Origin: Corallococcus sp. EGB
GTDB taxonomy: Bacteria; Myxococcota; Myxococcia; Myxococcales; Myxococcaceae
DNA: 64,000 bases
Assembly: GCF_019968905.1 (NCBI RefSeq)
Contig: NZ_CP079946.1
Span: forward strand, 3,162,001 to 3,226,000
Reading direction: 5' to 3'
Positions 1-64,000 of this stretch are shown one piece after another. The position numbers and the translations under genes are program-made. The number at the start of each line of letters is the position of its first letter. The first letter of the stretch is position 1. The notes beneath the pieces are model-generated. The model was not told the origin of the DNA. It did not search any database and saw nothing but the letters and a program-made list of their open reading frames with translations.

Positions 1-773
1 GCAGCTACGACGGTCTGACGGTGAAGCGCGACTCGTTCCTGGACAACCTGCTGGCGGCGGACGCGTTCGAGCAGGCGCGCCAGCTGCGCAAGGTGGGCCA
101 GCCGGTGGACCGCCAGGAGTGGTTCATGTCGCCGCCCACGGTGAACGCCTACTACAACGCGGCCACCAACGAGATTGTGTTCCCGGCGGGCATCCTCCAG
201 CCGCCGTTCTTCGGGCGGGACGCTTCCGCGGCGGTGAACTTCGGCGCCATGGGCATGGTGGTGGGCCACGAAATCACGCACGGCTTCGACGACGAGGGCC
301 GCCAGTTCGACGCGGACGGCAACCTGCGCACGTGGTGGACCCCGGCGTCGGACAAGGCCTTCCGCGAGCGCGTGGCCTGCGTGAAGAACCAGTATGACGG
401 GTACACCGCCGTGGACGACGTGAAGGTGAACGGCAAGCTCACCCTGGGCGAGAACGTCGCGGACCTGGGCGGCCTCAAGCTGGCGTACGCGGCCATGGAG
501 GCGTACCTGGCGAAGCACCCGGACCAGGCGGCGAAGGCCAGCTCCTACCGCTTCACGCCGGGGCAGCAGTTCTTCCTCGCGCACGCGCAATCGTGGTGCT
601 CGAAGATTCGTAACGAGGCTGCGCGGCAGCGGGCGATGACGGATTCGCACTCGCCGGCGTTCCTGCGCGTGAAGGGGCCGGATGTGAACCTGCCGCAGTT
701 CCAGCAGGCCTTCTCCTGCCCCGCGGGGTCGCCGATGGTGGCGCCCGCCGCGAACCGCTGTGAGGTGTGGTAG
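1..773 (+). CDS. M13-family zinc metallopeptidase, C-terminal part
   Basis: The reading frame is open from the window edge (codons in phase from base 3) and ends with TAG at 771-773, so the N-terminal part lies outside the window. The visible part is the catalytic half of a neprilysin/PepO-type M13 peptidase. It has the substrate-binding NAYYNA motif near 144, the zinc motif HEITH at about 266-280 followed by GFDDEGRQFD, and the downstream glutamate motif ENVADLGG near 451. The C-terminus carries the conserved arginine/proline segment and cysteines of the family. Myxobacterial members are usually secreted or lipid-anchored endopeptidases, but the export signal cannot be seen here. Confidence 0.93.
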   Translation, partial: SYDGLTVKRDSFLDNLLAADAFEQARQLRKVGQPVDRQEWFMSPPTVNAYYNAATNEIVFPAGILQPPFFGRDASAAVNFGAMGMVVGHEITHGFDDEGRQFDADGNLRTWWTPASDKAFRERVACVKNQYDGYTAVDDVKVNGKLTLGENVADLGGLKLAYAAMEAYLAKHPDQAAKASSYRFTPGQQFFLAHAQSWCSKIRNEAARQRAMTDSHSPAFLRVKGPDVNLPQFQQAFSCPAGSPMVAPAANRCEVW

Positions 774-800
774 GCCTTCGGGCCCTACCTGGAGGACGTC

Positions 801-1049
801 ATGGGAATCTGCTCGTGGCTGGTGTTGGGCGGTATCGCGGGCTGGCTGGCCAGCATCATCAAGGGCACCAATGCCCGGATGGGGATGTTCGCCAACATCG
901 TCGCCGGCATCGTCGGCGCGATGGTGGGCGGCTGGGTGTTCAGCTTCTTTGGCGGCAGCGGCGTGACGGGCTTCAACCTGTACTCGCTGCTGGTGGCCAC
1001 GGTGGGTGCCGTCATCCTCCTGTCCATCCTCCAAGTCATCCGCAGATGA
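801..1049 (+). CDS. GlsB/YeaQ/YmgE family membrane protein
   Basis: An 82-residue, glycine-rich, very hydrophobic protein with three predicted membrane segments. The first begins right after the start (WLVLGGIAGWLASII), the second is NIVAGIVGAMVGGWVFSFF and the third is near the C-terminus. This length and the GGIAGWLA...G...GN.V.GI.GA pattern are typical of the GlsB/YeaQ/YmgE (transglycosylase-associated) family. These are small inner-membrane proteins often linked to general stress; the biochemical function is unknown. A GGAGG-like site lies just before the ATG. The gene is convergent with the radical SAM gene, with only 17 bases between them. Confidence 0.85.
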   Translation: MGICSWLVLGGIAGWLASIIKGTNARMGMFANIVAGIVGAMVGGWVFSFFGGSGVTGFNLYSLLVATVGAVILLSILQVIRR

Positions 1050-1066
1050 CTCCCGGCGGTCGCTGA

Positions 1067-2101
1067 CTAGAAGAGCGACAGCTGGGGTGAGGTGGAGGGC
1101 CGCGCGGGGCGCCGGAAGGTGTCCGGCGCGGCCTCCGTGACGGACGAGGCGCGCATGCCCACCTTGCGCGCCGCCGTCGCGAAGAGCTGGTGGATGGTCT
1201 GGGCGTAGAGCCCTTCGCCGCGCATGCGGTGCTTGAAGCGGCTGTCGGTGAGCTCCCCGCCGCGCGTCTCGCGGATGCGGTGCAGCACCCGGTCCGCGCG
1301 CAGGGGCAGCTTCGCGCGCAGGCGCTCCTCGAACACGGCCTGCACGGGGCCGGGCAGCCGCAGGAGCGTGTAGTGCGCGCGCGTGGCGCCGGCCTCGCGC
1401 GCGGCGGTGAGCACCCGCGCGATGTCCTCGTCGTTGAGGCCGGGGATGATGGGGGCCACGGACACGGCCACGTCGATGCCGGCCTCCGTCAGCTTGCGGA
1501 TGGCGGCCAGGCGCCGCCTGGGCGTGGCCACGAGCGGCTCCATGGCGCGCGCCAGCTCCTCGTTGTGGAAGGGGAGGCTGATGCTCACGAAGAGCTTCGT
1601 CTCCGCCGCCAGGCGCTGGAGCACGTCCAGGTCGCGCTCAATCAGCACGCCCTTGGTGACGATGCCTACGGGGTTGCGGTACTCGGCGCAGACCTCCAGG
1701 CACCGGCGGGTGAGCTGGAGTGACGCCTCCAGGGGCTGGTAGCAGTCCGTGACGCCGCTGAAGACGACCGTCTCTCCCTTCCACGACGGGCGGTCGAAGG
1801 CCTCGCGCAGGAGCTCCGGGGCGTTGGATTTGACGACGAGGCGCGTCTCGAAGTCGGTGCCCGCGCCGAAGTCCAGGTACTGGTGCGTGGGGCGCGCGTA
1901 GCAGTAGGCGCAGGCGTGGAGGCAGCCCCGGTACGGGTTGACGCTCCAGGAGAAGCACACGTCCGGGCTGTCGTTGCTCGCGATGATGGAGCGGCTGTGG
2001 TCCTCCCAGACCTCGAGGCGTGCGGGGGGGATCTCGTCCAGGTACTCCACCGCGGTGCTCGCCCAGGGGTTGGGCGGATTGTCGACGGGACGGGCCTTCA
2101 C
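1067..2101 (-). CDS. PA0069-type radical SAM protein (SplB-like)
   Basis: A 344-residue protein with a radical SAM cluster motif CLHACAYC near residue 60, preceded by SVNPYRGC. That combination is characteristic of the PA0069/spore photoproduct lyase-like subgroup (COG1533). It also has a GVTDCYQPLE segment and a TIM-barrel region with SISLPFHNEE and IIPGLND. Members bind a [4Fe-4S] cluster and S-adenosylmethionine. The substrate of this subgroup is not established to my knowledge, though the relationship to photoproduct lyase suggests nucleic acid or cofactor chemistry. A palindrome resembling a LexA operator lies 16-31 bases upstream of the start. The C-terminal tail is basic and proline-rich. 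Confidence 0.88.
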   Translation of the reverse strand: MKARPVDNPPNPWASTAVEYLDEIPPARLEVWEDHSRSIIASNDSPDVCFSWSVNPYRGCLHACAYCYARPTHQYLDFGAGTDFETRLVVKSNAPELLREAFDRPSWKGETVVFSGVTDCYQPLEASLQLTRRCLEVCAEYRNPVGIVTKGVLIERDLDVLQRLAAETKLFVSISLPFHNEELARAMEPLVATPRRRLAAIRKLTEAGIDVAVSVAPIIPGLNDEDIARVLTAAREAGATRAHYTLLRLPGPVQAVFEERLRAKLPLRADRVLHRIRETRGGELTDSRFKHRMRGEGLYAQTIHQLFATAARKVGMRASSVTEAAPDTFRRPARPSTSPQLSLF

Positions 2102-2116
2102 CCGGCAAGGGTGCGG

Positions 2117-2132
2117 CTGAATGCCTGTTCAG
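2117..2132. promoter_or_regulatory. LexA-like palindrome
   Basis: CTGAATGCCTGTTCAG is an imperfect inverted repeat (CTGAA-N6-TTCAG) ending in the GTTCAG half-site that I recall from the M. xanthus LexA consensus. It lies between the divergent radical SAM gene (start at 2101) and the plus-strand gene starting at 2203, so it could control either. A second, perfect palindrome of the same type is at 51025-51040. Operator function is inferred. Confidence 0.4.
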
Positions 2133-2202
2133 TCAAGCCTGCTTGCGGTGTTCGGGGAGACCCGGGGATGTCTGGCAGAGCGGCTCGCTATGCTCACGCG
2201 CC

Positions 2203-3174
2203 ATGTGGCGATCCATCCGGTACTCCGTCGACGTCCATTACACCTGGGTCGGGCCTCCGGACACGTCCGGCGAGGACCGGGACATTGGCGGCCCCATCCG
2301 GATGCGGCTCAAGCTGAAGAACGGGTACACGACGGCGTACCAGATGTACTTCTGGTGCCTGGATGCGCACGTCGCCGCGTTCCAGAAGAAGTTCGCCGCG
2401 CGTGGCAGGAAGGACATCACCGTGCGCGGCATGGAGTCCTTCCTGGCTGGCGCCAGGGGGACGCTGTACCGGCTCTGGTACTGGTACGGCGCCAGGGAGA
2501 CGGATCTCCTCGCGCGCGTCACGCCCATCATCGCCGCCGCGGCCAAGGGCGACGCGTCGGTGCGCGAGCGGGTGAACGCCAAGAATGTCTGGGGCTTCTT
2601 CACCCTCTACACGTGGGGCGGTTACCACTTCGACACGGGCATCGAGCCGGATCCGGAGCGCCCGCTCAACCTGTCCTATTTCAAGTCCTTCATGGTGCCC
2701 GCCGCGCTGGCGAAGGGCGCTGGCGGGCTGCGGCTCTTCCACGCCACGAAGACGCGCATCGGCGGGCTCGACAGCTTCTGTAGCGCCGTGCCAGGGACCA
2801 GCGAGACGCTGAAGGCCTTTGACGATAACGCCGCCGTCGACAATCCGGTCACCGCGCAGCACGTGGACGTGTGGGCGCTCTACAGTGAGCGCTACGACGC
2901 GCGGGCCATGCGTGCGCTCTATTGGTACTGCTGCGTCTGGGAGAAGCTGGAGGAGTTGCGAAAGAAGGAGGGCAACAACAGCGAGCCCTACAAGGCCGCG
3001 TGCCGCTCCGCGATCATCGACGCGCTCTACACCACGCTCTCCCACAGCGAGAAGGGAGCCTGCCTGGATGCCATCCCGCGCACGTGCATGTGGGACGCGG
3101 GGGCGGACATCGCTGATGGGAAGATCGCCGAGCTGGGACTCCTGAAGAAGTACTACGGCTCGCACCGCAAGTAG
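2203..3174 (+). CDS. Hypothetical protein (323 aa)
   Basis: I do not recognise this protein. I place the start at the ATG at 2203 (MWRSIRYSVDVHYTWVG) because the codons before it lack coding bias and overlap the LexA-like box. It has no signal peptide or membrane segment. It is rich in tryptophan and tyrosine, with aromatic clusters such as YRLWYWYG and ALYWYCCVW, and the second half looks helical. Codon choice is less extreme than in the neighbours (more A or T in third positions), which fits a rarely expressed or acquired gene. A soluble cytoplasmic protein is likely; the function is unknown. Confidence 0.7.
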   Translation: MWRSIRYSVDVHYTWVGPPDTSGEDRDIGGPIRMRLKLKNGYTTAYQMYFWCLDAHVAAFQKKFAARGRKDITVRGMESFLAGARGTLYRLWYWYGARETDLLARVTPIIAAAAKGDASVRERVNAKNVWGFFTLYTWGGYHFDTGIEPDPERPLNLSYFKSFMVPAALAKGAGGLRLFHATKTRIGGLDSFCSAVPGTSETLKAFDDNAAVDNPVTAQHVDVWALYSERYDARAMRALYWYCCVWEKLEELRKKEGNNSEPYKAACRSAIIDALYTTLSHSEKGACLDAIPRTCMWDAGADIADGKIAELGLLKKYYGSHRK

Positions 3175-3192
3175 CCCAGGGCCCGGAAACAC

Positions 3193-3235
3193 GAAGGCCG
3201 GCAGACCCGAGTTTCCTCAAGGACTCCCGGCCTTC
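3193..3235 (-). terminator. Rho-independent terminator of the 3234-4325 gene
   Basis: The inverted repeat GAAGGCCGG/CCGGCCTTC (3193-3201 and 3227-3235) overlaps the stop codon of the minus-strand gene. It is followed on that strand by the tail GTGTTTCC. Two more minus-strand terminators in the window (4387-4419 and 25311-25347) end in the same stem edge and tail. Confidence 0.6.
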
Positions 3236-4325
3236 AGGGCGTTGTATTCGCTCCAGTGCCGGGGACGGCGGGCCCCCAGGGCATGGGCAGCCGCTTCGGA
3301 GTCAGATGGTGGCGCTGCTTGAACTGCTGCCACTGCGGGCGCAGCGACGGGTCGTCCGGCGTACCGCCAAAGGCGCGTAGCAGCGGATCCCCGGGCTGCT
3401 CGGGGCGGGGCAGAGGCTTTTCTCCGTAGCGCTCGCGCAGCAGATCGAACGCGCTGCGTACCCAGTGCGGCGGCGCCTTCTTCTCCGCGAGAATGGACTC
3501 CAGGGCGCGAGCCGCCATGCGGTCCACCTCGGTGCTTTCGTGGCCGCGGAGCACCGTCAGCATCATGGGCAACGTGCGGTCCAATGAGGGCGCGGTCACG
3601 AACGCCTGTGCGAGCTGCTCCCGATGCAGGGTTGACAGAGGGGCCAGGCGAGGCCGCTTGAAGTCATAGGCCGAAAGGGCCTCATCGGACGCGGAGGCCA
3701 ATCCATACAAACCATCCCACCGGGTCGCGGGATGTGCGGCCACGTACACCAGCCAGTCCGTGCGCGCCGCTGTCACGCCGGCCTCCCGGCCCGCGGCCCG
3801 GGCGACGATGGCCTGTTCCTCCGCCAACCGGAAGCGCTGCACGGCTCGCCGATAGGCCGCGAGCTCGTCTTCACTTTCCGGATAGCGCGTCCCGTAGGAC
3901 AGCGCGAGGGTCCGCCAACGACCGTCCCTTCGTTCGAGGAACGCGACGACCGCGAGTCCTGGCTCGTAACGGGCGGGAGCTGGACAAATGAGGCTCCCGT
4001 TGAAGTGAACCTCGAGCTGCTCGTCCGGGCGCGCCGCCGTTCCTCGCCACACCTCCCGAATCCGCAGGCGCGCGATCTGGCCGTCGTCAAAGCCGTCGAG
4101 TCCAGCTTCCTTCTCGGAAGAGGTCGGCGGGGGCGCCCACGTCACCGCCTCCACATCCGCCCATACGACCAGCTCCGAGGACTGCGTGAGTTCCCGGAGC
4201 GTCCAGGGCGAGATGGGGAAGGCCTCGGCGTGGAGAAGAGGGGCGAGGACCACGGCCAGCGCCAGCGGCAGGCGCAGCCGGGGACGAAGCGCGCCACGAC
4301 GGGACCAGGGGGCTGCCTCACACAT
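3234..4325 (-). CDS. Secreted hypothetical protein (363 aa)
   Basis: The ATG at 4325 is preceded by a good ribosome site (AGAGGAG, five bases away). The first 36 residues form a long signal peptide: a basic N-region, then LPLALAVVLAPLL and a cut near AEA. The mature part begins with ...LRELTQSSELVVWADVEAV, a pattern seen in exported proteins of myxobacteria, and includes a beta-rich segment with CPAPARYEPGLAVVAFLERRDG. The C-terminal half is helical and may hold HEAT-like repeats (MARALESIL...WVRSAFDLLRERYG). No catalytic motif is visible. Probably periplasmic or secreted; function unknown. Confidence 0.75.
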   Translation of the reverse strand: MCEAAPWSRRGALRPRLRLPLALAVVLAPLLHAEAFPISPWTLRELTQSSELVVWADVEAVTWAPPPTSSEKEAGLDGFDDGQIARLRIREVWRGTAARPDEQLEVHFNGSLICPAPARYEPGLAVVAFLERRDGRWRTLALSYGTRYPESEDELAAYRRAVQRFRLAEEQAIVARAAGREAGVTAARTDWLVYVAAHPATRWDGLYGLASASDEALSAYDFKRPRLAPLSTLHREQLAQAFVTAPSLDRTLPMMLTVLRGHESTEVDRMAARALESILAEKKAPPHWVRSAFDLLRERYGEKPLPRPEQPGDPLLRAFGGTPDDPSLRPQWQQFKQRHHLTPKRLPMPWGPAVPGTGANTTP

Positions 4326-4386
4326 GGGGGCTCCTCTCGCTTGACCCGGACGAGTCTTCCAGAGTCGCGGGAGCCTGGAAACACGA

Positions 4387-4419
4387 AGGCCGGTGGTTCC
4401 GTGAAGGAACCACCGGCCT
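4387..4419 (-). terminator. Strong terminator downstream of tRNA-Gly
   Basis: A perfect 14-base-pair stem (AGGCCGGTGGTTCC with its complement) and a GTGAA loop lie 12 bases past the 3' end of the minus-strand tRNA. The minus-strand tail reads TCGTGTTTCC. The plus-strand side is also pyrimidine-rich (GTGTCTCTTC), so it could act in both directions. Confidence 0.8.
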
Positions 4420-4431
4420 GTGTCTCTTCAG

Positions 4432-4504
4432 AGCGGCGGAAGGGATTCGAACCCTCGACCCCGAGCTTGGGAAGCTCGTGCTCTACCAACTGAGCTACCA
4501 CCGC
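4432..4504 (-). tRNA. tRNA-Gly (anticodon CCC)
   Basis: Read on the minus strand, the sequence folds as a complete cloverleaf. The acceptor stem is GCGGTGG paired with CCGCCGC (one U-G pair), the D arm is GCTCAGTTGGTAGAGC, and the anticodon arm CGAGC-TTCCCAA-GCTCG carries CCC. The T arm contains the standard GGTTCGAATCC. The discriminator base is U, and CCA is not encoded, so it must be added by the CCA enzyme. It reads GGG glycine codons. A strong terminator follows directly. Confidence 0.96.
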
Positions 4505-4552
4505 GGGTGCTGCGTGAAGCGGGGCCCAAAGTAGGGGCGGGGCCCAGCCTTG

Positions 4553-4873
4553 TCAACGGGAAGAATCGACCGCTTCCTGGCGAACAGTTCCGCAGGCGGC
4601 GCAGTACCGGGCTTCCGGCGTCCGGAGCGGTTTGCCGCAGGCCCTGCACGGCGGGCCGTATTGGGCGATGCGGTGGTGAATCACCACGTTCGGATGGCAG
4701 CCTGCGTAGCCCGTCAGCCGCTCATAGGCCCGGCTGACGGGAGCGAAGCGCGCCTCCAGGGTGGGCTCCGACGAACGGAACGCGCCGCGATAGAGGTTCG
4801 AGACCTCCTCGAACTCCTCCTCGTCCAGCATCGGAACCTCCTGCCGACATCTCCAACACCACAGCGGCTTCAT
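4553..4873 (-). CDS. Small zinc-ribbon hypothetical protein (106 aa)
   Basis: The protein has paired cysteine motifs at both ends: CWRC at residues 6-9, and CRAC plus CAAC in the last third. This is the layout of a zinc ribbon, with an acidic helical middle (LDEEEFEEVSNLYRGAF). No membrane segment or signal peptide is present. The start lies 13 bases from the stop of the upstream lipoprotein gene, so the two are probably co-transcribed. A structural or regulatory zinc-binding role is likely; I cannot name a family. Confidence 0.65.
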   Translation of the reverse strand: MKPLWCWRCRQEVPMLDEEEFEEVSNLYRGAFRSSEPTLEARFAPVSRAYERLTGYAGCHPNVVIHHRIAQYGPPCRACGKPLRTPEARYCAACGTVRQEAVDSSR

Positions 4874-4886
4874 CGCGGCCCCCCGG

Positions 4887-6851
4887 CTATTCGCCCTCCT
4901 CGACGGTGAGCTGGTAGGAGTCCTGGAAGTTCGCCTCGCGGTTCTTCGCGTCGCGCACCTCGAAGACGTAGACGCCGGGCTCGGCGCTGTAGCGGATGGT
5001 CTCCGGCTGGTCGCCCTTGGCGCGGTCGGACGTCTGCACGAGCGTCAGCTTCCCGTCCGGCTGCACCCGGTGCAGGTACAGCCCCACGTCCACCTTCAGG
5101 ATGCCCAGCAGCGTCGCCGTGATGGCCGTGCGCACCGGCCGGTCGGACAGGTCCACCCGGAAGTAGTCCACGTCCTTCGCCGGGTACACCGTGCCTCGCA
5201 CCGCCTTGCCCAACGTCAGGTCCTGCGCCCGGTCCGGTGTGTTGTTCGGCTCGCGCTCCTGGCTGCCGTTGTCCGGCACCGTCGTCACGCTGATGCGGTA
5301 GGGCTGGTCCGCGTTCTCGAAGTCCTTCACGAACTTCCCGTTCACCTTGCGGAACGACCCCTCCACCCGGAAGTAGCAGGTGCCATTGCAGGCCACGTTG
5401 TTCAGGCGCTCCGGCTCCTTCACCGCGCCGTCGTTGGCCTTGAGCAGCACCGTCTCCTTCTGCCCGTCGCCCTGCGGCGGCTCCACCATCGACAGCGTCA
5501 GGTCCAGCCGGTCCACGCCCGACAGCTCCACCTTCGCCAGCATCGGCTCGCGCGTCGTCAGCACGTAGTTGTCCACGTCCGACTTGGGCGACAGGAAGCC
5601 CTCGCGGTAGCCCGCGCCCGTCAGCGGCGTGGCCTTGAGCAGCTCGTCGTTGGGCTCCAGCTCCGCGTGCGCCCCCGCCTCCTCCTGCGACACCGTCAGC
5701 GTGTACGGCACCTGCGCGTTGTACGTGCGGCGCTGCGCCTTGCCCGTCCCCGTCCAGCCGCCCTTCACCACCACGTAGACCACCCGGTCCGTGGCCCTTA
5801 CGCCGATGTTGCGCAGCGCGAGCGGCTCGCCCTCCTTGCCCTGCAGCGTGAACAGCGGCGCCTCCGCGGCGGACAGCACCGAAATCTCCGGCCGCACGCC
5901 CTCCACGGCGGACAATTCAATCTTCAGCGCCACCGACGGAACCTCCGGCTCGGGCGGCGGGCCCGCGTCCACCGCCTGGGCCGCCATCGCTCCGCCCAGC
6001 TCTCCGGGCGCCGTGGGCATCGCGCCCTCGGACGGATGCGCGGGCGGCTCTCCGCCCCCGAACGTGCCCTCCGGAGTGGGGGAGGGCGCCTCGCTGTCGT
6101 CGATGACCGGCGTCTCGTCCGGCACCGAAGGCGGAGGCACGGCCGCGGCCGTCGCCCCCTGCGCCCCCGGAGCCGCGGGCGCGGTGCCCTGCTGTGCCGG
6201 AGCCCCGCTGTCCTGCGCCGAGGGGACCTCCCCCTCGGGCGTGGCCGGGCCGGGCAGTTCCACCCGGTACCAGTCCTCATCCCCCGAGTGCCCCAGGAAC
6301 GCCGTCACCGTCTGCCCCAGGGGCAGCGCGGCGGCGTCCACGGCGCGGTCGTTGGGCTCGCGCTCCTCGCCGTCGTTGGGCTGGCGGTACTTCACCTCCA
6401 GCGTGTACGCCCCGCCCATGCCCTTGCGCGCCGGAGACACCACCAGCCAGCGCTCCTGCTCCACGTAGAGGTTCGGGAGGCGCTCGCCCTTGCCCTCGCC
6501 CTCGCTGTTGACGCCCACCAGCCGGTTGCGGTCCTGGTCGTAGACGTCCAGCTTCACGTCCCCGCCAGGCAGGCCCGTCACCGTCACGTCCGCGATGCGC
6601 GCCGTGCCGGGGGCCAGCCGGTACCAGTCCTCGTCCAGCTTGTTGGGCTCAGCCGCCAGCCCGCCCGTCACCACGCTGTCCCGGGTGATGGCCAGCGCCT
6701 GGTCGGGCCGATCGTTGGGTTCCTTCTCCGTGAGGGCCGCGGGGCCTGTCTCCACCACGCCCGCGTCCGGCGCCTCCGCCGGCACGTCCTTCTTGCAAGA
6801 GGCCGCCCCCATCAGCCCCAGGACACAGACCCAGCCCCAACGTCGCATCAC
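4887..6851 (-). CDS. Lipoprotein with four PPC-like domains (654 aa)
   Basis: The N-terminus is a lipoprotein signal with lipobox GAASC (cysteine 19) followed by KK. Four repeats start with an EPND/EPNN motif at about residues 44, 163, 397 and 532. Each continues with a beta-rich segment ending in a DEDWYR or DVDYFRV motif, the hallmark of bacterial pre-peptidase C-terminal (PPC) domains. An alanine/proline/glutamate-rich linker of about 100 residues (roughly 205-305) separates repeats two and three. No protease domain is present, so the repeats form an independent surface or periplasmic protein. PPC domains usually act in secretion or substrate and matrix binding. The exact role is unknown. 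Confidence 0.8.
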   Translation of the reverse strand: MMRRWGWVCVLGLMGAASCKKDVPAEAPDAGVVETGPAALTEKEPNDRPDQALAITRDSVVTGGLAAEPNKLDEDWYRLAPGTARIADVTVTGLPGGDVKLDVYDQDRNRLVGVNSEGEGKGERLPNLYVEQERWLVVSPARKGMGGAYTLEVKYRQPNDGEEREPNDRAVDAAALPLGQTVTAFLGHSGDEDWYRVELPGPATPEGEVPSAQDSGAPAQQGTAPAAPGAQGATAAAVPPPSVPDETPVIDDSEAPSPTPEGTFGGGEPPAHPSEGAMPTAPGELGGAMAAQAVDAGPPPEPEVPSVALKIELSAVEGVRPEISVLSAAEAPLFTLQGKEGEPLALRNIGVRATDRVVYVVVKGGWTGTGKAQRRTYNAQVPYTLTVSQEEAGAHAELEPNDELLKATPLTGAGYREGFLSPKSDVDNYVLTTREPMLAKVELSGVDRLDLTLSMVEPPQGDGQKETVLLKANDGAVKEPERLNNVACNGTCYFRVEGSFRKVNGKFVKDFENADQPYRISVTTVPDNGSQEREPNNTPDRAQDLTLGKAVRGTVYPAKDVDYFRVDLSDRPVRTAITATLLGILKVDVGLYLHRVQPDGKLTLVQTSDRAKGDQPETIRYSAEPGVYVFEVRDAKNREANFQDSYQLTVEEGE

Positions 6852-7029
6852 GCTTCCTCCTCGGTCGGTCCGCCTTGTCGGCCTGGGCGTATCCGGGTGT
6901 CAAGCACCCCCAACTCCCGGCGAGCCGCTTTCATCCGCGCCCTCGGGCCTTCACCGCCAGGAACGCCGTGTCCGGTGCCGGCGGAAGGTGCACACCCGGG
7001 CTGGAGCCCCGGGGTGGGGCCGATCCAAG

Positions 7030-7884
7030 ATGCGCCCCATGCGCCGCCTGTCCCTCGCCTCCCTGCTGCTCGTGTCCCCGCCCGTCCTCGCCGCCACGCC
7101 CTCCGCGCCCGGCTACGCCCAGGCGGAGGCCTGGCTGGAGAAGGAGGCGCGCCCGGACCACTTCGTGCCCCTCAACCTGCTGGACGGCCGGGACACCACC
7201 GCCTGGTGCGTGGAAGGGGAGCATCCCGGCCCCGTCTTCATCGGCTTCAAGGAGCCCGTCACCCTGGACGAGGTGCGCGTCTACACGGGCGACGGCACCT
7301 CCCGGGACGCCTTCAAGGCCAACGGCCGCGTGCGCAAGTTCACCCTCACCAGCGTGGACGCGTCCCGCAGCGTCACCGTGCAGGACAAGCGCGGCCTCCA
7401 GGCCGTGCCCCTGTCCCAGCCGCTCTTCGGCGCGCGCTTCATCCTGGAGGTCGCGGACCGCTTCCCGGGCACCAGGGAGGACAGCCCGGTGTGCCTCACC
7501 GACCTCGTCCTCTACTCGGGTGGAAAGCCCCTCAACGGCCCCGCGCTCGCCACCCGCTACAAGTACGACGCGCGCGTGGCGCCGCTCGTGGGCACCTGGT
7601 TCGGCGGCCACGAGGGCGCCCCGGAGCGCTTCCTGTCCTTCTTCGTGGACGGCACCTGGCGCTTCTCGCTGGAGCCCCTGGAGACGCCCGAGCCCACCAC
7701 CGTCGTCACCGGCACCTACACCGTGTCCGGCAACAAGGTGACGTTGGACATCCCCAAGAAGGGCAAGGTGACGGCCCGCTTCGAGCGGACCCCCGCTGGC
7801 GAGGGACCGAAGTCCGCCGCCGGGCTGTCGCTGGACGGGGCGCTCCCCGAGGAGTGGGGAAGCGCCTTCCGCAGCCTGCCGTGA
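7030..7884 (+). CDS. Secreted discoidin-like domain protein (284 aa)
   Basis: The ATG at 7030 begins a signal peptide (MRPMRRLSLASLLLVSPPVLA); an in-frame ATG at 7039 is the alternative. The mature N-terminal half has the pattern NLLDGRDTTAWCVEG...IGFKEPVTLDEVRVYTGDG. That is the beta-sandwich signature of F5/8-type C (discoidin-like) carbohydrate-binding domains, including those annotated as NADase-type glycan-binding. The C-terminal half (from about residue 180) is a lipocalin-like strand pattern: GTWFGGHEGAPERFLSFF and VVTGTYTVSGNKVTLDIPKKG. Probably a periplasmic or secreted binding protein; no catalytic motif is seen. Confidence 0.7.
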   Translation: MRPMRRLSLASLLLVSPPVLAATPSAPGYAQAEAWLEKEARPDHFVPLNLLDGRDTTAWCVEGEHPGPVFIGFKEPVTLDEVRVYTGDGTSRDAFKANGRVRKFTLTSVDASRSVTVQDKRGLQAVPLSQPLFGARFILEVADRFPGTREDSPVCLTDLVLYSGGKPLNGPALATRYKYDARVAPLVGTWFGGHEGAPERFLSFFVDGTWRFSLEPLETPEPTTVVTGTYTVSGNKVTLDIPKKGKVTARFERTPAGEGPKSAAGLSLDGALPEEWGSAFRSLP

Positions 7885-7892
7885 GGGCGGGC

Positions 7893-7918
7893 GCCCGGGC
7901 GCCGGAAAGGGCCCGGGC
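7893..7918. terminator. Possible bidirectional terminator
   Basis: GCCCGGGC occurs twice (7893-7900 and 7911-7918) and, being self-complementary, can form an 8-base-pair stem with a 10-base loop. It sits between the convergent genes ending at 7884 and 7928. The tails are only weakly T-rich (CTTCCTGG on the plus side). Confidence 0.4.
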
Positions 7919-7927
7919 CTTCCTGGC

Positions 7928-8320
7928 CTAGATGGCGGCCTTGGCCTTCCGCTTCGCGTCGAAGTTGCGGAAGAAGGTGACGATCTCCTGCTCGGCGGCC
8001 TTGGCATCCGCGGCGTCGGCGAACTCCGACTCCAGGAAGATGCCGCCGCACGACTCGCAGGTGTCGTAGTGCAGGGGGTGGGTCCGGTCACCACCGTCGA
8101 TGCGCACGAAGTCCACCTGGCAGTCCGGGCACTGTCCTGTCAGGGCCTCCGCGTCGACCTTGCCCCCGAGCTGCTCCAGACCGGGCAGGTTGTTGTGAAG
8201 GAGAATGCGGCGCAGGTCCGAGACATCGATCCAGAGGCCTCCGCAGTCTCCACACTTCCGCAACGTCTCGTGATCTCCTTCGAGATCAGTCATCTCGACG
8301 CTGCAACCGGGGCAATTCAT
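7928..8320 (-). CDS. TFIIB-type zinc-finger protein (130 aa)
   Basis: The start at 8320 (MNCPGCSVEM) is chosen because AGGAG lies at the right distance and the first zinc ligand pair follows directly. Two zf-TFIIB-like units are visible: CPGC...CGDCGGLWID near the N-terminus, and CPDC...CESCGGIFLE after residue 60. The C[GE]xCGGxWxD/E pattern is typical of the bacterial 'transcription factor zinc-finger' family. The basic C-terminus ends KRKAKAAI. Function is unknown; probably a small zinc-binding regulator or nucleic-acid-associated protein. Confidence 0.8.
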   Translation of the reverse strand: MNCPGCSVEMTDLEGDHETLRKCGDCGGLWIDVSDLRRILLHNNLPGLEQLGGKVDAEALTGQCPDCQVDFVRIDGGDRTHPLHYDTCESCGGIFLESEFADAADAKAAEQEIVTFFRNFDAKRKAKAAI

Positions 8321-8468
8321 GGGGCGGCTCGTTCTCCTGAAAGGGGGAGCAGAGGGTGCTCCCCAGTGAATGGAGAATGATAAGTCGCCCAAAAATTGGG
8401 ATGCAACCCGCGCGGCCGCTTCTGTTGGCAACGTGCCGTCAGGCGGCCCCCGGGACTCAGGCCAGCCC

Positions 8469-9740
8469 TCAGGCCTTTTCCTTCACGCGGCGGATGTCCG
8501 CCCCCAGGCCCCGCAGCTTGCGCTCCAGCCGCTCATACCCGCGGTCCAGGTGGTAGACGCGGCTGACCTCCGTCTGCCCGTCGGCCACCAGGCCGGCCAG
8601 GATGAGCGAGGCGCTGGCGCGCAGGTCGGTGGCCATCACCGGCGCCCCGCTGAGCGCCTTCACGCCCTTCACCACCGCCGTGTGCCCCTGGATGGTGATG
8701 TCCGCGCCCAGCCGGTGCAGCTCCGGCACGTGCATGAAGCGGTTCTCGAAGATGTTCTCGCTGATGACGGACGTGCCGTGGCTCACCGTCATCAGCGCCA
8801 TCAGCTGCGCCTGCATGTCCGTGGGGAAGCCCGGGTGCTCCGTGGTGGTGATGTTCACCGACTTGAGGGACTTGGGCGCCTTGCAGCGGATGCCGCCGCC
8901 CTCCGCCGTGAGCGTGCAGCCCGCCTCTCGCAGCTTGTCCATCACCGCGTCCAGGTGCTCCGGCCGCGCGTGCTTCACCAGCACGTTGCCACCGCTGATG
9001 GCCGCCGCGACGAGCAGCGTCCCCGCCTCGATGCGGTCCGGCAGGATGGCGTGGTCCACGGGGTTGAGCGACTCCACGCCCTCGATGGTGATGACGGACG
9101 TGCCCGCGCCCTCCACCTTCGCGCCCATCTTGTTGAGGACCCGCGCCAGCTCCTCCACCTCCGGCTCGCGCGCGCAGTTCTCCATCACCGTGCGGCCCTT
9201 CGCGAGCACCGCCGCCATCATCACGTTCTCCGTGCCCGTGACGGTGATGACGTCGAAGTTCACCATGCCGCCCTTGAGCTGCTTCGCCCGGGCCTCCACG
9301 TAGCCTTCCGTCAGGTGGATGTCCGCGCCCAGCGCCTTGAGCCCCTTCAGGTGCTGATCGATGGGCCGCGCGCCGATGGCGCACCCGCCCGGCATGGACA
9401 CGCGCGCCCGGCCGAAGCGCGCCACGAGCGGCCCCAGCACCAGCACGCTCGCGCGCATGGTCTTCACCAGCTCGTAGGGGGCCTCCGGGGTGATGTCCCC
9501 CGCGATGCTGATTTCACACGTGTCCGCCTTCTTGCCGGTGAGCCGCGTGGCCTCGCAGCCCATGGTGCGCAGCACCTCCAGCATCGTGGCCACGTCCGCC
9601 AGCTCCGGCACGTTGCGGAAGGTGGTGGTGCCATCCGCCAGCAGCGCGGAGGCCAGGATGGGCAGCGCCGCGTTCTTCGCGCCGGAGACCTCCACCTCGC
9701 CGTGCAGCGCGGTGCCACCCTTCATGACGATCTTGTCCAT
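8469..9740 (-). CDS. murA: UDP-N-acetylglucosamine 1-carboxyvinyltransferase
   Basis: A 423-residue cytoplasmic enzyme transferring enolpyruvate from PEP to UDP-GlcNAc, the first committed step of peptidoglycan synthesis. It starts [16 protein letters not shown] with GAKNAALPI just after, and holds the catalytic-loop motif [12 protein letters not shown] with the cysteine (about residue 120) equivalent to E. coli Cys115. The presence of Cys predicts a fosfomycin-sensitive target. Length and repeats of the EPSP-synthase-like fold are normal. It is the last gene of the prfA-prmC-murA run, 55 bases after prmC. Confidence 0.97.
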
Positions 9741-9795
9741 GTCTTGTACGTGCCTTCTCTTGCGTGCGGCCGCCGGGCCACGCGCTCCGTGGCCC

Positions 9796-10655
9796 TCAGG
9801 CCGCGGGCTGTGTCCCGAACGCCATGCGTTCACGCCGCTCCAGGTCCTTCTCCACGCGCGCGTCGGCGTAGCCGGCGGCCCGCAGGAGCTCCAGGACGGC
9901 GCTTCCCTGGGTCTCACCCATCTCCAGTGCAAGCAGTCCGCCAGGCTCCAACACCCGCCGGGCGCCCTGGATCACGCGCCGGAGGGCGGTCAGCCCGTCC
10001 GGCCCGCCGTCCAGGGCCAGGCGGGGCTCGCGCCGCACCTCGGCGGACAGCCCGGCGATGTCGCCGGTGTCGATGTACGGCGGGTTCGACACCACCACCC
10101 GGAACGTCTCGCCCGGGGGCAGGGGCGCGAACAGGTCTCCCTCCAGCACGCTCACGCGCTCCGCCACGCCCAGGGCCTGCGCGTTCTCACGCGCCAGCGC
10201 GCACGCGTCCCTGGACAGGTCCGTGGCCAGCACCGTCGCCTGGGGGCGCTCGGCCGCCACGCTGATGGCGATGCAGCCGGAGCCCGTGCACACGTCCAGC
10301 ACGCGGGAAGGCGCGTCCCTGGGCACCGCGTGCAGCACCGCCTCCACCAGCAGCTCCGTCTCCGGACGGGGGATGAGCACGCGCGCGTCCACCTTGAAGG
10401 CGCGGTTGTAGAACTCCTTCGTGCCCGTCAGGTAGCTCGTGGGCTCGCCCGCCATGCGCCGCTCGATGAGCGCCTTGAACGAGGCCAGCTCGTCCTTGGA
10501 CAGGGGCCGGTCCAGGTCCACGTACAGGCGCACCCGGCCCGTCTTGAGCACGTGCGCGAGCAGGATCTCCGCGGTGAGCCGGGGGGCATCCACCTGGCGC
10601 TTCTCGAAGTGCCCCGTCGTCCAGGTGAGGACCCGGCGGATGGTCCAGGTCTCGC

Positions 10656-10659
<4 letters not shown>
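9796..10659 (-). CDS. prmC: Release factor glutamine methyltransferase
   Basis: A 287-residue SAM-dependent methyltransferase that methylates the glutamine of the GGQ motif of peptide release factors. It shows the N-terminal helical domain, the SAM-binding [14 protein letters not shown] motif and the catalytic NPPY motif (SNPPYID, about residue 190). Its ATG overlaps the prfA stop by four bases (ATGA at 10656-10659). Enzyme and substrate are therefore translationally coupled, as in many bacteria. Confidence 0.97.
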
Positions 10660-11747
<1,088 letters not shown>

Positions 11748-11903
11748 GCGTGGTTCCCGGGGCGTCTTGCCCCGTTGGGCGCCCCATGGCAAGGGCCGAG
11801 GGCGGTCAAGGAAAACCTTGGCCGTGCGGGCAGCGGCATGTAAGAACGGCCCCCGTCGCCGCCCCGTGCGGCTTGAATCACGCTCAACACGGAGTCCTTC
11901 CAC

Positions 11904-12023
11904 ATGGCCGCACAGAAGGGGAATCGTTCCAAGAAGAAGCTGAAGAACCGCGCCAAGACCCGGAAGGCGCAGCTGAAGCGCCGCCGCACGCGCTTCAAGC
12001 GCGGCCAGCGCAACAACAAGTAG
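11904..12023 (+). CDS. Very basic 39-residue protein
   Basis: A short reading frame from ATG at 11904 to TAG at 12021-12023 encodes a 39-residue protein with about half lysine and arginine (begins [16 protein letters not shown], ends [10 protein letters not shown]). GGAG sits nine bases before the ATG (ACGGAGTCCTTCCAC). It keeps the strong G/C third-position bias of real genes here and is divergent from prfA. The composition resembles small ribosomal or ribosome-associated proteins such as bTHX or bL36-class tails, but I recognise no family. Binding to rRNA or DNA is an inference. Confidence 0.7.
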
Positions 12024-12032
12024 CCCCGGTAG

Positions 12033-13289
12033 CTACTGCCCCCCTCGCACGCTGGAGGAGGGGGGCGGTGGGCTCCCTGCTCCCCCTGCTTCCCCTGTTT
12101 CAAGCGCTGGGAGCATCCGCTCCAGCCCCGGCGTCCCCTGTGACGCGGTGCGCAGCATCAGCAGCACCCCATCAGCCTCGGCACCCGTCACGGGCACCGG
12201 CTGGACGGGGAACTCGGGGTAGCGGTCGGTCCTGAGGGGCAGCACGTCACTGGACACATAACCCGTGGAGTCGAAGCGCGCCCGCCACAGGACGCTGCGC
12301 TTGTCCCGGGGGTTCCAGTTCCCGCCGAACACGAAGTTGCCCAGCGAGTAGAGCACCGGCCGTCCCCGGTACAGCTCCATGGACTGGAGCACGTGCGGGT
12401 GGCTGCCGAGCACCCCCGCCGCCCCCGCGTCGATGGCCGTGTGCGCCAGGCGCACCTGGTACGGCTCCGGGGTGGTGTTGCCCTCGATGCCCCAGTGGAA
12501 GAAGGGCAGGACGAGGTCCGCCTGGGCCTTGGCCGCCGCGATGTCCTCGCGCAGCATCCGCTCCATCTCGTCCACGTCGGAGAAGTGCCCGGCCACGCCC
12601 GGCGTGGTGTCCGTGGCGTAGACCTCCCGGGGTTCGATGTTGCGCGTGCCCAGGAAGAAGTAGCCCAGGAACGCGACGCGCAGGCCCCCCACGGTGAGGA
12701 TGGCCGGGCGGCGCGCCTCCGCCATGTTCCTGCCCGCGCCGAAGTGGGGGATGCGCGCGGCCTCCAGGGCCGCGAGGGTGTCCAGGAGCCCCTGCGCGCC
12801 GTAGTCCATCATGTGGTTGTTGGCCAGGCTCACCACGCCCACCCGGCCCGCGGTGAGCACGTTCACCAGCTCCGGCCGCGCGCGGAAGTTGAAGTTCTTG
12901 GGCAGCTTCTCCGTGCTGGCCGTGTACGGGCACTCCAGGTTCACGACGAACAGGTCGCTGGAGTCCACGATGGGCCGCACCTCGCGCAGGCCGTACGCGA
13001 ACATGTCCTCGCGCGTCTTCCCCTTGGCGACCTGATCATCGAAGTACTCCTCGTAGTGGTAGCCCACCGTCACGTCGCCCCCCACCACCAGCGTCACCGG
13101 GCGGACAGGGGCTGGAGGGGCCGGTTGGACAGCGGGATGTCCGGTATCGGACCCGGCGGCCGTGGGCTCGGGCGGCAGGGGCTGCGTGGCGGCCGTGGGC
13201 TCCAGGCCCGGAGGAGGGACCGGGGGCATCCCGGGGCGGGGGTGACAGGCGGCGAGCGACAGCAGGAGCAGCAGGGCGGCGTGGCGCAT
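12033..13289 (-). CDS. CapA-family lipoprotein (418 aa)
   Basis: The ATG at 13289 gives MRHAALLLLLSLAAC, a short lipoprotein signal with lipobox LAAC. After a proline-rich linker (to about residue 60) comes the PGA_cap/CapA metallophosphoesterase-like domain. It has the core GGDVTVGYHYEEYF, LECPYTAS, SLANNHMMDYG, FGAGRNMAEARRP, PFFHWGIE, GSHPHVLQ and LYSLGNFVFGG, all conserved in poly-gamma-glutamate CapA proteins. No capB or capC is nearby, so it is probably a stand-alone envelope protein acting on a surface polymer, not part of a capsule operon. Confidence 0.88.
   Translation of the reverse strand: MRHAALLLLLSLAACHPRPGMPPVPPPGLEPTAATQPLPPEPTAAGSDTGHPAVQPAPPAPVRPVTLVVGGDVTVGYHYEEYFDDQVAKGKTREDMFAYGLREVRPIVDSSDLFVVNLECPYTASTEKLPKNFNFRARPELVNVLTAGRVGVVSLANNHMMDYGAQGLLDTLAALEAARIPHFGAGRNMAEARRPAILTVGGLRVAFLGYFFLGTRNIEPREVYATDTTPGVAGHFSDVDEMERMLREDIAAAKAQADLVLPFFHWGIEGNTTPEPYQVRLAHTAIDAGAAGVLGSHPHVLQSMELYRGRPVLYSLGNFVFGGNWNPRDKRSVLWRARFDSTGYVSSDVLPLRTDRYPEFPVQPVPVTGAEADGVLLMLRTASQGTPGLERMLPALETGEAGGAGSPPPPSSSVRGGQ
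12038..12066 (+). terminator. Possible terminator after the 39-residue gene
   Basis: A perfect 9-base-pair stem, GCCCCCCTC/GAGGGGGGC with an 11-base loop, starts 15 bases after the small gene's stop. It lies inside the 3' end of the convergent CapA-like gene and lacks a clear T-run, so its function is uncertain. Confidence 0.35.
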
Positions 13290-13350
13290 GGGCAAGGGGA
13301 AACTCTACCTTGCACGGGGAAACGCGCGACGCGTAGATTGCCCCGCGCCC

Positions 13351-14166
13351 ATGGCCCGGGAAAAGGACAACATCGCTCTGTCCGACGAGCACAACACCCG
13401 CGGCATCGAGCTGGCGGACCGGGGCTGGCTGGAGGAGGCCATCAAGGAGTTCAGGAAGGCCATCGACCTGGACCCCACGTCGGCGCACGCGCACGACAAC
13501 CTGGCCACGGTCTATGCGGAGAAGAAGCAGTTCCGCGAGGCGCTGGGCGAGTACCTCACCGCGCTCAAGCTGGAGCCGGAGAGCGCCACCGCGCACTACA
13601 ACCTGGCCTGCTTCCTCTCCACCCACGCCAGCGAGATGGCCGTGGAGGAGTACAAGGAAGCCATCGAGCTGGACCCGGAGTACCCGGACGCCCACCTGAA
13701 CCTGGGGCTCACCTACGCGGACCAGGGGCGGGTGGAGGAGGCGATGCGCGAACTGCACGCCGCCATCGAGCTGGACCCCCAGGACGCCTTCCCCCGGCAC
13801 GAGCTGGCGGCGCTGATGATGGACGAGGGGGACTACCGCTCGTCCATCACCCAGCTGAAGGAAGTGGTGCGGCTGGAGCCGGACAACTTCGAGGCGCAGC
13901 TGGACCTGGGCATCTGCTACGCGCAGAAGGGCTTCTACGCGGAAGCGGAGCGCGCCTACGAGCGCGCGCGGGCGCTCAACCCGGAAGACCTGCTGCTCAA
14001 CTACAACCTGGCGGCGCTGTACGCGCTGTGGGGCCGTCCGAAGGACGCCGTGCAGTACCTGCAGAAGTCGCTGGCGGCGGACCGGCAGAAGGTCCTGGGG
14101 TGGCTGTCCGCGGACCCCATGTTCGACGTGCTCAAGGGCGATCCGGACTTCGAAGCCCTCTTCTGA
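13351..14166 (+). CDS. TPR-repeat protein (271 aa)
   Basis: The start is set at ATG 13351 (MAREKDNIALSDEHNTRG). Almost the whole protein is tetratricopeptide repeats of 34 residues with the usual W/L-G-Y-A-F-A-P pattern: GIELADRGWLEEAIKEFRKA, then repeated YNLA/LNLGLTYADQG/LDLGICYAQKG units ending in A..LDP. There is no signal peptide, so it is probably a cytoplasmic scaffold. It ends 12 bases before the CNNM/CorC membrane protein gene and is likely co-transcribed with it. The C-terminal WLSADPMFDVLKGDPDFEALF is typical of myxobacterial TPR proteins. Confidence 0.85.
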   Translation: MAREKDNIALSDEHNTRGIELADRGWLEEAIKEFRKAIDLDPTSAHAHDNLATVYAEKKQFREALGEYLTALKLEPESATAHYNLACFLSTHASEMAVEEYKEAIELDPEYPDAHLNLGLTYADQGRVEEAMRELHAAIELDPQDAFPRHELAALMMDEGDYRSSITQLKEVVRLEPDNFEAQLDLGICYAQKGFYAEAERAYERARALNPEDLLLNYNLAALYALWGRPKDAVQYLQKSLAADRQKVLGWLSADPMFDVLKGDPDFEALF

Positions 14167-14178
14167 GGGAATCACATC

Positions 14179-15558
14179 ATGGAATGGGTTTTCCTGGGGC
14201 TGGCGCTGCTGCTGGTCGTCGCGAACGGCTTCTTCGTGGCGACGGAGTTCGCCATCGTGAAGATCCGCGCCACGCGCCTGCAATCCCTGGTGGACGAGGG
14301 CACGCCGGGCGCGGCGACGGCGCTGAAGATGGTGGGCGAGTTGGACGCCTATCTCTCCGCCACGCAGTTCGGCATCACGCTCGCGTCGCTGGGCCTGGGC
14401 TGGCTGGGCGAGCCCGCCTTCGAACACCTCCTGCACCCGGTGGTGGCGAGGGTGCTGCCGGATGCGCTGGCGGAGCGGTACGGCTCCACGGCCGCGGGCA
14501 TCATCGGCTTCAGCATCATCACGTTCCTGCACATCGTGATGGGGGAGCTGGCGCCCAAGAGCGTGGCCATCCAGCGCGCGGAGCAGACGACGCTCGCGGT
14601 GGCGCTGCCCATGCGCGCGTTCTACTTCCTCTTCTACCCGGCCATCCGGCTGCTCAACTGGCTGGCGGGGCTGGTGCTGAAGGCCTTCGGTCTGCACTCG
14701 GCCAGCGAGTCGCACGAGGCCACCAACGAGGACGAGCTGCGCGTCATCCTGCACAGCTCCGCGGAGGCGGGCGCCATCACCACGGCGCGGGCGGAGCTGC
14801 TGGAGCGCGCGCTGGAGATGGCGCAGAAGACGGCGCGGCAGGTGATGGTGCCGCGCAACCAGGTGCGCTACCTGGACGTGGAGGAGGCGCTGGACAAGAA
14901 CGTCATCGACGCGCGCGCGTCCGGGCACACGTGGCTGCCGGTGTGCCGGGGCAACCTCGACGAGGTCGAGGGCGTGGTGAACGTGAAGGACCTGTTCTTC
15001 CTCCTGTCGCGCGGGGAATTGCGCAGCCTGTCGCAGGTGCAGCGCCCGGTGCTCTTCATCCCGGAGAACGCGACGCTGGAGCAGCTGCTGGCGGAGTTCC
15101 GCCGCCGGCGCCGGCAGATCGCCATGGTGGTGGACGAGCACGGCGGCACGTCCGGGCTCGTGACCATCGCGGACGTGGTGGCGGAGGTGGTGGGCGACGT
15201 GGCGGAGCTGGGCCGGCGCGTCGAGGAGGTGCGGGCGCTGCCCGGAGGCCGCTTCGAGCTGCCCGGCACCGCGCAGTTGGACGACCTGGAGGCCCAGCTG
15301 GACGTGACCTTCGACCTGGATGACGAGGAGAAGGGCGAGGTCACCACCATCGCCGGCTACCTGATGACGAAGCTGGGCCGGGTGCCGGAGAAGGGCGACA
15401 GCTTCAAGCTCGACATGTGGCGCATCCTCGTGGAGGAGGTGGACGGTCCCCGCGTGGTGCGCGTCACGGTGGAGCCGCAGTCGCGCCCCACGGCGCTGCC
15501 CAAGGACGGCGGCGGCCGGGCCGCGGAGCCGCCCGCGTCCTCCGGCGAGACAGGATAG
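14179..15558 (+). CDS. CNNM/CorC-type membrane protein (hemolysin-family)
   Basis: A 459-residue inner-membrane protein with the three-part design of the TlyC/CorB family. First is an N-terminal DUF21/CNNM domain of about 190 residues: membrane segments, and ATEFAIVKIRATRL and FLHIVMGELAPKS. Then a tandem CBS pair follows (VMVPRNQVRYLD... and FRRRRRQIAMVVDEHGGTSGLVT). The C-terminal CorC_HlyC domain (GRFELPGTAQLDDLEAQLD...TIAGYL) comes last. Related proteins act in magnesium or cobalt efflux; the 'hemolysin' label is historical. It lies directly downstream of a TPR gene. Confidence 0.9.
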   Translation: MEWVFLGLALLLVVANGFFVATEFAIVKIRATRLQSLVDEGTPGAATALKMVGELDAYLSATQFGITLASLGLGWLGEPAFEHLLHPVVARVLPDALAERYGSTAAGIIGFSIITFLHIVMGELAPKSVAIQRAEQTTLAVALPMRAFYFLFYPAIRLLNWLAGLVLKAFGLHSASESHEATNEDELRVILHSSAEAGAITTARAELLERALEMAQKTARQVMVPRNQVRYLDVEEALDKNVIDARASGHTWLPVCRGNLDEVEGVVNVKDLFFLLSRGELRSLSQVQRPVLFIPENATLEQLLAEFRRRRRQIAMVVDEHGGTSGLVTIADVVAEVVGDVAELGRRVEEVRALPGGRFELPGTAQLDDLEAQLDVTFDLDDEEKGEVTTIAGYLMTKLGRVPEKGDSFKLDMWRILVEEVDGPRVVRVTVEPQSRPTALPKDGGGRAAEPPASSGETG

Positions 15559-15627
15559 GGCGTTGGTACACATGAGGCGTTCGACGGGCTGGAATGAAGC
15601 ACCCGACTTGTCGCAGAGGAGCATGGA

Positions 15628-16869
15628 ATGACGCCGCTGATCGCACCAACGCGGGCCGGGCTGAGCGACCCGGCGCCTCTGCTCCGCTGGTTGGAAGCCG
15701 ATCCCGTCAGCCTGGATATCGGTTCAATTGATCCAATCGAGATGTGGGGGCTGGTCGCCATCGCGGCCCAGGCACGTCGTGATGGCGAAGGGCCCCTGCG
15801 AGTCAGGCTTGAGTCGCAATCGGGTTCCTGTCAATTCGCCCGGGCCGTGGGATTCGAGGGGGTCATCGAAGTTCCCGGACGCGTCTCAACCCCACCCTCC
15901 GAGCGCGGCAGGACGGTCAAACTCGCGCGCATCCAGCGCCAGGCCCCCACGGAACCTGCGTCGGATGAAATCTCGCGTCTCCTGGTTCCCGAGCCTGCCT
16001 TGGAGGACACCCGTCGGACCCTCTACTACGTCCTGAATGAGTTGCTGCGGAACGTCGTTCAGCACAGCCACGATCCGCTGGGGGGCATCGTGGGCGCCCA
16101 GCTCAACCGCGGAGGACGGAACTCGGCGCAACCCATGGTCCAGGTCGCCGTCGCTGACGCGGGCATCGGTATTCCAGCCAGCCTTCAAGGGCGGCACAAG
16201 GCTCTGACGGACCCCAAGGAGGCGCTGGCACGTTCGCTCTGGCCTCATGTCTCCAGTGCATTCGACGAGGGAGAGACGGGCAGCAGCCAGAACGCGGGCA
16301 TGGGCCTGTTCTTCATCGCGGAGATGACGAAGCTCGTCGGTGGCCGGTTGGTGGTCGCGACTCGGGGCTCCGTGCTGAACCTGGAGGGCGACGCGAACTT
16401 CGAGGACCCCCACGGCCGGATGACGCTGGATGCGAGCGTGGGCTACCCCGGAACCCTGGTGACCTTCGAGATGCCCGCCGAAGCCGAGCAGGACTATGAC
16501 GGGATGATTGAAACCATCCGTCAGCGGGCCAAGGAGCGGACGCCGCGACGGGCCATCCACAAGTGGCTCTCTTTCGAGGCTCCGCCCGTTGGCACCTTCA
16601 AGTTCATCGTCAGGCACACCCAGGTCGAGGACGCGGGGCGTGCACAGGCGTTCGCGGAGGAACAGCTCCTCCCTCGCCTCTTGAAACGGGAAGCCCTCGT
16701 GCTCGACTTCGCAGGAGTCGCGACGTGCACCCAGAGCTACGTGCACGCCCTGCTGTACGAGGCATTGCGGCTGGCCTGGGCGCGCAAGACGCCCATCTAC
16801 ATCCTCAACGCGCAGCCCGCCGTCCGCAGCACGCTGGAACTCCTGGAGAACTACGCCCTCGGGGGGTAA
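15628..16869 (+). CDS. STAS-like / HATPase / DUF4325-like three-domain protein (413 aa)
   Basis: AGAGGAG precedes the ATG at 15628. Residues 1-85 look like a small alpha/beta STAS-like domain (SLDIGSIDPIEMWGLVAIAAQ). The middle (about 110-300) is a GHKL ATPase with N box NELLRNVVQHS, G1 DAGIGI and G2 GMGLFFIAEM, but no histidine phosphoacceptor domain. The C-terminal 100 residues resemble the STAS-like DUF4325 (LVLDFAGVATCTQSYVHALL). Fusions of this type recall anti-sigma/anti-anti-sigma partner switches in one chain. Codon bias is weaker than in flanking genes, which suggests a more recent arrival. No partner gene is adjacent. The target is unknown. Confidence 0.8.
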   Translation: MTPLIAPTRAGLSDPAPLLRWLEADPVSLDIGSIDPIEMWGLVAIAAQARRDGEGPLRVRLESQSGSCQFARAVGFEGVIEVPGRVSTPPSERGRTVKLARIQRQAPTEPASDEISRLLVPEPALEDTRRTLYYVLNELLRNVVQHSHDPLGGIVGAQLNRGGRNSAQPMVQVAVADAGIGIPASLQGRHKALTDPKEALARSLWPHVSSAFDEGETGSSQNAGMGLFFIAEMTKLVGGRLVVATRGSVLNLEGDANFEDPHGRMTLDASVGYPGTLVTFEMPAEAEQDYDGMIETIRQRAKERTPRRAIHKWLSFEAPPVGTFKFIVRHTQVEDAGRAQAFAEEQLLPRLLKREALVLDFAGVATCTQSYVHALLYEALRLAWARKTPIYILNAQPAVRSTLELLENYALGG

Positions 16870-16872
16870 TCC

Positions 16873-17706
16873 TCAGCTCTTGGTGGGCTTCACGGCCTTC
16901 TTCTTCGCGCCGCCCTGGACGGCCGCGGGCTTCACCTTGGCGGTGGGCCGCTCCACCTTGAGCAGCTCCAGGTTCGTCTCGCCGTCCGTGGTCAGCTTGA
17001 CGATGCCCACGTCCGGCGCGAACCACATGAAGCTCTCCATGGAGCGCCCCTCCGCGCCGGGGCGGCTGGCGCGGGCCGTGGTGATGTTGCGGATTTTCAG
17101 CGCCTTGAAGGTCCCCGCCTGGACGGTGATCTCCTCCTCGCCCACCACCGTGGCCTCCTTGTCGAAGGTCGTGGCGATGGTGGGGCGCAGGCCGCCCTTC
17201 CTGGCCGGCGGCTGGAGCTTCACAGACAGGCTGTTCTTCCAGGTGCCGCCCGGCACCATCACGGACGGCGCGGGCACCGCCGCACCCTCCGCGTTCACCA
17301 CCTGGACGTCCATGCCGGACGCGGACAGCAGCGTGCCCTCCAGGCCGCCCAGGCCCGTGCGCACGCCGCTCGCGTCACAGGTGAGGTCCGTCTGCCCGCT
17401 TCTCCCCTTCAGGCTCACCGCCAGCGTGGCCTTCACCGTCCCGTCCGTGGCCGGAGCCACGTCCTTCGTCATCAGCACCAGCTCCGACGAGCGGCCCGCC
17501 CGGTAGGTCAGCGACAGGCCGTTCTCCATGGGGAACCAGGGGTTCGGACAGGGGGCCGCCGTCGCCGCCGCCGCCATGTCAGACCGGGGTGCTACCTGGG
17601 ACGTCGGGGACGCGCCCACGAGGAGCGACAAGGCAAGCAAGGGCTGGAACGTAGGACGCCTCCGGAAAGATCGAGTGGAAGGTAGGGTGGGACGACTGCT
17701 TTGCAA
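16873..17706 (-). CDS. Secreted hypothetical protein (277 aa)
   Basis: The frame begins with TTG at 17706 without a clear ribosome site, so the start is uncertain. The first 40 residues include a basic region and a hydrophobic stretch (LLALSLLVGASP) that would serve as a signal peptide. The mature part begins CPNPWFPMENGLSLTYRAG, has a beta-rich core with GTFKALKIRNIT and MWFAPDVGIVKLTT, and ends in a lysine/alanine-rich tail. The 'ffP...g..w.Y' opening and 'f.Wfa.gvG.vk' ending recur in uncharacterised periplasmic proteins of deltaproteobacteria. Convergent with the STAS/ATPase gene (three bases apart). Confidence 0.7.
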   Translation of the reverse strand: MQSSRPTLPSTRSFRRRPTFQPLLALSLLVGASPTSQVAPRSDMAAAATAAPCPNPWFPMENGLSLTYRAGRSSELVLMTKDVAPATDGTVKATLAVSLKGRSGQTDLTCDASGVRTGLGGLEGTLLSASGMDVQVVNAEGAAVPAPSVMVPGGTWKNSLSVKLQPPARKGGLRPTIATTFDKEATVVGEEEITVQAGTFKALKIRNITTARASRPGAEGRSMESFMWFAPDVGIVKLTTDGETNLELLKVERPTAKVKPAAVQGGAKKKAVKPTKS

Positions 17707-17889
17707 GGGCGGCGCGGGAACGCTCGCCTACCGGCCTGTAGCACTTGACATAGGGTCATGCGTGGCATGGTCACGCTTGATCCGCGGTGGGGTGCGTTGG
17801 TACTCCTGCCGAACGCTGCGGAGCCGATTTTCCGGCCTCGCGCGCGTTTTCACCCGCTTCACCGTCGGCCTGTAGGGAGGCCCGCTGGC

Positions 17890-20800
17890 ATGCGAATCAA
17901 GCGCCTGGACATCACCGGCTTCAAGTCGTTCATGGAGCGGAGCGTCTTCTCCTTCGACGAGGGCGTCACCGGCGTCGTCGGCCCCAACGGGTGTGGCAAA
18001 TCCAACGTCGTGGACGCCATCCGCTGGGTGATGGGCGAGCAGAGCGCGAAGAACCTGCGCGGCCGCGGCATGGAAGACGTCATCTTCAACGGCTCGGAGA
18101 ACAAGCCGCCCCTGTCCATGGCGGAGGTGTCGCTCACCTTCCTCGTGGATGACACGGACACGCTCGCGCCCCAGTACCAGGGCTTCAGCGAGATCACCGT
18201 GACGCGCCGCCTCTTCCGCAACGGCGACTCCGAGTACCTCATCAACAAGACCGTCTGCCGCCTGCTGGACATCACCGAGCTCTTCCTCGGCACGGGCGTG
18301 GGCACCAAGGCCTACTCCATCATCGAGCAGGGCCGCGTGGGCCTCATCGTCTCCAGCAAGCCGGAGGACCGCCGGCACCTGCTGGAAGAGGCCGCGGGCG
18401 TCACCAAGTACAAGGCCCGCCGCAAGGCCGCCGAGCGCAAGCTGGAGGCCACCGAGGCCAACCTCCTGCGCGTCAACGACATCACCGGCGAGCTGGAGAA
18501 GCGGCTCGACACGCTGTCGCGCCAGGCGAAGAAGGCGGAGAAGTACCGCAAGCTCAAGGCGCGCATGCGGGAGATCGACCTGCACTCCGCCAGCCACCGC
18601 TCGCTGGAGCTGATGGCGGAGAAGCGCGTGCTCCAGTCGCGCCTGGAGAACCTGGGCGGCGAGGAGCGCGAGGGCCTGGACAAGGTGAAGGAGCTGGAGG
18701 AGGCCATCACCCGGCGCCGCGCGGAGCTGGACGCGGAAGGGGCGGCCCTCCAGCAGTCCGCCAGCGAGGTGCACGCGCTGGAGAGCGCCCTGCAGCGCGA
18801 GGCGCAGGAGCTGGCGTACGGCCGGCGCGACTTCGAGGAGACCGGCGCGCGCGTGGAGTCCGCGCAGGCGGAGCTGGACGCGCTGCTCGCGCGGCAGGCC
18901 GAGGTGGTGCAGACCATGACGGCCCGCGAGGCGGAGCTGTCGGGCATCGCCGGCTCGTACAAGGAAGACGAAGTGGCCATGCAGGTGGCCCTGGAGGAGC
19001 AGCGCCGCGTCTCCGTGCTGCAGACCGAAATCTCCCTGCGCCTGGAGCAGGAGCGGGCGGGGCTGGTCGCCGTGGCCACGCGCCTGGCGAACCACGAGAG
19101 CAACCTGGTCAACCTCGCGCGCCAGCGCGCGGACCTGGAGGCCCGCCGCGCGAAGCTCGCCGGTGAGCTGGAGGCCCTGCGCGTCCAGGAGCAGGAGCTG
19201 GACGCCGTGCGCACCCAGGCGGCCAGGCACGTGGAGGACACGCGCCACCTGGCCTCCGAGCTGGCCGAGCGCCGGGGCCACGAGGAGGAGGCCCTCACCC
19301 GCACGCGCGAGGCCTTCACGGAGAACGAGGTCCAGGTCATCGCGCTGCGCGAGGAGCTGAGCGACAAGCGCAGCCGCCTGTCGTCCCTGGAGGACATCCA
19401 GAAGAACTACGACGGCTTCGACCGGGGCGTGCGCGCCGTCATGGTGCGCGCCGCGGAGGCCGCCCGCGAGCAGGGCATCTTCGGCCTGGTGGCGGATGTC
19501 CTCACGGTCACCTCCTCGCGCTACGAGCGCGCGGTGGAGGCGGCCCTGGGCGAGCGGCTCCAGCACGTCATCGTGGACAGCCGCGAGAAGGGCGTGGAGC
19601 TGGTGGAGTACCTGAAGGGCCACGCCGAAGGGCGCGGCACCTTCCTGCCGGTGCCCTCCGGCGAGCAGGCCCGCGCCTACGTGGAGCCGGACCTCTCGCG
19701 CCCGGGCGTCCTGGCGCACGCGCTCAAGGAGGTGTCCTGTGAGCCCGCGCTGGAGCCGGTGCTCAAGCTGCTCCTGGGCGACGTGGTCATCGTCCAGGAC
19801 CTGGCCGCCGCGCGCGAGTACGCGGAAGGCACCCCCACGGCGGTCACGCTCGTCACGCTGGACGGCGAGGTGTTCCGCGCGGACGGCTCCATCACCGGCG
19901 GCGAGCGCGAGGGCGCGGCGGTGGGCGCGCTCCAGAAGAAGCGCGAAATCGCCGAGCTGGCGGCGGAGGTCGCCCGGGTGGAGGAGCGCTACAACGAAAT
20001 CCTGACCCGGCACTACACGCTCCAGAAGCAGATGGGGCAGGCGGAGGCCGTCCTCAAGGGCCTGGGCAAGGAGCAGCACGCGGAGGAGGTCAACCTGGCC
20101 AGCCAGGAGAAGGACCTCCACAAGGCGAGCGAGGACCTGGCCCGGGTGCGCGAGCGGCTGCGCTCGCTGGAGGCCGAGGTGGGGCAGCTGTCGCAGAGCC
20201 ACACCGCGCTCGCCAACGAAGAGGAGTCCAGCCGCGGCGAGGTGGCCCACGGCCAGGCGGACCGCGAGGCGCGCGAGGAGCGCGTGCGCCAGTACGCCAG
20301 TGAGCTGGAGGGGCTGCGCCAGCGCGCGGACGCGGCGTCCGCGGACCTGATGGGCCTGCGCGTGAAGGTGGCCGCCGGCAGCGAGCGCGGCGAGTCCGCC
20401 CGCAAGGAGCTGGAGAGCCTGGTGGCCCAGCGCCGCGACATGGAGGCGCGCGTCACCCGCCTGCAGAACACCGTGGCGGAAGGCCGCGCCAAGGTGGACA
20501 CGCTGCAGGGCCGGCTCGCGGAGCTGGAGTCCACCCGCGAGCAGCGGGCGGCGGAGCACCGCGCTGCCGCGGAGGCCCTGGAGGCCCGCCGCACCGCTCA
20601 CACCACCGCCACGGCGGAGGTGCGCGACCAGGACACCGCCTTCCGCGAGCTGCGCGGACGCCTGGACGAGCTCATGCAGGGCCTGTCGCAAATCACCCTG
20701 CGCGAGAAGGAGATTGGCCTGGAGCTGGAGCACCTGGCCGCCGGCATCCGCGAGCGCTACCAGCTGGAGCTGTCCGCGGAGCTGCACAACTACCACCTGC

Positions 20801-21498
20801 TGGCGCCCCTCTCGCCGGAGGTGGAGAGCGAGCTCAAGGACCTGCGCGCGCAGGTGGAGAAGATGGGGGAGATCAACCTCACCGCCATCGACGAGCACGC
20901 GGAGCTGTCCAAGCGCTTCGAGTTCCTCTCCGCCCAGCGTCAGGACCTCACGGCGTCCATCAGCCAGCTGAAGGAAGCCATCGTCCGCATCGACGCGACG
21001 AGCCGCGAGCGCTTCAAGCAGACCTTCGACGTGGTGAACGACAAGTTCCAGGCCATCTTCCCGCGCCTCTTCGGCGGTGGCCGCGCCAGCCTCGTGCTGA
21101 CGCAGGAGGGCCCCAACGGCGAGCCGGGCGTGGAGATTGTCGCCCAGCCCCCGGGCAAGAAGCTCCAGAGCGTCAACCTGCTCTCCGGTGGCGAGAAGGC
21201 CCTCACCGCCGTGGCGCTCATCTTCGGCATCTTCCTCATCAAGCCCACGCCCTTCTGCCTCCTGGACGAGGTCGACGCCCCGTTGGATGAGGGCAACGTG
21301 GGCCGCTACAACGACATGGTGAAGGAGATGAGCAACCAGTCGCAGTTCATCCTCATCACCCACAACAAGCGCACCATGGAGATCGCCGACACGCTCTACG
21401 GCGTCACCATGGAGGAGCCCGGCATCTCCAAGCTCGTCAGCGTGAAGATGCGCGAGGCCTCCGCGCACAACGACGACAAGGTCCCCGCCGCGTCGTAA
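17890..21498 (+). CDS. smc: Chromosome segregation SMC protein
   Basis: A 1202-residue condensin ATPase. The start MRIKRLDITGFKSF at 17890 follows a GGGAGG site. The N-terminal head has Walker A GPNGCGKS (residues 31-38) and VMGEQSAKNLRG. Two long coiled coils flank a hinge near residues 515-640 (GLVADVLTV...ALGERLQHVI). The C-terminal head carries the signature LLSGGEKALTAVAL (about 1097) and Walker B CLLDEVDAPLDEGNVGRY. It compacts and aligns replicated chromosomes together with ScpA and ScpB, which are not encoded here. It is transcribed alone and ends at a bidirectional terminator. Confidence 0.97.
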   Translation: MRIKRLDITGFKSFMERSVFSFDEGVTGVVGPNGCGKSNVVDAIRWVMGEQSAKNLRGRGMEDVIFNGSENKPPLSMAEVSLTFLVDDTDTLAPQYQGFSEITVTRRLFRNGDSEYLINKTVCRLLDITELFLGTGVGTKAYSIIEQGRVGLIVSSKPEDRRHLLEEAAGVTKYKARRKAAERKLEATEANLLRVNDITGELEKRLDTLSRQAKKAEKYRKLKARMREIDLHSASHRSLELMAEKRVLQSRLENLGGEEREGLDKVKELEEAITRRRAELDAEGAALQQSASEVHALESALQREAQELAYGRRDFEETGARVESAQAELDALLARQAEVVQTMTAREAELSGIAGSYKEDEVAMQVALEEQRRVSVLQTEISLRLEQERAGLVAVATRLANHESNLVNLARQRADLEARRAKLAGELEALRVQEQELDAVRTQAARHVEDTRHLASELAERRGHEEEALTRTREAFTENEVQVIALREELSDKRSRLSSLEDIQKNYDGFDRGVRAVMVRAAEAAREQGIFGLVADVLTVTSSRYERAVEAALGERLQHVIVDSREKGVELVEYLKGHAEGRGTFLPVPSGEQARAYVEPDLSRPGVLAHALKEVSCEPALEPVLKLLLGDVVIVQDLAAAREYAEGTPTAVTLVTLDGEVFRADGSITGGEREGAAVGALQKKREIAELAAEVARVEERYNEILTRHYTLQKQMGQAEAVLKGLGKEQHAEEVNLASQEKDLHKASEDLARVRERLRSLEAEVGQLSQSHTALANEEESSRGEVAHGQADREAREERVRQYASELEGLRQRADAASADLMGLRVKVAAGSERGESARKELESLVAQRRDMEARVTRLQNTVAEGRAKVDTLQGRLAELESTREQRAAEHRAAAEALEARRTAHTTATAEVRDQDTAFRELRGRLDELMQGLSQITLREKEIGLELEHLAAGIRERYQLELSAELHNYHLLAPLSPEVESELKDLRAQVEKMGEINLTAIDEHAELSKRFEFLSAQRQDLTASISQLKEAIVRIDATSRERFKQTFDVVNDKFQAIFPRLFGGGRASLVLTQEGPNGEPGVEIVAQPPGKKLQSVNLLSGGEKALTAVALIFGIFLIKPTPFCLLDEVDAPLDEGNVGRYNDMVKEMSNQSQFILITHNKRTMEIADTLYGVTMEEPGISKLVSVKMREASAHNDDKVPAAS

Positions 21499-21549
21499 GG
21501 CGCGCGGCAGGGGCAGGGCCCTCCTCGGGGCCCGGTGGCCGGAAAGAAG

Positions 21550-21583
21550 ACGGGCGCCCCGGGATGTCCTCCGGAGCGCCCGT
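21550..21583. terminator. Bidirectional terminator between smc and the lipoprotein gene
   Basis: ACGGGCGC (21550-21557) pairs with GCGCCCGT (21576-21583). Both flanks are suitable: TCTCATTCC on the plus side and CTTCTTTCC on the minus side. It separates the convergent genes ending at 21498 and 21617. Confidence 0.65.
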
Positions 21584-21616
21584 TCTCATTCCAGCAGCCG
21601 CGTGCCGCTCGCGCGA

Positions 21617-22825
21617 CTACTTCTTCTTCGCGGGCGTGTAGCTCTTCTTCGGGCAGGCGCCCTGGTCCGCGGCCAGACGCTGCTGGGCGGCGGAGAGGTC
21701 CTTCTGGGTGTTGGCGAGGGCCTCCTGGCTGGCGGTCTCCACCGGGGCCCAGTCTTCCTTCTGGGCCTTGAGACCCTGCACCAGCGTCAGCGTCGTCTGG
21801 TCCACCGTCTCCTGCGCCTTGAGCGCGTCCACCCACCTGGTGGCGGAGTCCACGAGCGCCTGGCACTTGGAGGCCAGCTCGTCGAAGAGCTTGTAGTCCT
21901 TCGTCTTGGTGTACTTCTGCACGACGGCGTCATACGTGTCCGCCGCGTTGGTGCGCGCGCCGAAGGCGATGGCGGACGCGGCGGCCGTCTGGGTGCGCGC
22001 CAGCTCCAGCTGGAAGAAGCGCAGCTCCGGCGGCATGTCCGCGGAGGCCTCCACCGGGGCCTGCGAGTTGAAGAACACGAAGCGGAAGGGGAACTTCAGC
22101 TCGCCCGAGGTGGACGCCGGCAGGGCGGCGATCTTCGCCTGCATGCAGGACGCCAGCTGGTCGCCCTCGGTGCTGCCGGAGGGCTTGAAGGTGACCTCCG
22201 TCGGGTTGGGCTGGCCCTTCACGATGTGGATGTCCGCGGTCAGCACCGGCGGCGTGGACGCCTTGTAGCCGGCGTAGCAGTCACACCAGCTCTTCTGCGC
22301 CAGGCGCACCTTGCCGGAGAAGTCCGAGCCCTCGTTGATGCCCATGGTGACCGAGGGGTTGTTAGCGGTGGCGTGGTCGTACTCGTACGTGGTCTCCACC
22401 GGCTTCGCGTCCGCCGCCAGCGGCGCGGGCTTCACGTGCGTGTCCAGCACGTTCTGGATGCAGGCGGTGCCGGCCGGGGTGAGGTTCTCACCGGAGACGG
22501 CGTTCGTGGCGCCCTGGGCGGTGACGGTGGTCTTCACCGTCACCTTGGTGCTGGCCGCCGGGCCGCGGTTGGCCGGGTCCACCAGGCACTCCAGCACGTC
22601 CGGACGGACGCTCAGGAGCGCGCCCACGAGGACACCCTCGTTGGCGGGGGCGGGCAGGGCCTGCTCGTGCGGGAAGCAGGTCGCCAGGTCGAACGGGGGC
22701 TGGTTGGTGATGCGCAGCCGCTCTTCCTTGGTCATCTGCTTCTGACCTTCGGCGGCATCGGTCTTCTGCTGGCCGGCACAGGCGGCGGTGAGGATGACGG
22801 AGGCGACGGCGAGACGCTTCAGCAT
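21617..22825 (-). CDS. Lipoprotein of unknown function (402 aa)
   Basis: The start at 22825 gives MLKRLAVASVILTAAC, a lipoprotein signal with lipobox LTAAC, after a GGGAGAAA ribosome site. The mature protein has several cysteines (CFPHE, CLVDP, CIQNVL, CDCYAGY, CMQAKI, CPKK) that could form disulfides. The C-terminal quarter is a helical coiled-coil-like segment ending in a lysine-rich tail. The repeated 'C..n.L' and 'C...i' spacing resembles AgmX/TonB-type C-terminal half-repeats, but I cannot assign it. It lies 47 bases downstream of the FHA-AAA+ regulator and is probably in its operon. Confidence 0.75.
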   Translation of the reverse strand: MLKRLAVASVILTAACAGQQKTDAAEGQKQMTKEERLRITNQPPFDLATCFPHEQALPAPANEGVLVGALLSVRPDVLECLVDPANRGPAASTKVTVKTTVTAQGATNAVSGENLTPAGTACIQNVLDTHVKPAPLAADAKPVETTYEYDHATANNPSVTMGINEGSDFSGKVRLAQKSWCDCYAGYKASTPPVLTADIHIVKGQPNPTEVTFKPSGSTEGDQLASCMQAKIAALPASTSGELKFPFRFVFFNSQAPVEASADMPPELRFFQLELARTQTAAASAIAFGARTNAADTYDAVVQKYTKTKDYKLFDELASKCQALVDSATRWVDALKAQETVDQTTLTLVQGLKAQKEDWAPVETASQEALANTQKDLSAAQQRLAADQGACPKKSYTPAKKK

Positions 22826-22872
22826 GGTGAGGCTTTCTCCCGGTTGGGGTGGTGGGGACTGCGGTCGGGCGC

Positions 22873-24255
<1,383 letters not shown>

Positions 24256-24399
24256 GTTCACGGACCCCTGGGTCTCAACGGGGCGTGGGGGGCAAAAACA
24301 CCCCTCGTCGCCCTGAATCCCGCCTCTTTAGGGGGGACTGGACACACGGGGCAAGCGGAAGAAGTGGGTCCGGAAACGTCCGTTGAAGGTGAAGACAGA

Positions 24400-24417
24400 A
24401 GGGGCCCGTCCGCCCCT
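24400..24417 (-). terminator. Possible terminator after the 24459-24863 gene
   Basis: AGGGGC/GCCCCT form a 6-base-pair stem with a 6-base loop. The minus-strand sequence that follows is TCTGTCTTC. It lies 42 bases past the stop at 24459, in the 203-base gap before the FHA regulator. Nothing else is evident in that gap. Confidence 0.4.
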
Positions 24418-24458
24418 ACCGGGGGCGTCGGGCCGGCCTCCTGGATTCCTTCCGCACG

Positions 24459-24863
24459 TCAGTACGTCGCGGGGGCGTCGCTCGCGGGGAACGACTCCTT
24501 GGACTGCTCGTCCACCGCGTCGTCGCCGGGGCCTCCGCCCGAGCGCACGCTGGCGTTGGTGGGGCCCCTCAGCTCGCGCGTGGGCGCCTTCCTCGACGCG
24601 CCCTTCGCGGCCTTCGCGGTGCCGCCCGTGCTGGCCTGTGCGTTCATCATCCGCGCGCCCAGCAGGTTCTTGGCGCGCTCGGCCAGGTTGCGCTGCTCCT
24701 CCTGCCAGTCGCGGAAGAGCTGCGCCAGCTCCTGGTCCCCCGCGGCCTCCGCGTCGCGCAGGTACTGCTCGCTCACCGACGCGCCCTTGAGCAGGTGGTA
24801 GAGCGTGCTGATGAGGTCGTGGTGTTCATCCCGGGTCCCCGTGACTTCCTGTCCACCCGCCAT
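24459..24863 (-). CDS. Small helical protein, DUF-type (134 aa)
   Basis: The ATG at 24863 follows a strong GGGAGGAG site, so upstream in-frame starts are discarded. Residues 10-70 form an acidic amphipathic helical region (DEHHDLISTLYHLLKGASVSEQ ... FRDWQEEQRNLAERAKNLL) that looks like a helical hairpin or ferritin-like half. The C-terminus holds the short motif DEQSKESFPASDAPA, which recurs at the ends of many small bacterial proteins of unknown function, joined by an alanine/lysine-rich linker. Cytoplasmic; possibly stress-related. Function unknown. Confidence 0.75.
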   Translation of the reverse strand: MAGGQEVTGTRDEHHDLISTLYHLLKGASVSEQYLRDAEAAGDQELAQLFRDWQEEQRNLAERAKNLLGARMMNAQASTGGTAKAAKGASRKAPTRELRGPTNASVRSGGGPGDDAVDEQSKESFPASDAPATY

Positions 24864-24962
24864 TGGTGCTCCTCCCATGAAAGGGGTGAATGCCCTGGCG
24901 AAGAAGGTAGGCATGCACGGATGCGGGTGGCGTCCGGACCCGGGGCCCGGCCGCCTGGCTGC

Positions 24963-25220
24963 CTATGCGTTGAGCATGGGGTCGAGCTTGCCCTCGCGGT
25001 CGAGCGCGGCCATGTCGGAGTAGCCGCCCACGTGCGTGTCGCCGATGAAGATCTGCGGCACGGTGCGCTGACCGTTGCTCATCTCCACCAGCTTCGCGCG
25101 GGCGTCGTCGTCTCCGGTGACGTCCACCTCTTCGTAGGCCACGCCCTTGCGCTTGAGCAGGTCCTTCGCCCGCACGCAAAAGCCACAGTAGGTCGTCGTG
25201 TAGATCTTCACCGGCTTCAT
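24963..25220 (-). CDS. grxC: Glutaredoxin 3
   Basis: An 85-residue thioredoxin-fold oxidoreductase starting MKPVKIYTTTYCGFC, preceded by GGGAGGA. The active site is CGFC (residues 12-15), in place of the usual CPYC. The cis-proline motif TVPQIFI and glutathione-binding GGYSDMAALD are present. Length is normal for GrxC. It would reduce disulfides using glutathione or a similar thiol in the cytoplasm. The dithiol pair is intact despite the unusual middle residues. It stands alone on the minus strand, separated from groL by a terminator. Confidence 0.92.
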   Translation of the reverse strand: MKPVKIYTTTYCGFCVRAKDLLKRKGVAYEEVDVTGDDDARAKLVEMSNGQRTVPQIFIGDTHVGGYSDMAALDREGKLDPMLNA

Positions 25221-25310
25221 GGTCTTCCTCCCGGGTCTCTTGATGCCAAACCTAAGGGGCGGTTGCGCGCGGGGCCACGGCCTTCGCGTGTGCCTGGCCC
25301 CTGGAAACAC

Positions 25311-25347
25311 GACGGCCCCCGGAACCCAGGGGGCGCCGGAGGCCGTC
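25311..25347 (-). terminator. Terminator of the groES-groL operon
   Basis: GACGGCC (25311-25317) and GGCCGTC (25341-25347) form a stem 40 bases past the groL stop. Inner GC-rich pairing is also possible, and the minus-strand tail is GTGTTTCC, the same tail as at two other minus-strand terminators in this window. Confidence 0.7.
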
Positions 25348-25386
25348 AAGTCCCATCCCCCGAAGCAGCGGGGAAGGGTGGGGCGA

Positions 25387-27377
<1,991 letters not shown>

Positions 27378-27473
27378 GGCTTGCTCCTGTGAATCGCGGC
27401 CGCCGGAGGCGGACGGGAGGTCCGGACCGGGATGCCGCAGGGGTTGTTGAAAAAGGGCCTGTGGGCCCCGGCG

Positions 27474-27500
27474 TTGGCACTCGCACCTGCTGAGTGCTAA
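27474..27500 (-). promoter_or_regulatory. CIRCE operator (HrcA site) of groES-groL
   Basis: On the minus strand this reads TTAGCACTC-N9-GAGTGCCAA, matching the CIRCE consensus TTAGCACTC-N9-GAGTGCTAA with one mismatch. It lies just downstream of the groES promoter, the usual position for HrcA repression that is relieved by heat. Confidence 0.93.
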
Positions 27501-27516
27501 CGCCCAGGCGCGGCGG

Positions 27517-27544
27517 ATAATAACCAGGGACTTCGACCCGTCAA
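27517..27544 (-). promoter_or_regulatory. Housekeeping promoter of groES-groL
   Basis: On the minus strand, TTGACG (27539-27544), 16 bases, then TATTAT (27517-27522). Transcription would start near 27510, so the CIRCE palindrome falls in the first bases of the transcript. Confidence 0.8.
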
Positions 27545-27657
27545 GCGACGTCGGGACATCTGTCCGGATGCGTCTAAACGCCCGTCCTGATTGGGCTTTT
27601 CGGAAAAACATTCCCGCGCGGCACCCTGCCCGCCAGGCCGTCCCCGGTGTCCGGCGG

Positions 27658-27684
27658 TTGGCACTCGGCCTGCCTGAGTGCCAG
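27658..27684. promoter_or_regulatory. Second CIRCE-like palindrome
   Basis: TTGGCACTC-N9-GAGTGCCAG has the same arm length and spacing as CIRCE, and the two arms pair at eight of nine positions. It lies 184 bases from the first one and 134 bases before the divergent gene at 27818, so it may extend HrcA control to that gene. The gap 27378-27817 holds these two operators and the groES promoter; no further gene is seen in it. Confidence 0.7.
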
Positions 27685-27817
27685 CGTAAGTGCTTGATAA
27701 GACTCGGGTCGGTTTTGCCTGCCCGGGGGCGGGTGACTAGGCTTGTCACAAGCGTGTCCTGGAAGGTCCGGGCGCCGGCCCGGGGGCCTTCCAGGCTTCA
27801 TCCGGGAGGTGTGCTCG

Positions 27818-28417
27818 ATGAGCGGACTGGTGACGTCCTCTTCCTCGCTGAAGGAGTTCTTCCGGGAGCTCCTCTTGGAGGTCGCGGCCCGGCAACGGGT
27901 GGCGCTGGGCGAGTCCACCGAGTTCTATCTGGTGAACCTGCTGGCGGAGTTCGCGGCCACGGACAAGCTGTTCAGCCGTGACGCGGAGGGACGCCGCGAC
28001 CACGAGCCGCTGGCGGAGCTGTACCACCGCGCGCTGCAGCAGGAGCGCGAGGAGCGCATCCGCACGCTGCGGCGGCTGGGCGACGTGTCGCTCTACAAGG
28101 TCGGCTTCTTCTCGGGCGCGCTGCAGCAGGGGATGGTGGGCCCGGACTACTACATCCAGATGGGCGGCGCGGCGTACGGGCAGGTGGCGGAGCTCGTTCC
28201 CGCGGGTGGCTTCACCGGCGTGTACCGCGAGCTGTGCGACAAGTTCCGCTCGCTCGCGGAGGTGCTGGAGGAGATCGGCGCGCGCGGCCTGGTGAGCGCG
28301 GGCCCCGCCGGGGCGCTGCGCGTCTATGAGACCTGGGCCCGCACGGGCAACGACAAGCTGGAGCGCGTGCTGGTGGACGCGGGCTGGGTCCCGCGCAAGG
28401 GGTCGCTTGCCAACTGA
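27818..28417 (+). CDS. Hypothetical protein (199 aa)
   Basis: The ATG at 27818 follows GGGAGG. The protein is helical and soluble, without a signal peptide: LKEFFRELLLEVAARQRVALGES...FYLVNLLAEFAATDKLF. A central glycine/tyrosine-rich stretch reads MVGPDYYIQMGGAAYGQVAEL. The C-terminal half has arginine-rich helices. I do not recognise the family; it looks restricted to myxobacteria. It is followed at once by another unknown gene, so the two probably form an operon. A CIRCE-like palindrome upstream suggests stress regulation. Confidence 0.75.
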   Translation: MSGLVTSSSSLKEFFRELLLEVAARQRVALGESTEFYLVNLLAEFAATDKLFSRDAEGRRDHEPLAELYHRALQQEREERIRTLRRLGDVSLYKVGFFSGALQQGMVGPDYYIQMGGAAYGQVAELVPAGGFTGVYRELCDKFRSLAEVLEEIGARGLVSAGPAGALRVYETWARTGNDKLERVLVDAGWVPRKGSLAN

Positions 28418-28436
28418 TACCGGGGAGTTCCCGCTC

Positions 28437-29078
28437 GTGGGCCGCCTCCAGGCCCACCTGGAGGCCATCTACGGCTTCCGGTGCGAGGCCCGTGCGGAGG
28501 CCTTCGTCGTGGTGGACGCGGAGGTCGCCGCGCTCCTGGGCGGCACCGGACGCGTGCACGAGGAGCTCCTGGTCCTGGAGGCCCGGGGCGACCTGGAGGT
28601 CGCGCTCTACCTGGACGCCTCCCTGCGCGAGCGCATGGCGCGCTACGCGGGCAGCCCCCTGGGCTCGGTGCTGGAGGGCGACCTGGACGGCTACTGCCAG
28701 GTGACCGAAGGCGTCAGCCACTTCCTCTACGTGGCGCACACGGCGCACTACGAGCGCACGGTGTCGCTGCTGGAGCTGGAGGCCCAGGCGGAGGTGGACA
28801 AGTTCGTGGTCTGCCTGCTGCACCGCTGGGGGGAGGGCGTGGCCGCGTGGGCGCGGGAGCTCTTGACGCGCCTCTTCGACCGGGTCGCGTACCAGCCCCT
28901 GCTGTCGGCGGAGGAGCGCTGGCGCTACGAAGAGGCGAACCGGCTGTCGCGGCGCTTCTGCGCGCGGCTCATGCCGCACGTCGAGGGACTGCGGCTGGAC
29001 CGGCTCCTCGGCGACCTGCGTTATGCCTACCGGCTGGGGGCGGAGGCCAAGCTGCGCCACTTCGCGCATGGCGGTTGA
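28437..29078 (+). CDS. Hypothetical protein (213 aa)
   Basis: GTG at 28437 has GGGAG nine bases upstream, and the codons before it (CCA ACT GAT) lack coding bias. A TTG at 28407 overlapping the preceding gene is the alternative. The sequence begins GRLQAHLEAIYGF, contains an acidic middle (HEELLVLEARGDLEVALYL, then YVAHTAHYERTVSLLELEAQ), and ends with arginine-rich helices. No motif of a known enzyme is present. The gene follows 27818-28417 directly and may encode its partner. Function unknown. Confidence 0.7.
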   Translation: MGRLQAHLEAIYGFRCEARAEAFVVVDAEVAALLGGTGRVHEELLVLEARGDLEVALYLDASLRERMARYAGSPLGSVLEGDLDGYCQVTEGVSHFLYVAHTAHYERTVSLLELEAQAEVDKFVVCLLHRWGEGVAAWARELLTRLFDRVAYQPLLSAEERWRYEEANRLSRRFCARLMPHVEGLRLDRLLGDLRYAYRLGAEAKLRHFAHGG

Positions 29079-29117
29079 GGGTCCCCGGCCACCGCCCGCT
29101 TCGGGTAGGGTGGAGCC

Positions 29118-29594
29118 ATGCCACGCGAGGCGTCCTCAGGAGGCATTGTCATCCGCTTCCAGGACGGTGCCTGGGTGGTGGCCGTCATCCGTCCGCACGG
29201 GCGCCACCTGTGGGCGCTGCCCAAGGGGCACGTGGACCCGGGGGAGACGCCGGAGCAGACCGCGCGCCGCGAGGTGCGGGAGGAGACGGGCCTCACCGCC
29301 GTGGCGCTGCTCGCGCCGCTGGGGGAGATCCGCTACGTCTACCAGTTCCGGGGGCAGCGCATCTTCAAGCGCGTCCACTTCTTCCTCTTCCGCTACGAGG
29401 CGGGAGAGCTGGGGCCGCTGCCGGGGCCGCGCGTGGAGGTGGACGAGGTGCGCTGGATGCCGCTCGAGGGGCTGATTCCGGCGCTGGGCTACAAGGGTGA
29501 GAAGGCCGTCGCCGGCCGGGCGCTGCGGTGGATGCGCGCCCAGGGCCTGGCGCCCGGGGCCCCTCCCCCCGTGGAGGGGAAGGAGCCGGGGTAG
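29118..29594 (+). CDS. Nudix hydrolase (158 aa)
   Basis: Residues 36-58 form a complete Nudix box: GHVDPGETPEQTARREVREE then TGL, matching G-x5-E-x7-REUxEExGU with all metal-binding glutamates. The preceding RPHGRHLWALPKG is typical of hydrolases of nucleoside diphosphates linked to another group. This short type often acts on dinucleoside polyphosphates (Ap4A) or mutagenic nucleotides; the substrate cannot be told from sequence. The C-terminal tail is proline-rich. Convergent with rpoZ with six bases between. Confidence 0.92.
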   Translation: MPREASSGGIVIRFQDGAWVVAVIRPHGRHLWALPKGHVDPGETPEQTARREVREETGLTAVALLAPLGEIRYVYQFRGQRIFKRVHFFLFRYEAGELGPLPGPRVEVDEVRWMPLEGLIPALGYKGEKAVAGRALRWMRAQGLAPGAPPPVEGKEPG

Positions 29595-29600
29595 GGGAAG

Positions 29601-29840
29601 CTACTTCTTGGCTTCCTCGCCCACGTACTTGCCGGACAGCGCCTCGCGCACGTCGCGGTCGAACTTCACGCGCTGGGTGGCGACCTCGCGCAGGGCGAGC
29701 ACGGGGGGCTTGTTCTTCGAGGTCTCGATGATGGGGCGGGCGCCGGCCATCAGCTGGCGCGCGCGCTTGGCGCCCAGGAGCACCAGCGCGAACCGGTTGT
29801 CCACGTAGGGAAGGCAGTCTTCAACGGTAACGCGGGCCAT
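29601..29840 (-). CDS. rpoZ: RNA polymerase omega subunit
   Basis: A 79-residue protein starting [30 protein letters not shown], the conserved omega N-terminus that wraps the beta-prime C-terminal tail. Downstream [19 protein letters not shown] is also conserved. The start at 29840 is set by homology; the longer open frame upstream is not coding. It promotes polymerase assembly and, in proteobacteria, contributes to the ppGpp site. A consensus-like promoter is 44 bases upstream. Confidence 0.95.
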
Positions 29841-29883
29841 GGAACATCCTTCTAGGCTCTGACCGAGCCGGTGGAAGCCTCTC

Positions 29884-29912
29884 AACCTAAAGAGCACCCC
29901 TGGATCAGTCAA
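29884..29912 (-). promoter_or_regulatory. Housekeeping promoter of rpoZ
   Basis: Minus strand TTGACT (29907-29912), a 17-base spacer, TAGGTT (29884-29889). The transcript would start near 29877, leaving a leader of about 37 bases. Confidence 0.75.
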
Positions 29913-30191
29913 GGAAGGATGGCGCGCCGCGAAAGCACCGCCGGGCCGCCCAGCCGGGTGCTGCCTCCCCGCCTGCCCATCCCTGGCGAGCGCCCGCCAG
30001 CCAGCCCACTCACACACGACGTGTTGGCTGTCGTAAGCTTTCTTCTCATCCTCCGGAGTTTGAGAGCGCGCGCCTCAACGGATCCGAAGGGGTGCGTTTT
30101 TTCAGAGTAGGGAATGGGACGCCAGGGTGGGTCCACATCACCCCGTCTCCGGCACGTTTCCGGGGTGCGGGCTCGCAAGAGGAGGTTCCGC
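29913..30191. other. Gap between rpoZ promoter and the NmrA-type gene
   Basis: This is the remainder of the 351-base gap between rpoZ and the plus-strand gene at 30192. It holds the ribosome site AGAGGAGG just before 30192 and a relatively A/T-rich stretch near 30020-30110 where a plus-strand promoter is likely. No gene, repeat or clear hexamer pair was recognised. Confidence 0.5.
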
Positions 30192-31142
30192 ATGAGCGCA
30201 GGGGTGTCTCGCGGCGCCGGCCGTTCCGGGCGGGTGGCGGGGGGTGGGGTGGGGGCTTGGGGGGGCGTGGCCGTGGTGAGCGGGCCGGTGCTCGTCACGG
30301 GGCCCACGGGCAACGTGGGGCGGGCGGTGGTGCGCGCGCTCCTGGCGGAAGGGGTGCCGGTGCGCGCGGCGGTGAAGTCGCCCGAGCACACGGTGTCGCT
30401 GCTCAAGGAGATGGACGGGGACGTGATGCCGGCGCCGCTGGACTTCCTGCGGCCGGAGACGTTCCTCCCCGCGCTGGAGGGTGTGCGGGGCGTGTTCCTG
30501 ATGCGGCCGCCGGCCATCGCGCACGTGGAGGGGGTGCTCAACGCGTTCATCGACGCCGCCGCGACCCAGGGCGTGAAGCAGGTGGTGTTCCTGTCCATGG
30601 CTGGCGCGGAGACGCGCGCGTGGGCGCCGCACCATGCGGTGGAGGAGCACCTGAAGCGCTCCCGCCTCGGGTGGACGCTGCTGCGTCCGGCGTTCTTCGC
30701 GCAGAACCTGGGGGACGCGTACCGCGAGGACATCCGGCAGGACGGCCGGCTCTACATGCCCGCGGGCCACGGCAAGGTGGCCTTCGTGGACGTGCGCGAC
30801 GTGGGGGAGGTCGCGGCGCGGGCGCTGCTGGACACGTCGCTGCGCAACCGCGCGTTCACGCTCACCGGGCTGGAGGCGGTGACGTTCGACGAGGTGGCGT
30901 CCGTGCTGTCGGAGGTGCTGGGCCGGCCCATCCGCTATGTGCCCGCGTCGGTGCCCGGCTACGTGCGCCACCTGCACCAGCGCCGGCTGTCCTGGGGCCA
31001 GCTGGGCATGCAGACGCTGATGCATGTGGGGCTGCGCTTCGGGAAGGCAGAGCAGGTGGACCCCACGCTCACCAACCTGCTGGGCCGCCCCACGCGCACG
31101 GTGCGCCAGTACATCGAGGACCACGCGCCCCTCTGGCGCTGA
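30192..31142 (+). CDS. NAD(P)-binding NmrA-type protein (316 aa)
   Basis: AGAGGAGG precedes the ATG at 30192. After a short glycine-rich N-terminal extension comes the Rossmann motif VTGPTGNVGRAVVRAL, with a G-x-x-G-x-x-G pattern, then strands ending in VFLSMAGAE and the WTLLRPAFFAQNL segment. These are typical of atypical short-chain dehydrogenases of the NmrA/SDR a5 type. The catalytic YxxxK is not evident, so it may be a redox sensor or an NAD(P)H-quinone type reductase. The substrate is unknown. It is convergent with a DoxX-like gene (six-base gap). Confidence 0.85.
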   Translation: MSAGVSRGAGRSGRVAGGGVGAWGGVAVVSGPVLVTGPTGNVGRAVVRALLAEGVPVRAAVKSPEHTVSLLKEMDGDVMPAPLDFLRPETFLPALEGVRGVFLMRPPAIAHVEGVLNAFIDAAATQGVKQVVFLSMAGAETRAWAPHHAVEEHLKRSRLGWTLLRPAFFAQNLGDAYREDIRQDGRLYMPAGHGKVAFVDVRDVGEVAARALLDTSLRNRAFTLTGLEAVTFDEVASVLSEVLGRPIRYVPASVPGYVRHLHQRRLSWGQLGMQTLMHVGLRFGKAEQVDPTLTNLLGRPTRTVRQYIEDHAPLWR

Positions 31143-31148
31143 CGGCCC

Positions 31149-31505
31149 TCAGACGTACCAGAGCGCCCAGGCGATGAGCACGGCCTGCAGGGGCAACCGC
31201 GCCCACAGCAGTGCCCGGGGAATCTTCCGGAACTGCTCCGGGTGCCGGGCCATGTGGAGGTTCGCGGGGAACACCGCGACGAACAGCGCCACCAGCCCCC
31301 AGGCCGCGAGCCGCGTGGTGGCGGGCACCAGCAGGAAGATGCCCAGGAGCACCTCCGCCACGCCGCTCAGCAGCACCAGCTCCCGGTGCCAGGGGAGATA
31401 CGGCGGCATGATGCGCATGTACACGCGGGGCTTGAGGAAGTGGTTCACCCCCGCGGCGATCATGAACAGCGCGAGCACGTACTGCAGGATGAGCTTCACG
31501 TCCAT
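31149..31505 (-). CDS. DoxX-like membrane protein (118 aa)
   Basis: Four hydrophobic segments cover nearly the whole chain: ILQYVLALFMIAAGVNHF, LVLLSGVAEVLLGIFLL, LAAWGLVALFVAVFPANL and LLWARLPLQAVLIAWAL. Conserved DoxX-family features include the GxxHF...P turn and the charged loop NLHMARHPEQFRKIP. Members are small inner-membrane proteins linked to thiol or quinone redox chemistry. The gene could be transcribed alone or ahead of phosphoglucomutase's reading direction; no operon partner is clear. Confidence 0.82.
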   Translation of the reverse strand: MDVKLILQYVLALFMIAAGVNHFLKPRVYMRIMPPYLPWHRELVLLSGVAEVLLGIFLLVPATTRLAAWGLVALFVAVFPANLHMARHPEQFRKIPRALLWARLPLQAVLIAWALWYV

Positions 31506-31562
31506 GGGCGGTGGGGCTCCTCGCGCGGCATCGAACCCTGCGCGAGGCGCCTGCGTCCACGC

Positions 31563-33200
31563 CTACTTTCCGGCGAACGCCTCGCCCACGATGGCGCGCG
31601 CCTCCTGGACGATGGCGTCCAGGTGCGCCTGGTCGCGGAAGCTCTCCGCGTAGATTTTGTAGACGTCCTCCGTGCCGGACGGGCGCGCGGCGAACCAGCC
31701 GTTCTCCGTCGTCACCTTGAGTCCGCCCAGGTCCGCGTTGTTGCCCGGCGCGCGCGTGAGGCGCTGGAGGATGGGCTCGCCCGCCAGCGACGTGGCCTTC
31801 ACCGCCTCTGGCGACAGCTTCTTCAGCGCGGCCTTCTGCGCGGACGTGGCCGGTTGATCGATGCGCGTGTAGAGCGGCGCGCCGAACTTCTTCGTCAGGT
31901 CCTGGTAGTGCTCGCCCGGGTCCTTGCCGGTGCGCGCGAGGATCTCCGCCGCGAGCAGGTCCAGGATGATGCCGTCCTTGTCGGTGGTCCACACGGTGCC
32001 GTCCTTGCGCAGGAAGGACGCGCCCGCGCTCTCCTCGCCGCCGAAGCCCAGCGAGCCGTCCAGGAGCCCGTCCACGAACCACTTGAAGCCCACCGGCACC
32101 TCCACCACGCGGCGGCCCAGGTCCTTGCCCACGCGGTCGATGAGGCTGCTGCTCACCAGCGTCTTGCCCACCGCCGCGTCCGCCTTCCAGCCCGGGCGGT
32201 TGCGGAAGAGGTAGCTGATGGCCACGGCCAGGTAGTGGTTCGGGTTCATCAGTCCCTGGCTGCGGGTGACGATGCCGTGGCGGTCGGAGTCCGTGTCGTT
32301 GCCGAACGCGAGCGCGTACCGGTCCTTGAGCTTCACCAGGTTCGCCATCGCGTACGGCGACGAGCAGTCCATGCGGATCTTCCCGTCGTGGTCCGCGGGC
32401 ATGAAGCCGAAGGTCGGGTCCACGGTGGGGTTCACCACCGTGAGGTCCAGGCCGTACTTCTTCGCGAGCGGCTCCCAGTAATGCAGGTTGGAGCCACCGA
32501 GCGGATCCGCGCCCAGCTTCAGCTTCGCGCCCCGGATGGCCTCCAGGTCCACCACGTTCACCAGGTCCGCGACGTACGGCGTGATGAAGTCGTAGGGCTT
32601 CACCGAGGCGCTCGTGCGCGCCTTCTCATACGGGACGCGCTGCACGCCCTTGTTGCCCGCGGCCATCAGCTCGTTGGCGCGCTTCTCCACCAGCGAGGTG
32701 ACGTTCGTGTCCGCGGGGCCGCCGTTGGGCGGGTTGTACTTGATGCCGCCGTCCTCCGGCGGGTTGTGGGACGGGGTGATGACGATGCCGTCCGCGAGCC
32801 CGCTCCTGCGGCCCCGGTTGTACGTGAGGATGGCGTGGGAGATGACCGGCGTGGGCGTGGCGCCGTCCGTATAGCGGACCTCCACGCCGTGGGCGGCCAG
32901 CACCTCCAGCGTGGTGCGCTGGGCGGGCTCGGAGAGGGCGTGCGTGTCCATGCCCAGGAACAGCGGGCCGTCATAGCCCTGCTGCTTGCGGTACTCGCAC
33001 AGGGCCTGCGCCACCGCGAGGATGTGCGCCTCGTTGAAGCTGCGGCGCGCGGCGCTCCCCCGGTGTCCGGAGGTGCCGAAGGCCACGCGCTGCTCGGCCA
33101 CGGACGCGTCGGGCGTGTCATCGTGGTACTGCGCGCGCAGCTTCTCGGGGTTGATCAGCTGTTCGGGCGGAAGGGGCTTGCCAGCGGAAGGGTGTGCCAT
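31563..33200 (-). CDS. pgm: Phosphoglucomutase (alpha-D-glucose phosphate-specific)
   Basis: A 545-residue enzyme interconverting glucose 1-phosphate and glucose 6-phosphate. Start at 33200 ([15 protein letters not shown]). It has the N-terminal FGTSGHRG motif, the phosphoserine loop [11 protein letters not shown] (about residue 142), the magnesium loop [10 protein letters not shown] (about 300) and the sugar-binding GGEESAG (about 388). The C-terminal phosphate loop includes [16 protein letters not shown]. This layout matches the bacterial Pgm subgroup of about 545 residues, distinct from phosphomannomutases. It would supply UDP-glucose or glycogen and trehalose pathways. Confidence 0.96.
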
Positions 33201-33347
33201 GACGGGGCGCCACCCTAGCCGCGCGCGCTTTCCAAAGGGGAGGCGAAGTGGCGTCCCCTGTCGGGCGCTACACCCGCCCTGACGCGCTCCGTCCAATAGC
33301 GGGCGGGAGCGCGGGCAGTCCGGACGGGGCCGCGTGTCCCGAAGGCG

Positions 33348-34631
33348 TCAGCGCGCCACGGCGACGGACGCGGGCGGGGCGGCCTCGGGGGCGGGGGGCT
33401 CGTCCTCCTGGGGCTGGGCGGCGGTCTCCGGCAGGAACATCAACAGCACCAGCGCGGGGAAGGCCGCCGCGGCGGTGAAGGCGAAGAAGGTGGGCCAGCC
33501 CATCCATGTGGCTAGGTAGCCGGACACGGAGCCGATGAGCCGGTTGGCGATGGTGCCCAGCGCGGACAGGAGCGCGTACTGCGTGGCGCTGAAGCTCTTG
33601 TGGCACAGCGACATCAGGAAGGCCGCGAACGCCGTGACGCCCAGGCCCGTGCACACGTTGTCCACGGCGATGGTGCCCGCGAGCATCAGGTCGTTCTTGC
33701 CCACCAGCGCCAGCGCCATGAAGGCCAGGTTGGTGAGGCCCTGCGCGGCGCCGAAGATGAACAGCGCGCGGCGCATGCTGAGCTTCACCATCAGCACGCC
33801 GCCCAACAGGCCTCCGCCAATGGTGGCCAGCATGCCGAGCGTCTTGCTGAGCGCGCCAATCTCCGTGTTGGAGAACCCCAGCTCGATGTAGAAGGGCGTC
33901 ACCATGCTGGCGGCGATGGCGTCCCCCAGCTTGTAGAGCACCAGGAACGCGAGCACCCCCAGCGCGTACTTGCGGCGGAAGTAGTCCACGAAGGGCCGCA
34001 CCACCGCGTCCGCCAGGTTGCGCGGAGGCTTCACGCTCTGCGGCTCCGGGGCCAGCAGGGTGGCCACCACGCCCACGCCCATGAGCAGGCCCATCACGTG
34101 GTACGTCATGGACCAGCCCAGGTGGTCCGACAGGATGAACGCGAGCCCGCCCGCCACGAGCATTCCCAGCCGGTAGCCGGTGACGTACATCGAGTTGCCC
34201 AGCCCGCGCTCCTCCAGGGTGAGGATGTCCGTGCGCCACGCGTCCGCGACGATGTCCTGGCTGGCGGACAGGAACGTCACCACCACGGTCATGCATGCCA
34301 TGGCGACGGGGGTGTCCTTCGGGTTCACCAGCCCCATGGCCGCGATGGCGCCCATGAGCAGCAGCTGCGTGAGCAGCATCCAGCCGCGGCGCCGGCCCAG
34401 GAACGGCAGCGTGTAGCGGTCCATCAGCGGCGCCCAGAGCACCTTGAACGTGTAGGGCAGCGCCACCAGGCTGAAGACGCCAATCGTCTTGAGATTGACC
34501 CCCTCGTTCTTCATCCACGCGGACAGCGTGACGCCGGTCAGCCACAGGGGGAGGCCGGAAGCGAAGCCGACGGCCATCAGGAGCCAGATTCGCCGGCTCT
34601 TCAAGACGGTGAGAAGCGAGGAGTTGGGCAT
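33348..34631 (-). CDS. ampG: AmpG-family muropeptide transporter (MFS)
   Basis: A 427-residue inner-membrane protein starting MPNSSLLTVLKSRRIWLLMAVGFASGLPL. It continues with the AmpG hallmarks FKVLWAPLMDRY, GRRRGWML, SASQDIVADAWRTD and GYRLGMLVAGGLA, with about twelve membrane segments. AmpG imports anhydromuropeptides released during peptidoglycan turnover. The C-terminus is a short acidic, proline/alanine-rich cytoplasmic tail. It lies downstream of the caspase operon but after a 111-base gap, so co-transcription is uncertain. Confidence 0.9.
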   Translation of the reverse strand: MPNSSLLTVLKSRRIWLLMAVGFASGLPLWLTGVTLSAWMKNEGVNLKTIGVFSLVALPYTFKVLWAPLMDRYTLPFLGRRRGWMLLTQLLLMGAIAAMGLVNPKDTPVAMACMTVVVTFLSASQDIVADAWRTDILTLEERGLGNSMYVTGYRLGMLVAGGLAFILSDHLGWSMTYHVMGLLMGVGVVATLLAPEPQSVKPPRNLADAVVRPFVDYFRRKYALGVLAFLVLYKLGDAIAASMVTPFYIELGFSNTEIGALSKTLGMLATIGGGLLGGVLMVKLSMRRALFIFGAAQGLTNLAFMALALVGKNDLMLAGTIAVDNVCTGLGVTAFAAFLMSLCHKSFSATQYALLSALGTIANRLIGSVSGYLATWMGWPTFFAFTAAAAFPALVLLMFLPETAAQPQEDEPPAPEAAPPASVAVAR

Positions 34632-34742
34632 GGGGGCGCGGGGAAACAGCCGCCAGCATAGAGAATCCACCCGGCCCGTCACCTTCCTCGGGGCTGGGAC
34701 TGTCCGCCCGGCTGCTGTCCGGGCCGAAGCCCGGGCGCCTCT

Positions 34743-35711
34743 TCAGGGCGTGACGTCCAGCGCGGACACGTCCGGGCAGGTGGCGCGGCTGCCCTCGGTG
34801 GGGGTGATGAAGTCCCAGTTGCGCGCCATGAAGGTGACGCGCGTCTGGGCGTCCCAGCACTCCGTGTACTTCGCGCCCTTCGCGTCCCCCTCCAGGATGT
34901 TGAGCACCAGCACGCCGCGGCCGTCCGGCGTCCAGCGTGCCACGATGTCCAGCGTCTCCAGGAGCCCGCCGGGAATCAGGTCCTCCCCGGGCAGCCGGAA
35001 CGCCATCTCTCCCAGCCCCTCCGGCGTCCGACGCGACGCATAGCGGGTGTCCGGTGTCGCGGCACCCACGTCCGTGAAGAGCAGCTCCACGCGGGTGGGC
35101 AGCGCCTTCGTCTGGTAGTCGATGTCCAGCCGGTCCACCGCGTTCGCGTCCCCGCCGGTCTCGAAGCCATGCGCGCGGGCCGCTTTCAGGTCCAGCGCGA
35201 GCGTGCCGGTCCCCTTGCGGATGCCGCCGCCCGCCTTGAAGGTGCCAGGCAGGTAGGTCCACCACTCGCCCTCGCCTCCGCCCCGCGGACGGAACTGGAG
35301 GAGGTAGGCGAAGGAGGTGTCCTGGCGCTCCATCACGAAGCGCAGCTCGTGGCCCGGGTGGTCCTGGGCGGGGAAGGGGCCCCAGATGCGCCGGTCGGCT
35401 TCGCGCGTGGTGGGCGGGGCGTTGCGGACCAGCTCCAGCAGGGCGAGCAGCGCGTCCACGCTGGTGTTGAACCGCTTGCCCGCGATGTAGGCCTGGAGGG
35501 CCAGCCGTGACGTGCCGCCCAGCACCTGCGCCGCTCCCAGCCGCTGGACGCTCGTGCCCAGGTCCTGGCCGGAGCGGGCGGAGGCCGGCAGCTTCGCGGC
35601 CAGGTCCTCGCGCTGGGGCAGGGCGTTCTGGAACTCCAGGTCGTCGTTGGAGAAGTCGCCGCCGCATGCGAGCGCGAGGACGCAGGGGAGGGCCAGGGCA
35701 AGATTTCGCAT
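34743..35711 (-). CDS. Lipoprotein, last gene of the ECF/caspase operon (322 aa)
   Basis: The ATG at 35711 follows GAGGGAG, which overlaps the stop of the caspase gene. Signal MRNLALALPCVLALAC has a lipobox-like LALAC. The mature protein has NAPPTTREADRRIWGP at about residue 90, a beta-rich middle, and TECWDAQTRVTF near the end. The lipoprotein at 38719-39714 shares the same landmarks (KYPPTTLEENKAVWGP and NECWDAHFLSTYF), the same length and the same order of motifs, so the two are paralogues. They bracket the sigma/anti-sigma/caspase genes. Function unknown; probably outer-membrane anchored. Confidence 0.8.
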   Translation of the reverse strand: MRNLALALPCVLALACGGDFSNDDLEFQNALPQREDLAAKLPASARSGQDLGTSVQRLGAAQVLGGTSRLALQAYIAGKRFNTSVDALLALLELVRNAPPTTREADRRIWGPFPAQDHPGHELRFVMERQDTSFAYLLQFRPRGGGEGEWWTYLPGTFKAGGGIRKGTGTLALDLKAARAHGFETGGDANAVDRLDIDYQTKALPTRVELLFTDVGAATPDTRYASRRTPEGLGEMAFRLPGEDLIPGGLLETLDIVARWTPDGRGVLVLNILEGDAKGAKYTECWDAQTRVTFMARNWDFITPTEGSRATCPDVSALDVTP

Positions 35712-35722
35712 CACGGGCTCCC

Positions 35723-37366
35723 TCATGGCTCGTACGTGAGCAGCGCGGACATCTCCCAGAAGCCCAGGGAGCGCTGCGCGTCGACGGTGTATTGCAGGTA
35801 CTGCAGGCGGGTCCTCGCGGTGAGGTTCAGGTGGCGCGAGAGCTGGAAGCGCGCGCCGGTCGCGAGGCCCGGGGACACCATGGCGAAGCGCTGATCCGGG
35901 AACGCTCCGTCGTCGAACTTGCGGCCCATGATGAGGTACGCGACGCGCACGCCCACGAACGGCGCGAAGCGGCCCACGGGCCACTCGGCGGTGAGGCTGG
36001 TGCCCACGTTCACCACGGAGTAGCGGTACGCGGGGCCCTCCAGCGTGGGCAGCGTCAGCAGGCCGTGGGTGCCGCCCACCGCCGCGTCGAAGCCCCAGAC
36101 CCAGTCGCGGCGGAAGTAGTCGTGCAGCTCGGCCTCCGCGCCGAAGAGGGGCACGGAGAGGAAGAGGGACTGCCGCGTCTGGGCGTCGAAGAAGGACTGG
36201 AAGCCGCCGGTGAGACCGAAGGCCCACCAGGCGCCTCGGTCCCTCATGGCGCCCTTCACGGGGTCGTCGGAGAAGGGCGCGTCCTTGAAGCGCGGCTCCT
36301 GCAGGATGGTGGTCCGGCCGCGCGCGACCTCCACCTCGCCAATGCGCAGCCGGTCGCTGAGCCGGCGCTTCACGCGGTACGTGCCCGGGGCCAGGGCCAC
36401 GCGGCGCTCGGCGTCCGCGGTCTTGTCCAGCTCCGCGACCACGAGCCCGCCCGGATCCACGAAGTAGTAGGGGCCAGCGGGGGCGTTGCCGGGGACGATG
36501 AGGCCTTCGGCGCTCGCGCGCAGGTCGGTGAGGACCAGGTCTCCGTTGCCCGCGAGGTCGTAGCTGAACGTGGGGTGCTGGGGGCCCGCGCTGCTGTCGG
36601 CCGTGTCCGCGACGGTGCGGGCGTAGGCGTGTGAGTACGCCTCGAAGAGCGTCACGCGTCCGTCGCCGCTGCGGTCCGCGTCCCCCAGGAGGCCACTGAC
36701 CAGGTGGTGGGAGAAGTAGCTGCCGCCCAGCGCGTCCGACTCCTGCGAGTCCTCGTCCGAGGCGCTGGAGGTGAGGATGACGACGCCTCGCGCATCGCGG
36801 GCCGCGCCGGACTCCACGTCGAAGGCGGGGGCCTTGCGCGCGCCCTTGGTGCGGGTGAGCGCGCCGGAGCGGCAGGAGTCGAGGATGGCGATGCGGATGT
36901 CCACGGGCGCGTCGGCCAGCCGGCGCTTGAGGGCGTCGAAGGCGAGCCGCGAGTCGCCCAGCCGCAGCGCGCCGTCCTTCGCGTGGCCGGAGTAGTAGAC
37001 GAACAGCGCGGTGCGCTCACCGCGCGCCCGCGCATCGCGGGCCCGCTGTTCCAGCTCCGACAGGGCGACGAGGAAGTTCTTCGCGTCGCCGTCGAGGAGG
37101 AGCTTCGCGTCGGAGGGGGACACGCCGCCCAGCCGCGTGAGCAGGTCGTGCATCTTGCGCGCATCGTCGCGCGCGTAGCTCAAGGGCCGCGTGTCCGCGC
37201 CGCCCGTGTCGTTGCCCGCGATGAGCGCGAAGCGGTGCAGCGTGTCCGCATGCGCGGCGGTGGAGGCCAGGACGAGCGCGGGAAGCGACGCCCGTATCGC
37301 CGAGCCCAGGGCCCGGGTCCAGGCCGCCGCGGGAGCGAACACCTGTTTCACGGGACCGTCGCTCAT
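35723..37366 (-). CDS. Caspase-family (C14) protein with C-terminal barrel-like region (547 aa)
   Basis: The ATG at 37366 overlaps the anti-sigma stop (ATGA). An N-terminal hydrophobic stretch ending in STAAHA is a signal peptide, so the protein is exported. Residues 45-290 form a caspase-like peptidase domain: FALIAGNDTGG, ARDDARKMHDLL, catalytic His in YYSGHAKDG (about residue 128) and catalytic Cys in ILDSCRSGAL (about 165). A GDGRVTLFEAYSHAY motif and a carboxypeptidase-like beta segment follow. From about residue 390 the chain alternates short strands (WWAFGLTGGFQSFF ... LRYLQYT-like) as in outer-membrane barrels. Proteolytic activity is probable; the target may be the envelope signal sensed by the operon. 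Confidence 0.88.
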   Translation of the reverse strand: MSDGPVKQVFAPAAAWTRALGSAIRASLPALVLASTAAHADTLHRFALIAGNDTGGADTRPLSYARDDARKMHDLLTRLGGVSPSDAKLLLDGDAKNFLVALSELEQRARDARARGERTALFVYYSGHAKDGALRLGDSRLAFDALKRRLADAPVDIRIAILDSCRSGALTRTKGARKAPAFDVESGAARDARGVVILTSSASDEDSQESDALGGSYFSHHLVSGLLGDADRSGDGRVTLFEAYSHAYARTVADTADSSAGPQHPTFSYDLAGNGDLVLTDLRASAEGLIVPGNAPAGPYYFVDPGGLVVAELDKTADAERRVALAPGTYRVKRRLSDRLRIGEVEVARGRTTILQEPRFKDAPFSDDPVKGAMRDRGAWWAFGLTGGFQSFFDAQTRQSLFLSVPLFGAEAELHDYFRRDWVWGFDAAVGGTHGLLTLPTLEGPAYRYSVVNVGTSLTAEWPVGRFAPFVGVRVAYLIMGRKFDDGAFPDQRFAMVSPGLATGARFQLSRHLNLTARTRLQYLQYTVDAQRSLGFWEMSALLTYEP

Positions 37367-38151
37367 GGCTTCAAGAGAACCCACTGCGTCTGCGCGCCCG
37401 CCACATCCAGCGGGGCCATGCGGGTGACGTCCCGGCCCGCCGCGATGAAGGACTTCCGGGCCGCGTCGCTCAAGGCCGCCATGGACAGGGGCGACTCCGT
37501 CAGCACCAGCACCACGCGCTCCGCGCCCGCGCCGGTGAACTCCACGCTCTCCGGCAGCCAGTGCTGCCCCGCGCCCGGCTCCACCTCGAGGCTGTCCCCG
37601 GACTCCGGATAGAGCGGCGTCACCTCACCCTGCGCGTCCACGGACAGCGCCGCCACGTAGCGGTACGCGTCCGCCGTGTAGCCCAGCCGCACGCGCTCTC
37701 CGGGTTGCAGTGCCTCCTGCGCCTCCGTGCTTGCCACCCGCTGCGGATCCACTCCGCCCCCAATCCGCAGCTCCGCGCTCGCGCCCCCCTTGAGGCGGTT
37801 GCCCGCGACGGGCGGCTGGGCCGGATCCGTTCCGCCTCTGGTCCCCAGCAGCGGACGCGCCAGCACCAGCACCACCAGGGAGGCCGCCACCGCCAGCAGC
37901 GGCCGGACCCACTGCGCGCGCGTCGCCGGTGCCTTCATCTCCTGCCGCGCGCGGGCCCGCTCCACGCCGGCCTCGAAGCGCTCGAAGGGCACCTCCGCCT
38001 CGAAGGCCGCCTGGGCGTCCGCGAAGGACCGGAGCGTCGCGCCACACGCCGCGCATCCCTGCACATGCTCCCGGACGCGGTGGGTCTCCTGCGCGGGCAG
38101 CTCGCCGGCGTGAAGGCGGCGCAATGTCCAGTTCGACTCGTGCGCGCTCAT
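37363..38151 (-). CDS. Zinc-finger anti-sigma factor (262 aa)
   Basis: The ATG at 38151 overlaps the sigma-factor stop by four bases. The N-terminus has the ZAS zinc motif HRVREHVQGCAACG (H-x3-C-x2-C pattern with an additional His) expected to bind the sigma factor. A single membrane segment follows at about residues 92-113 (LLAVAASLVVLVLARPLL). The periplasmic part contains a DUF4384-like beta domain (VRLGYTADAYRYVAALSVDAQGEVTPLYP) seen in proteins that also carry or neighbour caspase-like peptidases. It should hold the sigma factor at the membrane until a signal arrives. Confidence 0.88.
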   Translation of the reverse strand: MSAHESNWTLRRLHAGELPAQETHRVREHVQGCAACGATLRSFADAQAAFEAEVPFERFEAGVERARARQEMKAPATRAQWVRPLLAVAASLVVLVLARPLLGTRGGTDPAQPPVAGNRLKGGASAELRIGGGVDPQRVASTEAQEALQPGERVRLGYTADAYRYVAALSVDAQGEVTPLYPESGDSLEVEPGAGQHWLPESVEFTGAGAERVVLVLTESPLSMAALSDAARKSFIAAGRDVTRMAPLDVAGAQTQWVLLKP

Positions 38152-38690
38152 CGGACGCTCAGCTCCTCTCCACCCAGCTCCGCGAAATGCTCCAGCCGCT
38201 TGCGCACCGTGGGCACCGAACGCCCCAGCACCGCGGCCACCTCTTCCAGCGTCATCCCGTCCACGTGGTAGTGGATCGCCGCCGCCTGCGTCTCCGCGTC
38301 CACCCGGGCCAGCAGCCTGCGCACCAGGTCGCGCGTCTCCATCGCCTCCGCTCCACCGTGGCCCTCCGGACGGGCCGCCGCGTCCCGCGCGAACCACCGC
38401 CGCCACGCCGCCCCTTCCGAGCGCAGCTGGTTGAGGCAGTGGTGCGTGGCAATCTTCATCAGCCACGTCAGCGGAGATGCCTCCGCCCGGAACGAGTCCC
38501 CGTGCACGAGCGCGCGGGCGAAGACGTCGTGCATCGCGTCCTCCGCCCGGCTCGCGTCCTTCAGCAGGTAGCGGCAGCGCTCACGCACGCTGCCGCCGTA
38601 CTTCACATACAGGTCGCGCAGGACGGCCCGCCGGTCCTCGTTGGGACGGGGAGGCACCACCTTCAGGGCCAGCGGGGTCGGTCCGGTCAC
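38148..38690 (-). CDS. ECF-type RNA polymerase sigma factor (180 aa)
   Basis: The protein shows sigma region 2 (RAVLRDLYVKYGGSVRERCRYLL, then AEDAMHDVFARAL and SPLTWLMKIATHHCLNQLR) and region 4 (ETQAAAIHYHVDGMTLEEVAAVLGRSVPTVRKRL). There is no region 1 or 3. It is the second gene of a run of overlapping genes (sigma, anti-sigma, caspase, lipoprotein), 28 bases after another lipoprotein. Region 2.4 and 4.2 are intact. It probably autoregulates the operon, but no ECF promoter was recognised with confidence. Confidence 0.93.
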   Translation of the reverse strand: MTGPTPLALKVVPPRPNEDRRAVLRDLYVKYGGSVRERCRYLLKDASRAEDAMHDVFARALVHGDSFRAEASPLTWLMKIATHHCLNQLRSEGAAWRRWFARDAAARPEGHGGAEAMETRDLVRRLLARVDAETQAAAIHYHVDGMTLEEVAAVLGRSVPTVRKRLEHFAELGGEELSVR

Positions 38691-38718
38691 GCGAGGCGCA
38701 AGCCTACCGCGACACCGC

Positions 38719-39714
38719 TCACAGCGACGAGTACACCGCCGCCGTGAACCCGCCGCAGGCGCTCGCCTCCTCGCCGTAGCCCTGGCGGGGGTCCACGCTG
38801 ACGCGGAAGTAGGTGCTGAGGAAGTGCGCGTCCCAGCACTCGTTCAGGGTGGCCTCGCCAACAAGGTCGCCCTCCGACACCTTGACGTCCGAGCGCCCCA
38901 CGCCCGTCGCCGCCCAGCGGCTCTTGATGGACAGCTTCTCCAGCTTCAGGCGGTTCAGGTCGCCGATGTCGATGTTCTTGTGCGTGACGAAGTCGAACTC
39001 GCCCCCCGCCGTCGGCGAGGCCTGGTAGTGGTACTTCGCGTCCACGCGCTTGCCGTCGTCCTCCTCGTCACGCACCTGGTGGAAGTCCGCGTCCACCGTG
39101 ACCTGCGACGTCGCGCTGGCGCGTGCATAGCGGATGTCCACCGTCCCCAGATGGTTGTCCGCGCCCGGCAGGGTGAAGGCGGCGTCCCAGTCGATGAGCA
39201 ACTGCCCGGAGCCGAAGCCCCGCTTGCGCTCGCCGTCCGAGCCCACCTCCACCGTCTGCGCGCCGGACAGCACCGCCCGGAACGCGCTGTCCTCCGCCTG
39301 CTTCGGCTTGCCCTCCAGCACCCAGGAGAACGACGCCTCCCCGGACTTCGTCACCGTCAGCCGCCACGCGACGAGGTCCATCGGGCCCGTGCTGGGGCCC
39401 CACACGGCCTTGTTCTCCTCCAGCGTCGTCGGCGGATACTTCGTGATCTGCTCGATGAGGTTCAGCACCCAGAGCGTGCCGCCGTTCACCACCACCGTGG
39501 CGGCCACCGTGGCCTTGAAGTAGTCCGCCGTCTGACCCTGCGTGGCCGTCGCGGCCGGGCCCTCGGCCTTCAGACCCTGCCCGTTCTCCTTCGGCGCGTT
39601 CACCTGCACCATCTCCTTGGAGGGCAGGCCGTCACGGAACGTCGCTTCGTCGGGCTGTCCCGCGTTGCAACCGGCGAACAGCAGAGAGGCACACAGCAGG
39701 CTCTTGCGCAGCAT
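38719..39714 (-). CDS. Lipoprotein, paralogue of the 34743-35711 product (331 aa)
   Basis: Signal MLRKSLLCASLLFAGC has a lipobox (FAGC, cysteine 16). The mature protein shares with the lipoprotein at 34743 the landmarks LIEQITKYPPTT...VWGP, a long beta-rich middle with LIDWDAAFTLPGADNHLGTVDIRY, and NECWDAHFLST near the end. Its stop is 28 bases before the ECF sigma start, so it probably heads the same transcript. Lysine- and aspartate-rich segments suggest a soluble periplasmic face. Function unknown; a sensor or substrate for the sigma/caspase module is a reasonable guess. Confidence 0.82.
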   Translation of the reverse strand: MLRKSLLCASLLFAGCNAGQPDEATFRDGLPSKEMVQVNAPKENGQGLKAEGPAATATQGQTADYFKATVAATVVVNGGTLWVLNLIEQITKYPPTTLEENKAVWGPSTGPMDLVAWRLTVTKSGEASFSWVLEGKPKQAEDSAFRAVLSGAQTVEVGSDGERKRGFGSGQLLIDWDAAFTLPGADNHLGTVDIRYARASATSQVTVDADFHQVRDEEDDGKRVDAKYHYQASPTAGGEFDFVTHKNIDIGDLNRLKLEKLSIKSRWAATGVGRSDVKVSEGDLVGEATLNECWDAHFLSTYFRVSVDPRQGYGEEASACGGFTAAVYSSL

Positions 39715-39800
39715 GGTCGGGTGTCCTTTCAGGGCCCGTTTCGTGCGGGCCGTGTGGCAGTGACTTCGCCCCTATGGACACAGGCCAGCCGGAAAACAGA

Positions 39801-39829
39801 AAAAGCGCTCGCTTGGGCCGGAAAAGCGC
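39801..39829. repeat. Spaced direct repeat upstream of the ECF operon
   Basis: AAAAGCGC occurs at 39801-39808 and 39822-39829, start to start 21 bases, which puts both on one face of the helix. CCGGAAAA is also repeated (39789-39796 and 39818-39825). The region is about 90-115 bases before the lipoprotein start at 39714 and before the divergent gene at 39925, a likely operator position. Confidence 0.4.
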
Positions 39830-39924
39830 AGTGATACCAATTGGTTGGAGGCTGGCTGCCTGCTCTCCGGGCGCCCGCGCCCGCCTGCCCGACGGTTGAA
39901 ATGGGCCATCCCTACCTTTCGCCC

Positions 39925-40782
39925 ATGGAAAAACGACACCCGAACCATCCCGGGGAGATGGGTACGGACGCCACGCTGGCCGAGCGGGAGCGTGCGCCGG
40001 ACGAGATCAACGCCCGCGCCAGAGCCGTCGGTCTGCTGCACGAGGCCGGGGTGCCGTTCGTGGTGGGCGGGGCGTATGCCTACGCCACCTATACCGGCAT
40101 CTACCGCGACACCAAGGACCTGGACCTGTTCCCGCGCAAGCGTGACGCCATCCGCGCCCTGGAGGTGCTGGAGAAGGATGGCTGGCGCACGGAACGTCCG
40201 GATGAGGTCTGGCTCTACAAGGCCTACAAGGGGGACTACTTCGTCGACTTCATCTTCTCCTCCGGCAACGGCGTGGCGACGGTGGACGACGAGTGGTTCA
40301 CCCACGCCAGGAAGGCCACCATCTTCGGCTACGAGTGCCTCATCGCGCCGGCCGAGGAGATGATCTGGTCCAAGGCCTTCGTCACCGAGCGCGAGCGCTA
40401 TGACGGCGCGGACATCAACCACCTCATCCTCAAGGCGGGGCGGGAGATGGACTGGGACCGCATCCTCCGGCGCTTCGACCGCTACTGGGAGGTGCTGCTC
40501 AGCCACCTGATGATGTTCCGCTTCGCCTATCCCAGCGAGCGCGACATCGTGCCCAACTACGTGATGACGGAGCTGATGAGCCGCACGCTCCAGACGGTGC
40601 GCGATGGCCGCTGGGACGAGAAGCTGTGCCGGGGCAACCTGGTGTCCAAGGTGAACTATCACGTGGACATCCACCACTGGGGCTTTGGGGACGGCAGGGC
40701 GTGGGACGAACAGGACAGACCCGAGGGGGGAGCCCGTGGCGCGAGATCCGAGCTCGAAGATTCGGCTGGCAGCGGTCGGTGA
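39925..40782 (+). CDS. Nucleotidyltransferase-fold protein (285 aa)
   Basis: Start is uncertain: ATG 39925 is chosen, and ATG 39901 is possible; neither has a clear ribosome site. Residues 42-70 read VVGGAYAYATYTGIYRDTKDLDLF. This is the core of a minimal nucleotidyltransferase: the GG motif on the first helix and the DLD metal site (about residues 65-68). VDFIFS supplies the third strand. The rest is helical. Such domains transfer nucleotides to RNA, protein or small molecules, or act as antitoxin/toxin partners. It overlaps the metallophosphoesterase gene by 47 bases. Only general fold evidence supports the function. Confidence 0.8.
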   Translation: MEKRHPNHPGEMGTDATLAERERAPDEINARARAVGLLHEAGVPFVVGGAYAYATYTGIYRDTKDLDLFPRKRDAIRALEVLEKDGWRTERPDEVWLYKAYKGDYFVDFIFSSGNGVATVDDEWFTHARKATIFGYECLIAPAEEMIWSKAFVTERERYDGADINHLILKAGREMDWDRILRRFDRYWEVLLSHLMMFRFAYPSERDIVPNYVMTELMSRTLQTVRDGRWDEKLCRGNLVSKVNYHVDIHHWGFGDGRAWDEQDRPEGGARGARSELEDSAGSGR

Positions 40783-41470
40783 TCTGCACTGCCGCGAGGA
40801 TCAGCACGGGCGGTTCCGTCAGCTGATCAAACAGGTGAACGCCTCGGCGGACGTGCTGCTCTTGTGCGGGGACCTGACGGACCGCGGGCTGATCGAGGAG
40901 GGCAAGGTGCTGGCCGAGGAACTCTCGGCCTTACGCGTCCCTTGCGCCGCGGTGCTGGGCAACCACGACTACGAGCACGGACAGGTGAAGGAGATCTGCA
41001 CGGAGCTCTCCAAGGTCGGCGTGCACATCCTCGACGGGGACCACTTCATCTTCGAGAAGGTGCTGGGCATCGCGGGGGTGAAGGGCTTCGGGGGCGGCTT
41101 CGGCAACGCGACGTTGCAGGCGTTCGGCGAGGGACAGACGAAGGCCTTCGTGCAGGAGGCCGTCACGGAGTCGCTCAAGCTGGAGGCCGCGCTCAGCCAC
41201 CTGGACACGCCGAAGAAGGTCGTCATCATGCACTACGCCCCCATCCCGGAGACGCTGGAGGGGGAGAACATCGAGATCCGTCCCTTCCTGGGGACGAGCC
41301 GCCTGTCGATGCCCATCGACCACTACGGCGCGGCCTGCGTCTTCCACGGCCACGCGCACCACGGCTCGCGCGAGGGCAAGACGAAGAGCGGCATCCCGGT
41401 GTTCAACGTCGCGATGCCGCTGCTCACCAAGTTCACGCCCGAGCAGCGCTTCGCCCTGATGGAGGTCTAG
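40736..41470 (+). CDS. Calcineurin-like metallophosphoesterase (244 aa)
   Basis: GTG at 40736 follows GGGGGGAG inside the end of the preceding gene. All five metal motifs are present in order: GDLHC, CGDLTDRG, GNHDYEHG, MHYAP and GHAHHG. It is therefore an active-looking binuclear metallophosphoesterase of the calcineurin superfamily. There is no signal peptide, so it is cytoplasmic. Tight coupling to a nucleotidyltransferase suggests paired addition and removal of a nucleotide or phosphate on one substrate, which is an inference. Convergent with the next gene (seven-base gap). Confidence 0.88.
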   Translation: MARDPSSKIRLAAVGDLHCREDQHGRFRQLIKQVNASADVLLLCGDLTDRGLIEEGKVLAEELSALRVPCAAVLGNHDYEHGQVKEICTELSKVGVHILDGDHFIFEKVLGIAGVKGFGGGFGNATLQAFGEGQTKAFVQEAVTESLKLEAALSHLDTPKKVVIMHYAPIPETLEGENIEIRPFLGTSRLSMPIDHYGAACVFHGHAHHGSREGKTKSGIPVFNVAMPLLTKFTPEQRFALMEV

Positions 41471-41477
41471 CGCTGCT

Positions 41478-42938
41478 TCAGGGCTGGGGAGCGCCGCCGT
41501 CCGATGCGTCGGGCGGCGCCTCCTGGAGCTCCGAGGCGCGCGTGGGCAGATCCGCCACCGAGCCCATGGACACCTCCACCAGGTCCGGCCCGGAGCCCCG
41601 AGCGTAGAGCCGGTCCTCCGTGTCCGGCACGGCGTCACCCAGCCACAGCCGGGCCAGCTCGCGCCCGTCTCCGTCACGGAGCACGACGCCTCGCGACGCG
41701 TCGCTGATGCCGTAGCGCTCCCAGCGCTTCACCTTCGCCTCGCCGAACGCCGAGGCTTTCAGCGACTCCAGCCGGCCCAGGAGCTTCACCACGCGGAAGT
41801 GCAGGGCGCGTCCGCCGTCGGGGCCCTCCACCTGCCACGCGTCGCTGTTCCCGGCGCCACGTGTCACGACCACCGGGGCGGCCTTGCCACCGGGGAGGAA
41901 CTCCAGGCGCCGCACGGCGTCGCGCGGGAACGACAGCACGCGCCGGTCCTTCAACTCCTGCACGCCCACGTCCAGCGTCGTCAGCGCGCGGGCCTCCACT
42001 TCCGCCAGCGTCGACTGCGGGCCCTGTTCCCGCAGCGCATGGACCACGGGCGCACCGTCCCGGGTCACCTGCCCCAACCGGATGCGGATGGCTTCACCGG
42101 AAGCCGGGACGAAGCGCGCGTCCACGACGGGCGTGTCCAACCCCAGGGACTTCCGGGCGGCGGCGGTGTCCTGCGGGAAGGAGAGGGCTTGATGCCCCGC
42201 GAACGCCTTGAGCAGGTCCGTCAGCCGGCTGCTGTTCGCGCGCGTGGGCTCCGGCTTCTCCATCCGCCACGACGTGCCGTCCGCCTCGCGCGTCAGCGCG
42301 TAGGCGTGGTCCTTCGTCGTGACCTCGATGGCCTGGAGTGACGACAGGTCCAGCGGCCCCAGGAACTCCTTGGCGCGCAGCTCGAAGGGGCCCTTGTCCA
42401 GCGAGTACCGCACGGCCCCGTCCGCCGCGTACACGCTCGCGTCGCCTTCGCGGCGCACATAGACGGAGCCATCGAAGGGATTCTCATCTCCACCGGCCAG
42501 CGTCACGGTGCGCTGGCGCGACGGAGCCTCCGCGCCTCCACCGTTCGCGTCCGGAAGGTATGCCTTCGCCGTGACGGTGAACGTCGGGGACGTGAGCCCG
42601 TACTTCTTCAGGTCCGCGTCCGTCGGCGACGCGTTCACGGTGGCCTTGAACTTCGCCGAGGTGAGCTGCTGCACCAGGGCCTCCACCGCGTATGGATCCG
42701 CCTTCGCGTCCACGGGCGATACGATCCGCCAGCCGTCCGGCGTCCGCTCCAGCTCCGTGGTGGCGCCGCGGGCCTTCACCGTCAGGTGCGTGAAGACGGG
42801 CGCGGCATCCGGGGCCGTTCCCGGTCGTGGCTCGGCGGACTCCGTCGCGAAGAGCTTCGGCGGCGCTGGGGGCTTCTCCGCGTCGCGCGAACAGCCCACC
42901 GCCATCAGCCCCAGCAACACGACGGTGGAAGTCCTCAC
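41478..42938 (-). CDS. DUF4340-domain lipoprotein (486 aa)
   Basis: Signal MRTSTVVLLGLMAVGC has a lipobox (AVGC). The mature part matches DUF4340: an early beta unit FTHLTVKARGATTELERTPDGWRIVSP with VDAKADPYAVEALVQQL, then repeated similar units (VEVTTKDHAYALTREADGTSWRMEKPEP, RRLEFLPGGKAAPVVVTRG). DUF4340 proteins usually follow GldG-like genes in ABC exporter operons, as here. The start overlaps the end of the upstream GldG-like gene (ATGA). Last gene of the four-gene ABC operon, so probably a periplasmic accessory of the exporter. Confidence 0.9.
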   Translation of the reverse strand: MRTSTVVLLGLMAVGCSRDAEKPPAPPKLFATESAEPRPGTAPDAAPVFTHLTVKARGATTELERTPDGWRIVSPVDAKADPYAVEALVQQLTSAKFKATVNASPTDADLKKYGLTSPTFTVTAKAYLPDANGGGAEAPSRQRTVTLAGGDENPFDGSVYVRREGDASVYAADGAVRYSLDKGPFELRAKEFLGPLDLSSLQAIEVTTKDHAYALTREADGTSWRMEKPEPTRANSSRLTDLLKAFAGHQALSFPQDTAAARKSLGLDTPVVDARFVPASGEAIRIRLGQVTRDGAPVVHALREQGPQSTLAEVEARALTTLDVGVQELKDRRVLSFPRDAVRRLEFLPGGKAAPVVVTRGAGNSDAWQVEGPDGGRALHFRVVKLLGRLESLKASAFGEAKVKRWERYGISDASRGVVLRDGDGRELARLWLGDAVPDTEDRLYARGSGPDLVEVSMGSVADLPTRASELQEAPPDASDGGAPQP

Positions 42939-44488
42939 CGGTTCCTCCGCGACAGCCAGACCGCGAGTCCCACGCCCAGCAGCGACAAGGGCAACAGGTC
43001 AGTGGACACGAAGCGCAGGGCCCGCATCTGGTCCTCGGTGAGCTCCAGCGTGGACGTCTCACGGTCGGGGGGACGCAGGGTGATCTTCTCCACCTGATGG
43101 GAGGCCCAGCCCAGCGCGTTCATCACCAGGTTGCGGTTGGCCTCGTAGCCCCAGTTCGGATCCAGCAGCAGCTCCGATTCACCCACCGCCACCAGCCGCG
43201 CCTCGTCGAAGCGCTTGTGCTCCGCGGCGCGCGTGTCCCGGGACGCGGCGGCCACCAGCGTCAGCTGTCCCATCTTCTCGCCGCTGGATGGCGTGGCATC
43301 CTCCAGGGGCTTCGACTCCACCCACGCATAGGGCGAGCTCAGCAGCACGGGCTCCACCGTCACGCCGGGAAGCAGGAAGCCCTCACGGACCAGCGTGAAG
43401 CTGCGCGGCGTGGGCAGCTGCACGTTGAGCCCGCGCTCCTGGAGCGGACGCGTGATGGCGTGCTTGCCGTAGAAGTTCGACACGAGGACGAACGGGTTGC
43501 CCGAGTTGAACTGCGGATCCGCTGCCACACCCGCGTCCACCTGGACGCCGTAGTCCGCGAGGAGCAGGCCCAGCCCGTCCTCCGTGTTCGCGTCGGTGAA
43601 GTAGAGCAGCCGGCCTCCTTCCCCCAGGTACGCGCGCAGGGCCGCCACCTCCGGCGCCGTGTAGTCCTGCTTTGCGCCCGCGATGACCAGCAACCCCGCG
43701 TCGCGAGGCACCTCCTTGCGGCCCAGGAGGTTGAGCGGCTCGGGGCGGTAGCCCTCGCGCAGCAGCTGGCGCCGCAGCTCCGTCAGCCCGTCACCGGCCG
43801 TCTCCAGCGACCACTCGCCATGCCCCTCGAGGAAGTACACCTTCTGCGCGCCCGTCGCGCTCAGCTGGATGAGGGCGTTGGTCAGGTCCTGTTCGGAGGG
43901 GACGGGCAGGGGGGTGTGGGGCGCGGCGTCGCCCTCGCCTCGGGAGATGACGACCAGGGTCTGGCCGTCCTTGAGCTGGTACTTCGCGGCCAGGGACGGC
44001 TCGCGGCGCGGATCCACGAAGGCGTAGTCGAAGGTCGCCGGCGCGGCCTCGTGGTAGCGCCGGAACAGCTCCTCCAGTTCTCCATAGGACGGATGCGTGG
44101 GGGGGATGAGCGCCAGCGCATGCGCCTTCTCCTTTAGCCCCGCGAGCGTCTGCTCCGTCTGGGGCGCGAGCGAGAAGATGCGCTCCCGCGTCAGATCCCA
44201 CCGCTGGTTCTTGCGGAACGCGAGGACGTTGAGCGCCACCAGCACGCCCAGCACCGCCAGCAGGGTGAGCACCGAGGACGCGAGGAACCGCCCCGTGCGG
44301 CGGCTGCCCGAGCGCCCCAGCTCCTGCCGGTGCGAGACGCCGTAGACCGCGAGCATCGCCGCGCCCAGCACCGCCTTGCCCGCCGCGAGCGCCACGCTGC
44401 CGGAGGTGAGGAACAGCGTGAAGGGGCTGGACAGGAGCAGCAGCAGGCCGAAGGCGCCCGACGCCCGGGTGACGTGATTCGCTCTCAT
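42935..44488 (-). CDS. GldG-like ABC exporter accessory protein (517 aa)
   Basis: The start at 44488 (MRANHVTRASGAFGLLLLLS) is two bases from the stop of the upstream permease gene. Two membrane segments near the N-terminus and one at the C-terminus (LLPLSLLGVGLAVWLS) flank a large periplasmic ABC-transporter auxiliary domain (LTRERIFSLAPQTEQTLAGL, TFDYAFVDPRREPSLAAKY, QKVYFLEGHGEWSLE, GLLVIAGAKQDYTAPEV). The last feature is typical of GldG/IFT52-like proteins. Together with the ATPase, permease and DUF4340 protein it forms an exporter of unknown substrate. The Bacteroidetes name Gld does not imply gliding here. Confidence 0.9.
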   Translation of the reverse strand: MRANHVTRASGAFGLLLLLSSPFTLFLTSGSVALAAGKAVLGAAMLAVYGVSHRQELGRSGSRRTGRFLASSVLTLLAVLGVLVALNVLAFRKNQRWDLTRERIFSLAPQTEQTLAGLKEKAHALALIPPTHPSYGELEELFRRYHEAAPATFDYAFVDPRREPSLAAKYQLKDGQTLVVISRGEGDAAPHTPLPVPSEQDLTNALIQLSATGAQKVYFLEGHGEWSLETAGDGLTELRRQLLREGYRPEPLNLLGRKEVPRDAGLLVIAGAKQDYTAPEVAALRAYLGEGGRLLYFTDANTEDGLGLLLADYGVQVDAGVAADPQFNSGNPFVLVSNFYGKHAITRPLQERGLNVQLPTPRSFTLVREGFLLPGVTVEPVLLSSPYAWVESKPLEDATPSSGEKMGQLTLVAAASRDTRAAEHKRFDEARLVAVGESELLLDPNWGYEANRNLVMNALGWASHQVEKITLRPPDRETSTLELTEDQMRALRFVSTDLLPLSLLGVGLAVWLSRRNR

Positions 44489-44490
44489 GG

Positions 44491-45294
44491 TCACGCGTAG
44501 CGCTGCGCTTCCACCGCGCGGTGGGTGAGCAGCAGTGAGAACAGGATGACGGACGCGAAGAACACCAGGGCCTGCACCTCCAGCACGCCCTGGATCATCC
44601 CCTGCAACTGCGTGTCGAAGGACAGGTAGGAGAGGAACGAGCGCAGCGGCTCCGCGGTGGACTGGGCCACGCCACGCAGGAGCATCCACGGCAAGAGCAC
44701 CGTGAAGGTGAGGAACGCCGCCAGCATCTGGCTCTCCGTCAGCGCGGAGATGAACAGCCCCACCGCCATGCACGTCGCGCCCCACAGGAGCACCGCGCCG
44801 TAGCCCAGGAGCACCGTGGGCCACTCCAGCGCCGAACCGGACGGGCCCGAGCCCACCACCGACAACAACACCGGGAACACCAGCGTCAGCCCCAGCGTGA
44901 CGAAGATGAGGCCCAGGCCGCCCAGGTACTTGCCCAGCACGATGTCCACCGGGCGCACGGGCGTGGTGAGCAGCAGCGCGAACGTCTTCTGGCGCTTCTC
45001 CTCCGCGAACAGCCGCATGGACAGGAAGGGCGCGACGAAGAGCGTGATGATCAACACCACGCCCCACAGCTGCACCACCACGCCGTCGGTGAGGTTGCGG
45101 TAGACGATGGAGTCAGGGGGCAGGCGGCTCCAGCCGTGCTCGCGCGCCAGGGCCTGCACCTGCTGGAACTGCTCCAGCAGGCTGACGAAGAAGAACGACG
45201 AGAGCGCCGCCATCGCCGTGAGCACGGCGTAGGCCCACGGGGTGGTGAAGGCGACGGCCAGTTCCTTGCGGGCGATGGCCAGGGCGGTGCGCAT
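44491..45294 (-). CDS. ABC-2 type permease (GldF-like, 267 aa)
   Basis: Six hydrophobic segments and the family signature MRLFAEEKRQKTFALLLTTPVRPVDIVLGKYLG, typical of ABC-2 permeases in the GldF/NosY group, with an N-terminal FTTPWAYAVLTAMAALSSFFF. The start follows the ATPase gene by 17 bases. It forms the membrane channel with the ATPase at 45312. Position and signature make the assignment firm; the substrate is unknown. Confidence 0.93.
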   Translation of the reverse strand: MRTALAIARKELAVAFTTPWAYAVLTAMAALSSFFFVSLLEQFQQVQALAREHGWSRLPPDSIVYRNLTDGVVVQLWGVVLIITLFVAPFLSMRLFAEEKRQKTFALLLTTPVRPVDIVLGKYLGGLGLIFVTLGLTLVFPVLLSVVGSGPSGSALEWPTVLLGYGAVLLWGATCMAVGLFISALTESQMLAAFLTFTVLLPWMLLRGVAQSTAEPLRSFLSYLSFDTQLQGMIQGVLEVQALVFFASVILFSLLLTHRAVEAQRYA

Positions 45295-45311
45295 GCGCTG
45301 GGGGTTCCTGT

Positions 45312-46055
45312 TCAGGCGGCGGTCAGCTTGATGAAGACTTCTTCCAACGACGCGTGCTCGGCCTGTCCATGGGACTTCGCCAGCTGGTCGATGGCGTCAT
45401 GGGCCACCACGCGCCCCTGGTGGAGGATGAGGACCTGCTCGCACGTCACCGTGACCTCCGGGAGGATGTGCGTGGACAACAGCACCGTGTGTTGGCCCTT
45501 GAGGCTCCGGATCAACGCGCGCAGGTCCGCGCGCTGCGCGGGGTCCAGGCCTTCGGTGGGCTCGTCCAGGATGAGCACCGGCGGTGAACCGATGAGCGCC
45601 TGCGCGATGCCCACGCGCTGCTGATAGCCCTTGGACAGGTTCTGGAGCACGCGGCCCAGCACGTCGCTCACGCCGGTGAGCCCCGCCACCCGCTCCACCT
45701 CCGCCTTCACCGCGCGGCCGGGCACCTGCTTGAGCGAGGCCACGAACGCCAGGTAGCCGTGCACCGTCAGCTCCGGATACAGCGGCGGCGTCTCCGGCAG
45801 GTAGCCGATGCGCCGTTTGACCTCCATCGGGTGCGTGGACACGTCGAAGCCCGCGACCTTCGCGCTGCCCTCGGACGGGGGCAGCAAGCCGGTGAGGATC
45901 TTCATCGTGGTGGACTTGCCCGCGCCGTTGGGGCCCAGGAAGCCCAGCAGCTCTCCCTCACCGACCGTGAAGGAGAGGTCCTCGATGGCCACGCGCTCGC
46001 GATAGCGCCGGGTGAGGTTGCGCACCTCGATGATGGGCTTCTCGGTGATTGGCAT
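45312..46055 (-). CDS. ABC transporter ATP-binding protein (GldA-like)
   Basis: A 247-residue ATPase with Walker [10 protein letters not shown] (about residues 38-46), the [20 protein letters not shown]-loop region, signature [15 protein letters not shown] and Walker [16 protein letters not shown]. It is the first gene of the ABC operon that also encodes a permease, a GldG-like protein and a DUF4340 lipoprotein. It is divergent from aspartate kinase, with 42 bases between the starts, so their promoters overlap. Confidence 0.95.
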
Positions 46056-46097
46056 GCGCGGGGGCGAACTCTACACTGCCCCGGAAGCGAGGCGTGG

Positions 46098-47291
<1,194 letters not shown>

Positions 47292-47369
47292 CACGCGCGG
47301 CGCCCGCGCAACCACCGTTGATCCGAGGACTTGCGGGCCGTCCCTGCGGACAAGGTGACATCGGGCGTT

Positions 47370-47381
47370 GAACTTCCGTTC
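47370..47381. promoter_or_regulatory. GAAC-N4-GTTC core
   Basis: GAACTTCCGTTC is identical to the core of the palindrome at 51025-51040, but without the outer CT/AG bases. It lies 74 bases before the lipoprotein gene at 47456. A LexA role is only a weak possibility. Confidence 0.2.
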
Positions 47382-47455
47382 CCAAGCAGGGCAGGGTGCT
47401 TCCCTCCCTGAAGTCGATGCCTACCCTCCGGTCCTGAACACCTTGGAGGGGTGGC

Positions 47456-50041
47456 ATGGGACACGGGCGTCGCTGGATGGGGCTGGGGGTGGTGCTGGCG
47501 CTCCTGGTGGCGGGGACCTCGGGCTGCAAGGACTCCGGTCCGGCCCCGGGCACGCCTCCTCCGGGGGACCGCCATGACGAGCCACCCCTGAGCAACGATG
47601 ACGCTGGCGTCGTCGGCCCGGACGGCGGCATCGTCGTCCCCGAGTACGACGCGGGCATCCCGGAAGACGAGCCGGACGCGGGCACGCTGCCCGACGGCGG
47701 CAGCGCGCTGCCCGGGCGCAATCCGGACGCCGTCCACAAGGAGAACCAGAAGAAGGGCACCCCGGGCTGGCGCATCGACAAGAACGCCAACAGCCGGGAG
47801 ATTGAAGGCTACGCCCTCAAGGCCACGCTGACCCAGGGCGAGTCGCTGCGCGTGGCGGTGTCCCTGTCCGAGGAGCGCAAGTTCAGCTGGTCCGTCTACC
47901 GCCTGGGATACTACGGCGGCGTCGGCGCCCGGGAGGTCGCGCGCGGAGGCCCGGTGCAGGGCACGCGGCAGGCGGACTGCCCGGCGCACCCGGCGACGGG
48001 CATCATCGCCTGCTCCTGGTCCCCCACGCTGGAGATCCCCATCGGCGAGGACTGGGTGCGCGGCGTGTACGTGGTGAAGCTCGTGCGCGACGACCGGCCG
48101 TCGCGCTACGTGCCCTTCTTCGTGCGGGACGCGAACCCGCGCGCGGAAGTGGCGGTGCTCATCCCCACCGCCACCTGGGCGGCCTACAACACCTGGGGCG
48201 GCACCAGCCTCTACGATGATCAGAAGGGTGTGATGAAGTCGCACGGCGTCTCGCGCGCCTTCGAGTCCTCCTACGACCGGCCCTACTACCGGGGCCAGGG
48301 CTCCGGGCACCTGATGACGGACGACCTGAGCCTCATCACGTGGCTGGAGTCACAGGACCTGGACGTGGGCTACTTCACCGACGAGGACATGGACGAAAGC
48401 TACGACTTCCTGCGTGGCGCGAAGGTGTTCGTGATGTCCGGCCACGACGAGTACTGGTCGTCGAAGCAGCGCGACTTCGCGGACCGCGCGCTGGCGGAGG
48501 GGCGGTCCATCATCAACCTGGGCGCGAACAACGCCTACTGGCAGGTGCGGATGGAGCCCGCGGCGGACGGCCGTCCGCGCCGCGTGGTGGCCTGCTACAA
48601 GGGCGCGCCCGAGGATCCGTACAAGGATCAACGCAAGACGGTGAAGTTCCGCGACCTGCCCGCGCCCCGTCCGGAGAACGCGCTCCTGGGCGTGCAGTTC
48701 TCCGCGCGCTGGCACCAGTGGCCCTTCCCGACCGTCATCACGAATCCGGACCACTGGGCCTTCAGCGGCACGGGCTTCAAGGCCGGTGACACGCTGTGGA
48801 TGGCGAACGGCTATGAGATGGATCAGCTGGTGTCCAACGGCCGCCAGCCGTCCGGCGTGGACGTGCTCGCGGAGTCCCCCGCGCTGTCGCTCCAGGGGGG
48901 CTTCGGCTTCTCGCACATGGTGGTGCGCAAGCAGGGCGACGCGTATGTCTTCTCGGCGGGCGGCATCGACTTCGTGCAGAAGCTGGCCGGGGTGGGGGAC
49001 CGCGTGGCGGATCCGCGCGCGGGCCGCATCGTGGCCAACGTGCTCTACAAGGCGCTGGGCCGGAAGCCGCCGGCCGACCTGGTGAAGTTCCAGCCGCCGG
49101 CGGCGCCCGCCGCGGTGGGGCCCTTCGCCGCGTCCGTGACGACGGTGGCGGGCCAGCCCGGCAAGCGCTGCCATGTGGGCATGAAGGTGGCGTCGGATGA
49201 ACTGGGCGCGCCGCTGGCCGTCGCCGTGCTGCCGGATGGCGGCTGGGCCGTGGCGGACACGCTGGGCAACACGGTGAAGCGCGTGTCGCCGGACGGGAAG
49301 ATCCGCACCATGCTCGACAACCTCTCGGGACCCATGGGCATCGCCGCGGACGCGCTGGGGAACATCTACGTGTCCGACACCGAGAACGCGCTCATCCGCC
49401 GCATCTCCCCGGAGGGCAGGGCGGAGGTGTTCGCGGGCTCCACGTGGGGCTACCAGGATGGCCCCGCGCTGGCGGCGGCCTTCAATCAGCCGGCGGGCCT
49501 GTCCTTCACGCCGGACGGCACGGCGCTGCTGGTGGCGGACCTGAACAACAGCGTCATCCGCCGCATCGACATGGTGACGCCCGGCAACCCGGTGACGACG
49601 CTCCAGGGCGACTGGCTCTACCGGCCCTCCGCGGTGGCCCAGGCGGCGGATGGCACCGTCTACGTCGTGGAGAGCGGCATGGCGCGCGTGGTGCGCGTGC
49701 GCGACGGCATCACCACCGTGATGGCGGGCTCCACGCCCGGCTTCCGCGACGGCGACCCGAAGGAGGGCCAGATGCTGCCGTACCTGGGCCTGGCGCTGCT
49801 GCCGGACGGCTCGCTCGCCATCTCCGACCCGGGCAACTACCGCGTGCGCCGGCTCACCTTCAACGCGTCCGGTGAGCCGGAGAAGCTGACCACCCTCGCG
49901 GGCAGCGGCCGCTACGGCGCGGAGGACGGCTCGGGCAGGGAGGCCCAGCTGGTGCTGCCCGCCGGCCTCGCGGTGGGGCTGGATGGCACCCTCTACGTGG
50001 CGGACGCGGGCAACTCGCTGGTGCGCGCCATCAAGCGCTGA
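47456..50041 (+). CDS. Lipoprotein with dimethylformamidase-like and NHL-repeat domains (861 aa)
   Basis: GGAGG precedes the ATG. The signal peptide ends in lipobox TSGC (cysteine 24). A long proline/aspartate/glycine linker leads to a domain (about 110-540) matching the large subunit of N,N-dimethylformamidase: SVYRLGYYGGVGAREV, VLIPTATWAAYNTWGGTSLYDD, GYFTDEDMDESYDFLRGAKVFVMSGHDEYWS and NLGANNAYWQVRMEP. From about 560 to the end come six or so NHL-type beta-propeller repeats (GIAADALGNIYVSDTENALIRRI and similar), forming a propeller. It is probably an envelope-anchored hydrolase or carbohydrate-related protein; the substrate is unknown. Stop codon abuts the next gene. Confidence 0.85.
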   Translation: MGHGRRWMGLGVVLALLVAGTSGCKDSGPAPGTPPPGDRHDEPPLSNDDAGVVGPDGGIVVPEYDAGIPEDEPDAGTLPDGGSALPGRNPDAVHKENQKKGTPGWRIDKNANSREIEGYALKATLTQGESLRVAVSLSEERKFSWSVYRLGYYGGVGAREVARGGPVQGTRQADCPAHPATGIIACSWSPTLEIPIGEDWVRGVYVVKLVRDDRPSRYVPFFVRDANPRAEVAVLIPTATWAAYNTWGGTSLYDDQKGVMKSHGVSRAFESSYDRPYYRGQGSGHLMTDDLSLITWLESQDLDVGYFTDEDMDESYDFLRGAKVFVMSGHDEYWSSKQRDFADRALAEGRSIINLGANNAYWQVRMEPAADGRPRRVVACYKGAPEDPYKDQRKTVKFRDLPAPRPENALLGVQFSARWHQWPFPTVITNPDHWAFSGTGFKAGDTLWMANGYEMDQLVSNGRQPSGVDVLAESPALSLQGGFGFSHMVVRKQGDAYVFSAGGIDFVQKLAGVGDRVADPRAGRIVANVLYKALGRKPPADLVKFQPPAAPAAVGPFAASVTTVAGQPGKRCHVGMKVASDELGAPLAVAVLPDGGWAVADTLGNTVKRVSPDGKIRTMLDNLSGPMGIAADALGNIYVSDTENALIRRISPEGRAEVFAGSTWGYQDGPALAAAFNQPAGLSFTPDGTALLVADLNNSVIRRIDMVTPGNPVTTLQGDWLYRPSAVAQAADGTVYVVESGMARVVRVRDGITTVMAGSTPGFRDGDPKEGQMLPYLGLALLPDGSLAISDPGNYRVRRLTFNASGEPEKLTTLAGSGRYGAEDGSGREAQLVLPAGLAVGLDGTLYVADAGNSLVRAIKR

Positions 50042-50983
50042 TCAACGGCCCGGGCCGCGCATGCCGCCCATCGGTGGCGGCGCGTCCATCTCCTGCCGCG
50101 TGCGCCGCCGGTCCGGGGTGTCGCGCGGCAGCTCCACGAAGGTGCACATCTCGCAGAGGCGGCTGTAGATGCGCTCACCCACGCGCTCGCGCAGCAGCTC
50201 CGCGTCCTTCATGGCGGAGCGCGCGTCGTCCGTGGTGCGGTAGCCCGAGGGCGCGCTGCTCCGCGCGCCCTTGCGCTCCGGCTCCAGCGAGTAGTTCGTG
50301 GCGAAGAGCGTCGTGCGCCCCGCGTTGTAGCGCCGGGCGATCAGCTCATCGAGCGTCTCCATCTCGAAGGGACTTCCGCGCCCCTTGCCCAGCTCGTCGA
50401 TGGCGAGGACCTCCACCTCCGACAGCGGCCCGATGATCTCCCCGCCGCTCTTGCCGTCCTGGAAGCCGCGCCGGATGGTCGCGTAGAGGAGCGAGATTTC
50501 GACGTAGCGGGCCTTCACGCCCATCTCCAGCACCAGGTGCCCGAGCGTCGCGGCGAGGAGGTGCGTCTTGCCCGTGCCCACCGGCCCGCTCAGCACGAAG
50601 CCCTTGTTCGTCGCGCCCTTCACGTACTGGTTGGCGAAGTGCATCGCCACGCCGCGGCCGCGGTCCTGCGCCTCGTTGAAGGGGCGGTAGTTGTCGAACG
50701 ACGCGTGCGCCATGACGCCGGGCATCTGCACGTCGTTGTAGAGCGCCACCCGCGTGCGCCTGAGCGTGCACACGCACGGCTCCAGCACCTCATACGTCCG
50801 GGGGCCCACCTTCGCACTGAAGGTGCCCTCCTTCTGCACCAGCCGGTGCCCGCGTCCACCGCACATCGGGCAGTCCACCGAGCACGGGCACACCCTCGCG
50901 TACGCGAGCTCCCCGCGCCGCTCGATGAGGTACGTCCGCCCGCCGCACTGCCCACACGCCTCGCCGTTCGCCTTGGCAGCCAT
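50042..50983 (-). CDS. DnaC-like AAA+ ATPase with N-terminal zinc cluster (313 aa)
   Basis: ATG 50983 is chosen; a GTG at 51001 with AGGGGGGA upstream is the alternative. The N-terminal 60 residues are cysteine-rich (CGQCGG, CPCSVDCPMCGG, CVC) as in DnaI-type zinc-binding loaders. The ATPase has Walker A SGPVGTGKTH (about residue 128), Walker B VLAIDELGKG and the sensor region TTLFATNYS. This matches DnaC/IstB-like helicase loaders. There is no transposase nearby, so a replication or repair role is more likely than an IS function. The C-terminus is glycine/methionine/proline-rich. A LexA-like palindrome lies about 40 bases before the start. Confidence 0.88.
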   Translation of the reverse strand: MAAKANGEACGQCGGRTYLIERRGELAYARVCPCSVDCPMCGGRGHRLVQKEGTFSAKVGPRTYEVLEPCVCTLRRTRVALYNDVQMPGVMAHASFDNYRPFNEAQDRGRGVAMHFANQYVKGATNKGFVLSGPVGTGKTHLLAATLGHLVLEMGVKARYVEISLLYATIRRGFQDGKSGGEIIGPLSEVEVLAIDELGKGRGSPFEMETLDELIARRYNAGRTTLFATNYSLEPERKGARSSAPSGYRTTDDARSAMKDAELLRERVGERIYSRLCEMCTFVELPRDTPDRRRTRQEMDAPPPMGGMRGPGR

Positions 50984-51024
50984 CGCGCCCAGCCATAACA
51001 CCGTCCCCCCTGGCCGTCAGCCTG

Positions 51025-51040
51025 CTGAACTTCCGTTCAG
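51025..51040. promoter_or_regulatory. LexA-like palindrome before the DnaC-like gene
   Basis: CTGAACTTCCGTTCAG is a perfect inverted repeat CTGAAC-N4-GTTCAG, containing the GAAC-N4-GTTC core known for Gram-positive LexA boxes and the GTTCAG half-site I recall for M. xanthus. It lies 41 bases upstream of the DnaC-like gene's start, in the 80-base gap after its upstream partner. Confidence 0.5.
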
Positions 51041-51063
51041 TCGCACGCAAGGAGGGCAACCCT

Positions 51064-51714
51064 TCAGGTCTCCTTCATGTCCAGCCGCCGTCTGACGGCC
51101 GCCTGGAGCCGGAAGCGCCGGGACACACGCCGCGCGCGGGCTGTCATCAGCTGCTGTTCACCGGTGCGCGCATCGCGCCACACCGTGCGTCGCTCCGCGA
51201 AGGGCAGGGCGCGCAGGAGCGCCATCAGCGCCCACGCCTCCTGATGATCCATCCCCGCGGGCTCGCTCGGCACGCACGCCAGCACCGTGTCCAGCAGCCG
51301 GTGCACCCGCGGCGCCAACGCGGCCTCGCGCTCCGTCAGCGCCCGCAGCGCCGCGCACAGCCGCGCGTGCCGCACCTCCTCCCACGAACGGGCCGGGCGC
51401 TTCTTCGAGGAGGGACGCGCCTCCTCGCCCTGGCCCGCGGAGAGATCGCGGTACTTGCGGATCTCCGTCTCCACCTGGCGCCGGCACGCGCGCAGCGAAC
51501 GCAGCACCGGCTCTCCGGGCCGCGCGTCCCACAGCGCCTTCTCCGCCGAACGCGAGATGCCTCGCGCCACGACCTCGAAGGGCACGCCCTCGCGCGCCCA
51601 CGCGGTCACGAGCTCGGTGTCCAACGCGGACAACATCAATCCCGCGCCACGCACCGCGAGGAAGTAGTCCTGCACCAGCTCCTCGAAGCTGGCGCTCTCC
51701 GGCAGAAGACTCAT
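51064..51714 (-). CDS. Helical hypothetical protein upstream of the DnaC-like gene (216 aa)
   Basis: Start MSLLPESASFEELVQDYFLAVRG at 51714; the ribosome site is weak. The chain is helical with FEELVQDYFLAVRGAGLM then LSALDTELVTAWAREGVPFEVVARGI, an order found in DNA-binding or replication-associated proteins that use a winged-helix or DnaD-like unit. A serine/lysine-rich linker follows, then a second helical part with many arginines. It has no signal peptide and no known motif. The 80-base gap to the DnaC-like gene suggests one transcript and a shared job, perhaps a helicase-loading pair. Confidence 0.75.
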   Translation of the reverse strand: MSLLPESASFEELVQDYFLAVRGAGLMLSALDTELVTAWAREGVPFEVVARGISRSAEKALWDARPGEPVLRSLRACRRQVETEIRKYRDLSAGQGEEARPSSKKRPARSWEEVRHARLCAALRALTEREAALAPRVHRLLDTVLACVPSEPAGMDHQEAWALMALLRALPFAERRTVWRDARTGEQQLMTARARRVSRRFRLQAAVRRRLDMKET

Positions 51715-51885
51715 GATCCGACAACAGCTCCAGGAAGGGCGGCCAGACGAACGGCCGCCCGCTCCCAATACCCGTTGGAGCGCGCGGTGCAACCTTCCTG
51801 TCGCACGCTGGAAGGGCTCGGGAACACAGCGGAATTGAAGTTTTCCCGCCTGCTATCCGACGGAGCGGACGTCCGGACGTCTGAG

Positions 51886-51915
51886 TTGACCCGCCTTGCG
51901 CAAACCGCGCATAGT
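51886..51915 (+). promoter_or_regulatory. Probable promoter of the gliding gene cluster
   Basis: TTGACC (51886-51891), 18 bases, CATAGT (51910-51915). Transcription would start near 51922, giving a leader of about 87 bases to the agmU start at 52009. Confidence 0.5.
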
Positions 51916-52008
51916 ACGAGTCCCCTCATGGAAATTCCCGAAGATTCCCGGACACTTGCCAAGCAAGCAGGCATCCGTGAACGCCGGTTCCCCGCTCCTA
52001 GGAAGACC

Positions 52009-55000
52009 ATGCGCCGCTCGCTACTCGTTTGCCTCGTTCTCCTGGCTTCCATGGCTTCGGCCCAGGAGAAGAAAGCACTGCGCGACGCTGACCTGGGCAA
52101 GAAGTCCACCACCACCGTGGACAAGTCCCTCGCTGGCGACATCACGCGCCCGAAGGAAGCCCAGCAGGCCGCTCCCGCGCTTCAATATGATCAGTTCCGC
52201 CTGGGTGTGGAAGTGCAGGTCGCTTCCAAGCGCCGCGAACAGATTGAGTCCCTGAAGAAGATCATCTCGCTGTCTCCTGATCAGAAGGAGGCCCCCAGCC
52301 TGCTGTTCCGCCTGGGCGAGCTCTACTGGGAGGAGTCGAAGTTCTTCTTCTTCGAGGCCAACCGGAAGGACGATGAGCTCATCGTCGCCATGAACCGCAA
52401 CGACGCCGCGGGCCAGCAGAAGGCCAAGGCGGAGAAGGCGGAGCTGATGGCGAAGGTGAAGGAGAACGGCAAGTACGCCGTCGAGCAGTACACGAAGATC
52501 GTCCAGGAGTACCCGAAGTTCGAGCGCACGGACGAAGTGCTCTTCTTCCTCGGCCAGTACCTGATGGAGGACGGCCAGGACAAGAAGGCGCTCGTCGCGT
52601 TCAAGCGCCTGGTGGAGAAGTACCCGCAGTCCAAGTACATCCCGGACGCGTACTTCGCCTTCGGCGAGTACTACTTCAACAACTCCAAGGGCAAGCGCCC
52701 GGAGCTGGAGAAGGCGCTCGCCGCGTACAAGAAGGCCGCCGAGTTCCCCGAGAACCAGGTCTACGCCTTCGCCCTCTACAAGCAGGGCTGGTGCTACTTC
52801 AACATGGGGGAGTACGAGTCCGCGAAGGACAAGTTCAAGACCGTGGTCCTCTACGGCGAGCTGGCCGGCGCCGCCGCCGTGGAGAAGGACGGCAAGGCCA
52901 AGGCGAAGGGCTCGCTGGTGCGTGAAGCGCGCGGCGACTACGTGCGCGCGTTCGCCCGCGAGGGTGACGTGACGCAGGCCCGCGCGGACTTCGGCAAGGT
53001 GGCCACCAATCCGGAAGACCGCTTCACGATGATGAAGCAGCTGGCCAACCTCTACTACGGCGACGGCAAGGACCGCGAAGCGGCCATCACCTTCAACTCG
53101 CTGATCAAGGAGAAGCCGCTGTCGCCGGAGGCCCCGGGCTTCCAGGGCAAGATCGTCGACTGCATCCTGCGCATGGGCAACAAGGAGCGCACCGTGGCCC
53201 AGGTGCGCCGGCTCGTGAAGATCATGAAGGACGTCGAGTCCTCCGGCGTGATCAAGGACGACAAGGACAAGAAGGCGCTCGCGGAGGCGAAGGAGCTGTC
53301 CGAGCGCACGCTCTCCAACCTCGCCGTCACCTGGCACAACGAGGGCAAGAAGACGCGCAACGAGGAGACCTTCAAGTACGCGGACGCCGTGTACAGCGAC
53401 TACCTCACGCTCTTCCCGGAGAACCCCAAGGCGTACGACCTGCGCTTCTTCTGGGCGGAGCTCCTCAACGACAACCTCCAGAACTTCGAGAAGGCCGCCG
53501 CCAACTACACGCTCGTCGTCCTCCAGGACGCCAAGGTGCTGGAGGCCAAGGACGACAAGGGCAAGCCCAAGCCGGGCAAGCCGGGCAAGTGGCTGACCAA
53601 CGCCGCCTACAACGCCGTGCTCGCCTACGACGAGGTCGTGAAGGCGGCCGAGGCGCGCGGCGAGGCCAAGTCCGAGTCCGCCGGCACGGACATCCAGAAG
53701 AAGATCGCCATCCCCACGCTGAAGAAGTCGCTGCTCGACGCGTGCGAGCGCTACCTCAAGTACGTCCCCAAGGGCGACAAGCGCGTGGAGATCGCCTTCA
53801 AGGCGGCGAACATCTACTACCGCCACAACCACTTCGACGAAGCGGTGCTGCGCTTCTCCGAAATCGCGCTCGGCTACCCCGAGTACAAGTTCGAGGACGG
53901 CCAGCGCGCCGCGGAGATCGCCGCCAACCTCATCCTGGACTCGTACAACCTGCTGGGCGACTTCGCGAAGGTCAACGAGTGGGCCCGCCGCTTCTACGCC
54001 AACGACAAGCTGGCCACCGGCAAGTTCCGCGACGACCTGGCGAAGCTCATCGAGCAGTCGTCGTTCAAGCTGGTCAGCCAACTGGAGGAGAAGAAGGAGT
54101 TCTCCAAGGCGGCCGAGGCGTACCTGAACTTCGTCCACGACTTCCCGCAGACGGAGATCGCGGACCTGGCGCTCTACAATGCGTCCGTCGACTATTACAA
54201 GGCGAAGAGCCTGGACAAGGCCATCGAGGTCCGCAAGCGCCTGTTCGCGGAGTACCCCCGGTCCAAGTACGTGCCGGACTCCATCTACGCGAACGCGGAG
54301 GCGCTGGAGGCCATTGGTGACTTCGAGGAGGCCGCGGGCACCTACGAGCTCTACGTGCGCGGCTACGAGCGCAACCTGAGCGAGAAGGGCGGCGCCCCGG
54401 CGGCGAAGGCCAAGGCGAAGAGCAAGGCCAAGGGCAAGGCCAGGCAGGCGTCCAATGACGACGCGCCCGCGAAGCCCGCGGTCGTGCAGAAGTGGGACGA
54501 GTCCAAGGCGCAGATCGCCCTGTTCAACGCGGCCACCTACCGCGAGGGCCTGGGCCAGCTGAAGGCCGCGCTCAAGAACCGCGAGCACTACATGGAGCTG
54601 TGGCCCAAGTCGAAGGACGCCGAGGACGTCTTCCTGTCCGTCGTGGACCTGCACGTGAAGCAGGGCGCGTACATGAAGGCCATCAAGCTGCTGGAGGAGT
54701 ACGAGCGCGACAACATGCGCTCGCAGAGCAAGTTCCTCATGGCCGAGGGCCGCATCACCGACATCTACGCGAAGATGCGGAAGACGAACGACGTGCGCCG
54801 CATGAACAAGCGCATCTTCGAGTACTTCGACCAGCTGCCCCGCCGTCAGCAGACCGCGCTGGAGAAGCCGGCGCTCGCCGCCGCCGCGCAGGCGAACCTG
54901 CTGGCCATCGAGCCGGACTGGAACGAGTTCAAGCGCCTGAAGCTGTACTGGGGCGTGCCGCCGTCGCCCGAGCGCTTCAAGGGCTCGCTGGCGGACAAGG

Positions 55001-55605
55001 GCCGCGCGCTGGAGGTGGTGCAGAAGAAGTACGTCCAGACCGTGGCCCTGGGCGCCCCGGAGCCGGCCATCTGCGCGCTGCAGCGCATCGGCCTCGCGTA
55101 TGACCACATGGCGGACCTCGTGGTGAACGCGCCCATGCCGCGCGGCCTGGACGAGGAGTCGCAGCAGGCCCTGCGCGACGAGTTCGCCAACCAGGCCCAG
55201 CCGCTCAAGGACAAGGCCACGGAGGCCTTCTCCAGCGCGGTGGCCAAGAGCCGCGAGCTGGGCGTGTTCAACGACTGCGCCGCGGCGAGCCTGAAGATCC
55301 TCCGCACCACCTACGCGCCGGACCGCTACCCGGAGGTGCTGGAGGAGAAGCTCGCGCTGAAGAACAAGGAGCTGGTGCTCGGCGGCGACCTGCTGGCCTC
55401 CGTGCAGGACATCCCGCCCCCGGTCACCAAGGTGGAACCGGAGAAGCAGGCCAAGAGCGAGGCGCTCAACGAGGACCTGTCCGCGCTGACCAACGCGCTT
55501 CGTCAGCAGACCGAGTCCGAGGTCGCCAAGCCCGCCGCCGCGTCCAAGGACGGCAGCGCCCCCAAGAAGACCGTTGATGAACAGGAGCCGGAGGACTTCC
55601 TCTAA
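52009..55605 (+). CDS. gltD: AgmU/GltD-like periplasmic TPR protein (1198 aa)
   Basis: The ATG at 52009 starts the signal peptide MRRSLLVCLVLLASMASAQ, preceded by AGGAAG; an ATG 81 bases upstream would bury it. The mature protein is mostly TPR-like helical repeats (YTKIVQEYPKFERTDEVLFFLGQYL, LNFVHDFPQTEIADLALYNASV and so on), with lysine/alanine-rich linker near residues 798-815. Length and position as first gene of the cluster match AgmU/GltD of M. xanthus, a periplasmic part of the gliding complex that spans the envelope. The gene name comes from context and repeat architecture, not from an alignment. It ends in TAATG shared with the next gene. Confidence 0.85.
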   Translation: MRRSLLVCLVLLASMASAQEKKALRDADLGKKSTTTVDKSLAGDITRPKEAQQAAPALQYDQFRLGVEVQVASKRREQIESLKKIISLSPDQKEAPSLLFRLGELYWEESKFFFFEANRKDDELIVAMNRNDAAGQQKAKAEKAELMAKVKENGKYAVEQYTKIVQEYPKFERTDEVLFFLGQYLMEDGQDKKALVAFKRLVEKYPQSKYIPDAYFAFGEYYFNNSKGKRPELEKALAAYKKAAEFPENQVYAFALYKQGWCYFNMGEYESAKDKFKTVVLYGELAGAAAVEKDGKAKAKGSLVREARGDYVRAFAREGDVTQARADFGKVATNPEDRFTMMKQLANLYYGDGKDREAAITFNSLIKEKPLSPEAPGFQGKIVDCILRMGNKERTVAQVRRLVKIMKDVESSGVIKDDKDKKALAEAKELSERTLSNLAVTWHNEGKKTRNEETFKYADAVYSDYLTLFPENPKAYDLRFFWAELLNDNLQNFEKAAANYTLVVLQDAKVLEAKDDKGKPKPGKPGKWLTNAAYNAVLAYDEVVKAAEARGEAKSESAGTDIQKKIAIPTLKKSLLDACERYLKYVPKGDKRVEIAFKAANIYYRHNHFDEAVLRFSEIALGYPEYKFEDGQRAAEIAANLILDSYNLLGDFAKVNEWARRFYANDKLATGKFRDDLAKLIEQSSFKLVSQLEEKKEFSKAAEAYLNFVHDFPQTEIADLALYNASVDYYKAKSLDKAIEVRKRLFAEYPRSKYVPDSIYANAEALEAIGDFEEAAGTYELYVRGYERNLSEKGGAPAAKAKAKSKAKGKARQASNDDAPAKPAVVQKWDESKAQIALFNAATYREGLGQLKAALKNREHYMELWPKSKDAEDVFLSVVDLHVKQGAYMKAIKLLEEYERDNMRSQSKFLMAEGRITDIYAKMRKTNDVRRMNKRIFEYFDQLPRRQQTALEKPALAAAAQANLLAIEPDWNEFKRLKLYWGVPPSPERFKGSLADKGRALEVVQKKYVQTVALGAPEPAICALQRIGLAYDHMADLVVNAPMPRGLDEESQQALRDEFANQAQPLKDKATEAFSSAVAKSRELGVFNDCAAASLKILRTTYAPDRYPEVLEEKLALKNKELVLGGDLLASVQDIPPPVTKVEPEKQAKSEALNEDLSALTNALRQQTESEVAKPAAASKDGSAPKKTVDEQEPEDFL

Positions 55606-57044
55606 TGAATCGCCGCATGCATCCGTTCCGCCCCCTCCTGCTGGCCACGCTGGCGCTGACCGCTGTCGGCTGCTCCACCACGCAGGCGGTGGCCCCGCCG
55701 CCCGTCGCCAAGCCCGTGGCCGCCCCCACGGGCCCGGTGTCCATCTCCAACCGCGCCATGCTGCTGTTCGATGACGCGGTGAAGTCCTTCGACGCGCAGA
55801 AGAAGGCGAAGGCGTTCGACTACCCGTCGCTGGAGCGCAAGTTCAAGGCCGCCCTGGAGGCGGACCAGAACCTGGCGGAGGCCGAGTACAATCTGGGCGT
55901 CATCGCCGAGCGCATGGGCAAGGCCGACGAGGCCAAGGCCCGGTACGCGTCCGCGCTCACCAAGAAGCCGTCCCTGCGCCAGGCGTCCGACAACCTGGCC
56001 ATCATGAAGCAGAACGGCGGCGACGTGGCCGGCGCGGTGGCGCTCTACCAGGACGTGCTCACGCGCTACCCGGACGACGCGGGTTCGCGCGCGCGCCTCG
56101 CGGAGATCTACCGGCAGAACAACGACCACGACAAGGCGATGGAGCTGTCTCGCGCCGCGCTCATGCGCGACCCGATGAACACCAACGCCCTCAAGGTGAT
56201 GATCCGCAGCTACCTGGACCGCAAGCAGCTGGCCATGGCGAAGCTGGTCGCGCTGCGCGCGGTGAAGCTGGACGGCGCGGATCCGGAGCTGCACCAGGCC
56301 GTGGGCCTCATCCTCCTCAAGGAGGGCGACACCGAGGGCGCGCGCCTGCAGTTCAAGAGCGCCCTGGAGGCGAAGGCGGACTACGTGCCCGCGCACGTGG
56401 AACTGGCCCAGCTGGCGCTCAACGCCGAGGACTTCCCCGGCGCGGAGGAGCACCTGCGCCGCATCCTGCAGGCGGATGGCAAGAACGCCGCCGCGCACGT
56501 GGACCTGGGCATCGCGCTCAAGGGCCAGGGTCAGTACGACAAGGCCATGCAGGAGTACGACGAGGCGGAGAAGCTCAACCCCGACCTGGGCGCCACGTAC
56601 CTCAACCGCGGCATCATCCTGCACAAGGTGAAGGACGCTCCCGAGCGCGCGGTGGAGCTCTACAAGAAGTACATCGCGCTCGCCGGCGGCGAGGTCGCGC
56701 TCCACGCTGAAGCGCCCGTCTTCGGGCTCATGCGCGAGGCGGAGAGCATCGTGCAGGCCAAGCGCGAGGCGCAGGCCGCGGAGGCGCAGGCCAAGCAGAT
56801 GGAGGCGCTCCAGGCGCAGCAGCAGGCCGCGATGAAGGCGGAGGAGGCGAAGCAGAAGGGCCCGACGCCTCCGGGGGCGGCGACGCCCGCGTCCGGCACC
56901 AACGCCACGCCGCAGGCCACGCCGGCCTCCGCGACGGGCGCGCAGCAGCCGGCCGCCACCCCCGCGGGTGGCACGCAGACGGCCCCTGCCCAGAAGAATG
57001 CAGCCCCGGCGGACTCGGAAGAGCCCTCCGACGAACTGCTGTGA
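55605..57044 (+). CDS. gltE: AglT/GltE-like TPR lipoprotein (479 aa)
   Basis: The ATG overlaps the last base of the agmU stop codon, so the two are translationally coupled. A lipoprotein signal ends in lipobox AVGC (cysteine 21). Residues 60-370 are TPR repeats of 34 residues (AEYNLGVIAERMGKADEAKARY, AHVDLGIALKGQGQYDKAMQEY). The tail is an alanine/glutamine-rich linker ending DSEEPSDELL. Order and design match AglT/GltE, a gliding protein of the outer membrane in M. xanthus. The strong SD GGAGG lies inside agmU. Confidence 0.85.
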   Translation: MNRRMHPFRPLLLATLALTAVGCSTTQAVAPPPVAKPVAAPTGPVSISNRAMLLFDDAVKSFDAQKKAKAFDYPSLERKFKAALEADQNLAEAEYNLGVIAERMGKADEAKARYASALTKKPSLRQASDNLAIMKQNGGDVAGAVALYQDVLTRYPDDAGSRARLAEIYRQNNDHDKAMELSRAALMRDPMNTNALKVMIRSYLDRKQLAMAKLVALRAVKLDGADPELHQAVGLILLKEGDTEGARLQFKSALEAKADYVPAHVELAQLALNAEDFPGAEEHLRRILQADGKNAAAHVDLGIALKGQGQYDKAMQEYDEAEKLNPDLGATYLNRGIILHKVKDAPERAVELYKKYIALAGGEVALHAEAPVFGLMREAESIVQAKREAQAAEAQAKQMEALQAQQQAAMKAEEAKQKGPTPPGAATPASGTNATPQATPASATGAQQPAATPAGGTQTAPAQKNAAPADSEEPSDELL

Positions 57045-57188
57045 TGTGGGAGACGTCCGCCAGTGGGTTCACGCTGGCGGCGCGACTCGGGAAGATGCGA
57101 ACCTTGTGAGCCCCTCGCGCCGCGTGCGCGGGGGCCCACCATGCGGAAACACCAGTGGGCCACAGGGAAGGCCCCACGTGGAGGCAGG

Positions 57189-57449
57189 ATGCGGACGTGG
57201 CTGATGCTGTGCGTGACGTTGTCGGTGGCCCCGGCCTTCGCCCAGGACGAGGGCGGCAAGGCCGAGGGTGGCGGCGCGAAGATGCAGAAGACGACCAACA
57301 TCGACTTCGAGGACGACACCATCGAGGGTGACCTCACGAAGCCGGATGGCGAGTACGTCGAGGCTCGCAAGACCGTGAAGCACTCGAACCTCATCCGCAT
57401 CCGCGAAGACTTCGAGGACAAGGTGATGCAGTCCGTGGGCGAGCTGTAA
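57189..57449 (+). CDS. gltF: GltF-like small exported protein (86 aa)
   Basis: ATG at 57189 follows GGAGG and starts MRTWLMLCVTLSVAPAFAQ, a signal peptide with cleavage near AFAQ; upstream in-frame starts are less likely. The mature 67 residues are acidic, ending in DDTIEGDLTKPDGEYVEARK then NLIRIREDFEDKVMQS. Its place between aglT and pglI fits gltF of M. xanthus, a small periplasmic protein of the gliding complex. A related 'I.GD.TKP' motif also occurs in the N-terminus of the agmU product here (SLAGDITRPKEAQ). The name is from synteny. Confidence 0.75.
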   Translation: MRTWLMLCVTLSVAPAFAQDEGGKAEGGGAKMQKTTNIDFEDDTIEGDLTKPDGEYVEARKTVKHSNLIRIREDFEDKVMQSVGEL

Positions 57450-57536
57450 TCCCCCCACCACGGATTCAATCCGGCGGTTCGGAACCTTCCGCCGGCACCG
57501 TTGTCCAAGAGCGCCAAAGCCTACCGGGAGCCCTCC

Positions 57537-59495
57537 ATGGCCGTACCCCTGACACTCAAGGTCTTCAAGGGCGACACGCTGGTCGCCTCCAAGGACTACG
57601 AGCGCGACATCATCAAGATAGGTCGTCTCTCCTCCGCGCACCTGTGCCTGGAGGACGACAAGGTCAGCCGCATCCACTCCGTCATCGAGGTCGCCGCCGA
57701 CGGCACCATGTCCATCATCGACATGGGCAGCGTCGAGGGCACCTACGTCAACGGCAAGCGCGTCAACAAGGGGCAGGTCTCCTTCGGTGACGAGGTCCGC
57801 GTGGGCGGCACCACCATCCGCCTGGAGAACCCGGCCGCCGTCGCCGCGGTGAACCTGGCCGCCGCCGTCGCCACGGCGGACGCGCCCACGGACAAGAACC
57901 CCACGGTCGCGCCGGTGGCCCCCGCCGCCGCCATCGCGCAGGCCGCGGCCGCGCCCGTGGCCGCGGCTCCGGCCCCCGCCGCGACGCCGGCTCCGGCCGC
58001 CGCGTTGGATCCGTCCGTCGCGCCCACGCAGAAGAACGCCGTGGCGCCCGCCCGCGCTCCCAAGGCCGTCCCCGTGGACGACGCGCCCGAGGAGCAGGAG
58101 GCCGCGCCGCGCGTGCGCACCGTGAAGAAGACGAAGTCCAGCGGTCCGCAGGGCGTGTCGCTGCGCCTGCTCTGGGGCGACCAGCGCGTGGGCGAGTTCT
58201 TCGTGCCCCCCGGCGCGAAGAAGGGCTTCACGGTGGGCAGCGCCAAGGGCGTGGACTTCGTGATGGGCGACGCCAAGCTGGGCGGCCCCACCTTCGAGGT
58301 GCTGCGCACGGACGGCCAGTCCTTCACCGTGCGCTTCGCGCGCAAGATGAAGGGCGAGCTCACCCGCAAGGGCCAGACGCTGGACCTGGAAGCGGTGATG
58401 GAGTCCGGCAAGGCGTCCCAGGACGGCGACGCCTACGGCGTCACGCTCGAGGCGGACGACTTCATCTGGGTGGACCTGGGCGGCCTCACGCTGGAGGCGC
58501 AGTTCCAGCCGGTGCCCAAGCGCGTCGTCGTGCCGGTGGGCGAGAACATCGACTACACGGCGCTCAACATCTTCCTGGTGATGTTCTTCATCGCCACCGC
58601 CTTCGTCATCCACTCCATGAACCGCACGGGGGAGGAGGACGAGTACGCGGATGAGCTCGCGGGCAACGACGCGCGCATCGCGAAGCTGATCATCAAGCCT
58701 CCGGAGACCCAGAAGAACAAGTTCCTGGAGAAGCTGAACCAGCAGAAGGAGAAGAAGTCGGGCGAGATGGCCCAGAAGTCGCGCGGCGACGAAGGTCAGA
58801 TGGGCAAGAAGGACGCGCCCAAGACCAACAACCGCACGGCCCCCAAGGGCGACCCGAACAAGAAGGACGAGGCGCGCGCCCTCACCGCGAAGATCTTCGG
58901 CGGCGGCAAGGGCGGCATCTCCACCATCTTCGGCAAGTCCGGCCTGGGCGGTGAGCTCAAGAGCGCCATGGGCAACATGTTCGGCGCCAAGGCGGGCGAC
59001 GCGGGCGGCTTCGGCGGCCTGGGGCTGCGCGGCAGCGGCGGTGGCGGCGGCGGCACCGGTGACAGCATCGGCATCGGCGGCATCGGCACCAAGGGCCGTG
59101 GCGGCGGCAGCGGCACGTACGGCACAGGCGTGGGTACGCTCGGAGGAAAGCAGAGCGTGGACGTGGGCATCACCTCGTCGGATCCGGAGGTCATGGGCTC
59201 GCTGGACAAGGAGCTCATCCGCCAGGTCATCCAGCGCAACCGCGGGCAGATCCGCTACTGCTACGAGAGCCTGCTCAACCGCTTCCCCAAGCTGGGCGGC
59301 AAGGTGTCCGTGAAGTTCGTCATCAGCGCCAACGGCTCGGTCGCCACGTCCAACGTCGCGCAGTCCACGGCGGGCAACTCGGACCTGGAGACCTGCGTGG
59401 CCGGCCGCGTGCGCACCTGGAAGTTCCCGGAGCCCAAGGGTGGAGGCTCCGTGATCGTCACCTACCCGTTCATCTTCAAGCAGGCCGGTGACTGA
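57537..59495 (+). CDS. gltG: GltG/PglI-like FHA-TonB gliding protein (652 aa)
   Basis: The ATG at 57537 has GGGAG upstream. An FHA domain fills the N-terminus: IGR at about 28, SRIH at 45 and GTYVNGKR near 70, cytoplasmic. An alanine/proline linker and a second beta domain (residues 200-320) follow, then one membrane segment at about 342-362 (NIFLVMFFIATAFVIHS). A periplasmic lysine-rich helical part, glycine-rich linker (about 488-530) and the TonB-like AgmX/PglI C-terminal domain come next (RQVIQRNRGQIRYCYESLL, GKVSVKFVISANGSV, LETCVAGRVRTWKFP). This is the full architecture of GltG. It connects the cytoplasmic regulator side with the outer membrane during gliding. Confidence 0.92.
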   Translation: MAVPLTLKVFKGDTLVASKDYERDIIKIGRLSSAHLCLEDDKVSRIHSVIEVAADGTMSIIDMGSVEGTYVNGKRVNKGQVSFGDEVRVGGTTIRLENPAAVAAVNLAAAVATADAPTDKNPTVAPVAPAAAIAQAAAAPVAAAPAPAATPAPAAALDPSVAPTQKNAVAPARAPKAVPVDDAPEEQEAAPRVRTVKKTKSSGPQGVSLRLLWGDQRVGEFFVPPGAKKGFTVGSAKGVDFVMGDAKLGGPTFEVLRTDGQSFTVRFARKMKGELTRKGQTLDLEAVMESGKASQDGDAYGVTLEADDFIWVDLGGLTLEAQFQPVPKRVVVPVGENIDYTALNIFLVMFFIATAFVIHSMNRTGEEDEYADELAGNDARIAKLIIKPPETQKNKFLEKLNQQKEKKSGEMAQKSRGDEGQMGKKDAPKTNNRTAPKGDPNKKDEARALTAKIFGGGKGGISTIFGKSGLGGELKSAMGNMFGAKAGDAGGFGGLGLRGSGGGGGGTGDSIGIGGIGTKGRGGGSGTYGTGVGTLGGKQSVDVGITSSDPEVMGSLDKELIRQVIQRNRGQIRYCYESLLNRFPKLGGKVSVKFVISANGSVATSNVAQSTAGNSDLETCVAGRVRTWKFPEPKGGGSVIVTYPFIFKQAGD

Positions 59496-59522
59496 CGTAG
59501 AATCAACACATCCGTAATCCGC

Positions 59523-59552
59523 GCGGGCGGTCCTGGAGACAGGGCTGCCCGC
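59523..59552 (+). terminator. Terminator-like hairpin between gltG and gltH
   Basis: GCGGGCGGTCCT pairs with AGGGCTGCCCGC over 12 positions (two G-U pairs) with loop GGAGAC, followed by TTCTTCACTTC. It would terminate or attenuate transcription after gltG. Confidence 0.6.
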
Positions 59553-59565
59553 TTCTTCACTTCAA

Positions 59566-59585
59566 CCTCCCGCCCCCGCGGGAGG
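59566..59585 (+). repeat. Second hairpin just upstream of gltH
   Basis: CCTCCCGC-cccc-GCGGGAGG is a perfect 8-base-pair stem with a 4-base loop, ending 24 bases before the gltH ATG. It hides a GGGAGG sequence, and no other ribosome site is seen near the ATG, so the hairpin may affect translation. Confidence 0.5.
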
Positions 59586-59609
59586 CCTGCCCCCCACCAG
59601 GCTGCCTCC

Positions 59610-60245
59610 ATGCAGAAAGTCCTTGCTCCTCTTGCCCTGAGCGCCGCGCTCCTCCTTCCCGCGATGGCGGGCGCCCAGGACACCCCCAGCTCCAATGCGA
59701 TGAAGGACCGGCCCGCGGTGACCTTCAACGAGGTCGAGCGCGGCGTGTACTTCGGCGTGTACGGCGGTCCTTCGTGGATCACCAACCCGCCCGCGGACAC
59801 CGGCCCCCGGCCGTTCTCCTCCGGCCAGATGGCCCAGGTGGAGCTGGGCGTGGACCTGGGCGAGCGCCTGTCCCTGGGCGTGTTCTTCATGGGCTCGGCG
59901 AACCGCGCGGGCGCGGAATACGTCGGCTACTCGAAGGGCGCCGCCTCTGGCGACTTCACCATGCTGGTGCCGGGCGCCGTGCTGCGCGCCCGCCTGGTGG
60001 GCTTCGCGGACAGCCAGGAGGTCAAGCGCACCTGGATCTACGCCCGCGTCGGCGCGGGCTACGCGATGTTCTCTCCCAAGAAGCTCCTCCCTGATTCCGA
60101 CATTCTTGTGTTTGCCGGGCCCGGAGTGGAGTACTACACGCGGCTGCGCCACTTCTCGGTGGGGCTGGAGGTCATGGGGAACTACCTCGCCTCCAAGGGC
60201 GCCTTCGGGTTCGCGGTGGCGCCCAACATTCGCTACGCGTTCTAG
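59610..60245 (+). CDS. gltH: GltH-like outer-membrane beta-barrel protein (211 aa)
   Basis: Signal peptide MQKVLAPLALSAALLLPAMAGAQ, then an alternating hydrophobic pattern of short strands (GVYFGVYGGPSWI, QVELGVDLGERLSLGVFFMG, YARVGAGYAMFS, HFSVGLEVMGNYLASKGAFGFAVAPNIRYAF). A C-terminal aromatic residue (F) closes the barrel as in BAM substrates. The layout and place fit GltH of the gliding complex in the outer membrane. It follows a terminator-like hairpin, so it may be expressed separately from gltG. Confidence 0.82.
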   Translation: MQKVLAPLALSAALLLPAMAGAQDTPSSNAMKDRPAVTFNEVERGVYFGVYGGPSWITNPPADTGPRPFSSGQMAQVELGVDLGERLSLGVFFMGSANRAGAEYVGYSKGAASGDFTMLVPGAVLRARLVGFADSQEVKRTWIYARVGAGYAMFSPKKLLPDSDILVFAGPGVEYYTRLRHFSVGLEVMGNYLASKGAFGFAVAPNIRYAF

Positions 60246-60257
60246 CGGGAGATTGAC

Positions 60258-62156
60258 GTGGCTCAGGAGAATGGAAGCGGTGGATCTCGTCCGGGTGGGC
60301 GCGGTCCGAACGGGGGCGCGCCGGGCCAGGGGCCCCGTCGTGACGGACCGGGAGGCTTCGGCGGTCGTGGCGGTCCTGGCGGTGGCCGGGGTGAAGGGCG
60401 CGGCCGGGGTGAAGGCCGTGGCCGTGATCGCGACGCGGGCCCGGTGGGGCCTGGCCAGCGCGTCATCGCCGAGCTGAGCGTCCTGGAGAAGGCACTCTCC
60501 AAGAACGACTTTGGGGCGGAGAAGGGTCCGCTGGAGTCCATCGTCCGCTCGCTGCGGACCATGAACCTCAAGTCGCTGGAGGACCTGGACCTCAACACGC
60601 GTGGCCGTCTCATCACCACGCTCCTGCGCGTGCAGCGTCAGCCCAAGCCGGCCCAGCCGGAAGCGGGCGCGGAAGCCGCGGCGCCGGAGGCAGGTTCCTC
60701 CACGGAAGCCGCGCCTGCGGAGGCCCCGGCCGCCGAAGGCGCTGCTCCGGCGGAGGGTGCGGCTCCGTCCGAAGGAGGCGCGCCCGCCGAGGCCGCCCCC
60801 GCGAAGCCGGCCGTGGACCCCGCGAAGGAGAAGTACGACGGCTGGGTGGACGTGATGTCGCTGGTGGGCCGCGTCTGGCGCGCCGCGGGCGACGCGGACC
60901 GCTCCCAGGCGGCCTTCACCCTGAGCGGCCGTGAGCCGACGCCGGAGCCCGCGGCCCCGGCTCGCGAGGAGCGCGCCGAGCGTCCGCCGCGCGGCGACCG
61001 TCCGGAGCGCGGCGAGCGCCGGGACCGGGGTGAGCGCGGTGAGCGTCCTCCCCGTGGCGAGCGTCCGGAGCGCGGCGCGGCCGGTGAGCGGCGCGAGCGT
61101 CCTCCCCGGGGCGACCGTCCGGAGCGTGGCGAGCGTCCTCCGCGCGGGGAGCGCCCCGAGCGCGCGCCGATGCCGGAGCTGACGGGCGACTGGAAGGAGC
61201 AGGCGACGCAGCTGGAGGGCATGGGCCGCACGCGCGACGCGGCCCGTCTGCACGAGCGCAACAACAGCTTCGCGGACGCCACCCGCCTGTTCGAGGCGGG
61301 CGGTGACCTGAAGAGCGCGCTGCGCACGGCGCTGTCCGGTCAGGACAACGACGCGGCCCGCCGGCTGGTGGGCACGCTGCCCGCGGAGCAGATCGGCCCC
61401 ACGCTGGAGAAGGCCGGCGCGTACGAGCTGCTCATGGAGCACTACGTCGCCAAGGCCGACTTCGAGAACGTCGCCCGCCTCTACGAGCGCGCGCGGCAGT
61501 TCGACCAGGCGGCCCTCGCGTACGAGCGCGCGAACAAGCTGACCCTGGCGCGCAAGGCGTACGAGCGCGCCCGGGACATGGCCAGCGCCAACCGCATCCG
61601 GGGCATGGAGGTGAAGGCCCTGGTGGAGCGCGGCGACCGTCTGGGCGCGGCGACCCTGCTGGTGGCCGTGGGCCAGCGGCGCGAGGCGGTGGAGGTGCTG
61701 AGCCCCCTGCCTCCTCCGAAGGCGTTCCACTTCATGCAGCGGCTCACCCTGGAGGACGAGGCCAAGGAGCTCGCGAAGCGCGAGCTGGCCCGCGCCGAAC
61801 AGGAGCAGAAGCCCGCCGGCCGCGCCCGGTGGCTGGAGCTGCTGGGTGACGTCACCGCCGCCGCGGAGACGTGGATGCAGGCAGGCCGCAAGGACAAGGC
61901 GCTGCCCCTCTACGAGAAGCTCGGTGGGGAGCATCTGCCCCGCGCCGCGCAGCTCGCGGAGGAGCTGCAGCAGCGTGACAAGGCCATCGCCCTCTACACG
62001 CAGCTCAACGACAGCGCTGGCCTGGAGCGCGCGAAGGCCCTCCCCGAGGCCCCCGCGACGCCCCCCGCGGGCAGCAAGCCGGAGGCCGCTGACGACGAGT
62101 CCGCGGATCCGTCGGCGGAAAACGCTTCCTCGGCTGGCGGGCAAGAAAGCCAATAA
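60258..62156 (+). CDS. Gliding-cluster protein with RG-rich N-terminus and TPR-like repeats (632 aa)
   Basis: GTG at 60258 follows GGGAG, 12 bases after gltH. Residues 1-70 are almost wholly G, R, P, D and E (RGG-type). Another low-complexity block (about 235-305) repeats RPERGERPPRGE. Between them sits a helical unit (RVIAELSVLEKALSKNDFGAEKGPLESI). The C-terminal half (about 310-590) is a TPR/SEL1-like superhelix (ELTGDWKEQATQLEGMGRTRDAARLHE and similar). There is no signal peptide, so it is cytoplasmic. The position between gltH and a giant TPR gene suggests a cytoplasmic scaffold for gliding; I cannot recall a fixed gene name. Confidence 0.75.
   Translation: MAQENGSGGSRPGGRGPNGGAPGQGPRRDGPGGFGGRGGPGGGRGEGRGRGEGRGRDRDAGPVGPGQRVIAELSVLEKALSKNDFGAEKGPLESIVRSLRTMNLKSLEDLDLNTRGRLITTLLRVQRQPKPAQPEAGAEAAAPEAGSSTEAAPAEAPAAEGAAPAEGAAPSEGGAPAEAAPAKPAVDPAKEKYDGWVDVMSLVGRVWRAAGDADRSQAAFTLSGREPTPEPAAPAREERAERPPRGDRPERGERRDRGERGERPPRGERPERGAAGERRERPPRGDRPERGERPPRGERPERAPMPELTGDWKEQATQLEGMGRTRDAARLHERNNSFADATRLFEAGGDLKSALRTALSGQDNDAARRLVGTLPAEQIGPTLEKAGAYELLMEHYVAKADFENVARLYERARQFDQAALAYERANKLTLARKAYERARDMASANRIRGMEVKALVERGDRLGAATLLVAVGQRREAVEVLSPLPPPKAFHFMQRLTLEDEAKELAKRELARAEQEQKPAGRARWLELLGDVTAAAETWMQAGRKDKALPLYEKLGGEHLPRAAQLAEELQQRDKAIALYTQLNDSAGLERAKALPEAPATPPAGSKPEAADDESADPSAENASSAGGQESQ
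60955..61170 (+). repeat. Imperfect tandem repeat coding for RPERGERPPRGE units
   Basis: Within the preceding gene, near-identical blocks such as GAGCGTCCTCCCCGTGGCGA recur several times in phase with the codons. They encode arginine/glycine/proline/glutamate-rich units. Copy number could change by slippage without breaking the frame. Confidence 0.65.
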
Positions 62157-62263
62157 TTCCCGCCGTTTGACGGGTTTTGCATGATTGCCCGGGGGCGCCC
62201 GCGGCCGGTACACTCCGGCCGCTGGCGCCCTCGTTTCATTCCCCCTTTTGTCCAACGAGCCTC

Positions 62264-64000
62264 ATGGAACAGCCTTCCACCCCCGCGCGTCCCACGCTGC
62301 GTGTGACCGATGACCGCTCCTTCGTTGAAACCGAAGCGGCCCTGGAGAAGACGGGCCGGGTCGAGGAGCTGATCCGCCTCTACGAGGGGCGCTCGCGGGA
62401 CGTTCCCACGGAGGAGGCCGCGCGCCTGCTGTGCCGGGCGGCGGAGCTGGCCCACGAGCGGCAGCGCAACGCGCCGCGCGCGGAGGATCTGCTCAAGCGC
62501 GCGCTGCTGGTCTCCAAGGACCCGATGCCCGCGCTGCGCGGTCTCAAGCGGCTGCATGAGATCCGCCAGGACGCGTCGTCGCTGGTGGACGTGCTGGAGC
62601 GGCTGGGCGCCGCGACGCAGGGCGAGGAGAGCGCGGGCCACTACCTGAAGGCCGCGGACCTCTACGAGCAGAAGCTCTTCCGGCGCGACCGCGCGGTGCT
62701 GTGCCTGCAGCGCGCGGCGCGGGTGAAGCCGGATCGCGCGACGTTCCGGCGCGTGCGCCAGCTGCTGCTTTCCGAAGAGCGCTTCCAGCCTGCGTTCGAG
62801 GCGCTGCAGCGCGAGCGCGCCGCGCTGGGCGACGCGGGCATGGCGGAGGAGTACGCCGCGCTCGCGGAGCGGCTGGTGGACGACCCCACCGAGCACGCGC
62901 TGGCGCAGCAGGTGCTGGACGTGGCGCGGGAGTTGGATCCGCAGAACGCGCGCGCGGAGAAGGCGACCCGCGCGATGCAGCGCTTCGAGCAGGTGTGGCG
63001 CGACAAGGTCCGCATGCTGCGCGGCATGTCGCTGGAGGAGCGCGACCGCAAGAGCGCCGCGCGCCTGTCGCTGCTCGTGGCGAAGCTGTTCGCCTGGTAC
63101 GACCCGGCGTCCGCCGCCAAGGTGAAGGAGGCGTTGGACCGCTGCTTCCTGCTGTGGCCGGGCATGCCGGAGGCGCTCACGCTCATCGAGCGGATGGCGG
63201 CGCGCGCGGGGGATTACGGCCCGGCGCTCGCGCAGCTGGAGACGATGGCGGGCGAGGCGCGCGACCGCACGGCGCAGGTGGACCTGTGGCTGCGCGTGGG
63301 CACGCTGAAGCTGGGGCGGATGAATGACGCGGCCGGAGCGCTGGCCGCCTTCGAGAAGGCCGTGGCGGCGGACGCGTCGCGCGCGGACGCGGCCAGCCTG
63401 GCCGCGGAGCTGATGCTGGGGCAGGAGCGCTATGCGGACGCAGTGGCCACGCTGGAGCGCTACCTGGGCACGGTGAAGGACCGCGCGCAGCAGGCCAGCC
63501 TGCGGCTGCGCCTGGCGGACCTGTGCATGCAGCAGCTGAAGGACGCGGAGGCGGCGCGCGCGCATCTGGAAGCGGCGCTCAAGCTGGAGCCGACCAACGC
63601 GCTCGCGGCCTTCCAGTTGTCGCGCCTGTTGGCCGAGGACGAGAAGCTGGACGAGGTGTTGCCGCTCCTGGAGCTGGCCATGCTCGCCCCGCGTCCGCGC
63701 GCGGAGCGCGTGGCGTTCTGCGAAGCGCTGGCGCTGATGTTCGAGGAGCAGGAGAACGCGAAGGGCGCCTTCGAGGTGCTGGCGCGCGCGCTGGAGCTGG
63801 AGCCGGGACGGCCGCTCCTGCTCAACACGGTGGTGGAGCACGCGGAGAAGGCCAACGCGCAGCCGGCGCTGGCGAATGCGCTGCTTCGTGCGGCGCAGGG
63901 GGCCACGCCTCCTGCCGTGGCGGTGGCGCTGTGGCGGCACCTGGCACAGCTGCTCCAGGGCCCGCTGGCGGACCCCGTGCGGGCGGAGGCCGCGTGGCGC
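62264..64000 (+). CDS. Large TPR protein, N-terminal part (AgmK/GltI-like)
   Basis: Frame open from ATG 62264 ([20 protein letters not shown]) to the window end, at least 579 codons without a stop, so the 3' end is outside. It lacks a signal peptide and consists of helical repeats ([96 protein letters not shown]). The location and very long TPR design fit AgmK/GltI, the giant cytoplasmic gliding protein of M. xanthus, but the homology is not proven here. It follows the RG-rich gene by 107 bases. Confidence 0.75.

Follow-up and report, generated by a model that had tools for sequence, protein, structure and literature searches.

A conserved sigma/anti-sigma/caspase gene set flanked by lipoprotein genes in Corallococcus sp. 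EGB, with a short motif common to the caspase loop and the anti-sigma stalk

Bacterial caspase homologues have, to our knowledge, only few known natural substrates, and a CRISPR caspase cascade has reportedly been found in Haliangium. The components of the CRISPR CASP system are cytoplasmic and comprise no ZAS membrane protein, and Escherichia coli DegS, a serine protease of the inner membrane, has a PDZ domain. In Myxococcus xanthus DK 1622, four of the five metacaspase genes share a predicted operon with a sigma factor gene, and sigma-70/metacaspase operons also occur in Anaeromyxobacter, Haliangium, Sorangium, Ralstonia and Fibrobacter (PMC3501461, 2012). In CRISPR CASP (Csx29 TPR-CHAT/Csx30/CASP-sigma), the inhibitor of a sigma factor is cleaved by Csx29, a CHAT protease, and positive autoregulation has been proposed (PMC10028731, which also mentions RseA/DegS/RseP of E. 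coli). In the latter pathway an ECF anti-sigma factor is first cut by an envelope-stress protease. EACC2-caspase neighbourhoods, finally, link a caspase gene to ECF sigma and DUF1822 genes (PMC8195603).

Here we describe a locus in a 64,000-nucleotide stretch of the Corallococcus sp. EGB genome (the window), which carries on its minus strand, between 34743 and 39714, the genes for lipoprotein A, an ECF sigma factor, a zinc-finger anti-sigma factor, an exported caspase and lipoprotein B, in that order:

39772..39802 (-): candidate autoregulated ECF promoter, core TTTCTGTTTT-N11-GTGTCC, conserved 5' of lipA
38719..39714 (-): lipA, lipoprotein A, 331 aa, lipobox Cys16, paralogue of lipB
38148..38690 (-): ECF sigma factor, 180 aa, GTG start; TIGR02937, Sigma70_r2 and Sigma70_r4_2 above cut-off
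37363..38151 (-): ZAS anti-sigma factor, 262 aa, with zinc-finger domain, one TM helix and DUF4384-like beta domain (zf-HC2, AF2)
38044..38067 (-): zinc-finger motif H29...C33xxC36 (conservation in 41 sequences)
37846..37908 (-): predicted anti-sigma TM helix, residues 82-102 (AF2 helix, hydropathy)
37786..37797 (-): R119-L-K121-G122 in the stalk, with the proposed cut following K121 (R-x-K-G conservation; coil in the AF2 model)
35723..37366 (-): exported caspase of 547 aa; signal peptide followed by caspase fold, small beta domain and 8-stranded barrel (PF00656, AF2, fold searches)
36515..37249 (-): caspase fold, residues 40-284 (fold search on the predicted model)
36983-36985 and 36872-36874 (-): catalytic residues H128 and C165, plus D163 (conservation)
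36842..36853 (-): activation-loop motif R172-T-K174-G175 (R-x-K-G conservation)
36641..36676 (-): EF-hand-like loop D231-x-S-x-D235-G236-x-V-x-x-x-E242 (conservation)
35726..36241 (-): predicted OmpA-like 8-stranded beta-barrel, residues 376-547 (eight long strands, 380-545, in AF2)
34743..35711 (-): lipB, lipoprotein B, 322 aa, paralogue of lipA

What the locus has in common with the M. xanthus operons is the metacaspase gene beside a sigma gene; the paper on those operons contains neither the term anti-sigma nor the term barrel, and its operon section does not describe a lipoprotein pair or a shared motif (PMC3501461). The initial annotation had known of no described system with this gene set: its sigma and metacaspase part was reported in 2012 (PMC3501461) and recurs in seven more loci of the genome, whereas for the whole five-gene set our literature searches found no publication. 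CRISPR CASP is alike in that a caspase-clan protease acts on a sigma inhibitor, an action proposed here, and thereby provides a precedent for a switch in which the caspase acts first; it differs in that Csx29 is RNA-activated and part of a CRISPR effector (PMC10028731). The present locus was rejected as a CRISPR CASP system, no CHAT, TPR or Cas family being among the Pfam matches of the five proteins. As with RseA, an ECF anti-sigma factor would be cut first by an envelope protease, but in contrast to DegS the candidate is a caspase-clan cysteine protease on a predicted outer-membrane barrel. The linkage of caspase and ECF sigma genes resembles the EACC2-caspase neighbourhoods, yet DUF1822 was not matched in the five window proteins, and the term anti-sigma is absent from PMC8195603. 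An assignment as EACC1-associated caspase (NF047832) was likewise discarded (62.8 bits against a cut-off of 140).

The gene set is as initially annotated: all five genes are present, the sigma/anti-sigma and anti-sigma/caspase junctions both overlap by ATGA, and 11 bases separate the caspase stop from the lipB ATG at 35711. Since only 28 bases lie between lipA and the sigma gene, all five genes may form one operon. The gene order is established as conserved across genera and families, as an identical five-gene arrangement was found in 43 of 60 named loci, with contig ends cutting 11 others; among 27 genomes of one genus, 22 contain full-length caspase and lipoproteins and four contain neither. 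Searches for sigma-70 promoters and terminators within 34500-39950 found none, and PADLOC returned a weak caspase match alone (E 0.011). Upstream of lipA, GTGTCC is kept in all 24 aligned sequences (the window and 23 loci of Corallococcus, Myxococcus, Archangium and relatives), a few of which carry single changes in the T-rich block, and a loose version of the pattern occurs once in the 9.43 Mb genome, at the present locus. We regard the motif as a promoter-like candidate and count it in favour of autoregulation. The sigma factor has regions 2 and 4 of the ECF type (TIGR02937, 63.8 bits; cut-off 42.9); in a quick, midpoint-rooted FastTree of 38 sigma proteins of the genome, read without support values and used for no conclusion, seven of the eight caspase-linked ones cluster together with the unlinked L164, and that of L162 stands separate.

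The anti-sigma factor is of the ZAS type, with an H-x3-C-x2-C motif in which, over 41 sequences, C33 and C36 are invariant and H29 is kept in at least 90%; zf-HC2 matches it at 23.0 bits (cut-off 22.2) and 21 of the 41 orthologues at E<=0.01. Because its score for DUF4384 (PF14326) is 22.7 bits and thus below the curated cut-off of 27 (17/41 orthologues match at E<=0.01), the beta domain is called DUF4384-like only; we take it to be periplasmic. The AF2 model (pLDDT 88.8) had no Foldseek match at E<=0.001. From the ATGA-coupled genes it may be inferred that the protein binds and inhibits its own sigma factor. The stretch ahead of the stalk motif varies from 5 to 23 residues across orthologues. 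DUF4384 was dismissed as the origin of the stalk K-G: the region matched by Pfam starts only at residue 148, which is 26 residues past G122.

The caspase can be assigned to peptidase C14 by its His-Cys dyad and its fold, as judged from PF00656 (46 bits; cut-off 21.4) and the AF2 model (pLDDT 82), which reaches Z 18.7 to caspase-7 and 18.2 to metacaspase-4; its sequence found no match in the PDB at E<=0.1. The signal peptide was judged by eye and from the N-terminal helix of the model. H128, D163 and C165 occur in 46/46 orthologues, so that the earlier reading of His128 and Cys165 as retained proved correct, and the invariance of Asp163 is consistent with cutting at a basic P1; orthocaspases cleave after basic residues (PMC6426788). 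The loop that follows the catalytic Cys (167-192) is predicted to be disordered, with pLDDT below 50. In the EF-hand-like loop D231, D235, G236 and E242 are invariant in 46 caspases, which suggests Ca2+ binding; the EF-hand model matches one of 46 orthologues (E 0.0089) and two of the eight other caspases of the genome, the latter under curated cut-offs. The C-terminal half, initially described as barrel-like, is modelled as an 8-stranded barrel of the OmpA type similar to the OprF barrel (rmsd 1.9) and NspA (rmsd 2.8), with Z 17.9 to each. Among the 46 orthologues, seven match Opacity and four OMP_b-brl at E<=0.01; the window caspase itself matches no Pfam barrel family.

Both the catalytic residues and the conservation of a motif common to the two proteins are established. 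In the otherwise variable anti-sigma stalk, R-x-K-G is found in 39 of 41 sequences and nowhere else, with the Lys in 41/41; in the post-Cys caspase loop it is found in 45/46. The L135-type family has R-x-K-G in both partners in 33 of 38 unique pairs, and the divergent L182-type family has R-G in both in 24 of 25. All 29 unique pairs of the L137-type have the stalk K-G, and none has the loop motif. Since one short putative cutting motif occurs in both caspase and anti-sigma factor, the caspase suggests itself as activator of the switch: we propose that it processes itself at the loop and that it also cleaves the stalk of the anti-sigma factor, in either case after Lys or Arg, and the initial idea of the anti-sigma factor as caspase substrate thereby becomes plausible at the level of sequence. 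The same genome holds seven more sigma/anti-sigma/caspase loci (L135, L136, L137, L162, L166, L182 and L183), which, together with the loop/stalk correspondence, are new here; of the PF00656 caspases listed irrespective of sigma genes, four of six adjoin sigma and anti-sigma genes. Loop and stalk motifs agree in four of the eight loci (window, L135, L136, L182). The others weigh against a switch in which the caspase acts first: L137 and L166 have a K-G stalk and a loop lacking such a motif, L162 has an R-G stalk but the loop PRKAGG, and L183 has an R-G loop and a stalk lacking [KR]G. The same holds for the anti-sigma loci L327 and L328, which retain V-K-G and lack a caspase in the surrounding 5 kb or so, and for the orphan caspase L138, whose loop has the motif while its neighbours include neither sigma nor anti-sigma gene.

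We give about even chances to an envelope switch by regulated proteolysis in which the caspase is the first protease and acts on the anti-sigma stalk, a reading favoured, among other things, by the exact five-gene order and the co-occurrence of caspase and lipoproteins. The initial interpretation is thus supported in part, namely in the conserved order, the predicted C-terminal barrel and a signalling and proteolysis module at the envelope. According to the predicted folds and topology, the single-pass inner-membrane anti-sigma factor would hold the ECF sigma, with its DUF4384-like domain in the periplasm, and the exported caspase would be fixed in the outer membrane through its C-terminal barrel and would turn its catalytic domain to the periplasm. 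For activation, cleavage, its specificity, autoregulation and the lipoproteins' part we infer the following course: An envelope signal, perhaps Ca2+ at the EF-hand-like loop or failed insertion of the caspase's own barrel, would trigger self-processing at the activation-loop R-x-K-G; its next cut would fall behind K121 of the R-x-K-G in the stalk. Breakdown of the anti-sigma factor would be completed by a membrane protease, and the freed sigma would transcribe its own operon, while the lipoprotein pair may sense the signal or set the threshold. If this is true, a transmembrane sigma switch has a caspase as its first protease, and the locus offers a candidate substrate with the site K121-G122, a matching self-processing site and a function that the eight loci in the genome, and related ones across the phylum, may share. 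The geometry counts against it, because K121 lies 19 residues past the predicted inner-membrane TM helix while the outer membrane holds the caspase, which a cut within the loop alone would leave on its barrel. A speculative and rather improbable extension is that the caspase monitors its own barrel insertion and that this module has been multiplied into parallel myxobacterial pathways: an inserted barrel would park the protease at the outer membrane, out of reach of the stalk, whereas after failed insertion the free caspase would process itself and cleave the anti-sigma factor, each time at R-x-K-G, and so start the ECF response, several of the multiplied caspase-first pathways having matched loop and stalk motifs.

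ECF sigma factors often transcribe their own operon, and the caspase could instead be an output, the sigma turning on caspase and lipoproteins as envelope effectors while control over the anti-sigma factor falls to a different protease or to a ligand binding its DUF4384-like domain. The stalk motif, which in the AF2 model lies at the edge of the first periplasmic strand, might then have a structural role or serve the other protease, in line with its retention at L327, L328 and in the L137-type. This explanation, which we hold to be a serious though lesser possibility, leaves the same tetrapeptide in the caspase loop (window type, L135-type) unaccounted for, and likewise the family with R-G in both partners. 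A common motif would suit a pseudosubstrate as well as a substrate, so that the K-G stalk might occupy the active site of a caspase inhibited or scaffolded by the anti-sigma factor, with release instead of cutting as the signal; some cyanobacterial orthocaspases carry DUF4384 as an accessory domain (PMC7475262), and a caspase gene lies near 20 of the 30 DUF4384 loci examined in the phylum. A flexible stalk is better suited to a substrate, however, and we consider such inhibition improbable. More improbable still, and indeed hardly likely, is programmed cell death or prey killing, in which the activated caspase would destroy envelope or prey proteins and sigma would set its level: a role of metacaspases in myxobacterial cell death was suggested earlier (PMC3501461), but the predicted anchoring in the cell's own outer membrane, the tight sigma/anti-sigma link and the stalk motif point to signalling.

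The two lipoproteins are paralogues as annotated (BLASTP E 8e-18, 28%); in the genome, single-sequence searches recover only these two of their kind, and the A3 profile gives three matches. lipA matches no Pfam or NCBIfam family, none of 66 lipoproteins matches Pfam at E<=0.01, and PDB hits were discarded as antibody chains alone at E 0.23 or worse. The idea that a lipoprotein is the caspase substrate did not hold up and was rejected: the invariant and nearly invariant columns of the 66 sequences contain no Lys or Arg, and R-x-K-G is seen just seven times among them. lipB has a second in-frame start, an ATG at 35726, which would overlap the caspase stop.

The five minus-strand genes at 34743-39714 (lipoprotein lipA, ECF sigma factor, ZAS anti-sigma factor, exported caspase-like protein, lipoprotein lipB) are present as initially annotated, with ATGA overlaps at the sigma/anti-sigma and anti-sigma/caspase junctions and an 11-base gap between caspase and lipB; lipA and the sigma gene are 28 bases apart. 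The proposed paralogy of the lipoproteins is borne out by BLASTP (E 8e-18). A search of the 9.43 Mb genome with the lipoprotein query P0001 matched lipA and lipB only, and the lipoprotein profile A3 counts three matches in the same genome. A transporter gene which we take to be AmpG-like lies downstream of the module (33348-34577) and also adjoins it in the Myxococcus loci L334 and L329.

Conservation of the gene order, a check proposed by the initial annotation, was examined in 60 caspase-bearing loci from a genome scan, with neighbours identified by tblastn (E<=1e-3). The exact order lipA-sigma-anti-sigma-caspase-lipB, all on the caspase's strand and inside 4.5 kb, is found in 43 of them. 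L067 has an extra lipB (two in all), L085 has its caspase split into two pieces, and a contig end truncates 11 of the 60 loci (L063, L073, L074, L080, L091-L097), L093 still showing sigma, anti-sigma, caspase and the downstream lipoprotein, with the contig end on the upstream side. At the same tblastn threshold, lipA was undetected in L076, L081 and L087, and L099 yielded sigma and caspase only. Twenty further stretches picked for diversity, several from the same genomes as the 60 loci, hold the full order in 15 cases; among them lipoproteins are absent from L103 and lipA is undetected in L104 and L105, while L118 has a single, downstream lipoprotein and L119 only caspase and lipB. Across the order, caspase matches (E<=1e-10, paralogues counted) and lipoprotein matches (E<=1e-6) each occur in 124/145 genomes. 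In one genus (group g19, 27 genomes, G094-G120), 22 genomes have both a full-length caspase and strong lipoprotein matches and four (G106, G116, G117, G119) have neither, with a single lipoprotein match apiece (E 9e-7 to 1.5e-9); the module therefore tends toward whole loss in this genus. In G118 of the same genus (L329:5221-7700), the caspase is interrupted by an insert with transposon-like genes, presumably IS66-like, and both lipoproteins, sigma and anti-sigma are kept. Second copies also occur: at L071:775-4371 another sigma gene and a further caspase match sit on the opposite strand, right next to the five-gene module, and G074 (L104, L105), G072 and G073 each have two full-length caspases. 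The contig of L050, recorded as Comamonas sp. KCTC 72670, has a complete myxobacterial module (caspase identity 75%) and is probably mislabelled or contaminated.

The caspase model, built from a 46-sequence alignment (pLDDT 82, pTM 0.62), has a caspase fold at residues 40-284 (Z 18.7 to caspase-7, 18.2 to metacaspase-4) and a small beta domain at 288-354. The C-terminal half, described earlier as beta-barrel-like, is indeed predicted to form eight long strands (380-545), which match the barrels of OprF (rmsd 1.9), NspA and OmpA with Z 17.8-17.9. Pfam Opacity is found in 7/46 and OMP_b-brl in 4/46 caspase orthologues; the window caspase itself matched neither in the Pfam search. Because the signal peptide is N-terminal and the barrel C-terminal to it, the caspase domain should lie on the periplasmic side. 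Residues 167-207, following Cys165, have pLDDT <50 over most of their length, and the loop D231-x-S-x-D-G-x-V-x-x-x-E242 is EF hand-like with D231, D235, G236 and E242 invariant. In the anti-sigma model (pLDDT 88.8, pTM 0.57), residues 7-72 contain helices, 82-102 form the TM helix and 103-124 a coil stalk, whose residues 104-114 have pLDDT <50; the beta domain starts at 125.

Stalk and caspase loop share a motif, R119-L-K121-G122 and R172-T-K174-G175, respectively. Among 41 anti-sigma factors K121 is invariant and R119 and G122 are each conserved in 40; R-x-K-G stands at the stalk site in 39 (exceptions: GIKG in L058, RIKS in L072) and nowhere else in the whole proteins. The stretch from residue 103 up to the motif varies from 5 to 23 residues, the commonest residue of its columns never exceeding 22/41. 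In the caspases, K174 and G175 are found in 46/46 and the full R-x-K-G in 45/46, the exception being KDKG in L119.

Further sigma/anti-sigma/caspase loci exist in this genome. PF00656 lists at least six caspases, a floor because L166 and L182 are unlisted though their proteins exceed the Pfam cut-off. Three of these six each have one of the top three anti-sigma profile matches immediately upstream, the first match being the window's own, which belongs to the profile; a fourth has a weaker match (E 7.5e-6) upstream. Around each of the 47 PF04542 sigma matches, window included, a caspase profile was run on the called genes; at six loci (window, L135, L136, L137, L162, L166) sigma and anti-sigma have a caspase-fold gene as neighbour, and two more such loci, L182 and L183, have sigma genes unlisted by PF04542. 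As seven of the eight loci are among the profile seeds, their profile E-values are meaningless; independently of the profile, the caspases of L135, L136, L137, L166 and L182 exceed the PF00656 cut-off, that of L162, short as called (304 aa), falls below it (17.6 vs 21.4), and that of L183, in divergent orientation, has no PF00656 match and is matched by the L182 query (E 2.2e-52). Since L162, L166, L182 and L183 were found via their sigma/anti-sigma genes, the unbiased linkage is 4/6 PF00656 caspases, or 3/5 excluding the window; we estimate the chance of at least 3/5 lying near sigma at ~3e-4, if ~3% of the genome is no more than 3 kb away from such a gene. No sigma gene adjoins the remaining two, L138 and L139.

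L138 (L138:7439-14275; C1 ~320 kb) holds an orphan exported caspase of 696 aa with the loop TRFKGG, in a different envelope context: its downstream genes resemble what we take to be ExbB, ExbD, TonB and a TonB-dependent receptor. By eye, many G-x-Q-L-G-x-x-N-like repeats, perhaps a beta-solenoid, lie between caspase domain and C terminus at L135:4898-7162 and L138:7439-9529. In two modules, L137 and L166, the caspase begins with a lipobox-like N terminus, and there the position after the caspase gene is occupied by a protein with a CarboxypepD_reg domain (L137:9622-10278, L166:7959-8558).

We compared stalk and loop in families named after these loci, leaving out seven anti-sigma sequences in which no TM was evident. 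Because the paired sequences are related to one another, agreement counts a few families, not many independent events. In the L135-type, 33 of 38 unique pairs have R-x-K-G on both sides (2 combine a K-G stalk with an R-x-K-G loop; 3 loops unread), and 24 of 25 L182-type pairs have R-G on both sides (1 unread), a two-letter match within a 43-residue stretch that is weak alone. All 29 L137-type pairs have K-G in the stalk, 4 of them as R-x-K-G, and none has the loop motif; K-G of some of these stalks can come from K-G at the TM edge. The L135-type sample (30 best loci plus 20 places picked for diversity) had a caspase called in 46/50. Both sigma and anti-sigma accompany it in 37 of these 46, in 23/30 L182-type loci (within the short fragment) and in 25/30 L137-type loci. 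Within this genome, stalk and loop agree in four of eight loci (R-x-K-G in the window, L135 and L136; R-G in L182) and disagree in L137, L166, L162 and L183. A control set, chosen after the motif was seen, comprised the 25 genes of this genome that immediately follow a sigma gene: within 35 residues after the TM, the 8 caspase-linked genes have [KR]G in 7 and R-x-K-G in 4. The 17 without caspase link divide into 8 with a single TM, 4 with none and 5 with several; among the 8, which include L147 with only two residues after the TM, [KR]G occurs in one (L149, TM 11-29, a doubtful anti-sigma) and R-x-K-G in none.

A basic residue plus Gly in a flexible stalk near the membrane and in the disordered caspase loop is what one would expect of a shared cut site, and orthocaspases cleave after basic residues, according to PMC6426788; together, these points favour cutting of the stalk by the caspase. 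A signal would elicit caspase self-processing at K174, the processed caspase would cut the anti-sigma stalk at K121, a membrane protease would complete anti-sigma breakdown and release sigma, and the freed sigma would transcribe its operon. We consider this sequence of events an even call; that the caspase is only an output of sigma, and not an input to the sigma switch, appears possible but rather doubtful. The main difficulty of stalk cutting is distance, the caspase being tethered to the outer and the stalk to the inner membrane: either the tether would reach the stalk, or activation would occur while the barrel is uninserted. A promoter-like element upstream of lipA is kept in 24 aligned sequences, and this genome has a single site that matches a loose form of it; a very narrow regulon of the sigma factor would agree with this.

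The initial claim that no such system had been described holds in part: in 2012, PMC3501461 reported that four metacaspase operons of M. xanthus, and operons of other genera, include sigma factors, though that paper has zero occurrences of the term anti-sigma, and literature searches of partial coverage returned no report of the anti-sigma partner, outer-membrane barrel, lipoprotein pair or shared motif. A comparable step is found in a CRISPR system in which, according to PMC10028731, a CHAT protease cleaves a sigma inhibitor.

Relatives of these caspases are phylum-wide: in counts that include matches crossing between types, the L135-, L182- and L137-type queries match 160 (E<=1e-8), 143 (E<=1e-6) and 97 (E<=1e-20) of 195 genomes. 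In a DUF4384 survey of 30 loci among the matches listed, a caspase-profile match (E<1e-20) lies within 1.5 kb in 16, and widening added four (L302, L303, L312, L295); L294 and L309 have weak matches, L296, L297, L317 and L318 have no caspase after widening, and L299, L301, L304 and L316 have no match in the unwidened stretch. Five DUF4384 anti-sigma loci, apparently caspase-free at first, have x-K-G stalks: L327 and L328 have no caspase within ~5 kb, and in L324-L326 a caspase adjoins or lies within ~3 kb.
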